Shown here one piece after another: positions 1 through 43,373 of a stretch of DNA of 43,373 nt. The notes under the pieces are model-generated. The model saw nothing but the letters and a program-made list of their open reading frames with translations. It did not search any database and was not told the origin of the DNA. The position numbers and the translations under genes are program-made. The first letter of the stretch is position 1. Every line of letters begins with the position of its first letter. The DNA comes from a virus: positions 1-43,373 of IMG/VR virus record IMGVR_UViG_3300027749_004522; one strand, given 5' to 3'.

Positions 1-105
1 CAAGTTACATTTAATAAAGTAAATCCATTCATTACAACTAAAGTAGAGTTAAATCTAAATAAAATTGTAAGAACTTTTGAAAATTTCATATACAAAAAAG
101 ACTAA
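1..105 (+). CDS. C-terminal end of an unidentified protein (partial)
   Basis: An open frame enters from the left edge and runs 34 codons to a TAA at 103-105, ending in FENFIYKKD. The stop lies inside the stem of the terminator that follows, as expected for the last gene of a rightward transcript. Too little is present to assign a family. Confidence 0.5.
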   Translation, partial: QVTFNKVNPFITTKVELNLNKIVRTFENFIYKKD

Positions 106-125
106 CATTGTGTTAGTCTTTTTTT
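95..125. terminator. Bidirectional rho-independent terminator
   Basis: A 13-bp perfect inverted repeat (95-107 with 111-123) with an A-run on one side and a T-run on the other. It lies between two convergent genes and can serve both strands. Confidence 0.85.
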
Positions 126-749
126 TTATTTCTCATCTCTTTTAGTCATCGCATTTTTAATCAAATCATTTAGATCTCGATTATTAGTAACCAATCCATC
201 AGAAGATGTATCACTTTGTTGATCTGCCTCCGCTTGTTTAACTTCAGGATTTTCTATTTCATTATAACCTAAGTCTTTTCTCAATGTTTTATAAAACTTC
301 TCTAATTCGGTTCTTTGATTTGATAAAAATTTACCATTCTCTCTAATCTGACCAATTGTTTGATTAACAACTTCATGCATTCTTGCGGCGTTATCACCAT
401 TATCAACTTGTCTTAATTGAGATAGAAAGTTTTTTCTAGTCATTTTTGATAGGAAGATTGCTTCTGCATAAACCATAGCATCTTCTCTCATTTTATTTTT
501 AATATACGAATGATCTTTTAATTTTGGTATATCACTTAGATATAAATCAACTAGTGATTCTAATACATCCATTGATTGTTGTGTAGCCACAGTTAAATCG
601 GCATCATAATCATATATCTCTATTTCACCTAAATCAGGTAAATCTTCTGGCTTTGCTAAGTGTAGAGAAATGTCAAATTCCGAGTTTTCTGACTGGATTT
701 GATCGAATTCATCTTGTAGTCTAATTCTTTGTTCTTCACTTTTTGACAT
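126..749 (-). CDS. Candidate small terminase subunit (TerS-like)
   Basis: A 207-residue soluble helical protein encoded head-to-head with the large terminase, 47 bases apart. The chosen start (MSKSEEQ) lies 15 codons inside the longest frame, because the upstream extension runs into the shared promoter region. An acidic N-terminus (EIEIYDYDADL) is followed by helices around residues 75-160 with a pattern reminiscent of T4 gp16: an A-x-x-Y-A-E-A-I-F-L helix, then a long helix with NQTIGQIRENGKFL. A polar, disordered C-terminus follows. T4-like small terminases are about 165 residues and bind gp17 and DNA. The identification rests on position and helical pattern, not on a diagnostic motif, so it could be another head or packaging factor. 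Confidence 0.4.
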   Translation of the reverse strand: MSKSEEQRIRLQDEFDQIQSENSEFDISLHLAKPEDLPDLGEIEIYDYDADLTVATQQSMDVLESLVDLYLSDIPKLKDHSYIKNKMREDAMVYAEAIFLSKMTRKNFLSQLRQVDNGDNAARMHEVVNQTIGQIRENGKFLSNQRTELEKFYKTLRKDLGYNEIENPEVKQAEADQQSDTSSDGLVTNNRDLNDLIKNAMTKRDEK

Positions 750-767
750 AAGTAAACGGTTTTTTAC

Positions 768-780
768 AATATATATAAAA
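768..780 (+). promoter_or_regulatory. Late-type box upstream of the terminase gene
   Basis: AATATATATAAAA 17 bases before the terminase start, matching the recurrent TTAATATATA box. The interval is divergent, and its symmetry could also serve the leftward gene. Confidence 0.45.
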
Positions 781-796
781 AAAGTTAAGTCCAATT

Positions 797-1315
797 ATGG
801 CAAAAGAAGTATTAGAGAAACAAATGATCTTTACCAGCAAACTGGTAGATGAATCAACAGATAAAATAAATGATGGTATCGTCATCAAAAGATACCAAAA
901 TCCTTGGCTAAAATCTGAAGTAGGACTAAGAAGAGCAGGTGTATCTTTTAGAATGTCTCCTGAAGAACAAGAAGAATATATAAAGTGTGCTTTGGATGTA
1001 CATTACTTTACAGAACAATATTGTAAAGTAAAAACTGAAGATGGATCAGTAGGTCAAATTAAATTGAGAGAATACCAAAAAGAAATATTAGATAATTTTG
1101 TAAATAGCAGATTTAACATTTTAATGGCAAGTCGTCAAGTGGGTAAATGTTTTTCGTTCAATACTTTATGTAGTATTGAGAAAGACGGAGTACAAATTGA
1201 TTTTCGTATTGGAAAACTGTACTACTATGTGTTAAAGAAAGAAAGAAATTTAACTTTATTAGAAAAAACTAAGATTAAATTATATGATTTTTTATTTTAC
1301 TTAGAAAACATCTAA
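797..1315 (+). CDS. Large terminase N-extein plus N-terminal half of a split intein
   Basis: Residues 1-117 are the start of a T4 gp17-type packaging ATPase: an adenine-motif-like LREYQKEIL segment, then the start of Walker A (ILMASRQVGK). At residue 118 (Cys, codon 1148-1150) the sequence becomes an intein block A (CFSFNTLCSI, then a DG turn), and it stops 55 residues later. The tail after residue about 140 is rich in Lys/Glu and may dimerise with the complementary intein half. The rest of the terminase is encoded from 2335 as a separate polypeptide whose extein resumes with TISASIF. Joining at GK|T restores ASRQVGKT, as in T4 gp17. Intein-family logic says Cys1 performs the N-S acyl shift. 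This protein alone cannot be an active ATPase. Confidence 0.9.
   Translation: MAKEVLEKQMIFTSKLVDESTDKINDGIVIKRYQNPWLKSEVGLRRAGVSFRMSPEEQEEYIKCALDVHYFTEQYCKVKTEDGSVGQIKLREYQKEILDNFVNSRFNILMASRQVGKCFSFNTLCSIEKDGVQIDFRIGKLYYYVLKKERNLTLLEKTKIKLYDFLFYLENI
1148..1312 (+). mobile_element. Split-intein N-half (55 residues)
   Basis: It starts at Cys1, directly after the Walker A Gly-Lys, and contains only block A. Blocks B, F and G are all in the C-half. This is an atypically early split, like the metagenomic AceL-TerL intein (about 25 residues in its N-half) and unlike Npu DnaE (about 100 residues). Confidence 0.85.
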
Positions 1316-1341
1316 CCTATCTGAAAGGAACCCATAACTTT

Positions 1342-1353
1342 TTAATATATAAA
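1342..1353 (+). promoter_or_regulatory. Late-type box before the homing endonuclease
   Basis: TTAATATATAAA 14 bases upstream of the endonuclease start, placing a possible promoter between the two terminase halves. Confidence 0.45.
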
Positions 1354-1367
1354 AAAATAAAATTTAT

Positions 1368-2342
1368 ATGATGGAAATTAATGATAATAGAGAGACAGTA
1401 ACTTGTAGAATATGTGGTGAGCAATGTAAGAGAATATATGGAAAGCATCTAAAATTCAAACACAATAATATGACAACTGATGAATATAAAAATCTATACA
1501 CTGGTGCACCAATAATGGCATTATCAGATAGAGAGAGAACTACAATAAATAGTGGTAAACACATGAAAGATGATAAATATAAAAAAATGTTTTCTGATAT
1601 GTTTAAAGGTGAAAAAAATCCTAATCACAGAAATAATACAACTGAACTAGAACGAAAAAGTAGAAGTCCATTTTCAAAAGATTTTATAAAATATAATGGT
1701 ATGGAGAATGTTAAGGAACATATAAGTAATTTTGCGAAACTGGCAATCAAAGATAGAATTTCAGATACTACAATAAAATATTATATAAATAAAGGATATT
1801 CACTAGAAGATTCAGAAAAACTTCTTAAAGTAAGACAAACAACATTCTCACTTGAGAAGTGTATCGAAAAATATGGATATGATGAAGGTTATAAAAAGTG
1901 GACTGATCGACAAGAAAAATGGTTAAACAATTATCAAAAAATTAATTATAGTAAAATTAGTCAAGAGATGTTTATATCAATATATAAAGAACTAATAAAT
2001 GTGGGATTTTTTGATAAGGTCTATTTTGCAAAGCTTGATAAAAATGATAATATACATGAGAGTAAGAATAACTACGAGTATAGATTGAAATTAAATAAAT
2101 CATATATACTACCAGATTTTTTTATACCTAGTCTAAATTTAATTTTAGAATTTGATGGAACTTATTATCATAGAGACACAACCGAGAATAAAGAAAGGGA
2201 AAAAACAAGAGACGAGAATATTATAAATTCAGGTTATAAAGTTTTACATATAAGTGAAAAAGAATATAAAGACAATAAAGAATTAACTGTTTTAAAAGTA
2301 GTTAATTATATACTAAAAACAAAACAATTAAAAAATGTTTAA
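1368..2342 (+). CDS. EDxHD (Vsr-like) homing endonuclease inside the fractured terminase gene
   Basis: A 324-residue free-standing homing endonuclease. Residues about 12-35 form a CxxC...HxxxxH zinc finger of the MucR-like type (CRICGEQC, KHLKFKH). A NUMOD-like KGEKNPNHRN segment follows near residue 80. The middle carries the LEKCIEKYG-x-x-x-G-x-KW-x-x-RQEKW signature typical of this family. The C-terminal nuclease core shows E/D...D...EFDGTYYH...RD, corresponding to the EDxHD motif of I-Bth0305I-like enzymes related to Vsr. A weak ATG 3 bases inside (1371) is an equally good start. Its stop overlaps the start of the terminase C-half (ATGTTTAA), suggesting translational coupling. In known fractured genes this family sits between the halves of a split intein gene and is thought to spread the arrangement. 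Confidence 0.9.
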   Translation: MMEINDNRETVTCRICGEQCKRIYGKHLKFKHNNMTTDEYKNLYTGAPIMALSDRERTTINSGKHMKDDKYKKMFSDMFKGEKNPNHRNNTTELERKSRSPFSKDFIKYNGMENVKEHISNFAKLAIKDRISDTTIKYYINKGYSLEDSEKLLKVRQTTFSLEKCIEKYGYDEGYKKWTDRQEKWLNNYQKINYSKISQEMFISIYKELINVGFFDKVYFAKLDKNDNIHESKNNYEYRLKLNKSYILPDFFIPSLNLILEFDGTYYHRDTTENKEREKTRDENIINSGYKVLHISEKEYKDNKELTVLKVVNYILKTKQLKNV

Positions 2343-2781
2343 ATTTTTTAAAAAGATATTAATATTTATTATTAATAGTTTAATAGAGTTAATAGAAAAA
2401 TATGAATATAGAGATAGATATCTTGATGAAGATGATATATCCAAGAAGATATTAAATTCTATCAACTTAATGAATGTAAAGGTTAAAACTGATACTGGTT
2501 ATCAGTTAACAACTGATATACATATAACACAACCTTATAAACATTATAAAATAAAAACTAAAGAATTTGAACTATTGTGTGCAGATAATCATATATTATT
2601 TGATAAGAATTTCAGGGAAGTATTTACAAAAGATTTAAAAAAAGGTGATCTAATACAGACAGAAAGTGGTATACAAGAAGTGTTATCACTAACTTCAGAA
2701 AATTTTAAGTCATCAATGTTTGATTTAACTGTTGATCATCCAAACCATAGATTTTACACAAATGGAATTTTATCACACAAT
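2335..2781 (+). mobile_element. Split-intein C-half (149 residues)
   Basis: It runs from the ATG to the terminal Asn of SHN (codon 2779-2781). It holds blocks B, F and G, with the catalytic penultimate His and terminal Asn. The first about 45 residues exceed the usual C-intein length and may clamp the N-half. Confidence 0.85.
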
Positions 2782-4578
2782 ACAATCTCAGCATCAATTT
2801 TCATGTTACACACAATTCTATTTAGTAATGATAAAAATATAATGATTGTTGCCAATAAAGGAGATACTGCAGTTGAAATTGTAGATAAGATTAAATCTAT
2901 CTACTCGCTATTACCATTCTTTTTAAAACCAGGTATTAAAACCTGGAATCAAAAGTCACTAACATTTGAAAATGGATGTAGAATAAAAACATCAGCAAGA
3001 TCTAAAACACCAGCAATCGGTTTTACCATTGACGTACTTTATCTTGATGAGTTTGCACACATCCCTTCAAATATTATTGAACCTTACTATACTGCAGCTT
3101 ATCCAACTGTATCTGCGGTACAAAACTCAAAGATTATTATTACATCAACTCCAAATGGTATGAATTTATTTCATAAATTACTTACTGATGCAGAAAGGCC
3201 AGATGGAGATCCACTCAAAAATAACTATAAAGCAATGCGTGTTTACTGGCATCAAGTACCAGGAAGATTTGTTACATATTTGAGATTAAATGATCATAGA
3301 TTATATGAACATGGTGTAACAAAAGAACAGATATTTAGTGGAATTAGAGAAAATTATCCAGAAAATATAACAAAAACACATATGGGATTCAATTCAGATT
3401 TCCAAAAAGACATCATATCTGTATTTAACAATGAGAGATGTACCGATGAAGATGTTAAGAATTTAACATTCATTGATTCAAAAGGATTTGAAGTACCACT
3501 AAGAGCCATTGGTGAAATGACAACTTGGAAAGAAGAAGCAGTAAAGGATATTGGTGGTGAGGATGCGTTCAATCAGGAATATGGACTAAGATTTATAAAC
3601 TCAAGTAAGTCCTTACTTAATGAAGCGATAATCGATAGTCTTTTAAATAATAAGAAAAATTATAAATTTGAAGAGATATTTGAATTTGAAAATAAACTTA
3701 GATTTAGTTATAAGGACTTGAGATGGATCGATGATGATGATATATTCATACCAATGAATAGAAAAAATGAGAAGATTATACTATCAGTCGATATCGCAGA
3801 AGGTTTAGGACAAGATTACTCAATTATAAACATATTTAAAATATCTAAAAAAGATATGGATACAATTGAATCACAAAGACTAGCATATAAATCAGTTACA
3901 GACTTTTTTAGATTAGAACAAATTGGTTTATACAGAAGTAATTTAGTTTCAGTTAAACAATTAGCAGAGTTACTTTATATTCTAGCATTTGAATATTTAA
4001 ACCCAGATAATGTTAAAATAGTTTTAGAGCTAAATAACTATGGAAATACTTTATTAGCAGAGTTACCACACGTTTTTGATGGTAATAATCAGTATGGTTC
4101 ATCTATTTTTTTTAGATACAAACATAGAGCAGATGCAACTGAAGAAAAAGTCGGATTAAAAGTAGGTGAAAATAAAAATTTGATGGTCAAAGATTACCAG
4201 GATTTAATGATCTCTAAAGGATTTTCTATAAATAATGAAGAAACTGTTAGAGAGATTACAACATTTGTTAAACATACAACGACTGCAGGGAATACTAGGT
4301 ATGCCGCTGATGTTGGACATGACGACTGTGTGATGACTATTGTAAATGCGACATCTGCTTTTCAAAAAAATGATTTTAAAGAGATGGTTGAAGATACTTT
4401 ACAAAAAGATTCATCATTTAAGATTTATGTGGAAGACTGTTTAAAGAATCTTGAATTTACCGAGACTGTTGATTATACACAATTACTAAATGTTAGAAGA
4501 AAAATATTAAATAGAAATAAAACTGTTAGTGAGTCTAATACGACTGGTATAAATTGGTTTAATAGTAGTGGTAAATAA
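2335..4578 (+). CDS. C-terminal half of split intein plus large terminase C-extein
   Basis: Residues 1-149 are intein and 150-747 are terminase. The intein part has a hydrophobic/charged N-terminal extension (about residues 1-45), a block B-like segment (CADNH, with Ala where Thr is usual in TxxH), DLKKGD, block F (VDHPNHRFYTNG) and block G ending SHN, followed by Thr+1. The terminase part has Walker B (VLYLDEFAHIP), the ATPase coupling motif TSTPNG and a C-terminal RNase H-like nuclease with acidic residues in SVDIAEGLGQDYS, ELNNYGN and GHDDCVM. All have direct counterparts in T4 gp17. Splicing with the 797-1315 product would give a 715-residue terminase with a complete Walker A. The terminase motor translocates DNA into the prohead and cuts the concatemer. 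Confidence 0.92.
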   Translation: MFKFFKKILIFIINSLIELIEKYEYRDRYLDEDDISKKILNSINLMNVKVKTDTGYQLTTDIHITQPYKHYKIKTKEFELLCADNHILFDKNFREVFTKDLKKGDLIQTESGIQEVLSLTSENFKSSMFDLTVDHPNHRFYTNGILSHNTISASIFMLHTILFSNDKNIMIVANKGDTAVEIVDKIKSIYSLLPFFLKPGIKTWNQKSLTFENGCRIKTSARSKTPAIGFTIDVLYLDEFAHIPSNIIEPYYTAAYPTVSAVQNSKIIITSTPNGMNLFHKLLTDAERPDGDPLKNNYKAMRVYWHQVPGRFVTYLRLNDHRLYEHGVTKEQIFSGIRENYPENITKTHMGFNSDFQKDIISVFNNERCTDEDVKNLTFIDSKGFEVPLRAIGEMTTWKEEAVKDIGGEDAFNQEYGLRFINSSKSLLNEAIIDSLLNNKKNYKFEEIFEFENKLRFSYKDLRWIDDDDIFIPMNRKNEKIILSVDIAEGLGQDYSIINIFKISKKDMDTIESQRLAYKSVTDFFRLEQIGLYRSNLVSVKQLAELLYILAFEYLNPDNVKIVLELNNYGNTLLAELPHVFDGNNQYGSSIFFRYKHRADATEEKVGLKVGENKNLMVKDYQDLMISKGFSINNEETVREITTFVKHTTTAGNTRYAADVGHDDCVMTIVNATSAFQKNDFKEMVEDTLQKDSSFKIYVEDCLKNLEFTETVDYTQLLNVRRKILNRNKTVSESNTTGINWFNSSGK

Positions 4579-4594
4579 ATGGGTTTTTTAAGTA

Positions 4595-4602
4595 AATATA
4601 TA
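4595..4602 (+). promoter_or_regulatory. Late-type box
   Basis: AATATATA (in the context TAAATATATAG) 21 bases upstream of the leader-bearing gene at 4624. Confidence 0.4.
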
Positions 4603-4623
4603 GAATAATAAAAAAATAAACAC

Positions 4624-5376
4624 ATGAAATATTTAAAAAAATTTAATGAAGGTTGGTTTAGTGGTGAAGGATCATTACAAAGTGAAGCAGAGGAAAAATT
4701 TGATAGTCTAGTAAAAGACTTAGATAGAAAGATTAAAAATTCAAAGGATGGTAGTATTGAAGTATATCAAAATCCTACTTTTAAAACAAAAAGTACTAGA
4801 TCAGTAAATGATATTTTAATGGGACTAGTGGAAAAGTATTATAAAGATAAAGGATTTCTAATAAATCGTTCAAATGATGGTAGCAATCTTTGTAAAGATG
4901 ATTGGTTCAGGATAAAAGCCACTGAAAAATATGGAGAATTTGCAACAGAAGTTAGAGATTTTTCCGAAACTCATCTAGCTTACTTACTAGATGATTATAA
5001 ATTTGAATTAAAAGTAGGAACCTATCCATACCATGTTGATAATGATTATAATTATGGTCAAGGAACTGAAGGAATTAGTTCAATTGTAATAGAATCAAAT
5101 GATTCAGATGGAGTGAATTTACCATTTCAATGGGAAGAAATTTCTAATAATTTTATACCTTTCTTTACACTTTTGAGTAGAAAATATGAAATAGAAGAAT
5201 TCAGGATCAATAATACAGATTCTTTTAGACATTATAATAAAATAGAATCAGACTATTATACAGTATCTCAAGTCATAAATAATCGAATAACTACTAAGGA
5301 TTGTGAGGAAATTATAATTAAAGTAAGTAGAAAGAAAGAAGGTACACTACAAAAAATAAAATCGTTTTTTAAATAA
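4624..5376 (+). CDS. Orphan with capsid-targeting-like leader
   Basis: A 250-residue protein of unknown fold. It opens with MKYLKKFNE|G, one of thirteen proteins here sharing this leader (see the finding on leaders). In T4 the analogous internal-protein leader is cut after hydrophobic-x-Glu by the prohead protease, so the mature protein would start near Gly10. The body is mixed alpha/beta, acidic and aromatic-rich, with no membrane segment or catalytic motif that I recognise. The start is preceded by an A-rich stretch and a TATATA box. It ends before a bidirectional terminator. Confidence 0.8.
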   Translation: MKYLKKFNEGWFSGEGSLQSEAEEKFDSLVKDLDRKIKNSKDGSIEVYQNPTFKTKSTRSVNDILMGLVEKYYKDKGFLINRSNDGSNLCKDDWFRIKATEKYGEFATEVRDFSETHLAYLLDDYKFELKVGTYPYHVDNDYNYGQGTEGISSIVIESNDSDGVNLPFQWEEISNNFIPFFTLLSRKYEIEEFRINNTDSFRHYNKIESDYYTVSQVINNRITTKDCEEIIIKVSRKKEGTLQKIKSFFK

Positions 5377-5380
5377 AATA

Positions 5381-5411
5381 AAAAAGACATCTTATTAAGA
5401 TGTCTTTTTTT
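5381..5411. terminator. Bidirectional terminator
   Basis: A 14-bp inverted repeat (AAAAAAGACATCTT with its complement) with flanking A and T runs, between convergent genes. Confidence 0.85.
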
Positions 5412-5694
5412 ATTCATTCACTTCCATAGTAGCAGAGAGTCCTGCTCCTCTTAGTTTATTCTTCATTTCTGAAATAGTTTCTAAATCACCATATTTCACA
5501 TCACATTTTCCACTATTATGAATTATGTGAGCACATTGTGTTGCTTGCTCATATTCATGATCACATACTTTCATTAGACAACTAATAACGTGGTCAAATG
5601 AATTATAGTCATCATTATGAACAATTAGTCTATAAGGTTTAGATAAAATCTCTTGTACTTTGGACTGTGTTTTTTTCTTAGTTATAGTCGGCAT
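5410..5694 (-). CDS. clpS: ClpS, adaptor of the Clp protease
   Basis: A 94-residue protein with the full ClpS core: the YRLIVHNDDYNSFDHVI strand-turn-helix that forms the N-degron pocket, then a VCDHEYEQATQCAHIIHNSGKC helix and the C-terminal LRGAGLSATMEV strand. In bacteria ClpS delivers N-end-rule substrates to ClpA or ClpC. Length and sequence look like Bacteroidota ClpS. It lies 1 base downstream of the HAD gene (5696-6208) and so is probably co-transcribed with it. A phage-borne ClpS next to a phage ClpP (17638) suggests steering of host proteolysis. That role is inference. Confidence 0.93.
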   Translation of the reverse strand: MPTITKKKTQSKVQEILSKPYRLIVHNDDYNSFDHVISCLMKVCDHEYEQATQCAHIIHNSGKCDVKYGDLETISEMKNKLRGAGLSATMEVNE

Positions 5695-5695
5695 C

Positions 5696-6208
5696 TTAAT
5701 TAAATATTTTTGTTGTTTTGTTTACTACATCTATTATAGTGATTTTACAATCAATAGTTTCAGCCCATTTTTCGAACTCAACTAGATGCTCAAATCTATC
5801 ATCGTACATGATGAATTCCGCTGGTTGTAATTCACTAATCAGTTTGGCAAATAATCTACATTTAAAAGTAAAGGTGTCTCCACCATTGTTTAAATATACT
5901 GAATCAAATGATAAGTTTAGTTTATGTAAAACTGTTTCTACTTCAGTTCTTAATTTTTCAATACGACCTGTTGCACAAAAAACATAATTATCAGGATCAG
6001 AGACTGCTTTTAAGTACTCTTGATAGACATAAGGGTTTATTTTTGTATCAAAAATATCTAAGTCTAAAGTTTCTGGCTTAGACCACCATCCTCTATGTGG
6101 CCAATCTGTGCCAAATTTTTCTTTCCAGATAACCTTTCCCTCCTCTGGTTTCAAGGTGTGACAAAGAGTATCATCAAAGTCAAAACATATCAATTTTTTT
6201 ATTCCCAT
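5696..6208 (-). CDS. HAD-family phosphatase, Swiss Army Knife RNA-repair type
   Basis: A 170-residue HAD protein. Motif I is CFDFDDTLC (Asp10 nucleophile, Asp12 acid/base), motif II is ATGR and the motif IV region is YDDR. The WWSKPETLD segment and the order of conserved blocks resemble the HAD domain of Swiss Army Knife RNA-repair proteins. Members are predicted to trim 2',3'-cyclic or 3' phosphates at cleaved RNA ends. Here the domain stands alone without a ligase. It is first in an operon with clpS behind a host-type promoter at 6229-6236. A generic polynucleotide 3'-phosphatase is an alternative. Confidence 0.75.
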   Translation of the reverse strand: MGIKKLICFDFDDTLCHTLKPEEGKVIWKEKFGTDWPHRGWWSKPETLDLDIFDTKINPYVYQEYLKAVSDPDNYVFCATGRIEKLRTEVETVLHKLNLSFDSVYLNNGGDTFTFKCRLFAKLISELQPAEFIMYDDRFEHLVEFEKWAETIDCKITIIDVVNKTTKIFN

Positions 6209-6228
6209 ATTTTCTATAAAATTTTATA

Positions 6229-6236
6229 CAAATATA
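6229..6236 (-). promoter_or_regulatory. Host-type -7 box for the HAD-clpS operon
   Basis: On the minus strand this reads TATATTTG, matching the Bacteroidota TAnnTTTG box, 20 bases before the HAD start. Confidence 0.55.
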
Positions 6237-6247
6237 TATATAAAAAT

Positions 6248-6260
6248 TTAATATATAAAA
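6248..6260 (+). promoter_or_regulatory. Late-type box
   Basis: TTAATATATAAAA 16 bases upstream of the coiled-coil gene at 6277. Confidence 0.45.
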
Positions 6261-6276
6261 GAAAATAGTAAAAATT

Positions 6277-6690
6277 ATGAAATTTGACTTAAAAACAATA
6301 CTAATTTTAGTTTTACTAGCTGCAAGTACAGTTTTCGGACTAATGTGGTTCTTTGGAGGTAGTGATGCATCTAAAGAAAAAGTTAAACAACTTGAAGCAG
6401 AGTATAAAAAACTAGAAGAGGATAAAAAAGCAGCAGATGCCAAGATATTAGTATGGCAAGGTAAATTTAAAGTAGCAGATGCTAAGGATAAACAACTTGC
6501 GATAGCAGTTACAAAATCTAAAGCGGATGCAAAACTAGCTCAAGAAAAAGCTAAAAAATCTAAAGCAGATTTAGATAAAGTTCAAGGTGGTATAACTGAG
6601 AACAGAAAAGAAATCGAAGCACTAAAGAAAAATCCACCAGTACTAACTGATGATGAACTTTTAGAAGCTTTAATAAAAAAAACAAACTAA
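6277..6690 (+). CDS. Inner-membrane-anchored coiled-coil protein, possible spanin component
   Basis: A 137-residue protein with an N-terminal transmembrane segment (about residues 8-27), then a long Lys/Ala/Glu-rich coiled coil (about 32-115) with an AKEKAK-type heptad pattern. This is the topology of an Rz-type inner-membrane spanin. The next gene, 3 bases downstream, has a signal peptide, a coiled coil and a C-terminal membrane segment, so the two may form a periplasmic assembly. No lipoprotein partner overlaps it, so the spanin call is tentative. A head/tail assembly role cannot be excluded. Confidence 0.5.
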   Translation: MKFDLKTILILVLLAASTVFGLMWFFGGSDASKEKVKQLEAEYKKLEEDKKAADAKILVWQGKFKVADAKDKQLAIAVTKSKADAKLAQEKAKKSKADLDKVQGGITENRKEIEALKKNPPVLTDDELLEALIKKTN

Positions 6691-6693
6691 AAT

Positions 6694-7206
6694 ATGAAAA
6701 AGATTTATACAATTTTAATGACATTGGTTTTCACAACAATGTTTTCACAACTAACACCGGAAATTAAATATCCAAAATTTGAAGTTGATTCACTTGGACA
6801 AAAGGTAATAGTAATGACTATACCACAAGCAATGAAACTTAATAATAATTCTGATTTATTGGAAAAGTTTGAAGCACAAGATATAAAGATGAAAGAATAT
6901 GAAACTTTATGTGTTAAAGTAATCTCTGAAAAGGATGATGTAATTGCTAAATTAAATGTAACAATAGGTCACCAAGATGGTCAATTACTAGTTAAAGATG
7001 AGAAAATCAAATCTTTACAAGGTGAAATACTTGGTTGGATGGAAAGAAATAAAGTATTAGAAGCTCAATTAGCCAATAGACAACAAGTAATTGATGAAAA
7101 AGATAAACAGCTAAGAAGAACTAAGTTAAAAATGGTTGTAGGTGGTTTAGGTGGTGTTGCAATAATAATACCTTTAGTACTAAAAGTAGTTGGTGTTATA
7201 AAATAA
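6694..7206 (+). CDS. Exported coiled-coil protein with C-terminal membrane anchor
   Basis: A 170-residue protein. It has an N-terminal signal peptide (MKKIYTILMTLVFTTMFSQ), a beta-like segment to about residue 55, a coiled coil about 58-145 with regularly spaced Lys/Glu/Leu, and a C-terminal hydrophobic helix (VVGGLGGVAIIIPLVLKVVGVI). The body should be periplasmic and tethered to the inner membrane at its C-terminus. There is no lipobox cysteine. It is co-transcribed with the preceding coiled-coil membrane protein. A lysis or envelope-spanning role is inferred from topology only. Confidence 0.5.
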   Translation: MKKIYTILMTLVFTTMFSQLTPEIKYPKFEVDSLGQKVIVMTIPQAMKLNNNSDLLEKFEAQDIKMKEYETLCVKVISEKDDVIAKLNVTIGHQDGQLLVKDEKIKSLQGEILGWMERNKVLEAQLANRQQVIDEKDKQLRRTKLKMVVGGLGGVAIIIPLVLKVVGVIK

Positions 7207-7234
7207 TAAAAAGTATAAAAACGGCTTTTTATTC

Positions 7235-7246
7235 TTAATATATATA
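7235..7246 (+). promoter_or_regulatory. Late-type box
   Basis: TTAATATATATA 23 bases upstream of the gene at 7270. Confidence 0.45.
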
Positions 7247-7269
7247 TCATATAAAAAATAAACAAAAAC

Positions 7270-7824
7270 ATGAAACACGTTAAAGCATTTGAAAAATTTC
7301 GTATTCAAAAAAATAGAGAAGAGATTATCAAAGAATCTGTTTTCCAAGTTAACGATCTTTATAAAGTAAAAACTATGATTGATTTACCTCAATCACTAAT
7401 CAACGCTTATGTTAAAAAAGTAAAAGATACAACAGGTAAAAACTTACGTCAATTTTTTGGTGATGTAGATATTGCAGAAGAGATCATTAAATATGTAACT
7501 ACTACATTTTTAGATATTGATAAAATTCCTGGTGGTGCAATAATGGGTGGTCAAACTCAAGCACAAACACAAGGTCAAGGACAAGTTCAAGTACAAACTG
7601 AACCTCAAGCACAAACTGAACCACAAGCTCAAGCACAAGTTCAACCACAAGTACAGACTGAAGCACAACCTCAAGCACAAGCACCTGCAGAAGGTGAGTT
7701 TGAAGAACCTGCACAAGGACAAGGTCAAGCTGCTGAAGGTCAAGCTCAGGCACCTGCACAAGGAGAAGAAGAGGAAGAACCTAAGAAAGAAGGAGAAGAA
7801 GAGGAAGAAGAATTACCTCTTTAA
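7270..7824 (+). CDS. Q/A-rich protein with acidic tail, possible prohead-core component
   Basis: A 184-residue protein. It opens with MKHVKAFEKF, a weaker version of the shared leader. Residues about 20-95 are an ordered helical domain. From about 96 the sequence turns into low-complexity Gln/Ala/Thr/Pro repeats (TQAQ, VQTEPQAQ) and ends in a Glu-rich tail (EEEEE-PKKE-GEEEEEE). The repeats are nearly period-six in the DNA. Acidic, disordered tails are seen in scaffold or core proteins such as T4 gp67/gp68, and the leader fits head targeting. That function is inference; I see no diagnostic domain. A terminator follows. Confidence 0.55.
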   Translation: MKHVKAFEKFRIQKNREEIIKESVFQVNDLYKVKTMIDLPQSLINAYVKKVKDTTGKNLRQFFGDVDIAEEIIKYVTTTFLDIDKIPGGAIMGGQTQAQTQGQGQVQVQTEPQAQTEPQAQAQVQPQVQTEAQPQAQAPAEGEFEEPAQGQGQAAEGQAQAPAQGEEEEEPKKEGEEEEEELPL

Positions 7825-7840
7825 TCTTAACTAATAAAAG

Positions 7841-7866
7841 AAAAACCACTCATTGAGTGGTTTTTT
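7841..7866. terminator. Bidirectional terminator
   Basis: AAAAACCACTCA pairs with TGAGTGGTTTTT, between convergent genes. Confidence 0.85.
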
Positions 7867-8206
7867 ATTTTATATACTTTGTAAGTATAAAGTCTCTTCG
7901 TATTGTCATTAGTAAATTAAACATATCTTCATCATCATTCTTATAATACTTGATGTGTTTATTTATAATATCTAAACTTAAATCCTTTTTATTATAATTT
8001 ATCCAATCTTCTTTTATATAGATAGGCATCTTAGAAACATCACTGATTTTTTCCTTTTCATCTTGAATATAAAAATATAGATTATCTTTTTCAAGAATAA
8101 TAGAAGTTAAACCAAGTATCCAATGATTTAGATAATCACTTAAAATTGATACTATATTAAAGTCTCCAAAATTAGAGTTAAATCCATTCAATTCTAGATT
8201 ATTCAT
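7865..8206 (-). CDS. Orphan protein, 113 residues
   Basis: An acidic, Asn/Asp/Ile-rich soluble protein with no motif I recognise. It overlaps the end of the upstream membrane-protein gene by 8 bases, and that gene is closely linked to the nucleotidyltransferase, so all three probably share a transcript. Confidence 0.6.
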   Translation of the reverse strand: MNNLELNGFNSNFGDFNIVSILSDYLNHWILGLTSIILEKDNLYFYIQDEKEKISDVSKMPIYIKEDWINYNKKDLSLDIINKHIKYYKNDDEDMFNLLMTIRRDFILTKYIK

Positions 8207-8834
8207 TATTATAACTATCTAAAAATCTTTTTTCCTCTGGTGTAAGATTTTCAATACCAACAGATGTAATTCTATCCAATATATCATCTATATTAAACTT
8301 TACTTCATTCTGTCTTTTTATCTTTTCAATATCAGACATTTCTTCTTTCGGAGAATTACCAAACATACCTTTCTTCATATCTTCTACCCTTATTTTGAAC
8401 TTACTCTCAAATTCATCACGTGAGAAAACCATCCCCATAACATTCACGACATCATTTATCTCATGTTTGTAGAAAACATCAAGACCAACAATGATTTCAT
8501 TAACTATAGAGTTATCTATCGAGTCTGATGTGTAAATACACTTATCTCCTTTAAATATAGCTATATCATGTCTATCCATAAGATAAACAACATTTACCAT
8601 ACCTATCTGATTCAGTTCGGTAATAATAGTAACAGTATTATTTATTCGACTACCGAAACTTGTCTTATTTGTATAAAGATTATCTAAGACACTTTGAAAA
8701 ATATCCATAATTTCTTTTTTATACTTACCATCATTATGCCAATCAATAATCTTTCTCAAAAGTGTATTGAATAAATACCCTAAGCAAAAGAATCCAAAAA
8801 TAATTGCGATAATTGAAGCGTTACTGTATACCAT
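8199..8834 (-). CDS. Single-pass membrane protein with DUF6576-like C-terminus
   Basis: A 211-residue protein. It has an N-terminal membrane helix (SIIAIIFGFFCLGYLFNTLL), a cytoplasmic mixed alpha/beta domain (about 35-150), and a C-terminal helix pair reading ILDRI-x-x-x-GIENLTPEEKRFL. That tail matches the short DUF6576-type motif (ILdKI..kG..sLT.eEk.fL) common at the ends of Bacteroidota membrane proteins. It recurs in the small protein at 42969. Function unknown. Its start overlaps the nucleotidyltransferase stop by 14 bases. Confidence 0.6.
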   Translation of the reverse strand: MVYSNASIIAIIFGFFCLGYLFNTLLRKIIDWHNDGKYKKEIMDIFQSVLDNLYTNKTSFGSRINNTVTIITELNQIGMVNVVYLMDRHDIAIFKGDKCIYTSDSIDNSIVNEIIVGLDVFYKHEINDVVNVMGMVFSRDEFESKFKIRVEDMKKGMFGNSPKEEMSDIEKIKRQNEVKFNIDDILDRITSVGIENLTPEEKRFLDSYNNE

Positions 8835-10092
8835 AAACCGATTTTCTAATTTTTACTAATAAACTATTTATAAAATTTTCATCTACCTTTTCTGGTAAGT
8901 TTGACTTTTTAAATAAAGTATCTACTTCTTCAATCTCACTTTCAACATGATCAATCAAAGTTTGTAAATCTATCTCACCTCTTCTAATTGAAAGAAGTTC
9001 TTGAGCATTATCTCTTTTAACAAGAATACCTTTACCCTCTGCAATTTCACGAGCCATATCCATCAATCTACGACAGTGCATCATATTCTTACCGTCAATT
9101 TGTTGACCGTGAGACTTAACATCTACCCATCTTTGAAGGTTTCTTTTTGACAACCATTCTTCATACTCTCTGAAATCTTTACAATGTTCAGAATATCCGT
9201 CCTTATTATAAGTAATAGTACAAAATGGTTCTTGTCCTTTTGGAATTGATGATAACCTTAATTGATTTGACACACCCAAGTTCTTTTCAGCCTCTTTTCG
9301 AAAAACTAATTCAAGTCTATCAATTTGTTCATCAGTCATATTAGTAAGTTTACTTCGATCAATAGTGGTTGCACCTGCTTTAATCAATCCTTTATAACCA
9401 AGACCCAATGCACGACCAGAATCTTTACGTTGTTGAATCATCATATCACTCAACTCTTTTTTCTCTTTACCAGAGAACATCATATCACCTTCACGGTCAT
9501 AAAATAGAGTATAAACATCTTTCGCATATGGAACATTTACAGCACCAATAAATCTTTCATCAAATTTACCACCATCATTCCATTTTTTCCATGGAATTGC
9601 CTTTGTTCCTTGAATAACATAACAAAAGTCAAGTAAGTCTTTACGAGTAACTTTATCCTTTTCCCAGTTTTGTTTTTTATTTTGACCTTTTGCTTTACCA
9701 ATTTGAGCTCTCGCATAACCACCAAAAGAATTAGCACAGATTTTAGTAATAAATTGTTCTTTATTTTCTAATATAAGATCAAAAATAGGATCTTTGTAGA
9801 TAATACATTCTTCTGGAGTATTAAGTAATTCTAAAACAGTTGGGTTATTACTAGCCAATAACTCTAAAAATCTACGTAACTCATAGATTACAGTATCATT
9901 AGTATCATCGTTTACTTGTTGTTTGTATTTACTACCAAGAATATCATCCAATGACTGGATAAATACACCGGCATAATCAGTATCGGAAGTTTCTATGTTA
10001 GTTCCGTATGCATGTGATCCCCTAATAACCAAGAAGATTGGTTTAGACCCAGGAGATCTTTCATTTATAAGTTGGCTTAATTGTTCTTTCAT
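8821..10092 (-). CDS. RlaP-like nucleotidyltransferase (DNA polymerase beta superfamily)
   Basis: A 423-residue protein. The N-terminal nucleotidyltransferase fold has the signature RGSHAYGTNIETSDTDYAG (Gly25-Ser26, Asp37 and Asp39 as metal ligands). A helical region with FGGYARAQIGKAKG and HCRRLMDMAREI follows, as in the COG3541/RlaP family. RlaP proteins are predicted to act in RNA repair, possibly adding a nucleotide to damaged tRNA ends. The full family length is present. It is preceded by a host-type promoter at 10110-10117. The substrate cannot be read from sequence. Confidence 0.8.
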   Translation of the reverse strand: MKEQLSQLINERSPGSKPIFLVIRGSHAYGTNIETSDTDYAGVFIQSLDDILGSKYKQQVNDDTNDTVIYELRRFLELLASNNPTVLELLNTPEECIIYKDPIFDLILENKEQFITKICANSFGGYARAQIGKAKGQNKKQNWEKDKVTRKDLLDFCYVIQGTKAIPWKKWNDGGKFDERFIGAVNVPYAKDVYTLFYDREGDMMFSGKEKKELSDMMIQQRKDSGRALGLGYKGLIKAGATTIDRSKLTNMTDEQIDRLELVFRKEAEKNLGVSNQLRLSSIPKGQEPFCTITYNKDGYSEHCKDFREYEEWLSKRNLQRWVDVKSHGQQIDGKNMMHCRRLMDMAREIAEGKGILVKRDNAQELLSIRRGEIDLQTLIDHVESEIEEVDTLFKKSNLPEKVDENFINSLLVKIRKSVYGIQ

Positions 10093-10109
10093 CTTTATTA
10101 TAATTTTTA

Positions 10110-10117
10110 CAAATATA
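10110..10117 (-). promoter_or_regulatory. Host-type -7 box for the RlaP-like gene
   Basis: Reads TATATTTG on the minus strand, 17 bases before the ATG. It lies just past the stop of the topoisomerase gene. Confidence 0.55.
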
Positions 10118-10139
10118 GTGAAAAAAATTCAATGTTCAA

Positions 10140-11483
10140 CTATTTAAACTTCTTTTTTAATTCACTTAAATCTAACAGATACATATCTTTTGGTTCTGTA
10201 GATTCTAATATTTTAATTTCTTCTTTTTTTCCAGTGAAGTCTTGTTTCATTTTTTCAAATAACTCTTTAGTTAAAGAGTAAAGTGGCATTCTTAATAGAT
10301 AATCATAAGAATCATCTATTTGTTCCAAACCTAATGTTTCTATATTTTTTATAATTTCTGTTTTAGAAACATTATTTATTTTTAATTTCTCATCCAAAAT
10401 AGCTTTTATAAATCTACCTCTATTGCTTAATATCTTTAATTCTCTATTAAGTTTATCTAAAGTATGTTGTTTTCTTATATCATAATAAGTTAGTCTAAAT
10501 TTAGTAAAGTATTCTATAATCTCTTCGGATGTTTCAAATATTTTTAGTTTACCAAATTCATCAAGTGTTGTAAATATCTCAGTAGATGATTCCTCCAACT
10601 TTAATAACTTAATCATTGCAGTATCATCGATACCTTCTAAAATAGATCTTTGAAATTTAATTGTATAATCTATATTATCTTTACAATTATCATCATATGA
10701 TACAATATCTTTATTATCAACTAATTTATCTAGTATCTCTTCATACTTTTCATAAGTCATAGAAGGTGGTAATTCTGTTATTCTAACAGTTGATGTATTC
10801 ACTCTCTGAAATAAACCTCTTATAATCCATCTCTTAGGATTTTCCTTATCTTGTATGAAATTACCAGTAAACTCATTTAGGGAGGGTTTAATGCTCGTTA
10901 TTTTTTTTCCTTCAACAACTTTCACACAACTATCAATAATACTTTTAATGTCTCTATTTAGTACATTAGAAGCAAATCCCACTGCAATACCAGAAGAACC
11001 ATTTAATAATACTGTTGGAATAATTGGTAGAAAGTATCTAGGTTCAATTGTTTCACCTTCTTCTTGTTTATACTCAAGTAGATCAAAGTCTTTATAAATC
11101 AATCTAAAATTGTCACTTAACTTAGTTCCAATATATCTTGCTGCACCAGGTTGTGGAGAACGTAATGAACCAAACTGACCATCTTCCTCTAATAACGCAG
11201 CATTATTTTTAAATTTTTGTGCCATCGTAACAATAGCATTTTCTAATGAAGTATTACCGTGATGATAAAATGCATCAGATGCTACTTTACCTGCTAATTG
11301 AAATACTTTTAGATTCTTCTCATTACCAGTTCTCCATATTTGATTGGAGATGTGAATGATCTTTCTTTGTGTCGGCTTAAAGCCATCAACAACGGATGGT
11401 ATTGCCCTACCTTCAATTGAATACATAGCAAACTCTTTATACTCACATGAAAGAAAATCTGAAATCGTTTTTTCTGTTATCAT
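10140..11483 (-). CDS. Type II DNA topoisomerase, DNA-cleaving (GyrA/gp52-like) subunit
   Basis: A 447-residue protein with the GyrA/ParC winged-helix and tower domains: an N-terminal GRAIPSVVDGFKPTQRKI segment, the HHGNTSLENAIV motif, and QFGSLRSPQPGAARYIGT with catalytic Arg116-Tyr117. The length matches T4 gp52 (about 440), not gyrase A (about 850), because the beta-pinwheel DNA-wrapping domain is absent. T4 topoisomerase also needs an ATPase subunit (gp39/gp60), which is not in this window. It ends in TAG; the next in-frame stop is 10 codons on. Confidence 0.93.
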   Translation of the reverse strand: MITEKTISDFLSCEYKEFAMYSIEGRAIPSVVDGFKPTQRKIIHISNQIWRTGNEKNLKVFQLAGKVASDAFYHHGNTSLENAIVTMAQKFKNNAALLEEDGQFGSLRSPQPGAARYIGTKLSDNFRLIYKDFDLLEYKQEEGETIEPRYFLPIIPTVLLNGSSGIAVGFASNVLNRDIKSIIDSCVKVVEGKKITSIKPSLNEFTGNFIQDKENPKRWIIRGLFQRVNTSTVRITELPPSMTYEKYEEILDKLVDNKDIVSYDDNCKDNIDYTIKFQRSILEGIDDTAMIKLLKLEESSTEIFTTLDEFGKLKIFETSEEIIEYFTKFRLTYYDIRKQHTLDKLNRELKILSNRGRFIKAILDEKLKINNVSKTEIIKNIETLGLEQIDDSYDYLLRMPLYSLTKELFEKMKQDFTGKKEEIKILESTEPKDMYLLDLSELKKKFK

Positions 11484-11486
11484 AAT

Positions 11487-11497
11487 TTTATATATAG
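11487..11497 (+). promoter_or_regulatory. Late-type box (variant)
   Basis: TTTATATATAG 26 bases before the gene at 11524, overlapping the upstream region of the divergent topoisomerase gene. Confidence 0.35.
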
Positions 11498-11523
11498 TAA
11501 AAAATAATCTTTGTTTTTAGATA

Positions 11524-12198
11524 ATGAATAAACTTAAAAAATATAACGACTTTTTAATTCTTGAAAAATATGATAAAAATATAAAAGAACAACTTATTAA
11601 AATGGGTGTGACTGATAAAGAAGAGTTAGAAAGACAAATATCATTATCTAAAAAAGGACATCTAGGTGCTTACTTACATAGTAAGGGTAATGATTTTACA
11701 TTTGGAATACTTAATGCAATTTTTAAAGATGCTATTGATACTAAAAAGAAAACAAACTTAAAAAAAAGTATCTTTGGTATATTACCAGTAGTTATTCCAC
11801 TATCATTAGCACCTTTCTTTCCAATACTTGCAGTGATTGGTACTATTGTTGGAACTTCTCGTTTAACACACCGAGTATTTGATACGATATTTACCTATTT
11901 AGAACCACAATCTAAATATACAGACTTTTTAAAGAAAACAATTGACACTTACATGATGTTACCAGAAGGTGATGTTCCATTAAAAGATAGATTTTCAAGA
12001 GCATTTGTAGTATCTGATAGACTAATCGAAGCACTTAAACCAGAGGTAGTTGATGATTTCACATCCTTTATTAGTGATAAGATGTCAAAGGAAGATGATA
12101 ATAAAATAGTACCACAAAATTATATTGAAAATGAGTTAAAAACTTATCTTAATGATAACTTTGATATTAATCCAGAAATACCGTTAAAGAGAGGTTAG
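11524..12198 (+). CDS. Membrane-associated orphan with capsid-targeting-like leader
   Basis: A 224-residue protein. The leader is MNKLKKYNDFLILE|K. A hydrophobic stretch at about residues 83-113 (SIFGILPVVIPLSLAPFFPI and on) would form one or two membrane helices, flanked by amphipathic helices. The C-terminus is acidic. A packaged protein able to insert into membranes could help DNA cross the host inner membrane, but that is speculation. It ends in TAG with a TAA two codons later, converging on the next gene by 4 bases. Confidence 0.65.
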   Translation: MNKLKKYNDFLILEKYDKNIKEQLIKMGVTDKEELERQISLSKKGHLGAYLHSKGNDFTFGILNAIFKDAIDTKKKTNLKKSIFGILPVVIPLSLAPFFPILAVIGTIVGTSRLTHRVFDTIFTYLEPQSKYTDFLKKTIDTYMMLPEGDVPLKDRFSRAFVVSDRLIEALKPEVVDDFTSFISDKMSKEDDNKIVPQNYIENELKTYLNDNFDINPEIPLKRG

Positions 12199-12704
12199 TC
12201 AATATAAACGTTAAAGTCTTTACCATTAGAAAAAACAAAATCTCCTGCTATTTCATCACCACCATAAAAGACTTCAGAAACCATTTTAAAACTTTCCAAT
12301 CTTTTAATTTTCAAAGTAAGTAACTCTGGATTAAATTCTTCAATCTCAAAATCTCCTTCAAAAAAAGTACCTTTTTCAGTAGATACACAAGTAATAGCAC
12401 ATTCTTCATCAGTGGAATAAATAGGTTCTGTTACTACTTCATCATAAACTAATTCATCACAAGGTATTTCATAAATAGTTGTACCTTCTTCATCTATAAT
12501 TTGAATAGAAGATTCTTCTAAATAAGCAGCAGAGCAATGAAAGTTATCATCAATCTCATACCAACTAAAATCATCGTCAACATACTGACTAAAGTATTCT
12601 TCTAACGAATCATGACTTTCATATATTTTCTCAACTTTCTCATTTGTCAAAGTTCCCTGAGTAACTTCTGCACCGTAACCGGAAATGTAAACTTTTAATT
12701 TCAT
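12195..12704 (-). CDS. Acidic orphan protein, 169 residues
   Basis: A strongly acidic protein (many Glu/Asp, few Lys) with a beta-rich pattern, scattered cysteines and no recognised motif. The strong negative charge would fit a DNA mimic, but nothing specific supports this. It converges on the gene at 11524 with a 4-base overlap. Confidence 0.6.
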   Translation of the reverse strand: MKLKVYISGYGAEVTQGTLTNEKVEKIYESHDSLEEYFSQYVDDDFSWYEIDDNFHCSAAYLEESSIQIIDEEGTTIYEIPCDELVYDEVVTEPIYSTDEECAITCVSTEKGTFFEGDFEIEEFNPELLTLKIKRLESFKMVSEVFYGGDEIAGDFVFSNGKDFNVYID

Positions 12705-12755
12705 AATAATTATATTAAATTATTCTCAGGAGTTGAAATATAAAATATATACCAT

Positions 12756-12926
12756 ATGGAATTATTATTAAAAAAACTAGGAATTGAAAAAGTCAAGGTT
12801 GTAGATAATAACTTTGATGAGATTTATGATAAGTATGAACAAAAAGCCAAAGAGTTAGGATTTTTTGGTGAGATTAAATTTATCAAAGAACATAGTAAGA
12901 TAATGGTTTACGTAGTTGTTAGCTAG
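12756..12926 (+). CDS. Small orphan protein, 56 residues
   Basis: ATG at 12756, TAG at 12924-12926. The protein begins MELLLKKLGIEKVKVVDNN and ends IMVYVVVS, in a compact alpha/beta pattern. A TATATA-containing stretch sits just upstream. Its last 8 bases overlap the end of a leftward membrane-protein gene. Confidence 0.5.
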   Translation: MELLLKKLGIEKVKVVDNNFDEIYDKYEQKAKELGFFGEIKFIKEHSKIMVYVVVS

Positions 12927-13074
12927 ATTTTTTAACAGATAAGATATAAATCGCTGTTAAAAATATTACAAATGAACTACATACCGGAAATCTAACATCA
13001 TCAAATGTATTCATATCTACTAATATACCAATTAGTAAGGAAACTACTATTAAAATGTAACCAAATATCTTCAT
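12919..13074 (-). CDS. Small two-helix membrane protein, 51 residues
   Basis: ATG complement at 13072-13074, TAA at 12919-12921. The sequence has two hydrophobic helices (IFGYILIVVSLLIGILV and FVIFLTAIYILSV) separated by a short acidic loop. The start follows a TATATA box at 13079-13090. Small two-pass proteins near lysis genes can be holins or antiholins, but there is no further support here. Confidence 0.5.
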   Translation of the reverse strand: MKIFGYILIVVSLLIGILVDMNTFDDVRFPVCSSFVIFLTAIYILSVKKSS

Positions 13075-13078
13075 AATT

Positions 13079-13090
13079 TTATATATTATT
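13079..13090 (-). promoter_or_regulatory. Late-type box
   Basis: On the minus strand an AATAATATATAAAA context, a few bases upstream of the small membrane-protein gene. Confidence 0.35.
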
Positions 13091-13092
13091 TT

Positions 13093-13104
13093 TTAATATA
13101 TATT
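13093..13104 (+). promoter_or_regulatory. Late-type box
   Basis: TTAATATATATT 26 bases upstream of the secreted nuclease gene, back-to-back with the leftward box. Confidence 0.45.
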
Positions 13105-13130
13105 AAGTTAAAAAAAAATAAAAAAAAACA

Positions 13131-13715
13131 ATGAAGAAATTATTATCGATTTTATTATTTACAGCAACGTTTATGAGTTATTCTCAAGTTGTTAGAGATA
13201 GTGTGTTAGTTAAAACAGACATTTTTGAAGTGTCATATTCAGAAAAATTAGAACAACCATTAAGAGTTAAGTACCGTGTACTTTGTCAAGATGGTAAAGC
13301 ATCAAGACAAGGTATGGACTTCTATACTGATAAGGCATACAAGACATCTGATGCAAAAGATTATGAGGCAAACATATATGACAAAGGACATTGTGCACCT
13401 GCTGCAGATTTTAATTGTGATAAGGTAATGTTATTCAAAACATTTACTTATTTAAACTGTGCTTTACAGGATCAATACTTAAATAGAGGAACTTGGAGAT
13501 TCTTAGAAGTATATGAAAGAGAATTAGCTCAAAAATATACAGTAGATGTTGAAATAAAACTTATCTTTTCTAATAAGTCAGTTAAATTACCAACTGGTGC
13601 AACAGTACCGGATGCATTTCTTAAAACTATAAAATATAATGGTATAACAGAAAAGTATTACTTTCTAAATGAAAAACCAAAATCTAGTAATTTTAAACTT
13701 TACTTAATAAAATAA
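13131..13715 (+). CDS. Exported DNA/RNA non-specific endonuclease (NUC1 family)
   Basis: A 194-residue protein with a Sec signal peptide (MKKLLSILLFTATFMSYSQ) and a beta-beta-alpha-metal nuclease core. The active-site motif is YDKGHCAPAADF (His87 general base, Lys in place of the usual Arg of DRGH). Asn109 in TYLNCALQDQ supplies the metal ligand, followed by N-x-GTW-x-x-LE. It should act in the periplasm or outside the cell after lysis. It has a late-type box, so roles such as cleaning up host DNA at lysis or destroying competing DNA are plausible inferences. It is shorter than typical NUC1 proteins (about 250). Confidence 0.85.
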   Translation: MKKLLSILLFTATFMSYSQVVRDSVLVKTDIFEVSYSEKLEQPLRVKYRVLCQDGKASRQGMDFYTDKAYKTSDAKDYEANIYDKGHCAPAADFNCDKVMLFKTFTYLNCALQDQYLNRGTWRFLEVYERELAQKYTVDVEIKLIFSNKSVKLPTGATVPDAFLKTIKYNGITEKYYFLNEKPKSSNFKLYLIK

Positions 13716-13747
13716 AAAAAGAGACTCAAATGAGTCTCTTTTTTTTA
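13714..13747. terminator. Bidirectional terminator
   Basis: AAAAAAGAGACTCA pairs with TGAGTCTCTTTTTT, between convergent genes. Confidence 0.85.
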
Positions 13748-14977
13748 ATTAAATTCAGTTTCTAAAATCTTAATAATTTCTCTTATAGTTTCTTCTTCTA
13801 AATCTGTTTGTTTAACAATGTAATTAAAATCTGCTTTTAAAACACTTTTTGCAGTGTCAAATCCAACTTTCTTAAATTCATCAATAATCCAACCATCAAT
13901 CTCATCAGAAAAGTCTTCTAATAAAACATCTTCATTATGTTCAACATCAGAGAATACATTTATTTTATATCCACTTATCTTACTAGCTAGTTTAATATTC
14001 ATACCACCTTTACCAATTGCCAATGAAATATTTTCAGAAGGTATAACTACATTAGCAGTTTTCTTTTCTTCATTTAATTCGACAGTTGCTTTACTTTGAC
14101 CAAGTGCTCTAGTAACAAATAATGACTTATTTGTAGTGTAACTAATAACATCGATATTTTCATTATTAAGTTCTCTTACAATACTGTGTATTCTACTACC
14201 TTTAACACCAACACAAGTTCCAACTGGATCAATTCTATCATCATAAGACTCAACTGCAACTTTTGCTTTGGAACCAGGTTCTCTAACAACTGCTTTAACG
14301 GTAATCAAACCATCAAATACTTCAGGTATTTCAAGTTCAAATAACTTTTCTAAAAACTTGTTGGATGTTCTTGATAAAGTCATAAAAAGTTTACCATTAT
14401 CAATAGAAACCTTTTGTAAAATCGCTCTAATTGAGTCACCTTTTCTATAAAAGTCACCAGGTACTTGTTCTGTTTTAGGCAAAACGAATTCATTACCCTC
14501 ATCATCAATAACAATTGCTTCCTTTCTTAAAATTTGGTATACTTCACAAGTGAAAATCTCACCTTCTCTATCTTTATATTTTTTATACAAAGACTCTTTA
14601 CCTAAATCAATAATTTTAGATTTAAGTATTTGACGAATTGATGAAATTGAACGTCTTCCAAAGTCAGTAATTTTAACTTCATCAGAGTAATCTTCGCCTA
14701 TCTCAAAACCTGACTCGATTTTATTGACATCCGTAAATTTAATGTGAATATTCTCATCATAATCATCAGCATTATCATCAATAACCAGTCTATTTCTCCA
14801 TATTTCTAAATCTCCTTTATTTGGATTTACAATAATGTCAAAGTTATCTGTAGAACCATATTTTTTTAGGATTATAGTTTGAAAAACTTCTTGCATTATT
14901 TTAATCATTGATTCTTTATCAATGTTTTTAACATCTTTTAACTCAGTAAAAGACTCTACTAGATTTATATTATCCAT
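13745..14977 (-). CDS. nusA: NusA, transcription elongation/termination factor
   Basis: A 410-residue NusA with all bacterial core domains: N-terminal RNA-polymerase-binding domain (about 1-125), S1 domain (about 130-205), KH1 (DPVGTCVGVKGSRI) and KH2 (ISLAIGKGGMNIKLASKISGY), ending at a short helical tail. I start it at MDNINLVESF, 13 codons inside the longest frame, because Bacteroidota NusA proteins begin with almost the same residues. Segments such as FLEKLFELEIPEVFDGLI and VAVESYDDRIDPVG match the Bacteroidota family closely. Host NusA controls pausing, termination and antitermination. A phage copy could retune host RNA polymerase on phage templates (inference). Confidence 0.95.
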   Translation of the reverse strand: MDNINLVESFTELKDVKNIDKESMIKIMQEVFQTIILKKYGSTDNFDIIVNPNKGDLEIWRNRLVIDDNADDYDENIHIKFTDVNKIESGFEIGEDYSDEVKITDFGRRSISSIRQILKSKIIDLGKESLYKKYKDREGEIFTCEVYQILRKEAIVIDDEGNEFVLPKTEQVPGDFYRKGDSIRAILQKVSIDNGKLFMTLSRTSNKFLEKLFELEIPEVFDGLITVKAVVREPGSKAKVAVESYDDRIDPVGTCVGVKGSRIHSIVRELNNENIDVISYTTNKSLFVTRALGQSKATVELNEEKKTANVVIPSENISLAIGKGGMNIKLASKISGYKINVFSDVEHNEDVLLEDFSDEIDGWIIDEFKKVGFDTAKSVLKADFNYIVKQTDLEEETIREIIKILETEFN

Positions 14978-15030
14978 AATATTATTTTTATTTTTATTTG
15001 TATTCAAATTATACAATTATGTTTATAAAA

Positions 15031-15062
15031 TAAAAAAAGATGTAATTAAACATCTTCTTTTT
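15031..15062 (-). terminator. Terminator after the lipoprotein gene
   Basis: On the minus strand GATGTTTAATTACATC followed by a T-run. The lipoprotein stop codon lies in the loop. It separates this gene from nusA downstream. Confidence 0.6.
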
Positions 15063-15930
15063 TATCTTCTTTTTTCCTCTTCCACAACAGCCAAAACCAT
15101 TGAAAAATTGGGAGAAAAATTGCACCCATAAACCACTCCCAGTTGTTGAGTACGAAGTCTTTTATACTGGAACCCAGATTAGACTGCACTTTTATCTTTC
15201 TTTCAAAGACGGTAATATCCTTATAATAGTCTTTACCTTCTTCTTGTATTCTAATTTTTACATTAAGTTTTAAATTATTTTCACCTCCTTGTAAAGGAAT
15301 TACACTCCAACTCCATTCTGTATATCCCTCATCATCTATATTTTGAATTTCGGTTGATAGTGTAGTTATTTCAAAATCTCTTTTACTTGACAATAAACTC
15401 GCAGACATTATTGGTGAAACTGTAATTGATTCAACTTTAACTGATTCTAAATTATCAGATATAGGAATCTCTCTATCACCAACTAGTAAAACAGTTCTAT
15501 TATTTTGTTTACTTATTCTAACTTTTACTAAATATTCCTCACCGACTTGCATATAACTAGGAACTGAGTAAGCAATTAAACCCTTAGGTCGAACTTCTTT
15601 TAATTGAACTGATTTTTCATTTTTTACCTCAGTTTTTCTAACATTTTTAATCTTTATATCTTTATTAGTAACTATTACACTAGGTTCTAATTCTTTTGAT
15701 GATTTAACTATTCTAATACTATCAACATAAACATCTTTTACTACTTCAATACCAGGACAGCCCACATTTTCTATACTACCTTTTGTATCAGGACATTTAT
15801 CATACATATCATCAACACCATCTTCATCACTATCACAAAGAGTTTCTAAAGGAGAAGGTGGTGTGATTGTATTCTTCACGGTTTTACAAGAAAATAATAT
15901 AAATAAAAAAAGAAAGAATATATATCTCAT
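15046..15930 (-). CDS. Lipoprotein with TSP3-type repeat and C-terminal membrane helix, candidate u-spanin
   Basis: A 294-residue protein. A lipoprotein signal peptide ends in LFSC (Cys15). One thrombospondin-type-3 calcium-binding repeat follows (CDSDEDGVDDMYDKCPDTKG, about residues 32-51), as found in OmpA-like proteins. The body is beta-rich (about 60-250), and a C-terminal membrane helix (WFMGAIFLPIFQWFWLLW) ends in a Lys-rich cytoplasmic tail. An outer-membrane lipid anchor plus an inner-membrane C-terminal helix in one chain is the topology of unimolecular spanins such as T1 gp11, which fuse the two membranes at lysis. A TSP3 repeat in such a protein is unusual. It has a late-type box just upstream. 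Confidence 0.6.
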   Translation of the reverse strand: MRYIFFLFLFILFSCKTVKNTITPPSPLETLCDSDEDGVDDMYDKCPDTKGSIENVGCPGIEVVKDVYVDSIRIVKSSKELEPSVIVTNKDIKIKNVRKTEVKNEKSVQLKEVRPKGLIAYSVPSYMQVGEEYLVKVRISKQNNRTVLLVGDREIPISDNLESVKVESITVSPIMSASLLSSKRDFEITTLSTEIQNIDDEGYTEWSWSVIPLQGGENNLKLNVKIRIQEEGKDYYKDITVFERKIKVQSNLGSSIKDFVLNNWEWFMGAIFLPIFQWFWLLWKRKKEDKKEDV

Positions 15931-15931
15931 A

Positions 15932-15943
15932 ACATATATATTC
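15932..15943 (-). promoter_or_regulatory. Late-type box
   Basis: Reads GAATATATATGT on the minus strand, directly before the lipoprotein start. Confidence 0.35.
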
Positions 15944-15958
15944 TTTCTTAACAGTTTC

Positions 15959-16384
15959 TTATTTTAAAACTTCATTTATCTTATAATCTCTAAAACTTTG
16001 AACATCAATATCAGTTGCTTTAACTTCATAAAAACTTATACCAACCATCTTTATATATTTCTCAGTTTCTTCATCATTTGCTAGTGGATGTAAGGTATTT
16101 CCAGTATCATTCCAAGAATCTTTTTTAGTTATCTTACCATACTTTTCTACTAAAGATTGGTTGAAATTTTCGTATTCTTCAACATCAACATTTAATATGT
16201 CTTCTAATTCATAAGAGTAGTAACTAAGCGAAGTTGTTTTAAACTCTTGTTTATTTAATTCATTTACTTTTGCTTCAGCATCTTCTTTTGAGAAACAAAT
16301 AAGTTCAGGATTTCCACCTTCTGATTCTGAATAGATACTATCATCATACTCATATCCTTTTTTTACAATTACGTGTGCTTTCAT
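15959..16384 (-). CDS. Acidic orphan protein, 141 residues
   Basis: A soluble protein opening MKAHVIVKKGYEYDDS, with a strand-helix-strand pattern in the first 60 residues and a conserved-looking FSKEDAEAKVNELN helix. It resembles small phage orphans that read as ferredoxin-like folds, but I recognise no family. It follows the gene at 16388 by 3 bases and is probably in the same operon. Confidence 0.6.
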   Translation of the reverse strand: MKAHVIVKKGYEYDDSIYSESEGGNPELICFSKEDAEAKVNELNKQEFKTTSLSYYSYELEDILNVDVEEYENFNQSLVEKYGKITKKDSWNDTGNTLHPLANDEETEKYIKMVGISFYEVKATDIDVQSFRDYKINEVLK

Positions 16385-16387
16385 TTT

Positions 16388-16918
16388 TTATTTTAATAAA
16401 TCGTTAATTTTTTTATCTCTAATATATTGTGTTCTTAAATCTGACAAAGATGTGTTCCAATTATTTTTAACATCTGTTATGTGTGAGTTATTTAAAAAGT
16501 CTTCCTCGAATCTATTTATATTTTGTATCAGATTCAATGGTAGATTTGTATCTCTCTCTTGTCTATAAAGTTTATAAATATAATCAAATTTATAATCTGG
16601 ATAATCATATGATAAATCATCAGTAACTAAAATAACTGGTAAGTCGGTTACTTCTCTTATAGAGTCAAGTAAAAAGTTAAACTTTCTATTTGACTCAACA
16701 ACAATAATATTTACTCTAAATAGATTCTGTGATAAAACATCAGGTATCGAATCATAGGTAGTATAAGTACAAGAAGCACATTTAAGTTGTAATGTATCAT
16801 TCTTGTGAGTTAGAAACAAACAATTATGACCCATAAGATCATAATCATCTATTAGTTTACTAACAACATATTTAGCTTTATCATTTAAGAAAAGATTTGT
16901 TTTACCAATGTCTAACAT
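16388..16918 (-). CDS. Orphan protein, 176 residues
   Basis: A soluble alpha/beta protein. Strands such as NCLFLTHK, VNIIVVES and LPVILVTDD alternate with helices, which suggests a Rossmann-like or helicase-like half fold, but there is no Walker motif (the GKTNLFLN near the N-terminus lacks the preceding loop). It lies between the M50 protease gene (2 bases upstream) and the gene at 15959. Confidence 0.6.
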   Translation of the reverse strand: MLDIGKTNLFLNDKAKYVVSKLIDDYDLMGHNCLFLTHKNDTLQLKCASCTYTTYDSIPDVLSQNLFRVNIIVVESNRKFNFLLDSIREVTDLPVILVTDDLSYDYPDYKFDYIYKLYRQERDTNLPLNLIQNINRFEEDFLNNSHITDVKNNWNTSLSDLRTQYIRDKKINDLLK

Positions 16919-16920
16919 TT

Positions 16921-17520
16921 TTAATATTTTTGTTCTATTTCTTTATATGAGTAAAATACAAATAAGGCTGAAAATACTGCCATAATTACATTATGAACCA
17001 TTATAGAAAATATGAAAAGTAATATACTCGTAACTATAGAGATATATCCATTTATTTTTCTACCAACAGAAGGTTTAGTCAACCACTGACAAATCGCTTT
17101 ACAAATTCTACCACCATCCATTGGATAAATTGGTAGTATATTAAATACGAATAAAAATAAATTTACTTGTGTAAATATATCTAATCCTAAATAATAACCG
17201 ATAAAATAAAGTATTAAGTTTGAAAGTGGACCAGCAAATACTATTAGTATTGTATCCTTATAGGAAGAATAAGTAGTATCAATTGCAGCAGCACCATTAA
17301 ATACATCTAAATAAACATGTCCTACATAGTGATTTAATTTTTTAGCAACTGCGGTATGTGCCAATTCATGTAACAAGACTGCAGCAAAGATTGATAAGAA
17401 CCAATCTAAACCATCAGAAAATCCTTGTTGTAAAATAAATAAAGGAAGTAATATGAAGAACCAGTATTTTAAATAAACTGGAGTTCCCATAAAGTCGAAT
17501 AATTTGAATGTGTTTTTCAT
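16921..17520 (-). CDS. M50 (site-2-protease-like) intramembrane metalloprotease
   Basis: A 199-residue polytopic membrane protein with HELAH (His51, Glu52, His55) in a transmembrane helix, the GAAAID and FAGPLSNL segments, and a distal NILPIYPMDGGR motif with Asp135 as third zinc ligand. No PDZ or CBS domain. Family members cleave transmembrane substrates such as anti-sigma factors. I start at MKNTFKLF, 8 codons inside the longest frame, after the promoter at 17542-17549. A phage-encoded copy is rare. It could release a membrane-held host regulator or disarm a membrane defence protein (inference). Confidence 0.9.
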   Translation of the reverse strand: MKNTFKLFDFMGTPVYLKYWFFILLPLFILQQGFSDGLDWFLSIFAAVLLHELAHTAVAKKLNHYVGHVYLDVFNGAAAIDTTYSSYKDTILIVFAGPLSNLILYFIGYYLGLDIFTQVNLFLFVFNILPIYPMDGGRICKAICQWLTKPSVGRKINGYISIVTSILLFIFSIMVHNVIMAVFSALFVFYSYKEIEQKY

Positions 17521-17541
17521 ATGTGTTTTTAAATTAAAAAG

Positions 17542-17549
17542 CAAATATA
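17542..17549 (-). promoter_or_regulatory. Host-type -7 box for the M50 protease operon
   Basis: Reads TATATTTG on the minus strand, 21 bases before the chosen ATG. Confidence 0.55.
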
Positions 17550-17637
17550 TGGAAAAATAAGTGAAACTAAAAAATTATTATTGATAAACTTTTATCACTT
17601 TTTGACATATCAATTCAATAACTTTAAATTATAAAAA

Positions 17638-18378
17638 ATGGATTTTGGAAAAGATTTTAGAAAGTATGCTTTAAGTGAAGGAATTTCTTCTTTAAACTTA
17701 GATTACTTCGAAAAAGGTTTAGTAGAGAATAGTATGACACCATACATTCTTGAAGAAAGAGAAATGAGAGTTACACAGATGGATATCTTCTCAAGATTGA
17801 TGAGAGACCGTATATTATGGGTTGCTGGTGTTGTAAATACACAAATGTCAACCGTTGTTCAAGCTCAATTGATGTATTTAGACTCTGTTGAGAAAAAAGA
17901 CATTAAAATGCACATTGACTCACCAGGTGGTTCAGTTTTAGCTGGATTAGGTATGGTTGATGTTATGAGATATATCAACTCTGATGTCGAAACTATAAAT
18001 ACTGGTATGGCGGCATCTATGGGTTCTATCTTATTATCATCAGGAACTAAAGGTAAAAGAGCATCATTAAACTTCTCTAAAGTAATGATACATCAAGTTT
18101 CTTCAGGTGCATCAGGACACGTTGAAGATAATCGTATCTCTCAAATGGAATCAGAAAAATATAACTATATCTTATTCAAGATGCTTGCAGAGAATAGTGG
18201 TAGAGATTTTGACTACGTACTTGAAAGTGCTAGAAGAGATAATTGGTTAAACTCACAAGAAGCTTTAGACTTTGGATTTATTGATGAAATTATCATCACT
18301 GATAAATCAACACCGATTACTACTTACTTAGATGGTTTTGAAGATTACTATACTAAAGAAGTTTTAAGAAAATCATAA
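17638..18378 (+). CDS. clpP: ClpP, catalytic subunit of the Clp protease
   Basis: A 246-residue serine protease. The catalytic triad is visible: Ser127 in GMAASMGS, His152 in MIHQVSSG and Asp201 in RRDNWLN. The SPGGSV oxyanion segment and the N-terminal MTPYILEEREM region are like Bacteroidota ClpP, and so is the extended N-terminus MDFGKDFRKYA. About 20 extra C-terminal residues go beyond the usual end. It should assemble with host subunits or on its own and work with host ClpX/ClpC. It may pair functionally with the phage ClpS at 5410. Confidence 0.95.
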   Translation: MDFGKDFRKYALSEGISSLNLDYFEKGLVENSMTPYILEEREMRVTQMDIFSRLMRDRILWVAGVVNTQMSTVVQAQLMYLDSVEKKDIKMHIDSPGGSVLAGLGMVDVMRYINSDVETINTGMAASMGSILLSSGTKGKRASLNFSKVMIHQVSSGASGHVEDNRISQMESEKYNYILFKMLAENSGRDFDYVLESARRDNWLNSQEALDFGFIDEIIITDKSTPITTYLDGFEDYYTKEVLRKS

Positions 18379-18409
18379 AAAAAATCCACTGAGAAGTGGG
18401 TTTTTTTAT
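18377..18409. terminator. Bidirectional terminator
   Basis: AAATCCACT pairs with AGTGGGTTT (one G-T pair), loop GAGA, with T and A runs on both sides, between convergent genes. Confidence 0.8.
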
Positions 18410-19821
18410 TAACTACATTCTGGACATCCAACTTCACCATCACCATCACATATATCACAACGAACTGTACCACCACCTTGACAAGTTCCACAAGCCCCAC
18501 CTTCAAGATTTTCTCCGTCTCCATTACAGTCTCTACAACGTATTACCTTTCTACCATCACACTCTGGACAGTCAACTATTCCACTACCATCACATATATC
18601 ACAATCTTGACCATTAGAACCATTAGTTTGAGTTAATGTATAATATGTTGTATGATCCGATCTAGGAAATTGTCTATTAGAAATTATACCAAGATCTGGA
18701 CTATAATACTTCATTGTATCCATATAAGGATAATAATCATAGTATTCTTTTTTAAGATTTACTCTTACTAAACTTTCGTTACCATATACTTCATCACCAT
18801 TATAAACTAAATTGGAATCTTCATCATAACTTTGTTCAGCTTTATGGTAATAACTATTTGTATAACAATACTCTTTAAATAAAAGTACATCTGAACGTCT
18901 AATAGTGTATATTCTATCCATAAATCTTCTTCCTTTATCATCTAACCAAAGTAAAGCTCTACCACAAATTTTAGTAGGATCTTCTTCACTAATTAAAATA
19001 ATCATTGATACATTATCAGGATTTTCAGTATAAATATCAAAATACTTTTGACATTCTGAATGACGCATACAAGAACCACCTAATGTTCCTGCAATTTTTT
19101 CATAATTTTCTTCAGAATACCATTCTGCGATTTCTTCACCTTTTACTTCTCTAAATCTTTGAAAAGCATTCTTTTCCATCTCTAATACCTTTTTGTATTT
19201 ATCAACAAAGTCTTCAATTTCTTTATCTTTATATTCTAATCCTAAATTTTTCAAAAAGGCTCTAACAAATCTACCAACATTTACTTCAGTAGGAGTAACT
19301 TTAGAAACATCTTTTACAAGATAATTATCTAAAATAATTGCTTCATAAGTTTTACCTCTTTCTTCAAATTGAAAAATAAATAATTGTTGATTATTATCAT
19401 ACATATAAGACCAAACACCTGGACTATGTGGAGAAATCTTTAAAACTTCTTCTAAGGTAAGTTTTTTTATAACTACTCCAGTTTGACCATCAGATGGTTC
19501 TTTCCAACTATGAATAATACCCATTTTCTCTGCCACTTTAGATAGATTATCGTAAACACCACCATTACTACGTAATGTATATAATGCTTTATCAATCTTA
19601 TCTTGTGGTTTAAAAAATATACTATCCGTTTTTTCTCTATTTATATCAATATAGTTTCTAGTAACATCCATATCTTTACCTTTATATGATAGAATTTGTG
19701 AAGCGATGTTAGAATCTATCTTATCTAATACATCTAAAAATTGTTGAGTATAAACTATCTTTGCTTCTAAAAGAAGTTCTAGTTTACTTTCTGTAATAAA
19801 ATCTAAATAGTTTGAAATCAT
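18409..19821 (-). CDS. DnaJ-like CxxC-repeat protein with capsid-targeting-like leader (paralogue 1)
   Basis: A 470-residue protein in four parts. (1) Leader MISNYLDFITE|S, the closest match here to the T4 internal-protein leader. (2) A helical domain (about 25-75) with IDSNIASQILSYKGKD. (3) A conserved core (about 255-345): GTLGGSCMRHSECQKY, then GRALLW and FMDRIYT. (4) A C-terminal tail with six CxxC motifs in CxxCxGxG-like spacing (CDICDGSG, CPECDG, CRDCNGDG, CGTCQGGG, CDICDGDG, CPEC), as in the DnaJ zinc-binding domain. There is no J-domain. The core is shared with the paralogues at 19887 and 29895 but not with a family I can name. The tail should bind about three zinc ions and could bind unfolded protein or RNA. 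Confidence 0.8.
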   Translation of the reverse strand: MISNYLDFITESKLELLLEAKIVYTQQFLDVLDKIDSNIASQILSYKGKDMDVTRNYIDINREKTDSIFFKPQDKIDKALYTLRSNGGVYDNLSKVAEKMGIIHSWKEPSDGQTGVVIKKLTLEEVLKISPHSPGVWSYMYDNNQQLFIFQFEERGKTYEAIILDNYLVKDVSKVTPTEVNVGRFVRAFLKNLGLEYKDKEIEDFVDKYKKVLEMEKNAFQRFREVKGEEIAEWYSEENYEKIAGTLGGSCMRHSECQKYFDIYTENPDNVSMIILISEEDPTKICGRALLWLDDKGRRFMDRIYTIRRSDVLLFKEYCYTNSYYHKAEQSYDEDSNLVYNGDEVYGNESLVRVNLKKEYYDYYPYMDTMKYYSPDLGIISNRQFPRSDHTTYYTLTQTNGSNGQDCDICDGSGIVDCPECDGRKVIRCRDCNGDGENLEGGACGTCQGGGTVRCDICDGDGEVGCPECS

Positions 19822-19824
19822 AAG

Positions 19825-19835
19825 TTATATATTAA
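19825..19835 (-). promoter_or_regulatory. Late-type box
   Basis: Reads TTAATATATAA on the minus strand, just upstream of paralogue 1. Confidence 0.45.
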
Positions 19836-19847
19836 ATTGACATCATG

Positions 19848-19875
19848 AAAAAATCCCTTTAAAAAGGGATTTTTT
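19848..19875 (-). terminator. Terminator after paralogue 2
   Basis: AAAAAATCCCTTT pairs with AAAGGGATTTTTT, separating paralogue 2 from paralogue 1 on the minus strand. Confidence 0.8.
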
Positions 19876-19886
19876 TATTTTATTTA

Positions 19887-21326
19887 TTAGTAGTCACCTT
19901 CACAGTCTGGACAAGTAATCTGTTCATCACCATCACATTGTGAACAAGTTTTCTTACCTTCTCCACCACAAGTTGGACATTCTGTTGATTCTCCATCAAT
20001 TTCTACTTCACCATCACCATTACATTCAGTACAAACTTCTTCACCATCACCATCACAAGTTGGACAAGTAATACTACCGTCTTCTCCACAAGTTCCACAA
20101 AGTTTATCATAATACCCTTCAGTTGACTCACAATAATAAACTAATCCAGTATCTGGCTTTTCATTTGACATAATTCCTGTTTCGGGACTATAGTATTTTA
20201 AAGTATCCATATAGGGGAAATTCTCATGTCTTTTATGTAATTGAACTTCTGCAGTAAAATAATTTTCTTGTTGACCTTCTGGACCAATTGCATTTATAGT
20301 TGAAGAACTATTATTATTTGATTTATACCACCAACCACTATCCTGTGCAAATTGTCTAAACAGTTCAACATCAGAATCAGAGTTAGTATAAACTCTATCC
20401 ATTAGTTTTTTACCATTTAAACATTCCCAAAGAATTGCACGACCAATAATTTTACTATCATCATCTTGTGATTTATAAATAATTAAAGATACTGTGTTAT
20501 TTTCAGTATATGGATCTAACCAACTAGAGTCTGCTTCTGCCATACAAGAGTTTGCTAATGTACCACTTGGATCATAGTAATTATCATATTGATACTTATA
20601 ATAAATATCATCACCTTGAACAACATCAAAGAATGAGAATTTATCATTGAATTTATCCATCTGAGCTTTATATAGATTCACAAAGATTTCAATATCTCTT
20701 GCTGTAAATTTAGCAGTATCATCTTCTCTAGCAGCTAATGCTAAAAGTGCATTCATTGATCTACCAACTCTAACATCTTGACGATTTTTTGACCAAACTA
20801 ATTTGTTTCTATCATCAACTGGTCTTAATTTCTCTAAATTAAAAACACCTTGACCATTAGCAAATTTTAACCAAATCCAAGTTTTACCAGACTTCTCAGA
20901 AACTATCTTTTCAACAACTTCACCAACTTCTGCTGATGTAGGTTTATAAACATCACCTTCCGGTACATATCCTAATCTCCCAAAAATTGCGTTGTTAGCT
21001 TCACCGTGAGTAAGCCATCCACCATTATTTCCTACAAAACGATATAATTCTTTTGGATCATTTAAAATCTCTTGAGCTTTTCTATCTGCAGTAAAATATA
21101 AATAATCATTTCTTTCTGGGTCTATATCAAAGTAGTTAGCAACTACTGGTAAGTCTTTCTTTTCCAATCCTAGAATCTTTTTAGCAACAGGACTATCAAT
21201 CTTTCCCAATACTTTCTTAAAATTATCTGAAAACATTACATCAGATTCTAATAAAAGTTCAATCAATTGAGATTCTGTTATTAAATCATGAGATTCTGTT
21301 ATAAAATCAATATATTTTTTTAACAT
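19887..21326 (-). CDS. DnaJ-like CxxC-repeat protein with capsid-targeting-like leader (paralogue 2)
   Basis: A 479-residue protein with leader MLKKYIDFITE|S and, unusually, a second FITES-like echo (SHDLITES). The helical domain has KIDSPVAKKILGLEKKD. An inserted segment (about 85-190) contains a GNNGGW and KIVSEKSGKTWIW region. The core GTLANSCMAEADSSW, GRAILW and LMDRVYT differs from paralogues 1 and 3 by replacing the SCMR-x-x-x-C arrangement with SCMA. The tail has six CxxC motifs (CGTC, CPTC, CTEC, CPTC, CSQC, CPDC). Own terminator and late-type box, so it can be expressed independently of its neighbour. Confidence 0.8.
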   Translation of the reverse strand: MLKKYIDFITESHDLITESQLIELLLESDVMFSDNFKKVLGKIDSPVAKKILGLEKKDLPVVANYFDIDPERNDYLYFTADRKAQEILNDPKELYRFVGNNGGWLTHGEANNAIFGRLGYVPEGDVYKPTSAEVGEVVEKIVSEKSGKTWIWLKFANGQGVFNLEKLRPVDDRNKLVWSKNRQDVRVGRSMNALLALAAREDDTAKFTARDIEIFVNLYKAQMDKFNDKFSFFDVVQGDDIYYKYQYDNYYDPSGTLANSCMAEADSSWLDPYTENNTVSLIIYKSQDDDSKIIGRAILWECLNGKKLMDRVYTNSDSDVELFRQFAQDSGWWYKSNNNSSSTINAIGPEGQQENYFTAEVQLHKRHENFPYMDTLKYYSPETGIMSNEKPDTGLVYYCESTEGYYDKLCGTCGEDGSITCPTCDGDGEEVCTECNGDGEVEIDGESTECPTCGGEGKKTCSQCDGDEQITCPDCEGDY

Positions 21327-21345
21327 TATTATAATATAATTTTTT

Positions 21346-21357
21346 ATTATATATTAT
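21346..21357 (-). promoter_or_regulatory. Late-type box
   Basis: Reads ATAATATATAAT on the minus strand, 20 bases before paralogue 2. Confidence 0.45.
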
Positions 21358-21381
21358 TTTTTCATTCTCATAAATTATACT

Positions 21382-21389
21382 TATATTTG
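21382..21389 (+). promoter_or_regulatory. Host-type -7 box
   Basis: TATATTTG 16 bases before the ATG at 21406. Confidence 0.55.
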
Positions 21390-21405
21390 TTAAAATTATA
21401 TAAAA

Positions 21406-21762
21406 ATGAGTACATTTGGTAAGAAAGCGTTAGTTTTTTGGGATTATGATTCCGATGAGTGGAAACGTTTTAGTAAAACACCGGTAGATATACAATTACA
21501 GATACTAGAGAAGTGGTATCCAATCGGATATATGTGTAAATTTTTTGCACCGACTTATCCTTCTGATAGAGTCTATCAAATAAAAGACTATTTATTACAT
21601 GTAGGTGGGTTTTATACAGTACTTATAGAGCAAAAGATTAAAGAAGGATATTCACCAATAATGCTAAAGAGTGGATATAATCCTTTAAAATTAGATGTTA
21701 TAGAAAAACAGATACTACGAAGAGAATATAAATTAGAACGAATACTAAAAAACCCATCTTAA
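21406..21762 (+). CDS. Orphan protein, 118 residues
   Basis: A basic/aromatic soluble protein (KKALVFWDYDSDEWKRF near the start, then a helix-rich body). I recognise no domain. It has its own host-type promoter and terminator and is a single-gene unit, probably expressed early. Confidence 0.65.
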   Translation: MSTFGKKALVFWDYDSDEWKRFSKTPVDIQLQILEKWYPIGYMCKFFAPTYPSDRVYQIKDYLLHVGGFYTVLIEQKIKEGYSPIMLKSGYNPLKLDVIEKQILRREYKLERILKNPS

Positions 21763-21776
21763 AGATGGGTTTTTTA
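21747..21776. terminator. Bidirectional terminator
   Basis: AAAAAACCCATCTT pairs with AAGATGGGTTTTTT, between convergent genes. Confidence 0.85.
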
Positions 21777-21968
21777 TTGAAATATATTTGTAATCTTTCT
21801 TTTTCTAATAGCGGCCTTCATACGTATTTTATAGTAATACTTTTTCTGAACACTAGGATACAAGGAAGCAAAATCATGTGGTGGTCTAGCTTGTACAAGA
21901 CCCTGACCTCTATAGATTTGTCTATTTTTAAGTAAATCTTGGTATAATTTTTCTAATTCTTCTTCCAT
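21774..21968 (-). CDS. Small orphan protein, 64 residues
   Basis: A basic protein with an N-terminal helix (EEELEKLYQDLLKNR) and a Lys/Arg-rich C-terminus. The ATG overlaps the TAA of the upstream nucleotidyltransferase by one base, so it is probably translated from the same transcript. Confidence 0.55.
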   Translation of the reverse strand: MEEELEKLYQDLLKNRQIYRGQGLVQARPPHDFASLYPSVQKKYYYKIRMKAAIRKRKITNIFQ

Positions 21969-22696
21969 TATTTATCAGTTACTTTTCTAAATAAACTTAA
22001 CATAAGATTATATGTTATTTTAAACTCTAAATTCAAAGATTCCCAATCCCATCTTCGATCTTTATGTTCTGGTGAATAGGTTTTTGGATTGTAAACCACT
22101 TCTTCAAACATAAGTCTTCTCCAAATAAAATTTGCAGTTGTAAAGTCAGTAATTCTACCATATCGTACAATCTGTGTTGCAAACATAGGTATTCTAATAG
22201 AATGAAAGAATGATTTAATCGCAGTACGATACTCACCATCAACCAATAATTTTTTCTTACATTTTACCCAAGAATTAGAACTAATATGTGATGAAGCATG
22301 TCTCAACTTCTTTAAATCTAGTTTAAACTCATATTTCTTATCTTCTTTTAACTTAGCCCAGTCTGGTGCAAAGATACATTCAAGGTTATTCATACGATGC
22401 CAATCTAAATCTTTCTGAAATCTATCCGGTGTATAAATGTGAATATTATATCTAATAAAACGAGCATTCATATTATATGAATACTTGTCTTGAACGGTTT
22501 CTTTTAATTCAATTGCTTCTACTGAATTATTTGCAACTATAATTATATCCCAATCAGATGCAGCATCATAATTACCATATACACGAGAACCAAAGATATA
22601 AACATTGAATACACGACTTGGGTGTATTCCTGCTATCTCAATAACATCTTCTAATTTAGGAACCCATTTGAATGTTGCGGGTAGTAATTTTACCAT
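21968..22696 (-). CDS. MNT-type nucleotidyltransferase
   Basis: A 242-residue protein with the minimal nucleotidyltransferase signature IFGSRVYGNYDAASDWD (Gly36-Ser37, Asp48, Asp50 as metal ligands), then a helical C-terminal half. The Trp and Asp arrangement (SDWDIIIV) is typical of phage-borne stand-alone nucleotidyltransferases. Possible activities include nucleotidylation of tRNA ends or of proteins. The sequence does not tell which. Its stop overlaps the start of the small gene downstream, and its start overlaps the membrane-protein gene at 22690 by 7 bases. Confidence 0.75.
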   Translation of the reverse strand: MVKLLPATFKWVPKLEDVIEIAGIHPSRVFNVYIFGSRVYGNYDAASDWDIIIVANNSVEAIELKETVQDKYSYNMNARFIRYNIHIYTPDRFQKDLDWHRMNNLECIFAPDWAKLKEDKKYEFKLDLKKLRHASSHISSNSWVKCKKKLLVDGEYRTAIKSFFHSIRIPMFATQIVRYGRITDFTTANFIWRRLMFEEVVYNPKTYSPEHKDRRWDWESLNLEFKITYNLMLSLFRKVTDK

Positions 22697-23208
22697 ATTT
22701 TTTTACTTAATAATTTATTTAATTTCTCTTCTCTAATTTGAGACTTCGTTTTATAATAATCTTTTGACTCTAAATAATTTACAGTAATGACTATTTCACC
22801 ATTACCTTTCTTTAACATCAAAATCCAATCATCATCTGTTTCTTTAAAATGTATAACTTTTAATTCCGTTCCTTTTTCAATAAAAACGGTATTGGGTTTA
22901 CTTGTATGACTTTGAACATGATAACTTTTTAATGAACCATCCCAGTAGAAATTTTTAGTAACAACTATAATTTCTTGATCTTGTGGTACATCATATAACG
23001 ACTTATCAAGTTTCCAATCTAAACCTAAAATTTTTGCTTTTACAAATACAACATAAAAACAGATAATAGATAATAAACCAATTCCATAAAAAAGAGTAGG
23101 TTCATAACTAATCATAAATGTAGAACCAACAACTAATAATAAAACTAGCAGTGTATTTCTACCTTCCGATAACCACTTATCAAATAAGTATAATTTGTTT
23201 TTTAACAT
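22690..23208 (-). CDS. Two-pass membrane protein, orphan
   Basis: A 172-residue protein with two adjacent membrane helices (NTLLVLLLVVGSTFMISY and LFYGIGLLSIICFYVVFV) followed by a beta-rich soluble domain (about 75-150). I start at MLKNKLYLF, where the ATG overlaps the upstream stop. A start 6 codons earlier (23226) is possible. Function unknown. It lies in a four-gene leftward operon. Confidence 0.6.
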   Translation of the reverse strand: MLKNKLYLFDKWLSEGRNTLLVLLLVVGSTFMISYEPTLFYGIGLLSIICFYVVFVKAKILGLDWKLDKSLYDVPQDQEIIVVTKNFYWDGSLKSYHVQSHTSKPNTVFIEKGTELKVIHFKETDDDWILMLKKGNGEIVITVNYLESKDYYKTKSQIREEKLNKLLSKKIW

Positions 23209-23567
23209 GCTAAGTGAAATGTACATTCGTTACTATTTAATACTTTATTTATTTGTTCTTGTCTTTTATAAGTTTTCATTATATTAGAAACTTTATTATA
23301 ATAGATTCTTAAACTATCTCTTCTTTCTTCACTTCTCCAGCGAATACTATCATCATATAAATACTCTATCTCATCAAGAATATCTTGATAAGTCATAATA
23401 GGTTTAGAATAGTTATCTCTAATTAGAACAATAGATTGTGTGTTTGGGTCTGAATAAAATGAACTTACATCTTCACATAACATATCATCACAATCAGTTA
23501 TGAAAGGAAAATTCATCTTTCTTTCTATTACTTTAAAGGCAATGCCATGTCGCTGTATAATTTCCAT
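23202..23567 (-). CDS. Orphan protein, 121 residues, first in a leftward operon
   Basis: A soluble protein with CDDMLCEDVSSFY near the middle and a helical C-terminal half. No family recognised. The host-type -7 box ends only 4 bases before its ATG, so the transcript is probably leaderless. Confidence 0.6.
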   Translation of the reverse strand: MEIIQRHGIAFKVIERKMNFPFITDCDDMLCEDVSSFYSDPNTQSIVLIRDNYSKPIMTYQDILDEIEYLYDDSIRWRSEERRDSLRIYYNKVSNIMKTYKRQEQINKVLNSNECTFHLAC

Positions 23568-23571
23568 TTCA

Positions 23572-23579
23572 CAAAGATA
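23572..23579 (-). promoter_or_regulatory. Host-type -7 box, leaderless arrangement
   Basis: Reads TATCTTTG on the minus strand, 4 bases before the ATG. Confidence 0.55.
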
Positions 23580-23607
23580 GTATATTTTTTTCTATTTATT
23601 TAATTTT

Positions 23608-23634
23608 TTGTTTCAATTATTTTTTGTACTTTTG
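23608..23634 (+). promoter_or_regulatory. Host-type promoter for the tRNA
   Basis: TTG at 23608-23610 and TACTTTTG at 23627-23634, 16 bases apart, 37 bases upstream of the tRNA. Spacing is a little short for the Bacteroidota consensus. Confidence 0.5.
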
Positions 23635-23671
23635 TAAAACAATTACGAAATATACAATATATAGTAGTAAT

Positions 23672-23745
23672 GGTCCCATAGCTCAGCTGGTTAGAGCGGC
23701 TGACTCATAATCAGTAGGTCCTTGGTTCGAGCCCAAGTGGGACCA
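23672..23745 (+). tRNA. tRNA with CAU anticodon (Met or Ile2)
   Basis: A complete 74-base cloverleaf: acceptor GGTCCCA/TGGGACC, D-arm GCTC/GAGC, anticodon stem GCTGA/TCAGT with loop CTCATAA, T-arm CTTGG/CCAAG with loop TTCGAGC. The CCA end is not encoded. The GGG/CCC anticodon-stem pairs of initiators are missing, so it is either elongator Met or an Ile tRNA that becomes AUA-reading after lysidine modification. AUA is a common codon in these genes, which makes Ile2 attractive. The sequence alone does not settle it. Confidence 0.95.
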
Positions 23746-23800
23746 CAAAAATTTGTGAAGTCGTGGTTAGTGAGTAACACAACTTTTAACTACCTTGTTT

Positions 23801-23833
23801 AAACCCTTACTTTAATAAAAGTGAGGGTTTTTT
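23801..23833 (+). terminator. Terminator after the tRNA
   Basis: AAACCCTTACTTT pairs with AAAGTGAGGGTTT followed by a T-run. The 55 bases between tRNA and hairpin contain no gene that I can see. Confidence 0.8.
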
Positions 23834-23850
23834 ATTAAAATATATAAAAT

Positions 23851-24063
23851 ATGGATTTAAACACTTACATAATAACAGGATTCCTTATAACACTTGCAAT
23901 TGATTACTCAATCAGAGAGCTAGAATCAAGCGAACCGTTTACAGTATTTGAGATATTTTTATTTACTATACTTTGGCCGTTTATGTTATTCATTATAATA
24001 AAAGAGTTCTTTAAGAACCACTTTTATTGTTATTATTATATAATATATCATGATGTTGCATGA
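23851..24063 (+). CDS. Small two-helix membrane protein, 70 residues
   Basis: Two hydrophobic segments (TYIITGFLITLAIDYSI and IFLFTILWPFMLFIIIKEFF) separated by a Glu/Ser loop, with a Tyr-rich tail. No family assigned. Starts after an AAAATATATAAAAT stretch. Ends in TGA. Confidence 0.55.
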   Translation: MDLNTYIITGFLITLAIDYSIRELESSEPFTVFEIFLFTILWPFMLFIIIKEFFKNHFYCYYYIIYHDVA

Positions 24064-24077
24064 AAGTGAATATATAG

Positions 24078-24323
24078 ATGATGTGGTATATTTATATTTT
24101 AGAGTGTAGTGATTTGACGTTATATACAGGTATAACCAATAACTTAGAAAAGAGAATTGATACACATAATAAGAAGAAAGGTGCGAAGTATACCAAGACA
24201 AGAACACCAGTAAAACTGATGTATCAGTGTGAATTTGAAACAAAATCTTTGGCAGCAAAGGAAGAGTGGAGAATAAAACAACTAACAAGAATTCAAAAAA
24301 TTCTTTTAATAAATCAAAAATAA
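24078..24323 (+). CDS. YhbQ-like GIY-YIG nuclease domain protein
   Basis: An 81-residue stand-alone GIY-YIG domain of the UPF0213/YhbQ type: WYIYILECSDLTLYTGITNN, with the second tyrosine motif as YTG, then LEKRIDTHN (Arg in the catalytic helix), and AAKEEWRIKQLTR containing the metal-binding Glu. Bacterial homologues bind or cut branched DNA and RNA. It lacks the DNA-binding modules of the homing endonucleases at 34181 and 36704 and is probably not a mobile element. Confidence 0.85.
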   Translation: MMWYIYILECSDLTLYTGITNNLEKRIDTHNKKKGAKYTKTRTPVKLMYQCEFETKSLAAKEEWRIKQLTRIQKILLINQK

Positions 24324-24327
24324 TTTG

Positions 24328-24335
24328 TACCTTTG
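24328..24335 (+). promoter_or_regulatory. Host-type -7 box, leaderless arrangement
   Basis: TACCTTTG ending 5 bases before the ATG at 24341. It decides that start over one 25 codons upstream. Confidence 0.6.
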
Positions 24336-24340
24336 TCATT

Positions 24341-25174
24341 ATGAAAACAATATTTCTTGACATAGATGGCGTTCTAAATGTAGATTATGATGATAAAGAC
24401 CAATTTGGTCATATCTTCAGGGATGAGTATGTTCAAAATTTAAAAGAAATCATCGAGAAAACAGGTGCAAAAATCGTTATATCCTCTACCTGGAAAGATA
24501 AAGGTATTGAAAGAATGTTAGCACTTTGGAAAGAACGTAATCTACCAGGTGAAATAATTGATGTAACACCAGACTGTGTAGATGTATGTGAATCAACTAA
24601 TATAGTTTATTACGATCAAGTAAAAAGAGGTCATGAAGTTAAACTATGGTTAGATAGACACCCAGAAGTATCACAGTATGTTATCTTAGATGATATACAA
24701 GATTTCTTGGATGAGCAACAAGTTCACTTTGTAAATTGTTCAACGGGAGAACCAGTAAAACCTTGGAAACTAGGTATACCAGGATTAAAACAAGAATGTA
24801 AAACTAAAGCAATAAATATATTAAACATGAAAGATAAAATTGAATTCAGTGAGTTTTTAGATGCCTCATCTAAATTAGAAATTAAAACAGGTAAGATTAT
24901 ATCAGTAACAGATGTACCTAAATCAGATAAACTTATTAAATTAGAAGTTGACTTTGGTGAGGATACACCGAGAGTTGTTGTAACAAATATTAAACCTTCG
25001 TTGGGAGAGCACTACGTTGATAAATTAGAAGGATACTCTTTCTTGTTCATAACAAATTTAAAACCTGTTAAAATGATGGGTATTGAGTCACAAGCAATGA
25101 TTATGCCAGGTGAATTAGAAAATGGTACACCAGCATTTGTTGTAAACGCAAATCCAGGTACTAAAATATTGTAA
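24341..25174 (+). CDS. HAD hydrolase fused to an EMAP/CsaA-type tRNA-binding domain
   Basis: A 277-residue two-domain protein. Residues 1-165 are a HAD fold: IFLDIDGVLNVD (Asp7, Asp9), VISSTWKDKG and VILDDIQDFL. Residues about 168-277 are an OB-fold tRNA-binding domain: IEFSEFLDASSKLEIKTGKI, then DKLIKLEVDFGED and MMGIESQAMIM, as in CsaA, the MetRS C-terminus and EMAPII. The junction is continuous. Pairing a phosphatase fold with a structure-specific tRNA binder suggests action on phosphorylated tRNA ends or on nucleotide-modified tRNA (inference). The TAA overlaps the next ATG (TAATG), so translation is coupled. It carries a leaderless host-type promoter, so early expression is likely. Confidence 0.88.
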   Translation: MKTIFLDIDGVLNVDYDDKDQFGHIFRDEYVQNLKEIIEKTGAKIVISSTWKDKGIERMLALWKERNLPGEIIDVTPDCVDVCESTNIVYYDQVKRGHEVKLWLDRHPEVSQYVILDDIQDFLDEQQVHFVNCSTGEPVKPWKLGIPGLKQECKTKAINILNMKDKIEFSEFLDASSKLEIKTGKIISVTDVPKSDKLIKLEVDFGEDTPRVVVTNIKPSLGEHYVDKLEGYSFLFITNLKPVKMMGIESQAMIMPGELENGTPAFVVNANPGTKIL

Positions 25175-25536
25175 TGAAACTAGTTAAAGTAGGAGATTTA
25201 ATTCATAATCACCTCGGTGGTAAACCTACCGAGGTTTCCTATGTTATGGTAGATACAGAAAATAAATACTATAAAAAAATACTAAATAATAAAGAATTTT
25301 TAGATAAATACTCTATACAGAAATGTAAAGGTATTGTAAATCAAGAACCAGCTAGTGTAGATTTATTAGAAATAGGTCAAATAGTTACAAGTTATCAAAC
25401 TGGATTTATACCAATGGAGAACACTTCAAAGATTATTGAGATTATTGATGATCTAGTTATTACGGACTCAAACCTTTTTATAGTTAATGATATAAGTTTC
25501 TACAGAGATAAAATATTAAATAAACTAGGAATATGA
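25174..25536 (+). CDS. Orphan protein, 120 residues
   Basis: A beta-rich soluble protein opening MKLVKVGDLIHNHLGGKPTE. No recognised family. Translationally coupled to the HAD/tRNA-binding fusion (TAATG) and overlapping the next gene by 4 bases (ATGA). Confidence 0.6.
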   Translation: MKLVKVGDLIHNHLGGKPTEVSYVMVDTENKYYKKILNNKEFLDKYSIQKCKGIVNQEPASVDLLEIGQIVTSYQTGFIPMENTSKIIEIIDDLVITDSNLFIVNDISFYRDKILNKLGI

Positions 25537-25925
25537 TAACAACACAATCAAAACACGTCAGTTATAATCAAGCAACCTTTCAAGTACCTGCCTACAGTAA
25601 GATATTAAATATATTTTATGATAACGATCAATTTACAATTTTATATGACTATGATACAAATGAGACACAAACTAAAACATTTGTAATAGAATATTGGAAT
25701 GAAAGAAGTAGTAATAGTGCCACTTATGAGCCGTCGTTTGGATTCAACTATTGGGGAAGTATTACAAATACAAATTCCGTTTTAGACAGTCAATCAAGTG
25801 GTTCCGGCCCGAGGACAAATATTTCATTAAACCTGATCAATCTTACAAGTAATTTTCATATCTTTGTAAAAGAAATTTTATCTACTGCAGAAATGAGAGA
25901 TAAGAAAATTGAAGAAATAATTTAA
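25533..25925 (+). CDS. Orphan protein, 130 residues
   Basis: Begins with a short beta domain (ATFQVPAYSKILNIFYDNDQF) of the kind seen in small phage beta-barrel orphans, followed by an aromatic and Ser-rich middle and a helical end. No function assigned. Third gene of the operon starting at 24341. Confidence 0.6.
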   Translation: MITTQSKHVSYNQATFQVPAYSKILNIFYDNDQFTILYDYDTNETQTKTFVIEYWNERSSNSATYEPSFGFNYWGSITNTNSVLDSQSSGSGPRTNISLNLINLTSNFHIFVKEILSTAEMRDKKIEEII

Positions 25926-25932
25926 TATATAA
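25922..25932 (+). promoter_or_regulatory. Late-type box
   Basis: TTAATATATAA overlapping the previous stop codon, 3 bases before the ATG at 25936. Confidence 0.4.
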
Positions 25933-25935
25933 ATT

Positions 25936-26409
25936 ATGATAACAAAATTTAGTAGTATAGTAAACGAAAGCTCAACAGCAAAATTTAAAATTGGTATTGA
26001 TATACATGGAGTAATCGATGCACTTCCAGATTTCTTTGTATTTTTAGCAGACTCTATCATAAAAAATGGTGGAGAAGTCCACATCATAACTGGCGGCGAA
26101 TGGACAGAAAAATTAGAAAAACAATTACACGGTATAAACTATACTCACAAATTCTCAGTTTATGATCACTTGTTAAAAACTGAAAAAACCCTAGGAGAAA
26201 TCGAATTCCCAGATGGAACAGTTCAGAAAAAATTTGATGATGTTCTGTGGGATTCAACAAAAGCTGAATATTGTAAAGAAAATAATATAGATCTTCATAT
26301 TGATGATACTCTATGTTATAATGAATATTTTACTACACCATTCGCAAGATTATGGTCCCATTCAAATCATTCAAAATCTTCACATAAAGATATTAGACAT
26401 TTAGACTAA
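25936..26409 (+). CDS. HAD-like protein with DxH motif and capsid-targeting-like leader
   Basis: A 157-residue protein. The leader is MITKFSSIVNE|S. A HAD-like core follows: IGIDIHGVIDALP (nucleophile Asp retained, usual second Asp replaced by His), VHIITGG (motif II) and LHIDDTLCYNEYF (motif IV). The Asp-to-His change removes the normal acid/base residue, so it may not be a standard phosphatase. A related DxH form occurs in other phage and bacterial HAD proteins. Confidence 0.7.
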   Translation: MITKFSSIVNESSTAKFKIGIDIHGVIDALPDFFVFLADSIIKNGGEVHIITGGEWTEKLEKQLHGINYTHKFSVYDHLLKTEKTLGEIEFPDGTVQKKFDDVLWDSTKAEYCKENNIDLHIDDTLCYNEYFTTPFARLWSHSNHSKSSHKDIRHLD

Positions 26410-26439
26410 ACAATTTTTAATTCTTTCATATAATTCAAT

Positions 26440-27408
26440 ATGGAAGAATTAAAAATTATAAGTTTATTCTCTGGGTATGGTACCCAAGAACTAGCACTAA
26501 AGTATAGTGGTATTAAATACCGTAACGTCGCAAACTGTGACATTCTTAAATCAGCAAATGAAGCTTATGATTCATTACACACTACCGAAGAAGGTAATTT
26601 AGGTGATGTATCAAAAGTTGATGAAAAAAATTTCCCTCACTGTGATTTTTTAACATACTCATTCCCTTGTCAAGATATATCTATATCTGGAGTACAACGT
26701 GGTATTGAAAAAGGAACACGAAGCGGTTTATTATACGAAGTAGAAAGAATCGTAGAACATAATAAACCAAAGTTTCTACTGATGGAAAATGTTAAAAATC
26801 TAGTTTCAAAAAATCATATCAAAAAATTTAATGATTATATTGAAAAACTTAACTCTTTAGGTTATGGTTCAGCTTGGATGGTACTTAACGGTGCTGATTT
26901 TGGTTGTCCTCAAAACCGTGAAAGAGTATTTATGTTTTCAGTATTAGGTGAATCATCTTTAGAAGTTTCTAATAAAATGATGGGTGTTCATAATCTTAAA
27001 AAATCTAGAACACCAATGAGAGGATTTGTTGAATCTACAATTGATCCTAAATTATTTATAACACCACCTTATGAGATCAATACACCTAAATTAAGTTCAG
27101 TGTGTAGAATGATTGCTCGTAGAAGTGATGTAAAATATGACCAAGCAAGAAGAATTTATTCAATAGATGGGTGTTCACCTTGTTTAACTACATCAGGATC
27201 ACCACAAATTATGTTAGATGATAATAAAATTAGAACTCTAACAGCAAGAGAAGGTTACCGATTTATGGGAGTTAAGGATGAAGATATTGATAATCTTTTA
27301 ACTACAAGTCTAACAACTAAACAACACGTTGCTTTAGCAGGAAACTCAATATGTGTTCCAGTAATGCAAGCAATCTTTGAACAATTTTTTACAGAGTATA
27401 TGAATTAA
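26440..27408 (+). CDS. DNA (cytosine-5) methyltransferase
   Basis: A 322-residue C5 methyltransferase with all core motifs: I (SLFSGYGTQELAL, SAM binding), IV (YSFPCQDIS, catalytic Cys77), VI (MENVKNL, Glu116), VIII (QNRERVFMF) and X (LAGNSICVPV). The target recognition domain lies between VIII and X and is short. There is no partner endonuclease next to it, so it is an orphan methylase, probably protecting phage DNA from host restriction. The recognition site cannot be predicted here. It is followed by a terminator. Confidence 0.95.
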   Translation: MEELKIISLFSGYGTQELALKYSGIKYRNVANCDILKSANEAYDSLHTTEEGNLGDVSKVDEKNFPHCDFLTYSFPCQDISISGVQRGIEKGTRSGLLYEVERIVEHNKPKFLLMENVKNLVSKNHIKKFNDYIEKLNSLGYGSAWMVLNGADFGCPQNRERVFMFSVLGESSLEVSNKMMGVHNLKKSRTPMRGFVESTIDPKLFITPPYEINTPKLSSVCRMIARRSDVKYDQARRIYSIDGCSPCLTTSGSPQIMLDDNKIRTLTAREGYRFMGVKDEDIDNLLTTSLTTKQHVALAGNSICVPVMQAIFEQFFTEYMN

Positions 27409-27433
27409 AAAAACCCACTTTCGAGTGGGTTCT
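27406..27433. terminator. Bidirectional terminator
   Basis: AACCCACTT pairs with GAGTGGGTT with flanking A and T runs, between convergent genes. Confidence 0.75.
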
Positions 27434-27643
27434 TCATTTTCCTATTTTTAAAACTAATTTAGTATCTCCTGATTTGGTTATGCCTTTTATAGTATAATCT
27501 TTTATACCTTCTACTCTTACAAATCTAAGTAATTTACTTAATCTAGTATTAAATAATTCTTCCAGTTTACTGTCTTCAGTAAACTCAAGTAGGTATTCCA
27601 TGAATACATCTTTGTTCTCGTTAAATTCTTTCAAGTACCTCAT
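27434..27643 (-). CDS. Small protein with capsid-targeting-like leader
   Basis: A 69-residue protein: leader MRYLKEFNE|N, then a short helix and a beta-rich basic C-terminus. A second hydrophobic-x-Glu pattern (YLLEFTE) follows at about residues 17-23. If cleaved like T4 internal proteins, the mature basic peptide would be about 60 residues. Ends in TGA. Confidence 0.65.
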   Translation of the reverse strand: MRYLKEFNENKDVFMEYLLEFTEDSKLEELFNTRLSKLLRFVRVEGIKDYTIKGITKSGDTKLVLKIGK

Positions 27644-27659
27644 AATTATTTTATTTAGT

Positions 27660-27670
27660 CTATATATAAA
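27660..27670 (-). promoter_or_regulatory. Late-type box (variant)
   Basis: Reads TTTATATATAG on the minus strand, 17 bases upstream of the gene at 27434-27643. Confidence 0.35.
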
Positions 27671-27694
27671 TAAAAAATACCTAAAATTGATTTT

Positions 27695-27841
27695 TTAAGA
27701 CTTTGTTTCATTTTTCTTTAAAAAATCGATAATTATTCTCTCAAATAGTTTATTCTTATCATATCCTACTTTATCTAGATGTTCTTTATAACGAGTTACA
27801 ATTTCATCATCTAATAAAAGAAATATATTTTTCTTTTCCAT
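27695..27841 (-). CDS. Small ribbon-helix-helix-like protein, 48 residues
   Basis: ATG complement at 27839-27841, TAA at 27695-27697. The protein reads MEKKNIFLLLDDEIVTRYK and continues with a helix-turn-helix of the right length for a ribbon-helix-helix fold (strand IFLLL, helix DEIVTRYKEHL, helix KLFERIIIDFLKK). Such proteins bind DNA as dimers and often repress their own or neighbouring genes. The fold call is from pattern only. Confidence 0.5.
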   Translation of the reverse strand: MEKKNIFLLLDDEIVTRYKEHLDKVGYDKNKLFERIIIDFLKKNETKS

Positions 27842-27875
27842 ATTATTATATATATAATAAAACTATACAAAAGTT

Positions 27876-28169
27876 ATGATGTTTAAAATACTAAATCAAT
27901 CTTTATATTTATGTGATTCTATGGGTAACCTTGGTAGAAGAATATCCGAGAATGTTGCATTTGGTACATATGATGATTCACAGAATATTTTTTTAATAAC
28001 TAATATAGATGGTAAGTTAGAAACTAAAGACATTGGTGGTAATAATATAAGAGTTTTATCACAAGGAGTATTAGAAGCAAGATTCTCAGGAACAGATATT
28101 CTAGTACGTAAAAAAGATGGTAAAAATGTTTTAATAGATAAAGCAGGAAATATTAAAAGATACTATTAA
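27876..28169 (+). CDS. Small beta-repeat orphan, 97 residues
   Basis: A protein made of short beta repeats with Gly-Asn/Asp turns (CDSMGNLGRRI, DIGGNNIRVLSQGV, DKAGNIKRYY), as in small propeller-blade-like phage proteins. No function assigned. It converges on the 556-residue gene with a 4-base overlap. Confidence 0.6.
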   Translation: MMFKILNQSLYLCDSMGNLGRRISENVAFGTYDDSQNIFLITNIDGKLETKDIGGNNIRVLSQGVLEARFSGTDILVRKKDGKNVLIDKAGNIKRYY

Positions 28170-29836
28170 ATTACCCTTAAATATCTAGGTGTATCAAATT
28201 CAGATGTTTGAATAGAAAGTGCATGTCTCATTATTTTAGTCATAACATCATTACCTGACATAGGATTTGCTTTATATATCTTGGCAATAGAAACTAATAT
28301 TTGTAAAGATTGTAATTTAGATATTAATTTATTTTTGATATTACTATCTTCTTCTTCAGTTTTAGATAAATCAGTATATTTAATAACTTTATTCCAAGAA
28401 GAACCGGTAGGCACTCCATTTTTAATCTTTGGAACTTGAATAGTAGAGGGCATCTCCATAATATCAACACCATCTGCAAATTCTCTCAAACTAATCAATT
28501 CATCATATAAACTAGTAATAGAGTTTCTTAAATCAATAAGAGTTCTCGTTCTAATTTCAGAATGTTTCTCTATCTCATCTAAGTTAAATTCATCTTTATG
28601 AATGTCCAATATAGATTTTATTCCAGTAAAAGATATTTTTCCATGTCTGGATGAAGAACCAGAAACTTCACCATCAACATTTACCGAATTACCGGTATTT
28701 GATGAATCAATAGTTATATCTCTGTTTTTTCTAATTGTACTTTCTTCTCCATTTGGGGTACGTTCTTCACTCCATTTGGATACAGTAGATATTTTTGATC
28801 CAATACCTTTACTTGGATCTTGTGTTATTCTAAAATATTTAATATCAAAATCTGGTAACTTTTTATTTTCTTCTTTATTGACGATTATCTGAAATGTTTC
28901 ATCACCATTTTTTACTTTTTTAAGTGATACGGGTATTAAAATATTTTCATCAAAGTAATCATCTATAACTTTTACTAATGATTCCATAGTCTCGCAAGCA
29001 GAAATTGCAGCATTTAATACAGTTATATATCTAGTTACTACAATATAAACGTCCGCTGGACAGAATTTAGAAAAATTGACTTTTGAGTCTGTATTTTTTA
29101 TTTTCTTTAAACTATTAAATTTTTTGAGTAAATTTTGTGCAGGTGATATTTTATCTTTATTAGATTCATGAAAAACAGAATATGATAATCTAGGAGAGAA
29201 CATACCTTTAAATCTAAATAAAACTTCAGGTACTTTAACAAAAGTATTTAGCCAATCTTTATTAGTAGATAAACTATCTAATATATTCTCAGTTATTACC
29301 ACTTTATCATCTAAATAAATATTAATTCTTTTTAATGCTTCGGCATCTTTATTACAATAACTCTCCCAAAAATCTAAAACATCTTGTAGTAGTATAGACT
29401 TTCTAGGATACTTTAATTTATATGCAATAAATAAACATTGAATAGCCTCATATTCTCTAGTTAAAACACCTGGACCAACTGCACCAAATTCTGCAGTTTT
29501 CTTTACTTGGTTTAGTTTAAATACTTCTTCCCCAGAAACAAAAACATCTTTATACCTAGGTTTACCAAATAACTTAGCTCCTTTACCATCATCATAAGTA
29601 TTAGAATTTCCTGTCTTAATAGCATTTACTGCAATACTCGGAACAACTTCTTCACCATCAACCTTTATATGATCAATAGTTCGTTCACCTTCTCCTTTTA
29701 TAATTAATTTAACTTGTGGCTCTTGTAATTTCTTTATTAAAGCATTACCCCTCTTTTCACCACCTCTTTGTTTTTCTAACTCACCTAAGTTAAGTTCAAC
29801 TTCCTCGAAAAATTTAAGATACTTTAAAACTCTCAT
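28166..29836 (-). CDS. Large orphan protein with capsid-targeting-like leader, 556 residues
   Basis: The leader is MRVLKYLKFFE|E. The body has no membrane segment. Notable segments are a Lys/Glu-rich N-terminal domain with GRGEGER-like turns, a central helical domain with GAVGPGVLTREYEA, and NFSKFCPADVYIVV (about residue 262), which looks like a structural or catalytic core. A Ser/Gly/Asn-rich linker lies near 395-420 and a helical C-terminus follows. I could not place it in a family. With leader and late-type box it would be the largest packaged-type protein of the set. Confidence 0.7.
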   Translation of the reverse strand: MRVLKYLKFFEEVELNLGELEKQRGGEKRGNALIKKLQEPQVKLIIKGEGERTIDHIKVDGEEVVPSIAVNAIKTGNSNTYDDGKGAKLFGKPRYKDVFVSGEEVFKLNQVKKTAEFGAVGPGVLTREYEAIQCLFIAYKLKYPRKSILLQDVLDFWESYCNKDAEALKRINIYLDDKVVITENILDSLSTNKDWLNTFVKVPEVLFRFKGMFSPRLSYSVFHESNKDKISPAQNLLKKFNSLKKIKNTDSKVNFSKFCPADVYIVVTRYITVLNAAISACETMESLVKVIDDYFDENILIPVSLKKVKNGDETFQIIVNKEENKKLPDFDIKYFRITQDPSKGIGSKISTVSKWSEERTPNGEESTIRKNRDITIDSSNTGNSVNVDGEVSGSSSRHGKISFTGIKSILDIHKDEFNLDEIEKHSEIRTRTLIDLRNSITSLYDELISLREFADGVDIMEMPSTIQVPKIKNGVPTGSSWNKVIKYTDLSKTEEEDSNIKNKLISKLQSLQILVSIAKIYKANPMSGNDVMTKIMRHALSIQTSEFDTPRYLRVI

Positions 29837-29840
29837 AAAC

Positions 29841-29850
29841 TATATATTAA
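29841..29850 (-). promoter_or_regulatory. Late-type box
   Basis: Reads TTAATATATA on the minus strand, 4 bases before the 556-residue gene. A divergent twin lies at 29882-29890. Confidence 0.45.
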
Positions 29851-29881
29851 AAAAATAGTTGACTTTTCACATAAAAAAAAA

Positions 29882-29890
29882 TAATATATA
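29882..29890 (+). promoter_or_regulatory. Late-type box
   Basis: TAATATATA 4 bases before the ATG at 29895. Confidence 0.45.
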
Positions 29891-29894
29891 CATT

Positions 29895-31295
29895 ATGAAT
29901 AATAAAATATCAAAATACGACGAATTTTTACTAGAAAAAGACATGATGCTTTTATTGGAAGCAACAATTGTACTTGATGATAAGTTTTATGACTTATTGA
30001 AAAAAATAAACTCACCAGTTGCATCTGAATTATTAAAATTAGATGGTGAAGAGGTAGATACTAACTACAACTATATTTCATATGATGTAGATAAAGAAGA
30101 TAAAGTTTTCTTTACACCAGATGATAAAGCAAAAAAAGTAGAAGATCCTAAAACAATTAAAAAATCTGACATGAACGTTGGTAGATTTGTAAGAGCAATT
30201 CTAACTAAAGCAGGTATCGAAGTTAAACCAAAAGATCTTGAAGATTTTGTAAGTAAATACAAAGCAACTATTTTAGTAGAGAAAGAAGCTTTTACAAGAT
30301 TTGAAATAGTTAAAGGTGACGATATTAAAAAATGGTATCATGTGGATAATTATTATAAAGAATTAGGAACATTAGGTTCTTCTTGTATGAGATATGCTAA
30401 ATGTCAAGAATACTTATCAATCTATTCAGAAAATCCAGACAGAGTATCACTTATTATATTAAAATCTGCGGATGATCCAGATAAAATTACTGCCAGAGCA
30501 CTTCTTTGGTTAGATGATAAAGGAAGAAAATTCATGGATAGAGTTTATATTATAAATAGTGCAGATATTGAACTATTCCTAGACTTTGCAAAAGAAAATG
30601 GATTCTATTATAAAAAGAATCAAACATTTCATACTGGAGATCCTATTATGTTCAATGGTGAAGAACTTGAAAGAGATGATAGTTGGGTTTATGTTACACT
30701 AGAAAATTCAAACTTTGATGATTATCCTTATATGGACTCTTTAAAATACCTTATTAGAGAAGATGGAAAACTTACTACTAACTATAACTCTAGTTATGAT
30801 GCAGAACTAACTAGTACCGACGGTGGTGATGGTTCTTGTGAAAATTGTGGTGGAAGAGGTAGCTTTGAATGTGAAGAATGTGGTGGTTCTGGTGAGAGAT
30901 CTTGTTACAGATGCGATGGTGATGGTGAGCAAGAATGTTCTGAATGTGAAGGTGATGGTACAGAGAACTGTCCGAAATGTGATGGAGATGGTGAAGTAGA
31001 GTGTAATACTTGTGATGGATATGGTGAAGTAGATTGTGAAACTTGTAATGGAGATGGAACTGATGAAGAAGGTGAGGAATGTTCTGATTGTGAAGGTAAA
31101 GGAAAAGTATCTTGTGATGATTGTCATGGAGATGGTAGATCAACTTGTGATAAATGTGACGGAGAATGTACTGTAGAATGTACAGAATGTGGTGGTCGTG
31201 GACTTGAAGAGTGTGGAAGATGTGATGGTGATGGAACATCAGAATGTGATGAATGTGGAGGTTCTGGTAGAGTTGATTGTTATGAATGTAACTAA
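29895..31295 (+). CDS. DnaJ-like CxxC-repeat protein with capsid-targeting-like leader (paralogue 3)
   Basis: A 466-residue protein starting at MNNKISKYDEFLLE|K; this ATG directly follows the late-type box, and an upstream in-frame ATG would lie before it. A helical domain has KINSPVASELLKLDGEE. The conserved core (about 155-250) has GTLGSSCMRYAKCQEY, ARALLW and FMDRVYI. The tail holds 14 CxxC motifs (CENC, CEEC, CYRC, CSEC, CPKC, CNTC, CETC, CSDC, CDDC, CDKC, CTEC, CGRC, CDEC, CYEC) separated by Gly-rich turns, against six in each paralogue. This suggests tandem expansion of a zinc-binding unit. It lies 3 bases upstream of another leader-bearing gene. Confidence 0.82.
   Translation: MNNKISKYDEFLLEKDMMLLLEATIVLDDKFYDLLKKINSPVASELLKLDGEEVDTNYNYISYDVDKEDKVFFTPDDKAKKVEDPKTIKKSDMNVGRFVRAILTKAGIEVKPKDLEDFVSKYKATILVEKEAFTRFEIVKGDDIKKWYHVDNYYKELGTLGSSCMRYAKCQEYLSIYSENPDRVSLIILKSADDPDKITARALLWLDDKGRKFMDRVYIINSADIELFLDFAKENGFYYKKNQTFHTGDPIMFNGEELERDDSWVYVTLENSNFDDYPYMDSLKYLIREDGKLTTNYNSSYDAELTSTDGGDGSCENCGGRGSFECEECGGSGERSCYRCDGDGEQECSECEGDGTENCPKCDGDGEVECNTCDGYGEVDCETCNGDGTDEEGEECSDCEGKGKVSCDDCHGDGRSTCDKCDGECTVECTECGGRGLEECGRCDGDGTSECDECGGSGRVDCYECN
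30829..31290 (+). repeat. Tandem CxxCxGxG-coding repeats
   Basis: About 460 bases of degenerate repeats (TGTGATGGAGATGGT-like, roughly 21-27 bases per half unit) encoding the 14 CxxC motifs. The length can change by slippage or recombination, consistent with six-motif tails in the paralogues. Confidence 0.7.
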
Positions 31296-31298
31296 ATT

Positions 31299-31850
31299 AT
31301 GATATACTTGAAGAAATTTAATGAGTCCAAAAGACTTACAGAAGATGATGTAACTTACTCAGTATTAGAAATATTAGATGAAGGTTTTACTCCTAATGGA
31401 GATTTTTCTACAATGATAAAAAAATTTCACTTAAATTCACAAGCGAATATGATCTCATATCCTATTTCATTTGTTAGAAGATGTGATACTAATAAAAACG
31501 AACTAACCCCTGAACAACGTAGAATTGGACGTGTAGATGCTCGTGATAGAGGGAGATGGATTTTACAAGCAACTGGAATTGAAAGGAATGGAGATTATAC
31601 GGGATTTCAATATGGTAATGTTTGGAGAAAGAAAAACTATGAAATTCCTAAAGAACAAGAGTATCTACGCTACATAGGATTTGAATCCGCAATTAAACTA
31701 TTAAGACTAACAGATTTTAAATATGTAACCTTATCAATACATTCAATTCCTTCTAGTTCTAGTTATGATAGTATCTTCTTTACAACTACAGAGTGTATTA
31801 AGTTTACATTTAGTAATGATTGTTACACTTCTCCAATATCAGAAGATTAA
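31299..31850 (+). CDS. Orphan with capsid-targeting-like leader, 183 residues
   Basis: The leader is MIYLKKFNE|S, nearly identical to those at 4624 and 27434. The body is mixed alpha/beta with an Arg-rich segment (RRIGRVDARDRGRW) and a Ser-rich C-terminus. No recognised family. It starts 3 bases after paralogue 3 and needs no box of its own. Confidence 0.7.
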   Translation: MIYLKKFNESKRLTEDDVTYSVLEILDEGFTPNGDFSTMIKKFHLNSQANMISYPISFVRRCDTNKNELTPEQRRIGRVDARDRGRWILQATGIERNGDYTGFQYGNVWRKKNYEIPKEQEYLRYIGFESAIKLLRLTDFKYVTLSIHSIPSSSSYDSIFFTTTECIKFTFSNDCYTSPISED

Positions 31851-31879
31851 ACTTTTTATTTTTTTATCATAAAATATCT

Positions 31880-32368
31880 ATGATAACAATTATAGCAGCA
31901 GCCGGAGAAAATAACTCACTTGGAAAAGATAACAACTTAGTATGGCACTTACCAGATGATTTTAAGAGGTTTAAAGAACTTACATCAGGTAATCATATAC
32001 TTATGGGTAGAAAGACGTTTGAAACGTTTCCTAAACCTCTACCTAATAGAACACACTTAATTATAACAAGACAAAATGATTACTCAGTACCAGAAAAATG
32101 TTTTACATTTGATAGTATTCAATCTGCATTAGATGAAGTATTAGAATTTTCGGATAAAGATATATGGATAATTGGTGGTGGAGAAATCTATAAACAATCA
32201 ATGGGAATTGCAGATAGAATTGAACTAACAAGAGTTCATTCAGATTTTGAAGCAGATACTTTCTTTCCAGAAATTGGAGAAGAATGGAAATTAGTTTCAG
32301 AAGAATATCATCCAGCAGATGAAAGACACAAGCATGACTTTAGTTATTTAACTTATGAACGAGCGTAG
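31880..32368 (+). CDS. folA: Dihydrofolate reductase
   Basis: A 162-residue DHFR: ITIIAAAGENNSLGKDN (N-terminal strand and Met20-type loop), WHLPDDFKRFK (catalytic Asp), MGRKTFETF (NADPH pyrophosphate site) and WIIGGGEIYKQ. It reduces dihydrofolate to tetrahydrofolate for thymidylate and purine synthesis. I start at MITIIAA, 20 codons inside the longest frame, where DHFRs normally begin. No thymidylate synthase is in the window. Ends in TAG and overlaps the convergent gene by 16 bases. Confidence 0.95.
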   Translation: MITIIAAAGENNSLGKDNNLVWHLPDDFKRFKELTSGNHILMGRKTFETFPKPLPNRTHLIITRQNDYSVPEKCFTFDSIQSALDEVLEFSDKDIWIIGGGEIYKQSMGIADRIELTRVHSDFEADTFFPEIGEEWKLVSEEYHPADERHKHDFSYLTYERA

Positions 32369-33045
32369 TTCCTTACTTGTTGTTGAGTTCTTTCATCTTT
32401 ATTATAAGATGCAAAGTATTTAATAACATTAGGATCTTTAAAGTTCGACATCAATTCTTTATTACGTAAACTATGATCTCTAAGATCTAATCTTTTCATA
32501 TGATGAAAATCACCAACGATTCTTTTAATATTCAACTCTGGTGTTTCTTTGTACAACCAATAAGGAACTTTAACATAGAAAAATCCTTCTTTTTCAGGAA
32601 CTTCTCCTAAAATTGCAATTTGTGAAGTCGGTAAAGTACCTTTATGAAAAGTAACTGAATAAGGTCTAGCATTATCACCAAAAGTTGCAGTATCAGCAGC
32701 AAATTCTTTTATATTTAAAATTTCAATTGACTTTTCATTTTGTTTAGTTATAAAGTAAGCCGCAATTATAGCTCTTTCATCAGATAAATAAGTAGCTTTA
32801 TCAAAATCAAACTCAATATCGTCTCTATAAATATGTTTATCTAATGGCTTATACTCAGAATAAAAAGCAGAAGGTCTAATATCCCACTTATATTCAGGAC
32901 TATCAATTCTATAATAAGAAATAAAATCAGGATCTAAAGATTTTAGTATAAATATTTTTTCGCCTTTATCATTAATCCATTTCGTACCAAATTCTGGTAA
33001 CTCTTGTGTTGATTCAAATATTTTAAACTTTTGTAGAAATCTCAT
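32353..33045 (-). CDS. Orphan with capsid-targeting-like leader, 230 residues
   Basis: The leader is MRFLQKFKIFE|S; I start there because a late-type box (33064-33074) lies just upstream, rather than at the longest possible start. The body is aromatic and charged, alpha/beta, with FHHMKRLDLRDHS near residue 190. No recognised family. Converges on DHFR with a 16-base overlap. Confidence 0.7.
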   Translation of the reverse strand: MRFLQKFKIFESTQELPEFGTKWINDKGEKIFILKSLDPDFISYYRIDSPEYKWDIRPSAFYSEYKPLDKHIYRDDIEFDFDKATYLSDERAIIAAYFITKQNEKSIEILNIKEFAADTATFGDNARPYSVTFHKGTLPTSQIAILGEVPEKEGFFYVKVPYWLYKETPELNIKRIVGDFHHMKRLDLRDHSLRNKELMSNFKDPNVIKYFASYNKDERTQQQVRNYARS

Positions 33046-33063
33046 TATAAAAATTACTTTTTT

Positions 33064-33074
33064 GTATATATTAA
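33064..33074 (-). promoter_or_regulatory. Late-type box
   Basis: Reads TTAATATATAC on the minus strand, 18 bases before the ATG at 33045. Confidence 0.45.
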
Positions 33075-33084
33075 AAATTAAATG

Positions 33085-33092
33085 TAACTTTG
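33085..33092 (+). promoter_or_regulatory. Host-type -7 box, leaderless arrangement
   Basis: TAACTTTG ending 4 bases before the ATG at 33097. Confidence 0.55.
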
Positions 33093-33096
33093 TAAA

Positions 33097-33342
33097 ATGA
33101 GAAATAAATTTGACCTTAATAAACCCGTTTATCATAAATCTTATGGTAAGATGGTAATAGAACGTTATATTGAAGCTAATTTGGATGAAACAGATACCGA
33201 AAATAAATATGACTGTCGTGCGGATAGAAGTAGAGGTTCATTATTTAAAGAATCTGAACTAATGTCAGAACAAGATTATAAATCCTGGGAACTATCAACT
33301 AAAAGAGAAGAAACATTAAAAAATATATTAAAAGAAGATTAG
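33097..33342 (+). CDS. Small orphan protein, 81 residues
   Basis: A highly charged soluble protein (DLNKPVYHKSYGKMVIERY, then acidic and Lys-rich helices). The start abuts a host-type promoter, so early leaderless expression is likely. Ends in TAG, with a TAA four codons later. No family assigned. Confidence 0.6.
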   Translation: MRNKFDLNKPVYHKSYGKMVIERYIEANLDETDTENKYDCRADRSRGSLFKESELMSEQDYKSWELSTKREETLKNILKED

Positions 33343-33346
33343 TACT

Positions 33347-33360
33347 ATAATATATAAAAA
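33347..33360 (+). promoter_or_regulatory. Late-type box
   Basis: ATAATATATAAAAA 12 bases before the ATG at 33373. Confidence 0.4.
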
Positions 33361-33372
33361 TAAACTTCAAAA

Positions 33373-33753
33373 ATGGCACAAACCCCTATCAATTGTACAA
33401 TTTCCCTCGAATCAACAGTATCACCAATACTAACTGCAATTTTTTATGAACATTCAAGGAAGAAGTTTATTAAAGTATCTGATGAAATAAGTCACGAACT
33501 TGTACAAGGATTAAATAGTAGATTTATAAACATTTCAGAAGTTGACTTTACAAATTTTAATGAAGTAGAAGAACCTACTGAAAAAGAAATTGAAGTTATT
33601 TATAACAATTTACTGAAAAAGAAAAATTCGGGTAATAGCCTAAGATATAAAAAATCTAAACTTGAAGATTTTGAAATTACCGCATTTGAATTATTATCAG
33701 AAAAACTTATTCCTTATTTTAGAAATGAAAAACTAAATTCTATCGGAATTTAA
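33373..33753 (+). CDS. Orphan protein, 126 residues
   Basis: A soluble protein with an N-terminal Thr/Ser strand region and a helical C-terminal half rich in Glu/Lys (EPTEKEIEVIYNNLLKKK). No recognised motif. Preceded by a late-type box, without the capsid-type leader. Confidence 0.6.
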   Translation: MAQTPINCTISLESTVSPILTAIFYEHSRKKFIKVSDEISHELVQGLNSRFINISEVDFTNFNEVEEPTEKEIEVIYNNLLKKKNSGNSLRYKKSKLEDFEITAFELLSEKLIPYFRNEKLNSIGI

Positions 33754-33765
33754 TTTTTTATTTTG

Positions 33766-33773
33766 TATATTTG
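33766..33773 (+). promoter_or_regulatory. Host-type -7 box
   Basis: TATATTTG 16 bases before the ATG at 33790. Confidence 0.55.
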
Positions 33774-33789
33774 TTTTATATAAATAAAT

Positions 33790-34128
33790 ATGAGTAATAT
33801 AAACGAAAAAACAAATGAAATAGTTTTCAATGGACTATTTGAGAAAGGTATGGTCTTTCAAGAAATGCTAACATTTTGGTTAGGAATTTTAGATATAACC
33901 GATGATGGTATGATAATCACATTAGAAGGTAATCGTATAAGAGAAATGAAATTAAAAAAATATACTAGTGAAGAACTTACAAAGTTTATGAAGTATAGTA
34001 CAATGGATAATTGTTGGTTAGATTATCTACGAACTGATGAGGAACAAGTTAAAGATTGGTTTAAACAAAAGGTAGAAAATGATACTATAGAAAATCGAAG
34101 AGATTTAAAAATAGATTTATTGACATAA
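33790..34128 (+). CDS. Orphan protein, 112 residues
   Basis: An acidic soluble protein with a GMVFQEMLTFWLGILDITDDG strand-turn region and a helical, charged C-terminus. No recognised family. It is a single-gene unit between a host-type promoter and a hairpin. Confidence 0.6.
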   Translation: MSNINEKTNEIVFNGLFEKGMVFQEMLTFWLGILDITDDGMIITLEGNRIREMKLKKYTSEELTKFMKYSTMDNCWLDYLRTDEEQVKDWFKQKVENDTIENRRDLKIDLLT

Positions 34129-34129
34129 A

Positions 34130-34167
34130 AAAAATTACAATTTCATAGTCAGGGAGGATGTAATTTT
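34130..34167 (+). terminator. Possible terminator
   Basis: AAAAAATTACA pairs with TGTAATTTTTT around a 19-base loop, after the gene at 33790 and before the homing endonuclease. Confidence 0.5.
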
Positions 34168-34180
34168 TTATATATAGTAT

Positions 34181-35002
34181 ATGGAAAATAAATTTTATAT
34201 CTACATCTATTTTGATAATAGAAAACCAGGTGAATTCATATATGGAGATTACCAATTTGATTATGAACCAATATACATTGGAAAAGGAACAAAAGATAGA
34301 GTTAAAAAACACCTTTATACATACAAAAATAGTAAAACACATTTTCACAATAAATTAAACTTAATTCTTAAAGAAGGTTATAAACCATTATATAAAATAC
34401 TTATTGACAACCTATTAGAAAAGGATGCACATAATGAGGAAATAAGACTAATAAAAATTATCGGCAGAGAGATAAATGGTGGTCCTTTAAATAATCTTAC
34501 TGATGGTGGTGAAGGTCAAACTGGATTTAGACACAGAGAGGAATCTAAAATAAAAACATCAAACTCTTTAAAAAACAATACTATATTTCAGGAATATATG
34601 AAGACTGAAGAGTATAGAAAAAAAATTAGTAATGGTCTAATGGGACATGAGGGATATGGTAAAGGAATACCTAGAACAGAAGAAGTTAAAAATAAAATAA
34701 GAGAAACTCTAAAAGGTCGACCAGGTAGAAAGCATAACATTGAATCCATTGAAAAAATGAGTAACAATAATAAAGGTAAAGGTAATCCTAATTCAAAAGT
34801 TTATTTTATTGAAATAGATGATGAATTATTAGTATTTGAAAGTAGATCAGAATTAAAAAAATACCTTGAAAATTTTAATGTAGATAAAAATCTAAAAGGT
34901 CCAAATAGAGTTAGTTTAGATGGAATTTTAAATAGAGGTATTTCAAAAAACTTTAAACTTAGAAAAATCGAAAAATTAAAAGATTATCAAAAACAAAACT
35001 AA
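34181..35002 (+). CDS. GIY-YIG homing endonuclease with NUMOD3-type repeats
   Basis: A 273-residue protein. The N-terminal GIY-YIG nuclease has FYIYIYF, then PIYIGKGTKDRVKKH with catalytic Arg, and NEEIRLI with the metal-binding Glu. The middle carries NUMOD3-like DNA-binding helices (GHEGYGKGIPRTEEVKNKIRETLKGRPG, with a second KIKTSNSLK unit), and a C-terminal domain follows. This is the Seg/Mob type of T4-like free-standing homing endonuclease, which cuts related genomes to spread itself. It sits between an orphan gene and the AsnRS-like gene. The box before its start (34167-34177, TTTATATATAG) is only 3 bases away. Confidence 0.88.
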   Translation: MENKFYIYIYFDNRKPGEFIYGDYQFDYEPIYIGKGTKDRVKKHLYTYKNSKTHFHNKLNLILKEGYKPLYKILIDNLLEKDAHNEEIRLIKIIGREINGGPLNNLTDGGEGQTGFRHREESKIKTSNSLKNNTIFQEYMKTEEYRKKISNGLMGHEGYGKGIPRTEEVKNKIRETLKGRPGRKHNIESIEKMSNNNKGKGNPNSKVYFIEIDDELLVFESRSELKKYLENFNVDKNLKGPNRVSLDGILNRGISKNFKLRKIEKLKDYQKQN

Positions 35003-35067
35003 CATTTTTGTATATATACATAGAATAATTTTAGATGGCATTATGCTATCTAAAAAAAAAATTATAT

Positions 35068-35928
35068 ATGTCAAGAACAAAAAGAACAAACATTCAAAAC
35101 ATTACTAACTACAACACGGCAGTAAATCTACTAAGAGAATTTTTTACAAAAAAAGGATTTGTAGAAATCGCAACACAACCAAATTTAACGATTCTATCAG
35201 CATGTGAAAATCCATTCTCAGTATCAACATACAACTATAATGGTGAGGTATGGCCCTTACCACAGACAGGTCAAATGATTTTAGAGGAAGTTTTACTATC
35301 AAATCCAGAATTACCAGGATGCTTCTGTATCTCTACATCTTATAGAGCAGAAAAAGATCCAATCCCTGGAAGACACGAACTTATTTTCCCAATGTTTGAA
35401 TTTGAATCTAAAGGAACTTTAAAAGATCTTAAAGTATTAGAAGATGAATTGTTAAACTTTTTAGGATTTGGTTCACCAGTTGAAATCGACTACAATGAAA
35501 TCTGTGAAGAGTACGGTGGAGTTGAAATCTTAGAAGATGAACACGAAGCTAGAATGTGGAAAGAATTAGGACATTGTGTTTCTTTACAAAATTTCCCTGA
35601 AAGAACTTCCCCATTTTGGAATATGAAACATAAAGCAAATGGAATCTTTAATAAAGTAGATGTTATTTTATTCGGACAAGAAACAATTGGTTCTGCAGAA
35701 AGAAGTTGTGATAAAGAAGAAATGAGACATACATTTGAAACTATTTCAGAAGGTGGATATGCGGCTAAATTATTTGAATTGTTTGGTGAAGAAAGAGTTA
35801 CTAAAGAATTAGATGATTTCTTAAACTTTGATTTCTTCCCAAGATATGGTGCAGGAATTGGTTTAACAAGATTATCAAGAGCGATGGAGTTACTTCAAAA
35901 ACAAGAACAGCTTGAATTACAAGACTAA
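35068..35928 (+). CDS. Minimal class II AsnRS-like catalytic domain
   Basis: A 286-residue class II synthetase core without an N-terminal anticodon-binding OB domain. Motif 2 is CISTSYRAEKDPIPGRHE followed by FPMFEFE, and motif 3 is YGAGIGLTRLSRAME. The order matches AsnRS/AspRS. The start at MSRTKRTN is preferred, 11 codons inside the longest frame. Stand-alone AsnRS-like cores in archaea (asparagine-synthetase-related proteins) make asparagine, so it may act on free aspartate rather than charge tRNA. It could also aminoacylate a tRNA or protein. Followed by a strong terminator. Confidence 0.82.
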   Translation: MSRTKRTNIQNITNYNTAVNLLREFFTKKGFVEIATQPNLTILSACENPFSVSTYNYNGEVWPLPQTGQMILEEVLLSNPELPGCFCISTSYRAEKDPIPGRHELIFPMFEFESKGTLKDLKVLEDELLNFLGFGSPVEIDYNEICEEYGGVEILEDEHEARMWKELGHCVSLQNFPERTSPFWNMKHKANGIFNKVDVILFGQETIGSAERSCDKEEMRHTFETISEGGYAAKLFELFGEERVTKELDDFLNFDFFPRYGAGIGLTRLSRAMELLQKQEQLELQD

Positions 35929-35930
35929 AA

Positions 35931-35960
35931 AAAAAAGAGAGACGAAAGTCTCTCTTTTTT
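35931..35960. terminator. Bidirectional terminator
   Basis: AAAAAAGAGAGAC pairs with GTCTCTCTTTTTT around a GAAA tetraloop, between convergent genes. Confidence 0.9.
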
Positions 35961-36478
35961 TAAACCGGTCTTACACCATCTTTAGTCATTCTAGGAACTA
36001 TACCCTTTTGATTAAATCTATGTATTTTAAATGCATTATCTATTTTTTGAAGAGTTATCTTCCATCCACCCGCATCAGCACTTATTCTACTATCACCAAA
36101 TCCTGAGTTAGCTTTAGAATAGTCCATTTTACGAACTTCTCTACCACCCTCAATATGATTGATTCCTTGTTTATAAGGTAGTTCTTGGTTCATTTTTAAA
36201 CAATAAACAATTCCTTCTTTTTGAACCCTGTTTACGTGGTCTCTTCCAATTTTCTTAGATACTTCTATAATAAATCCAGATTCACCTTTTATTATAGCAG
36301 AAGAATCTGTAATATTTTCTGCACCAATTTTTTCTAAATCTTCTAATTCTGAGTCAGACCAATCAGTTGAAACCTCATCTGAAACCTCATTTTCTTGACG
36401 AAGAGTTTGACCTGCATCATAATCATATGGTACTTCCTCATTTACCTTAAAATTTTCGAATATTTTTAAATATTTCAT
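35960..36478 (-). CDS. Orphan with capsid-targeting-like leader, 172 residues
   Basis: The leader is MKYLKIFENFKVNE|E. An acidic N-terminal third (EVSDEVSTDWSDSELEDLEKIG) precedes a basic beta-rich domain with GRDHVNRVQKEGIVYCL and GGREVRKMDYSKANSGFG. No recognised family. Late-type box 20 bases upstream. Confidence 0.7.
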   Translation of the reverse strand: MKYLKIFENFKVNEEVPYDYDAGQTLRQENEVSDEVSTDWSDSELEDLEKIGAENITDSSAIIKGESGFIIEVSKKIGRDHVNRVQKEGIVYCLKMNQELPYKQGINHIEGGREVRKMDYSKANSGFGDSRISADAGGWKITLQKIDNAFKIHRFNQKGIVPRMTKDGVRPV

Positions 36479-36497
36479 AACTAATTTTTTTTTGTAA

Positions 36498-36509
36498 TTT
36501 ATATATTAA
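36498..36509 (-). promoter_or_regulatory. Late-type box
   Basis: Reads TTAATATATAAA on the minus strand, upstream of the gene at 35960-36478. Confidence 0.45.
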
Positions 36510-36519
36510 GTTAAAAAAC

Positions 36520-36714
36520 TCATTTTTTATTATCTTTTAGTATTAAATCAATCTTTTGATCTCTAACATATGCAGTACTTTTTCTATAAAAATCTTCTAT
36601 GACATTTTGAGCATCATAACCGTATGATTGCATATCCATAATCTGTTCTCTTGTTAAAGGTAATGTTATTCCTTCACAGATAACATAATGATTTTTATCA
36701 AACTCAATCTTCAT
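36520..36714 (-). CDS. Small orphan protein, 64 residues
   Basis: A helical protein with ITLPLTREQIMDMQSYGYD, similar in style to small phage regulators, and a Lys-rich end. Overlaps the end of the upstream GIY-YIG gene by 11 bases, so it is probably co-translated. Ends in TGA. Confidence 0.5.
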   Translation of the reverse strand: MKIEFDKNHYVICEGITLPLTREQIMDMQSYGYDAQNVIEDFYRKSTAYVRDQKIDLILKDNKK

Positions 36715-37537
36715 TCTCCATTTTTATAAATTCCCAACCTTTATATTCATCAATATCACCATATCTTAATTTTTTTAAATAATAATATGATATATTATAG
36801 TCTTCAGTCATATTTTTTAAACCTCCTTTATGTATAATTACATTTTCATTATATTTAAAGTAATAAGTTATTCTTTCATCATGTCTCTTTTTAGAAATTT
36901 CTCTATGTTTTTCTCTAAAGGTCTCAGATTTAACCATATTTTTAAAATTTTCTGAATTTTTTAGTGATTTTGATATATTATCAAGATGTTTTTTTGTTTT
37001 TCTATACCCTTTAAGTGCATTTGATATTTTATTACGATGTTCAATAGACTTTGGAATATTCTTTAATGAATTAAAAATAGCCTCATTGTGTTCAGGTGTA
37101 TTTTTTTTACCATATCTGGGATTATTTTCACCAGTATTTATAATTCTATAATACTCCCGTATCTCCGAACTTCTTTTATTTTCAATTGCGTTTTTAAACT
37201 TTTCCGACTTTTTTAATCCATTTTTAACCATCTCTGATACAGATGTCTTTAAATAATCTCTTGTTAAATTACAAAGATTATCTAGTCCTATCGTATCAAT
37301 CAACTCAACCTCTATTTTATATGAATCAATCTCATCATCTGTCTCATAAATTTTAAAATAATCAATCTCGTCACCTATAGATAATACAGATAATATTTTT
37401 TCATATAACGCACTATTATTATTTGATTTAACACCAACTTTAGCTCTTTTTTCATGAATATACATTCTTCTACCAGAACCTTTACCAACATAGAACACTA
37501 TACCATTATGACTTAATGTATAAACATAATACTTCAT
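36704..37537 (-). CDS. GIY-YIG homing endonuclease with NUMOD3-type repeats
   Basis: A 277-residue protein. The GIY-YIG core is MKYYVYTLSHNGIVFYVGKGSGRRMYIHEKR, with catalytic Arg, and EVELIDTIG provides the metal-binding Glu. Several NUMOD3-like segments follow (NPRYGKKNTPEHNEAI, HRNKISNALKG). A C-terminal helix-turn-helix-like end with NISYYYLKKLRYGDIDEYKGW suggests a NUMOD1/IENR-type DNA-binding module. It is a free-standing homing endonuclease of a subtype different from the one at 34181, and lies between the Fpg/Nei gene and a small orphan. Ends in TGA. Confidence 0.88.
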   Translation of the reverse strand: MKYYVYTLSHNGIVFYVGKGSGRRMYIHEKRAKVGVKSNNNSALYEKILSVLSIGDEIDYFKIYETDDEIDSYKIEVELIDTIGLDNLCNLTRDYLKTSVSEMVKNGLKKSEKFKNAIENKRSSEIREYYRIINTGENNPRYGKKNTPEHNEAIFNSLKNIPKSIEHRNKISNALKGYRKTKKHLDNISKSLKNSENFKNMVKSETFREKHREISKKRHDERITYYFKYNENVIIHKGGLKNMTEDYNISYYYLKKLRYGDIDEYKGWEFIKMENED

Positions 37538-37579
37538 AAAATTATTTGCTTTATGTATATATAAAAAGAATTGTTCCTC

Positions 37580-38362
37580 TTAGGTAATTTTCCACTTTTT
37601 TTGAATCCAAATATTTCTTGTTCCAAATTTTTGTTTAAAACATATATTTTTGTTACCATAAAACTTTATCCAATCTTCTATGTTACCTTTACCAAATGGA
37701 TTAAACCAATCTTGTAACTCACCACCACCTAAATAGTATGCCTCATCACAACATTTTTTTAATACATTAAATAAACTATTTAACTCATTATATGATAGTG
37801 ATTTAAAATTTCTGAATGGGTTAAAGTCCAATCTACCAACTATTTCGGAATTAAGATATGCTCCAATTCCATTAAAGTATTTCTGATTTAAAAGAACTTC
37901 ACAAATTGGTTTATCAAATGCTTTCAATTTTAGATTGTCTAAAACATTACTTTTGAACTTATCAAAATCTTTTGTAGGATCTGGTCCTCTTTTCACACCA
38001 GTAAAAGCTCCTAATCTATATCTCGGTCCCATATAAGAACCATAAAGTAATAACGAATTACCATCATCTGTATCAATTCTCATTCTAACAAACTTAGTAT
38101 CATTCCAATTTTCAGTAGGAACAAACTTCCAATTACCAGACATACCCATAAATACAGAGAAGTCTAATGTTTTTGTATCATTTGTAGTTTTTAATTGTAG
38201 TTCTTTACCAAAAGAATTGGCAATTACTTCAAAATCTTCAATTAGTTCAGAGTCGATTGGGTTATTACCTTTCTCAACGTGATATAATTTTGTAAACTTT
38301 CTTTTCTTTGAGTGATGATTTATATAATCACTCATAATTCTTACTTCTGCTAATTCTGGCAT
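37580..38362 (-). CDS. Fpg/Nei-family DNA glycosylase
   Basis: A 260-residue base-excision glycosylase/AP lyase. The N-terminus is MPELAEVRIMSDYI; after Met removal, Pro2 is the catalytic Schiff-base residue and Glu3 its partner. It has KYFNGIGAYLNSEIVGRLDFNPF, the helix-two-turn-helix. The C-terminus, YGNKNICFKQKFGTRNIWIQKKWK, lacks the four zinc-finger cysteines and looks like the zincless finger of NEIL1 and viral Nei proteins. It removes oxidised bases from DNA. The start overlaps the small upstream gene by 13 bases. Confidence 0.87.
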   Translation of the reverse strand: MPELAEVRIMSDYINHHSKKRKFTKLYHVEKGNNPIDSELIEDFEVIANSFGKELQLKTTNDTKTLDFSVFMGMSGNWKFVPTENWNDTKFVRMRIDTDDGNSLLLYGSYMGPRYRLGAFTGVKRGPDPTKDFDKFKSNVLDNLKLKAFDKPICEVLLNQKYFNGIGAYLNSEIVGRLDFNPFRNFKSLSYNELNSLFNVLKKCCDEAYYLGGGELQDWFNPFGKGNIEDWIKFYGNKNICFKQKFGTRNIWIQKKWKIT

Positions 38363-38526
38363 ATTCTTTTTATTTTTTCTTTTCTTTTAAGTACTCTCAT
38401 ATTTCTTTTTGCTAATTCTTTAAGTCGTTTAGCCATATTCTGATATGACTTCTGTGTATCCTCATCTAATTCAGTACTTATTGGGTCAAATTTATCAACG
38501 TGATCAACTATTACTATATCGTTCAT
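38350..38526 (-). CDS. Small charged orphan protein, 58 residues
   Basis: ATG complement at 38524-38526, TAG at 38350-38352. The protein begins MNDIVIVDHVDKFDPISTEL and ends in a very basic helix (KRLKELAKRNMRVLKRKEKIKRI). The stop overlaps the glycosylase start, so the two are likely coupled. A basic tail could bind nucleic acid. A host-type box lies 47 bases upstream. Confidence 0.55.
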   Translation of the reverse strand: MNDIVIVDHVDKFDPISTELDEDTQKSYQNMAKRLKELAKRNMRVLKRKEKIKRICQN

Positions 38527-38573
38527 ACATTTATATCATTATAAGTACAAATAGTTTTTAAATACTCATACTA

Positions 38574-38581
38574 CAAATATA
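38574..38581 (-). promoter_or_regulatory. Host-type -7 box
   Basis: Reads TATATTTG on the minus strand, 47 bases before the small gene that leads into the glycosylase gene. Confidence 0.45.
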
Positions 38582-38627
38582 AAACATTTATTTATTTTTC
38601 ACTATAAAGCTTAACTAAAATTAAATT

Positions 38628-39728
38628 ATGAAAAGATATATAACAACAGAATGTGTTGCTTGGGGTCATCCAGACAAAGTAGCAGACCAAATTTCAGATG
38701 CTATCTTAGATGCTTATCTTACTATTGATCCAACCTCAAAAGTTGCAGTAGAAACAATGGTTAAAGATAATACAGTAGTCTTAGGTGGTGAAGTAAAATC
38801 AAAAGCAATAATTGATTATGATAGTGTAATAAGAAATCTAGTAAAAGAAATCGGTTATACTGATGCAGAACATGGATTCTACTATAAAAACTTAACAATA
38901 ATTAACTTAATAGGCAAACAAAGTACTGAAATAAATTCAGCAGTTGAGATTAGTGATGAAGAAGTAACATCAGGTGACCAAGGATTTATGGTTGGATATG
39001 CTAGTGACGAAACACCAAATTATATGCCACTTGGTTCTTATATCTCTAGAAAAATTGTTGATGCAGTTGTTTCAATTGGTGGTAAATATTTTGATTTAGG
39101 ACCAGATGCAAAATCACAAGTTACTATTGAAGAAGATGGTGATAATAGAAGAGTTGAAAGTATTTTAATTTCTACTATGCACTCAACTAAAATATCTTTA
39201 GAAGAACTTAGAAATATACTAAACTTAGACTTTATTAAAGGAGTAGTAGGTTTAGATATAATAGACGAAAATACAAAATTGTATATAAACCCAGCAGGTT
39301 CTTGGAATGTTGGTGGTCCAGTATCAGACTGTGGAGTAACCGGAAGAAAAATCGTTGTTGACCAATATGGACCTTACTGTCCTGTTGGAGGTGGTGCTTT
39401 CTCTGGAAAAGATTCTTCAAAAACAGATAGAAGTGGTGCTTATCTTGCAAGATATATTGCTAAAAATATAGTTGCCAATAAATTGGCTAAAAAATGTAAG
39501 GTAGAATTATCTTATATGATCGGTGTTGCAGAACCAAGTTCAATCAATGTTGATACTTATGGAACTGGTGATGATATAAAACTAATAGAACTAGTAAAAG
39601 AAAAATTTCCAGTAACTCCAAGTGGTATAGTAAAACTATTTGATATGAATAGACCTATTTATAGACAAACTGCAATATGTCACTTTGGTAATGAGAATAA
39701 TCCTTGGGAGCAAATAATTAAATTATAA
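38628..39728 (+). CDS. metK: S-adenosylmethionine synthetase
   Basis: A 366-residue MetK: ECVAWGHPDKVADQISDAILD (ATP and methionine site, His14), TSGDQGFMVGYASDE, then GSWNVGGPVSDCGVTGRKIVVD and GGGAFSGKDSSKTDRS (phosphate loop), ending near IYRQTAICHFG. Near full length (cellular MetK about 380-400). It makes SAM from methionine and ATP. The phage also carries a cytosine methyltransferase, so one role may be to secure SAM supply; host reprogramming through SAM is another possibility. Confidence 0.96.
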   Translation: MKRYITTECVAWGHPDKVADQISDAILDAYLTIDPTSKVAVETMVKDNTVVLGGEVKSKAIIDYDSVIRNLVKEIGYTDAEHGFYYKNLTIINLIGKQSTEINSAVEISDEEVTSGDQGFMVGYASDETPNYMPLGSYISRKIVDAVVSIGGKYFDLGPDAKSQVTIEEDGDNRRVESILISTMHSTKISLEELRNILNLDFIKGVVGLDIIDENTKLYINPAGSWNVGGPVSDCGVTGRKIVVDQYGPYCPVGGGAFSGKDSSKTDRSGAYLARYIAKNIVANKLAKKCKVELSYMIGVAEPSSINVDTYGTGDDIKLIELVKEKFPVTPSGIVKLFDMNRPIYRQTAICHFGNENNPWEQIIKL

Positions 39729-39747
39729 ATGATAGAAGTGGGTTTCT

Positions 39748-39918
39748 TTATATTCCTAATTTTTCTAACTTTTGATTTCTTTCCATTACTACTACAAATT
39801 GTTTCATATTCATAATATCTGTATAATATAGAGAAACTCTATTAAGTTCATCCATTACATATTTAACTCTATCAAACTTTATACCTTCTTTTTGAGCATC
39901 TAAACAAATATTTAGCAA
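39748..39918 (-). CDS. Possible small protein with TTG start, about 56 residues
   Basis: An open frame ending in TAA at 39748-39750. The coding-like part reads LDAQKEGIKFDRVKYVMDELNR and ends VVVMERNQKLEKLGI. No upstream ATG is in frame; TTG at 39916-39918 is the likeliest start, or an internal ATG at 39855 giving 35 residues. It lies 12 bases downstream of the metalloprotease gene. It could be a real coupled gene or a chance frame. Confidence 0.35.
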   Translation of the reverse strand: MLNICLDAQKEGIKFDRVKYVMDELNRVSLYYTDIMNMKQFVVVMERNQKLEKLGI

Positions 39919-39930
39919 GTTTAGAATAAA

Positions 39931-40968
39931 TTAAACCACCGGTCTATTTAGATAATCTGTATAATTTGCTACTATAGAATTTAACTTCTTAAAATCATGT
40001 GTTTCTTTACCGGTAAAATCAACATCTAAATAGAAAAGTAATTCAACAAAATCTAAATTTAATTTACTACCAGTAGTTAAGATTCTTGTATCTGATAAAA
40101 TTTTAATTATCTTATCCTGAGTTATAATATCATTCATATCAGTTAGATAACCATTTTGTATCATCCATCGTTTTAGTCCATGAAATCTAACATAAACCTC
40201 TGCAGGTGAAGTTAAGTAATCTGCAGTATGTTTATCATCAAACATACTCTGAAACTGATCTTCAAAACTGCCTACCGCATCTAGTGCAACCTTTTTACCT
40301 TCTGGATTTTTAATATCACTTATTTTGGTTTTAATAGCTATCTCAACCAATTGTTTTGAATAAAAATCTATCTTACTTTGTAGTTTTTTCTTACCCTTAT
40401 CATTTTGAAGAACTATATCCTTATCTAAAATATCAACAATATTTGTAAACTCACTGTATGGTATATCTTTATCACTCATAATATCATCAACCAAATGTCT
40501 TAATTCATGAATAACAACCTGTTCTGAACCTAAAGAATTAAGCCGTTGTTTGTCAACAATAATTGCCTTTACTTTATTACCTCTTTCATCAAAATGTCTT
40601 ATATAACAAGCCATAACCCCTTTCTCACCACCTATAAACTCCATAGTTTCAGTATCAACACATACAAACTTAATTTCTTTAATTTTAGATATAATTAAAT
40701 CCTTATTTATTGTATCTAACTTATTAGTTGTTGAAATATCATTTATTAAATCTTTCTTAAACTTAGTTATTAGAACTTCCTCATTTGTAGTAGGTTTATT
40801 ACTTATATCATAAATAATCTTGTCAGTTTCCTTAGTAGTAATTTTAGTATCTTTAAGATAATATCTCAAAGTACACATAATTCCAATTCCAATTAAAAGT
40901 TGTCTCCAACTAATATCTAACTCTTCATTGATCCTATCATAATCATTTATTGTTTTAATGTACTTCAT
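39931..40968 (-). CDS. Zinc metalloprotease with capsid-targeting-like leader
   Basis: A 345-residue protein. The leader is MKYIKTINDYDRINE|E, followed by a hydrophobic segment (WRQLLIGIGIMCTLRYYL) and a long charged linker. The catalytic region is VVIHELRHLVDDI (His154, Glu155, His158) with a likely third ligand Glu257 in SPAEVYVRF about 100 residues later, the gluzincin arrangement. A longer frame extends upstream, but that extension is antisense to the LeuRS gene and lies beyond the late-type box, so I reject it. No family name assigned. With leader and box it is probably a virion-packaged protease acting in the newly infected cell (inference). Confidence 0.75.
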   Translation of the reverse strand: MKYIKTINDYDRINEELDISWRQLLIGIGIMCTLRYYLKDTKITTKETDKIIYDISNKPTTNEEVLITKFKKDLINDISTTNKLDTINKDLIISKIKEIKFVCVDTETMEFIGGEKGVMACYIRHFDERGNKVKAIIVDKQRLNSLGSEQVVIHELRHLVDDIMSDKDIPYSEFTNIVDILDKDIVLQNDKGKKKLQSKIDFYSKQLVEIAIKTKISDIKNPEGKKVALDAVGSFEDQFQSMFDDKHTADYLTSPAEVYVRFHGLKRWMIQNGYLTDMNDIITQDKIIKILSDTRILTTGSKLNLDFVELLFYLDVDFTGKETHDFKKLNSIVANYTDYLNRPVV

Positions 40969-40971
40969 AAG

Positions 40972-40982
40972 GTATATATTAA
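40972..40982 (-). promoter_or_regulatory. Late-type box
   Basis: Reads TTAATATATAC on the minus strand, 3 bases before the metalloprotease ATG. Confidence 0.45.
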
Positions 40983-40992
40983 ATATAATTAT

Positions 40993-41000
40993 TATATTTG
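40993..41000 (+). promoter_or_regulatory. Host-type -7 box for the LeuRS gene
   Basis: TATATTTG 31 bases before the LeuRS ATG, back-to-back with the late-type box of the leftward gene. Confidence 0.55.
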
Positions 41001-41031
41001 CAACTAAACTATAATAAAGAATATAAATAAG

Positions 41032-42288
41032 ATGAATGATAACTATAAATATGTGACTGTGATGTTTCCTTACCCTTCTGGTAGTGGGTTGCACTGTGGA
41101 CATTGGTATAACTATGCTATTATGGATAGTTACTGCAGATATTTGAGATATAAAGGGGAAACGGTATTCCAACCATTTGGTTATGATGCATTCGGTTTGC
41201 CCGCAGAAAACTATGCAAAGAAAGTAGGTAGAGACCCAAGAGAAGTTACCTACGAAAATATAGAAAATTTTAGAATACAGATGGATAACATGGATACTCA
41301 ATATGAGGAAATGTTGATTACTTCTGATCCTAACTATATTGAGTACACACAATGGTTGTTTAAACAATTGTATGATAAAGGTTTGGCTTATAAGAAAGAT
41401 GGTGAAGTTGACTTCTGTAATAGTTGTGAGACAGTATTGGCAAGAGAACAAGTAAAAGAGGGTAAATGTGAAAGATGTTCTACAGAAGTAGAAAAGAAAA
41501 CATTGAACCAATGGTATTTTAAAATTACTGATTATAAAGAAAGATTGATTACCGGTTTGGATAAGATTGACTTTCCAGAATCTACAATAAAATCACAAAG
41601 AAATTGGTTGGAAAATCAACACGACTGGTGTGTTTCAAGACAAAGAAGTTGGGGTTGTCCTATTCCTATCGAAGGAGAAACAGATACAATGGACACATTT
41701 GTAGATAGTTCTATCTATACTATTATCTATTGTATTATGAAAGGTATTAAACCAAAACCAGTTGACTTGTATGTTGGCGGATCCGAACATTCTTGTATGC
41801 ACTTGATCTATGTAAGATTTATTACAATGTTTTTGTATGATATAGGATTTATTGACTTTGAAGAACCGATTACTAAGTTGGTACATCAAGGAATGATCTT
41901 GAACCAAGGAGAGAAAATGTCTAAGTCAAAAGATAATGTAGTTAGTTTGGATGGATATGACTCTGATGAAATTAGATTTTATTTGATGTTTATTGGTCAC
42001 TATTTTGATGGTGGTTCTTGGTCGGATGAAAATATAATTGGAATTAGAAGGTTTATAAATAGAATGAAAACGTGGTTAGATAAAACAGGAGAAGAAACTA
42101 TTGATATAGAATCATTTAGGAAAACCATATTTGACTTTACAGATTCTTTCAAATTTAATAAAGTGGTTAGCTCATTTATGATTTTGTTGAATCAAAATAA
42201 AAATAAATCATTGACTACGGAATGTAAAGAAGAATTGATACAATTGATTGAGATTTATATGCCTGGAATCCGAGGTAAATTAAACTAA
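41032..42288 (+). CDS. Miniature leucyl-tRNA synthetase lacking the editing domain
   Basis: A 418-residue class I synthetase. The N-terminus VMFPYPSGSGLHCGHWYNY has the HIGH motif (HCGH, 21-24), followed by FGLPAEN, a Cys4 zinc knuckle (Cys129, Cys132, Cys146, Cys149), WCVSRQRSWGCPIPI and KMSKSKDN (295-299). Normal bacterial LeuRS is 800-950 residues. Here the CP1 editing domain, the leucine-specific domain and most of the C-terminal tRNA-binding part are missing. Of 26 leucines, 24 are TTG and two TTA, unlike neighbouring genes that mostly use TTA, CTA and CTT. It has its own host-type promoter, so early expression is likely. Confidence 0.92.
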   Translation: MNDNYKYVTVMFPYPSGSGLHCGHWYNYAIMDSYCRYLRYKGETVFQPFGYDAFGLPAENYAKKVGRDPREVTYENIENFRIQMDNMDTQYEEMLITSDPNYIEYTQWLFKQLYDKGLAYKKDGEVDFCNSCETVLAREQVKEGKCERCSTEVEKKTLNQWYFKITDYKERLITGLDKIDFPESTIKSQRNWLENQHDWCVSRQRSWGCPIPIEGETDTMDTFVDSSIYTIIYCIMKGIKPKPVDLYVGGSEHSCMHLIYVRFITMFLYDIGFIDFEEPITKLVHQGMILNQGEKMSKSKDNVVSLDGYDSDEIRFYLMFIGHYFDGGSWSDENIIGIRRFINRMKTWLDKTGEETIDIESFRKTIFDFTDSFKFNKVVSSFMILLNQNKNKSLTTECKEELIQLIEIYMPGIRGKLN

Positions 42289-42332
42289 ATATCATTTTTT
42301 AGATATAACTTACAAATGAGAGAGAGGATGGA

Positions 42333-42671
42333 ATGGATAAACATAAAACATTGTTTACTAAAGATAACGCAGTAAACAAAAGAATAAATAAATTTCTAGA
42401 TAACTATTATATGAGAGATAAAGGTAGATTTTTTTTGAGAGAAAGATGGTTTTCATTATGTAGTACTCATCAACAATATGATAAAGAGTGTAGTACTTGT
42501 AATATCGGAACTTGGGAAAACGTATGGAGAACTAATATAGAGAAAGTAGTATTTATAATCTCACCAAAATTATATAAGTGGTTACTAAAATTTAAAAAAG
42601 TGCAGACAATAGATATTAAAAAACAAGATGAACCCAAGAAATATTACAGAAGAAATCAAAGAAAAAATTAA
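42333..42671 (+). CDS. Orphan protein with CxxC-containing middle, 112 residues
   Basis: A basic protein with two Cys pairs (SLCSTHQQYDKECSTCNIG) that could bind one zinc, a hydrophobic/aromatic helix, and a Lys/Arg-rich C-terminus. No known family. A purine-rich GAGAGAGGATGG stretch before the ATG is one of the few possible Shine-Dalgarno-like sites in the window. Its end overlaps the next gene by 44 bases. Confidence 0.55.
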   Translation: MDKHKTLFTKDNAVNKRINKFLDNYYMRDKGRFFLRERWFSLCSTHQQYDKECSTCNIGTWENVWRTNIEKVVFIISPKLYKWLLKFKKVQTIDIKKQDEPKKYYRRNQRKN

Positions 42672-42837
42672 GAATGCACACTATTATAAATTTGGTGCTA
42701 TTGCACCAGATGGTTTTGTCTTAATTCCAAAAGAAACATTTGAAAGATTAAAGGATTTTGAAGTTTGGAAGAATTGGAAACACAATCCTCATACATTAGA
42801 AGAGTTAGCAATTGAGGATTTAAAAAAACAAGAATAA
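42628..42837 (+). CDS. Small orphan protein, 69 residues
   Basis: A soluble protein with IAPDGFVLIPKETFERLKDFEVWK and an acidic helical end. It is read in a different frame from the overlapping tail of the previous gene. Codon use looks coding after the overlap. No family assigned. Confidence 0.5.
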   Translation: MNPRNITEEIKEKIKNAHYYKFGAIAPDGFVLIPKETFERLKDFEVWKNWKHNPHTLEELAIEDLKKQE

Positions 42838-42839
42838 AT

Positions 42840-42869
42840 TTGGTAGATTAAAAATTAGTTGTATTTTTG
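42840..42869 (+). promoter_or_regulatory. Host-type promoter for the tRNA-like RNA
   Basis: TTG at 42840-42842, 19 bases, then TATTTTTG at 42862-42869: the best-spaced Bacteroidota-type promoter in the window. It ends 12 bases before the RNA. Confidence 0.65.
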
Positions 42870-42881
42870 TAGAAATAAAAC

Positions 42882-42947
42882 GGCTTTGTATGGTTAGTCT
42901 AAGGCCTCTAAAACCAGAAGACGAGGGATCATTCCCCTCCAGAGCCA
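42882..42947 (+). tRNA. tRNA-like RNA, D-arm reduced, possible CTA anticodon
   Basis: A 66-base RNA. The acceptor stem GGCTTTG/CAGAGCC and T-stem GAGGG/CCCTC pair well, with discriminator A and no encoded CCA. The T-loop ATCATTC lacks the usual T54 and A58. The middle is short: about 17 bases stand where 24 are normal between acceptor and anticodon loop, so no D-arm can form properly. Spacing to the T-arm best fits loop CTCTAAA (42906-42912), giving anticodon CTA, but that placement leaves only two GC stem pairs. An alternative hairpin pairs GTCT at 42897-42900 with AGAC at 42919-42922. It may be a suppressor-type or decoy tRNA, or a decaying tRNA gene. Confidence 0.5.
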
Positions 42948-42955
42948 CAAAAAAT

Positions 42956-42967
42956 TTAATATATAAA
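42956..42967 (+). promoter_or_regulatory. Late-type box
   Basis: TTTAATATATAA directly before the gene at 42969. Confidence 0.35.
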
Positions 42968-42968
42968 G

Positions 42969-43154
42969 ATGTTAGGTTGGTTTAAAAAACTATTTAAAAC
43001 AAACGTTGAAAAACGTTTTATTGATGATTATGAATTTAACTCAATAAGAAAAGAAAAAGAAGATGAATTAAATCGAATACTGGAAAAGATTTCAGAAAAA
43101 GGTATGAAAAGTCTAACAAAAGAAGAACAACAATTTTTAAAAAATAATAAATAA
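42969..43154 (+). CDS. Small protein with DUF6576-like C-terminus, 61 residues
   Basis: Begins with an amphipathic helix (MLGWFKKLFKTNVEKRF) and ends with RILEKISEKGMKSLTKEEQQFL. The latter is the same short motif found at the end of the membrane protein at 8199 and in many Bacteroidota proteins. Function unknown. The start lies 21 bases after the tRNA-like RNA. Confidence 0.6.
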   Translation: MLGWFKKLFKTNVEKRFIDDYEFNSIRKEKEDELNRILEKISEKGMKSLTKEEQQFLKNNK

Positions 43155-43156
43155 TT

Positions 43157-43373
43157 ATGAAGAACACTTAGATTAACAAAGAACAAACAAAATTAGTAGT
43201 TATCACTAGAAGTGATTTAACTCCGGGTTATCAAGCCCAACAATCAGTACATAGCTGTGCAGACTTCGCAGAGCAATTTCCACAATCCTTTAACGAGTGG
43301 AAAACTACATCTAATTCTATCATCTGTTTACAAGTAAACAATGAAAAAGAATTAAATGACTTATACTTAAAGT
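43157..43373 (+). CDS. PTH2-family peptidyl-tRNA hydrolase with in-frame TAG at codon 5 (partial)
   Basis: After ATG AAG AAC ACT comes TAG (43169-43171), and the same frame then runs open to the window edge. It reads KLVVITRSDLTPGYQAQQSVHS, as in PTH2-type peptidyl-tRNA hydrolases (conserved K-L-V-V-x-x-R-x-DL and the later HxxxDF). No ATG, GTG or TTG restart lies between the TAG and the conserved domain; only an ATT follows directly. So translation must use a non-canonical start, read through TAG, or the gene is dead. The enzyme frees tRNA from stalled peptidyl-tRNA. The coding pattern after the stop shows no decay. Confidence 0.6.

Follow-up and report, generated by a model that had tools for sequence, protein, structure and literature searches.

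Aminoacyl-tRNA synthetase and TilS genes of huge phages appear nearly free of the residue or codon that depends on their own product

Alves and Savageau reportedly described a cognate bias of amino-acid biosynthetic enzymes, and starvation-insensitive synonymous codons are said to have been treated by Elf 2003. The bias of the biosynthetic enzymes has been explained by starvation (PMC4209129). The aminoacyl-tRNA synthetases (aaRS) of the phages analysed here resemble these enzymes in that both kinds of protein are poor in their own amino acid; however, the lowering in biosynthetic enzymes is statistical and is found in free-living cells, whereas in the phage genes it is near-complete and is also seen at the codon level. 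Moreover, the phage set is made up of tRNA-charging and tRNA-modifying enzymes (aaRS and TilS), not of biosynthetic enzymes. Among the cases of starvation-insensitive codons, we know of no cognate-synthetase gene written with 90 to 100% of one codon kind. The published examples, the SinR serine sensor (PMC3862929) and the leucine codons of E. coli (PMC3783181), likewise concern codons that have a usable tRNA under scarcity. During serine starvation, UCN stalls and AGY is readable (PMC3862929), and when E. coli is deprived of leucine, there is less variation in UUG, UUA and CUG than in the other leucine codons, CUU, CUC and CUA (PMC3783181).

Phages also answer host tRNases. The T4 tRNA ligase is directed against PrrC and some phage tRNAs evade nucleases (PMC10264068), and tRNAs are directed against retrons (PMC11555353). 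tRNA-Ser(NGA) is cut by nucleases, and phages carry tRNA-Ser(GCT) (PMC10264068). Like the device proposed below, these answers restore a tRNA function that has been destroyed by the host, but they supply a repaired or resistant tRNA, whereas here the coding sequence of the enzyme would be freed from the lost function. Huge phages, the same kind of phage as ours, are reported to encode as many as 15 aaRS and 67 tRNAs (Al-Shayeb 2020, PMC7162821), to our knowledge without mention of a depletion of cognate residues or codons. In the open-access literature, we found no account of such a purge in phage or viral aaRS.

The window, that is, the whole stretch of DNA that was analysed, is a viral record of IMG/VR with 43,373 bases and is probably a fragment. 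Its relevant features are as follows.

41032 to 42288, plus strand: predicted leucyl-tRNA synthetase (LeuRS) gene, 418 aa, class Ia, CP1 editing domain absent, leucine spelled with 24 TTG and 2 TTA
41092 to 41103, plus strand: HIGH signature of class I enzymes, present as HCGH at residues 21 to 24, read from the translation
41914 to 41928, plus strand: KMSKS signature, intact, residues 295 to 299, read from the translation
42076 to 42078, plus strand: TTA codon, the earlier of two, residue 349, from the codon count
42280 to 42282, plus strand: second of the two TTA codons, residue 417, penultimate, from the codon count
38628 to 39728, plus strand: neighbouring metK gene with ordinary leucine codons (2 of 22 TTG), the internal control

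The assignment of the open reading frame (ORF) 41032 to 42288 as a LeuRS, with a predicted function in the charging of tRNA-Leu, is based on its top NCBIfam match (TIGR00396, leuS_bact, E 2e-109), on the nearest solved structures, which are LeuRS, and on the HIGH-type and KMSKS signatures. The CP1 editing insert is absent: the protein has 418 residues versus mostly 810 to 970 in solved LeuRS, and these align to it as two separated stretches. The enzyme in PDB 3ziu, presumably the LeuRS of Mycoplasma mobile, is likewise a catalytic LeuRS without the editing insert, but with 637 residues it is longer than that of the window.

The initial annotation had counted 26 leucine codons in this gene (24 TTG, 2 TTA and no CTN, with the TTA pair near the 3' end), against about two TTG among about 20 in metK and neighbours that favour TTA with CTA and CTT, and had described the bias as confined to leucine. 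The recount agreed exactly, and the other statements were borne out as well. The 1083 leucine codons of the remaining 57 ORFs of the window are TTA (.56), CTT (.16), CTA (.16) and TTG (.09), and the LeuRS gene differs from them with a chi-square of 187 (p 2e-38). In codon statistics for each amino acid, the second-largest deviation is that of Asp (p 0.012), and none is comparable to that of leucine. The LeuRS gene is the top codon outlier in its own record and in all four near relatives (94 to 96% identical). A bias of this kind might arise from ordinary codon optimisation for expression level, or by chance, and a capsid gene is likewise codon-biased; however, genes of that sort are aberrant for more than one amino acid, whereas here it is one, the cognate. 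Furthermore, an equal depletion of non-cognate residues was looked for in the aaRS set described below and was not seen, and we regard this explanation as extremely improbable.

Viral contigs and genomes of phages were scanned for relatives, which gave 27 further LeuRS loci. TTG is the only leucine codon in the genes of LR745206.1 (18/18), L012 (19), L013 (20) and L016 (20), nearly the only one in the window's kin L004 to L008, and less strictly preferred in L011, L017, L018, L021 and L025. L022 uses CTG for 19 of its 20 leucines, though CTG accounts for 5% of the surrounding leucine codons; L023 and its near-copy L024 have no CTN (19 TTA, 10 TTG). The 735-kb phage LR756501.1 encodes a more distant LeuRS, whose 508 residues include no leucine at all. 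Free use of TTA by homologues, which the initial annotation had seen as speaking against its idea, was found in one part of the family: L014, L015, L019, L020, L026 and L028 use leucine codons roughly as their own genomes do, and others are biased to TTG. Leucine far exceeds every other amino acid in the codon deviation of the strongly biased genes, a few of which also show weaker deviations of Lys, Asn or other amino acids. TTG-only and CTG-only genes share a clade of the LeuRS tree with ordinary ones; thus, the codon state was gained or lost more than once.

Leucine sites that the biased genes have in common with ordinary relatives are TTA, CTT or CTA in the latter and TTG in the former (CTG in L022), and leucine that is absent from a biased LeuRS is mostly replaced by I, M or V. 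A recent acquisition of the gene from a TTG-spelling genome, the second origin that had been suggested for it, would explain why its codon use differs from that of the window, but leucine is the sole deviating amino acid, relatives in many phages likewise keep to one codon, be it TTG or a different one, and the common leucine sites have been recoded synonymously in place. Foreign origin was therefore dismissed as having next to no probability. The window's kin, represented by fragments of 73 to 180 kb with few tRNA genes, yielded no tRNA-Leu. The phage tRNA-Leu(CAA) that the initial annotation had considered was not found next to LeuRS in the lineage of the window, but larger relatives have one. 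At 42882 to 42947 (plus strand), the window has a tRNA-like stretch with good acceptor and T arms and a poor anticodon arm; it scored 22.9 bits, under the Rfam cut-off of 29, and was not called by ARAGORN.

Every ORF in about 1.19 Mb of sequence, taken from six records of huge phages, was scanned for every amino acid, and the four top codon outliers were LeuRS genes, in each case for leucine. The LR7452xx and LR7565xx records are, we assume, from the Al-Shayeb 2020 study. Further aaRS were located by Pfam searches of whole records and identified by NCBIfam and Pfam. The depletion is specific to the cognate residue, which is the most depleted of the 20 in 58 of 79 aaRS from 16 phage records, many of these being orthologues and hence non-independent. 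When Leu, Ser and Glu are set aside, 51 enzymes for 15 amino acids contain 81 cognate residues versus 993 expected, and permutation of the labels of these enzymes gave 919 ± 53, the lowest value being 696. GluRS is often unpurged (229 Glu observed versus 339 expected).

In LR745206.1, the cognate residue is missing altogether from IleRS (735 aa), ValRS (443 aa), AspRS (454 aa), AsnRS (392 aa), a PheRS-like protein (359 aa), ArgRS (392 aa), AlaRS (248 aa) and MetRS (457 aa), and GlnRS (532 aa) has 1 Gln. The 508-kb record G011 encodes an IleRS of 742 aa without Ile, a ValRS of 509 aa without Val, ThrRS, AspRS, ProRS, TyrRS, PheRS, AlaRS and HisRS that also lack the cognate residue, a LysRS (402 aa) with 1 Lys, and a SerRS whose 12 serines are encoded by AGT or AGC only. 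Three TrpRS have no Trp and a fourth gene of the family has 2, and the same pattern was observed in LR756502.1 and in records G007, G012, G013, G015 and G017. The window's close kin encode a His-free HisRS and have an Arg-free ArgRS-like ORF; within the window, the codon form is limited to LeuRS, and complete purges are found in the relatives.

The cognate residues that are left over lie, in several cases, in an N-terminal stretch outside the alignment or at one common site. The single Gln is retained at the same site in 7 of 7 GlnRS (E. coli GlnS Q518, counting Met1, which we take to be the anticodon-contacting Gln), and the sole Gly of two GlyRS is in class II motif 3. Signatures are altered as well, with HVGH for HIGH in two IleRS and KISKS for KMSKS in one MetRS. 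Cognate tRNA genes often adjoin the aaRS gene, at a distance of 6 to 34 bp in several cases, as expected of tRNA-aaRS modules, and there are 40 to 67 tRNA genes per phage record. Minimal aaRS are common in the phages (HisRS of about 210 aa, AlaRS of 240, TrpRS of 240, and LeuRS of 420 without the editing domain), e.g., L071:15217-15849, L072:3046-3765, L144:1495-2214 (record G011) and others. The MetRS of LR745206.1 (L030:12198-13568, minus strand) has no ATG codon at all. Upstream of its first GTG, there is no ATG, GTG or TTG before a stop codon, and the start is therefore probably ATA or another rare codon; the apparent lack of a start ATG is left unexplained by the rule proposed below, since the initiator tRNA would still be required.

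The aaRS of E. coli K-12 are not purged: their cognate ratios (n = 13) are 0.63 to 1.58, and E. coli serS uses all six serine codons. The cognate residue is at most mildly low in the aaRS of three cultured jumbo phages. GlnRS of D6 has CAG at 15 of 15 Gln codons, but it was rejected as a purge case because a host-like codon preference can explain this. Scans of viral contigs with IleRS, SerRS and LysRS, single-protein pattern searches that reach close kin only, returned the protein's own record or nothing. In a blind test, ten unannotated proteins were picked solely for a residue that they lacked or almost lacked and were then searched against Pfam. Nine of the ten were aaRS for the missing residue, two of them, both ArgRS, via weak matches.

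TilS makes the tRNA that reads AUA. If the pressure acts on decoding and not on amino-acid supply, a phage TilS gene should avoid ATA and keep the other Ile codons. Indeed, the sole TilS gene among the 16 records (TIGR02432, above the cut-off) has 14 ATT, 4 ATC and no ATA, in a phage whose genome uses ATA for 52% of its Ile codons. Of the 385 genes in this phage that have 15 or more Ile, it alone is ATA-free, and it had already been in the unbiased outlier list from the ~1.19 Mb before it was identified. In 78 phage TilS genes, which are partly inter-related, ATA was observed 38 times versus 239 expected, and 51 of the 78 genes are ATA-free versus 5.9 expected; comparable ORFs neighbouring them have ATA at an average of 1.08 of expectation. 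As a control, 30 bacterial TilS genes of one phylum, centred on the single bacterial match from a TilS scan of genome contigs, have 248 ATA versus 254 expected from a background of short flanks.

These data also bear on starvation-driven cognate bias, by which genes that are needed under scarcity of an amino acid avoid that amino acid. The literature describes this principle for biosynthetic enzymes (PMC4209129), and the leucine and serine codons chosen by the phages are among the less starvation-sensitive ones. However, the lack of an amino acid is not relieved by extra aaRS, TilS makes free use of Ile, with 18 residues, and shuns only the ATA served by its product, and the bias is absent from E. 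coli aaRS. We consider this explanation improbable.

As judged from their sequences, the aaRS and TilS genes of huge phages appear to be nearly free of the residue or codon that depends on their own product, the TTG-only LeuRS of the window being one case. The best reading, and a probable one, is that a phage gene serving to restore a decoding function is composed so that it can do without that function. Phages that bring their own tRNAs and aaRS would keep the mRNA of the restoring gene independent of the restored function, with IleRS free of Ile, ValRS free of Val, GlnRS reduced to one Gln and TilS free of ATA; a residue too common or too useful to drop (Leu, Ser) would be confined to a single still-readable codon group, TTG or CTG for Leu and AGY for Ser. 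Once the cognate tRNA of the host is cut, replaced or uncharged, ribosomes would stall at its codons, except on this mRNA, from which the enzyme could still be made and the lost function restored. The LeuRS of the window would be the codon form of this device. That an mRNA without dependent codons is readable when the function of its product is missing follows from how translation works; that it effects a rescue during infection, and an important one, is what the pattern suggests. The built-in bypass proposed in the initial annotation stands in its direction, the bias being confined to leucine, recurring in phage LeuRS and extending to aaRS and TilS, but a specific tie to tRNA-Leu(UAA) is not supported, since one relative spells leucine with CTG and the distant LeuRS has none.

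If all host tRNAs were lost together, the avoidance of one residue would be useless, and thus the device suits the loss of a single family. The cause of this loss is most likely a tRNA-targeting defence or replacement of host tRNAs in takeover, and a shortage of charging is also among the likely causes. Since AGY is predicted by both serine starvation and the cutting of tRNA-Ser, codon choice alone cannot separate cutting from low charging. The retained leucine and serine codons match the published hierarchies of E. coli and B. subtilis, which may not be the hosts of these phages. Simple supply and demand of phage tRNA genes as the rule of codon choice, weighed by hand, gave a mixed result: it accounts for the TTG and CTG of four records, but neither for the AGY-only SerRS of G011 nor for G018.

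The same sequence pattern is also predicted if there is no attack and phage translation, with its dozens of tRNAs, overloads charging, so that aaRS mRNAs free of their own codons are favoured and give negative feedback. The 40 to 67 tRNA genes of the phage records are consistent with such homeostasis, and in published work leucine UUG, UUA and CUG (PMC3783181) and serine AGY (PMC3862929) hold up under starvation. But TilS, which avoids only ATA, is not a usual charging enzyme, and there are few tRNA genes in the window's kin; homeostasis alone is possible but rather unlikely. Returning to the preferred reading, we propose as a general rule that genes restoring charging, wobble modification and perhaps tRNA repair are purged of the dependent codons or residue. 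Taken jointly with the rebuilding of translation tRNA family by tRNA family and with the prediction of function from a missing residue or codon, this rule seems, on balance, likely to be correct.

Cut tRNA is resealed by enzymes of the RNA ligase type. Two RNA ligases were strong codon outliers and five others only mild ones; RNA ligases were therefore not taken to fall under the rule in general and remain suggestive. The RNA ligase of LR756501.1 (L082:16543-17568, minus strand, TIGR02306) has 22 AAG and no AAA for Lys, no ATA for Ile, and 11 TAC and 1 TAT for Tyr, in an AT-rich phage. A T4 Rnl1-type ligase of G018 (L073:1069-2487, minus strand) has TTA at 1 of 38 leucines, along with 20 TTG and 14 CTT.

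Other outliers were seen in the window and elsewhere. A class II aaRS-like gene of the Asp/Asn/Lys group (window 35035-35925, plus strand, 297 aa) has 16 Ile codons and no ATA, but this avoidance is not conserved among relatives and was discarded. Near it are two GIY-YIG/NUMOD3 homing-endonuclease-like genes (window 34181-35002, plus strand, and 36704-37537, minus strand), the second with no Gln versus 8 expected. GluRS-like proteins of ~280 aa in the window's kin (L116:5882-6721, L114:4212-5045 and L132:3985-4821) have normal Glu and at most 1 ATA among 18 to 21 Ile codons; their LR745206.1 orthologue uses ATA freely. Two proteins gave no family match: one of 491 aa in LR745206.1 (L053:3274-4746, minus strand) uses AAG, GAG and CAG over AAA, GAA and CAA, contrary to its phage, and one of 324 aa in G011 (L070:6809-7780, plus strand) has 1 Phe versus 16.5 expected and by the rule may be tied to tRNA-Phe. 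The Phe-free protein of LR745206.1 (L053:13821-14897, minus strand) matches the PheS-related mystery ligase SrmL (NF051887), which suggests that the phage member of this family charges tRNA-Phe.

An IleRS of 742 residues without Ile and a LeuRS of 508 residues without Leu are surprising for translation and phage biologists, and natural 19-amino-acid enzymes should be useful for questions on the origin of the code and for protein design. The blind test, in which the missing residue named the enzyme in 9 of 10 cases, provides a method of annotation, and if the rule is true, a missing residue or codon would predict the function of unknown genes. The pattern suggests a role for phage synthetases, that of an enzyme whose synthesis does not require its own product. 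It also points to the loss of a single tRNA function as a strong and recurrent pressure in infection and makes this testable. If this is true, these phages would rebuild translation stepwise, each tRNA family in its turn, where the cell has lost it.

Follow-up and report, generated by a model that had tools for sequence, protein, structure and literature searches.

The last gene of the window, a 43,373-base phage fragment from IMG/VR, encodes a PTH2-like protein whose frame is interrupted shortly after its ATG by an in-frame amber codon (TAG). The interruption is confirmed and far from chance. This TAG is very probably a programmed and conserved lock on a phage PTH2-like enzyme and its HD partner, opened by a phage tRNA with a CUA anticodon. 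The argument comes from comparison with related phages, in which the amber is conserved, is only ever TAG, has no other start behind it, is followed by preserved coding and is linked to CUA tRNAs, amber and tRNA being jointly absent in two phages. We infer from this comparison that the amber is read through, that the CUA tRNA is the agent of read-through and that the arrangement serves as a lock.

The window locus reads, 5′ to 3′, LeuRS-like gene, promoter-like site, tRNA-like RNA, DUF6576 ORF and PTH2-like gene (Table 1). The initial annotation had described the latter as an ATG, three codons, a TAG and a clean domain lacking a proper restart codon, and the sequence bears this out: TAG is followed by ATT (at 43172), AAC and AAA, no ATG, GTG or TTG is found between TAG and the domain, and the frame remains open up to the contig end (43373). 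The domain is thus truncated by the end of the contig and not by mutation; its relatives run on to ~300 aa. The RNA that had been placed about 210 bases upstream of the gene is present, but the DUF6576 ORF intervenes. It had also been called promoter-equipped. A site with the pattern TTTG-N19-TATTTTTG, which we take to be the Bacteroidota-type promoter consensus, does precede it and is kept as TTTGG...TAT[TC]TTTG in three relatives (L002, L003, L004), although the pattern by itself occurs at chance level (2 found versus 1.73 expected in the whole window). A scan for sigma-70 promoters gave no matches above chance.

Table 1. Features of the window (positions in the 43,373-base fragment).
Feature	Position	Strand	Basis
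Terminase large-subunit gene, apparently interrupted (short first piece, endonuclease-like ORF at 1368-2342, frame with an intein-like stretch)	797-4578		Judged by eye
Ordinary tRNA, CAT anticodon	23672-23746		Sole ARAGORN call in the window
Short AsnRS-like protein	35035-35928		
Compact leucyl-tRNA-synthetase-like protein, 418 aa	41032-42288	+	TIGR00396 leuS_bact and class I aaRS Pfam models
Promoter-like site TTTG-N19-TATTTTTG	42839-42869	+	Pattern match
tRNA-like RNA without D arm, CTA at the anticodon position, candidate amber suppressor tRNA	42882-42947	+	Acceptor and T stems, loop
Small ORF, 61 aa, DUF6576	42969-43154	+	Pfam PF20216, 46.9 bits; kept in L002-L004
PTH2-like gene leader ATG AAG AAC ACT	43157-43168	+	Sequence; leader of similar length in 47/52 clusters
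Conserved in-frame amber TAG (proposed lock)	43169-43171	+	Sequence, relatives
PTH2-like domain, incomplete at the contig end	43172-43373	+	Pfam PTH2, 25.7 bits; relatives; AF2 model of L003

An alignment query identified 74 IMG/VR loci of the family, which collapsed to 52 clusters at 90% identity. In 47 of these an ATG is followed by 0-8 codons, TAG and then directly the domain. Neither TAA nor TGA occupies the place of the leader stop in any cluster (0/52). The five clusters lacking an amber leader are L078, in which no leader was seen, and L080, L087, L088 and L089, which have ordinary starts. The sequence ACT-TAG-ATT is kept in all six close relatives found with a read-through protein, one of them a 430-kb contig whose protein is 65% identical. 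Initiation codons (ATG, GTG or TTG) are missing between TAG and domain in 46 of the 47 amber-leader clusters, the exception being an ATG in L046. Identities among the amber-leader proteins, which come from independent assemblies and isolated phages, range down to ~36% with an intact domain. The residue after TAG is isoleucine in 31 of the 47 leaders (ATT, ATA or ATC) and valine in 8; the remaining codons are AAC, AGC, ACA, ACG, AAA, CTT or, in one only, ATG. A purine 3′ of an amber favours its suppression. Of the 47 leaders, 46 have a purine directly after TAG, compared with 56 of 104 TAGs at gene ends (Fisher p 5e-9) and 821 of 1310 first bases of codon 4 (p 2e-8), both p values being optimistic as the sequences are related. 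The leaders of stand-alone and fused HD genes have a purine at this position in 17 of 21 cases.

The start of the PTH2-like gene was read in 25 named phage records. Fourteen have the amber leader (LR745206, LR756502, LR756504, LR756501, LR756500, pT24, XacN1, RAS14, ME3, GAP32, XbC2, Arash, BF and LR756511), and the isolated phages among them include pT24, XacN1, RAS14, GAP32, XbC2, ME3, Arash and BF. TAG is codon 3 of the gene in pT24, while ORF364 of XacN1 begins ATG AAG TAG and has its annotated start after the amber; depositors began the gene after the amber or split it in pT24, XacN1, GAP32 and XbC2. An SD-like stretch is spaced for the ATG preceding TAG in five of the seven SD-using phages listed (clear in XacN1, RAS14, Arash, BF and LR756511, partial in GAP32 and weak in ME3). 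Six records show no in-frame leader amber (LR745208, Lak-A2, RaK2, Hallingskeid, Aeromonas phage 65 and Myxococcus phage Mx1), and the last two also lack a CUA tRNA within ~2 kb. Five mycobacteriophages (Myrna, I3, ScoobyDoobyDoo, Phabba and Alice) have ATG or GTG, TAG and then the annotated GTG start. An SD-like stretch is suitably spaced for this GTG right after TAG, so no lock is needed there. A CUA tRNA, sometimes annotated as tRNA-Ser or tRNA-Arg, is found at most ~700 bases downstream of the PTH2 GTG start in the mycobacteriophage loci L091, L092, L179, L180 and L181.

Ochre-type anticodons were noticed at two other loci. A TTA-anticodon tRNA lies at 5408-5484 of L015 (LR745208), shortly after the start of the amber-less PTH2-like gene region. 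In L090 (Lak-A2) the PTH2-like frame at ~2950-3000 has no ATG, GTG or TTG before the domain, ATG AAT TAG occurs in another frame and a TTA-anticodon tRNA is found 0.7 kb upstream. The search found no member of the family in Atu_ph07, which has a UCA suppressor and would be an opal version. It found none in DLP5 either, a relative of the suppressor-tRNA phage Summit, so the family cannot account for all suppressor tRNAs of phages. One scan of genome contigs with a single PTH2-like protein revealed no cellular relatives.

TAG is an ordinary stop codon in these genomes. It terminates 4 of 51 ORFs in the window, with at most 10 open codons beyond. Among long ORFs (at least 150 aa) it ends 3/39 in the window, 15/239 in XacN1, 45/274 in G004, 15/172 in pT24, 8/114 in G003 and 15/246 in G012, that is 6-16% of the stops in each of the six records. 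Global recoding (genetic code 15) is thus rejected for the window and the five large phages, and the lock would be gene-specific. A scan of the same six records for M-x-TAG gave TAG, TAA and TGA matches in similar numbers (7 TAG, 10 TGA and 4 TAA in XacN1). The PTH2-like gene was the only conserved gene recognised in it, with a filter that missed the known copies of XacN1, G003 and the window because an ATG lay close by or the contig stopped. A second filter, applied to GAP32, RaK2 and Hallingskeid, did not recover the copy known in GAP32; the scans are not exhaustive.

Cloverleaf tRNAs with a CUA anticodon, predicted to decode UAG and hence candidate suppressors, occur in the related phages. 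ARAGORN found one within ~6 kb of the gene, in the flanks fetched, for 34 of the 52 PTH2-like clusters. All 35 copies share the strand of the gene, and among the 41 tRNA-bearing loci there are 26 in which no other tRNA lies closer to the gene than the CUA tRNA; the second-commonest anticodon near the gene, CAT, is found in 21/52. A relaxed scan detected CUA candidates on the same strand in 37/52 clusters versus 2/52 on the opposite strand and 1/52 in shuffled sequences. The fetched stretch of 18 clusters had no ARAGORN CUA tRNA, yet the relaxed scan finds one in L016, L017 and L030. Over whole records, CUA tRNAs number 1 of 27 tRNAs in GAP32, 1 of 3 in pT24, 1 of 62 in G012 and 4 of 56 in XacN1 (two per terminal repeat). 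In RaK2 and Hallingskeid, whose gene has no amber, none was found in the whole record (0/8 and 0/7). ARAGORN also found none among 28 tRNAs in 394 of the 430 kb of G004, where a non-standard CUA candidate lies 2.2 kb upstream of the PTH2-like gene. The four clusters with ordinary starts (L080, L087, L088, L089) lack the leader amber and have a CUA tRNA nearby all the same. A mismatch between positions 31 and 39, which gives anticodon stems of 4 bp, occurs in 8/35 CUA tRNAs and 10/212 other tRNAs.

The window's own RNA is less regular. Its description as tRNA-like with a CTA anticodon stands as regards the acceptor stem (7 bp), the T stem (5 bp) and the 7-base loop C-T-CTA-A-A, but a C.A mismatch closes the anticodon loop, no D arm is recognisable and the Rfam tRNA score (22.9 bits) is under the gathering score of 29. 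ARAGORN did not call it, and it folds only slightly more stably than shuffled sequences (z -1.5). The same RNA is found at the same place in L003, and related forms occupy that place in L002 and L004, where two acceptor pairs read as broken. L006 has a form of it 1.26 kb upstream of the PTH2-like gene, and in L059 a similar RNA without D arm adjoins the gene. The candidate suppressor function of this RNA is the weakest link of the case, and another CUA tRNA may exist in the remainder of the phage genome. The proposal that TAG gates PTH2 through this RNA therefore divides: conservation of TAG and its co-occurrence with CUA tRNAs speak for the gating, but the RNA lacking a D arm is only a candidate for the agent.

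The compact LeuRS-like protein encoded 0.6 kb upstream of the RNA scores 367 bits with TIGR00396 leuS_bact, under the cut-off of 548, and has half the length of the model. It is 94-96% identical in L002-L006, the tRNA-like RNA following 0.6-1 kb downstream in each case. As its gene is conserved upstream of the RNA in each of these relatives, enzyme and RNA could form a private synthetase-tRNA pair, in which the enzyme would charge the RNA and the RNA would be the key to the lock in the window's clade, although we regard this as unlikely. A compact LeuRS-like protein upstream of a tRNA-like RNA was seen in the window, L002-L006 and L168, and phage G012 has a 61% relative of the protein.

The product had been assigned to PTH2. 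The Pfam PTH2 (PF01981) match lies above the cut-off of 23 bits in the window, but the protein belongs to a divergent PTH2-like family and is not a canonical PTH2. The same model gives 32.0 bits for L014, 30.8 for L013 and 21.3, below the cut-off, for full-length L003; the family matches 2zv3 by sequence with E 1.6e-7. An EPD motif replaces the usual second PTH2 motif. L003 is 302 aa long, and its AlphaFold2 model (pLDDT 88.2) has a predicted PTH2 fold: residues 5-110 superpose on 3erj (AF2095; PTH2) with Z 15.3 and rmsd 2.0 over 106 aligned residues. Residues 112-302 of the model best match the HD part of 3wfr, a ‘tRNA processing enzyme’ that we take to be an A-adding nucleotidyltransferase (Z 12.9, rmsd 3.5, 161 aligned, 15% identity). 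With the invariant residues H136, H186, D187 and D231 of the HD motif (H...HD), the modelled L003 has a tRNA nucleotidyltransferase-type phosphohydrolase fold and motif; the HD sequence profile match is weak (E 0.02 only). The two domains are fused (~300 aa) in the window's clade and in pT24, the window being cut before the HD domain, while in other phages a separate neighbouring gene encodes the HD protein. By sequence and model, the PTH2-HD product is a putative tRNA-acting enzyme with predicted peptidyl-tRNA hydrolase activity.

The HD partner takes part in the same arrangement. Among 41 HD loci (33 clusters), 32 clusters carry an amber in at least one of the two genes, HD or neighbouring PTH2-like, or in their fusion, with L212 as the exception; in 15 of the 33, by our count, the two genes are separate and both begin with a leader amber. 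The HD gene amber of GAP32, XbC2 and BF is located inside the domain at ~codon 46. Most HD domains have a conserved in-domain Met soon after the leader amber, a possible start, which RAS14 lacks. Some phages have canonical PTH2 alongside the PTH2-like family, and the canonical genes of five amber-family phages have neither an amber (0/5) nor a CUA tRNA within ~3 kb (0/5).

In the mechanism that we propose, ribosomes would start at the ATG and meet TAG 0-8 codons on (3 in the window), where RF1 would stop most of them. Once the phage CUA tRNA is transcribed, matured and charged, TAG would be read as an amino acid, some ribosomes would pass and the enzyme would be made; TAG would stay a normal stop for other genes.

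This reading was weighed against four others. On a lone contig, a sequencing error, a nonsense mutation or a dying gene would look just like the window, with a stop near the start, and the first two had been raised as simpler alternatives. They are excluded for practical purposes by the recurrence of the same TAG in 47/52 clusters and 14/25 named records, across independent assemblies and isolated phages of low identity with the domain intact. Genome-wide use of genetic code 15 by the phage, with TAG as an ordinary sense codon, is extremely improbable in view of the share of TAG among the stops of the window and the five large records. Jumbo phages with code 15 and CTA tRNAs are described, according to the accessible text of PMC13037316, and the 735-kb LR756501, whose domain contains a further TAG at a position that is Gln in its relatives, may genuinely use that code.

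Alternatively, TAG could end a leader minigene of 1-9 codons and be followed by a non-AUG start (ATT) for the enzyme, with peptidyl-tRNA drop-off sensing hydrolase activity. Very short minigenes do cause a drop-off that Pth relieves, 31/47 leaders have ATT, ATA or ATC after TAG, and the mycobacteriophages have a genuine GTG start there. An ATT start, which had been offered as another simple alternative, nevertheless fails as a general account since the codon after TAG varies: several clusters have AAC, AGC, ACA or AAA there, and a single one has ATG. Moreover, SD spacing fits the ATG before TAG in 5/7 phages, a restart at the in-domain amber of GAP32, XbC2 and BF cannot yield a whole HD domain, and nearby CUA tRNAs are not predicted; we consider the minigene very improbable. 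Read-through by a host near-cognate tRNA or through limiting RF1, the phage CUA tRNA having other purposes, agrees with the purine that nearly always follows the leader TAG, unlike gene-end TAGs, and with the 18/52 loci whose fetched stretch lacks an ARAGORN CUA tRNA. It does not account for the tight same-strand linkage of CUA tRNA and gene or for the joint absence of amber and CUA tRNA in RaK2 and Hallingskeid, and it is quite improbable too.

The purpose of a lock opened by the phage CUA tRNA may be feed-forward control, in which the enzyme, a tRNA hydrolase that could do harm, would stay off as long as the phage's tRNA set is inactive: made too early, it would harm tRNAs, so its synthesis would require transcription as one key and a functional phage tRNA as the other. 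Negative feedback, in which the enzyme would act on the suppressor or on other peptidyl-tRNAs and so limit suppression in a loop, is possible but rather unlikely. Feed-forward control is favoured, though the data separate neither from the other. More broadly, we think it fairly likely that this is a widespread natural two-key circuit, in which giant phages of several host phyla silence a PTH2-HD tRNA-surveillance module behind an amber, in many cases one for each gene, and let it be made only with the help of their own CUA tRNA, and that this circuit chiefly explains the presence of amber suppressor tRNAs in jumbo phages without recoding.

Phage suppressor tRNAs without genome recoding have lacked a known target, and the amber-leader PTH2-like gene offers them a candidate job. 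In the accessible parts of the respective papers, XacN1 is reported to have CUA tRNAs for which read-through of 18 amber stops gave no target (PMC5852040), no target was found for the suppressor tRNA of Summit (PMC9022506), and Atu_ph07 has a UCA tRNA and two PTHs (PMC6102473); further background is found in the accessible text of PMC11210395, PMC10879173 and PMC13092985. The suppressor tRNAs of XacN1 now gain a candidate target in ORF364. The open-licence literature searched contains no description of a phage PTH2 gene interrupted by an amber, an absence that is weak evidence, and the accessible text of PMC7824862 has neither ‘stop codon’ nor ‘suppressor’. If true, the lock would be a natural case of gene-specific control through a dedicated suppressor tRNA, and it would account for the public phage genes annotated from after the amber or split (pT24, XacN1, GAP32, XbC2). 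It is directly testable in isolated laboratory phages.

The proposed circuit has partial counterparts in known systems. With the code-15 phages (crAss-like, Lak, jumbo) it would share a phage-encoded CUA tRNA reading TAG during infection, but here TAG is a normal genomic stop that also stands right at the beginning of a single gene or pair of genes. In pyrrolysine and selenocysteine decoding a dedicated tRNA reads a stop codon in specific genes, a likeness that ends with the position of the amber, here in a leader with variable neighbouring residues, where it looks regulatory and not like the site of an indispensable special residue. Autoregulation of prfB, the RF2 gene, relies on an early in-frame stop that ties synthesis of a translation factor to the state of termination. 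Control of synthesis by the termination state is what the lock would have in common with it, whereas no frameshift is involved here and amber and tRNA replace UGA and RF2. PTH2 itself occurs in archaea, eukaryotes and jumbo phages, according to the accessible text of PMC7824862; the present proteins share its fold and sequence (AF2095, 2zv3) and differ as a divergent family with the EPD motif, an HD partner and an amber leader. A further parallel is synthetic: a feed-forward leak dampener engineered in E. coli with a suppressor tRNA, as described in the accessible part of PMC7969014, likewise combines a silencing nonsense codon with a suppressor tRNA as second key, in a form that here is apparently natural.
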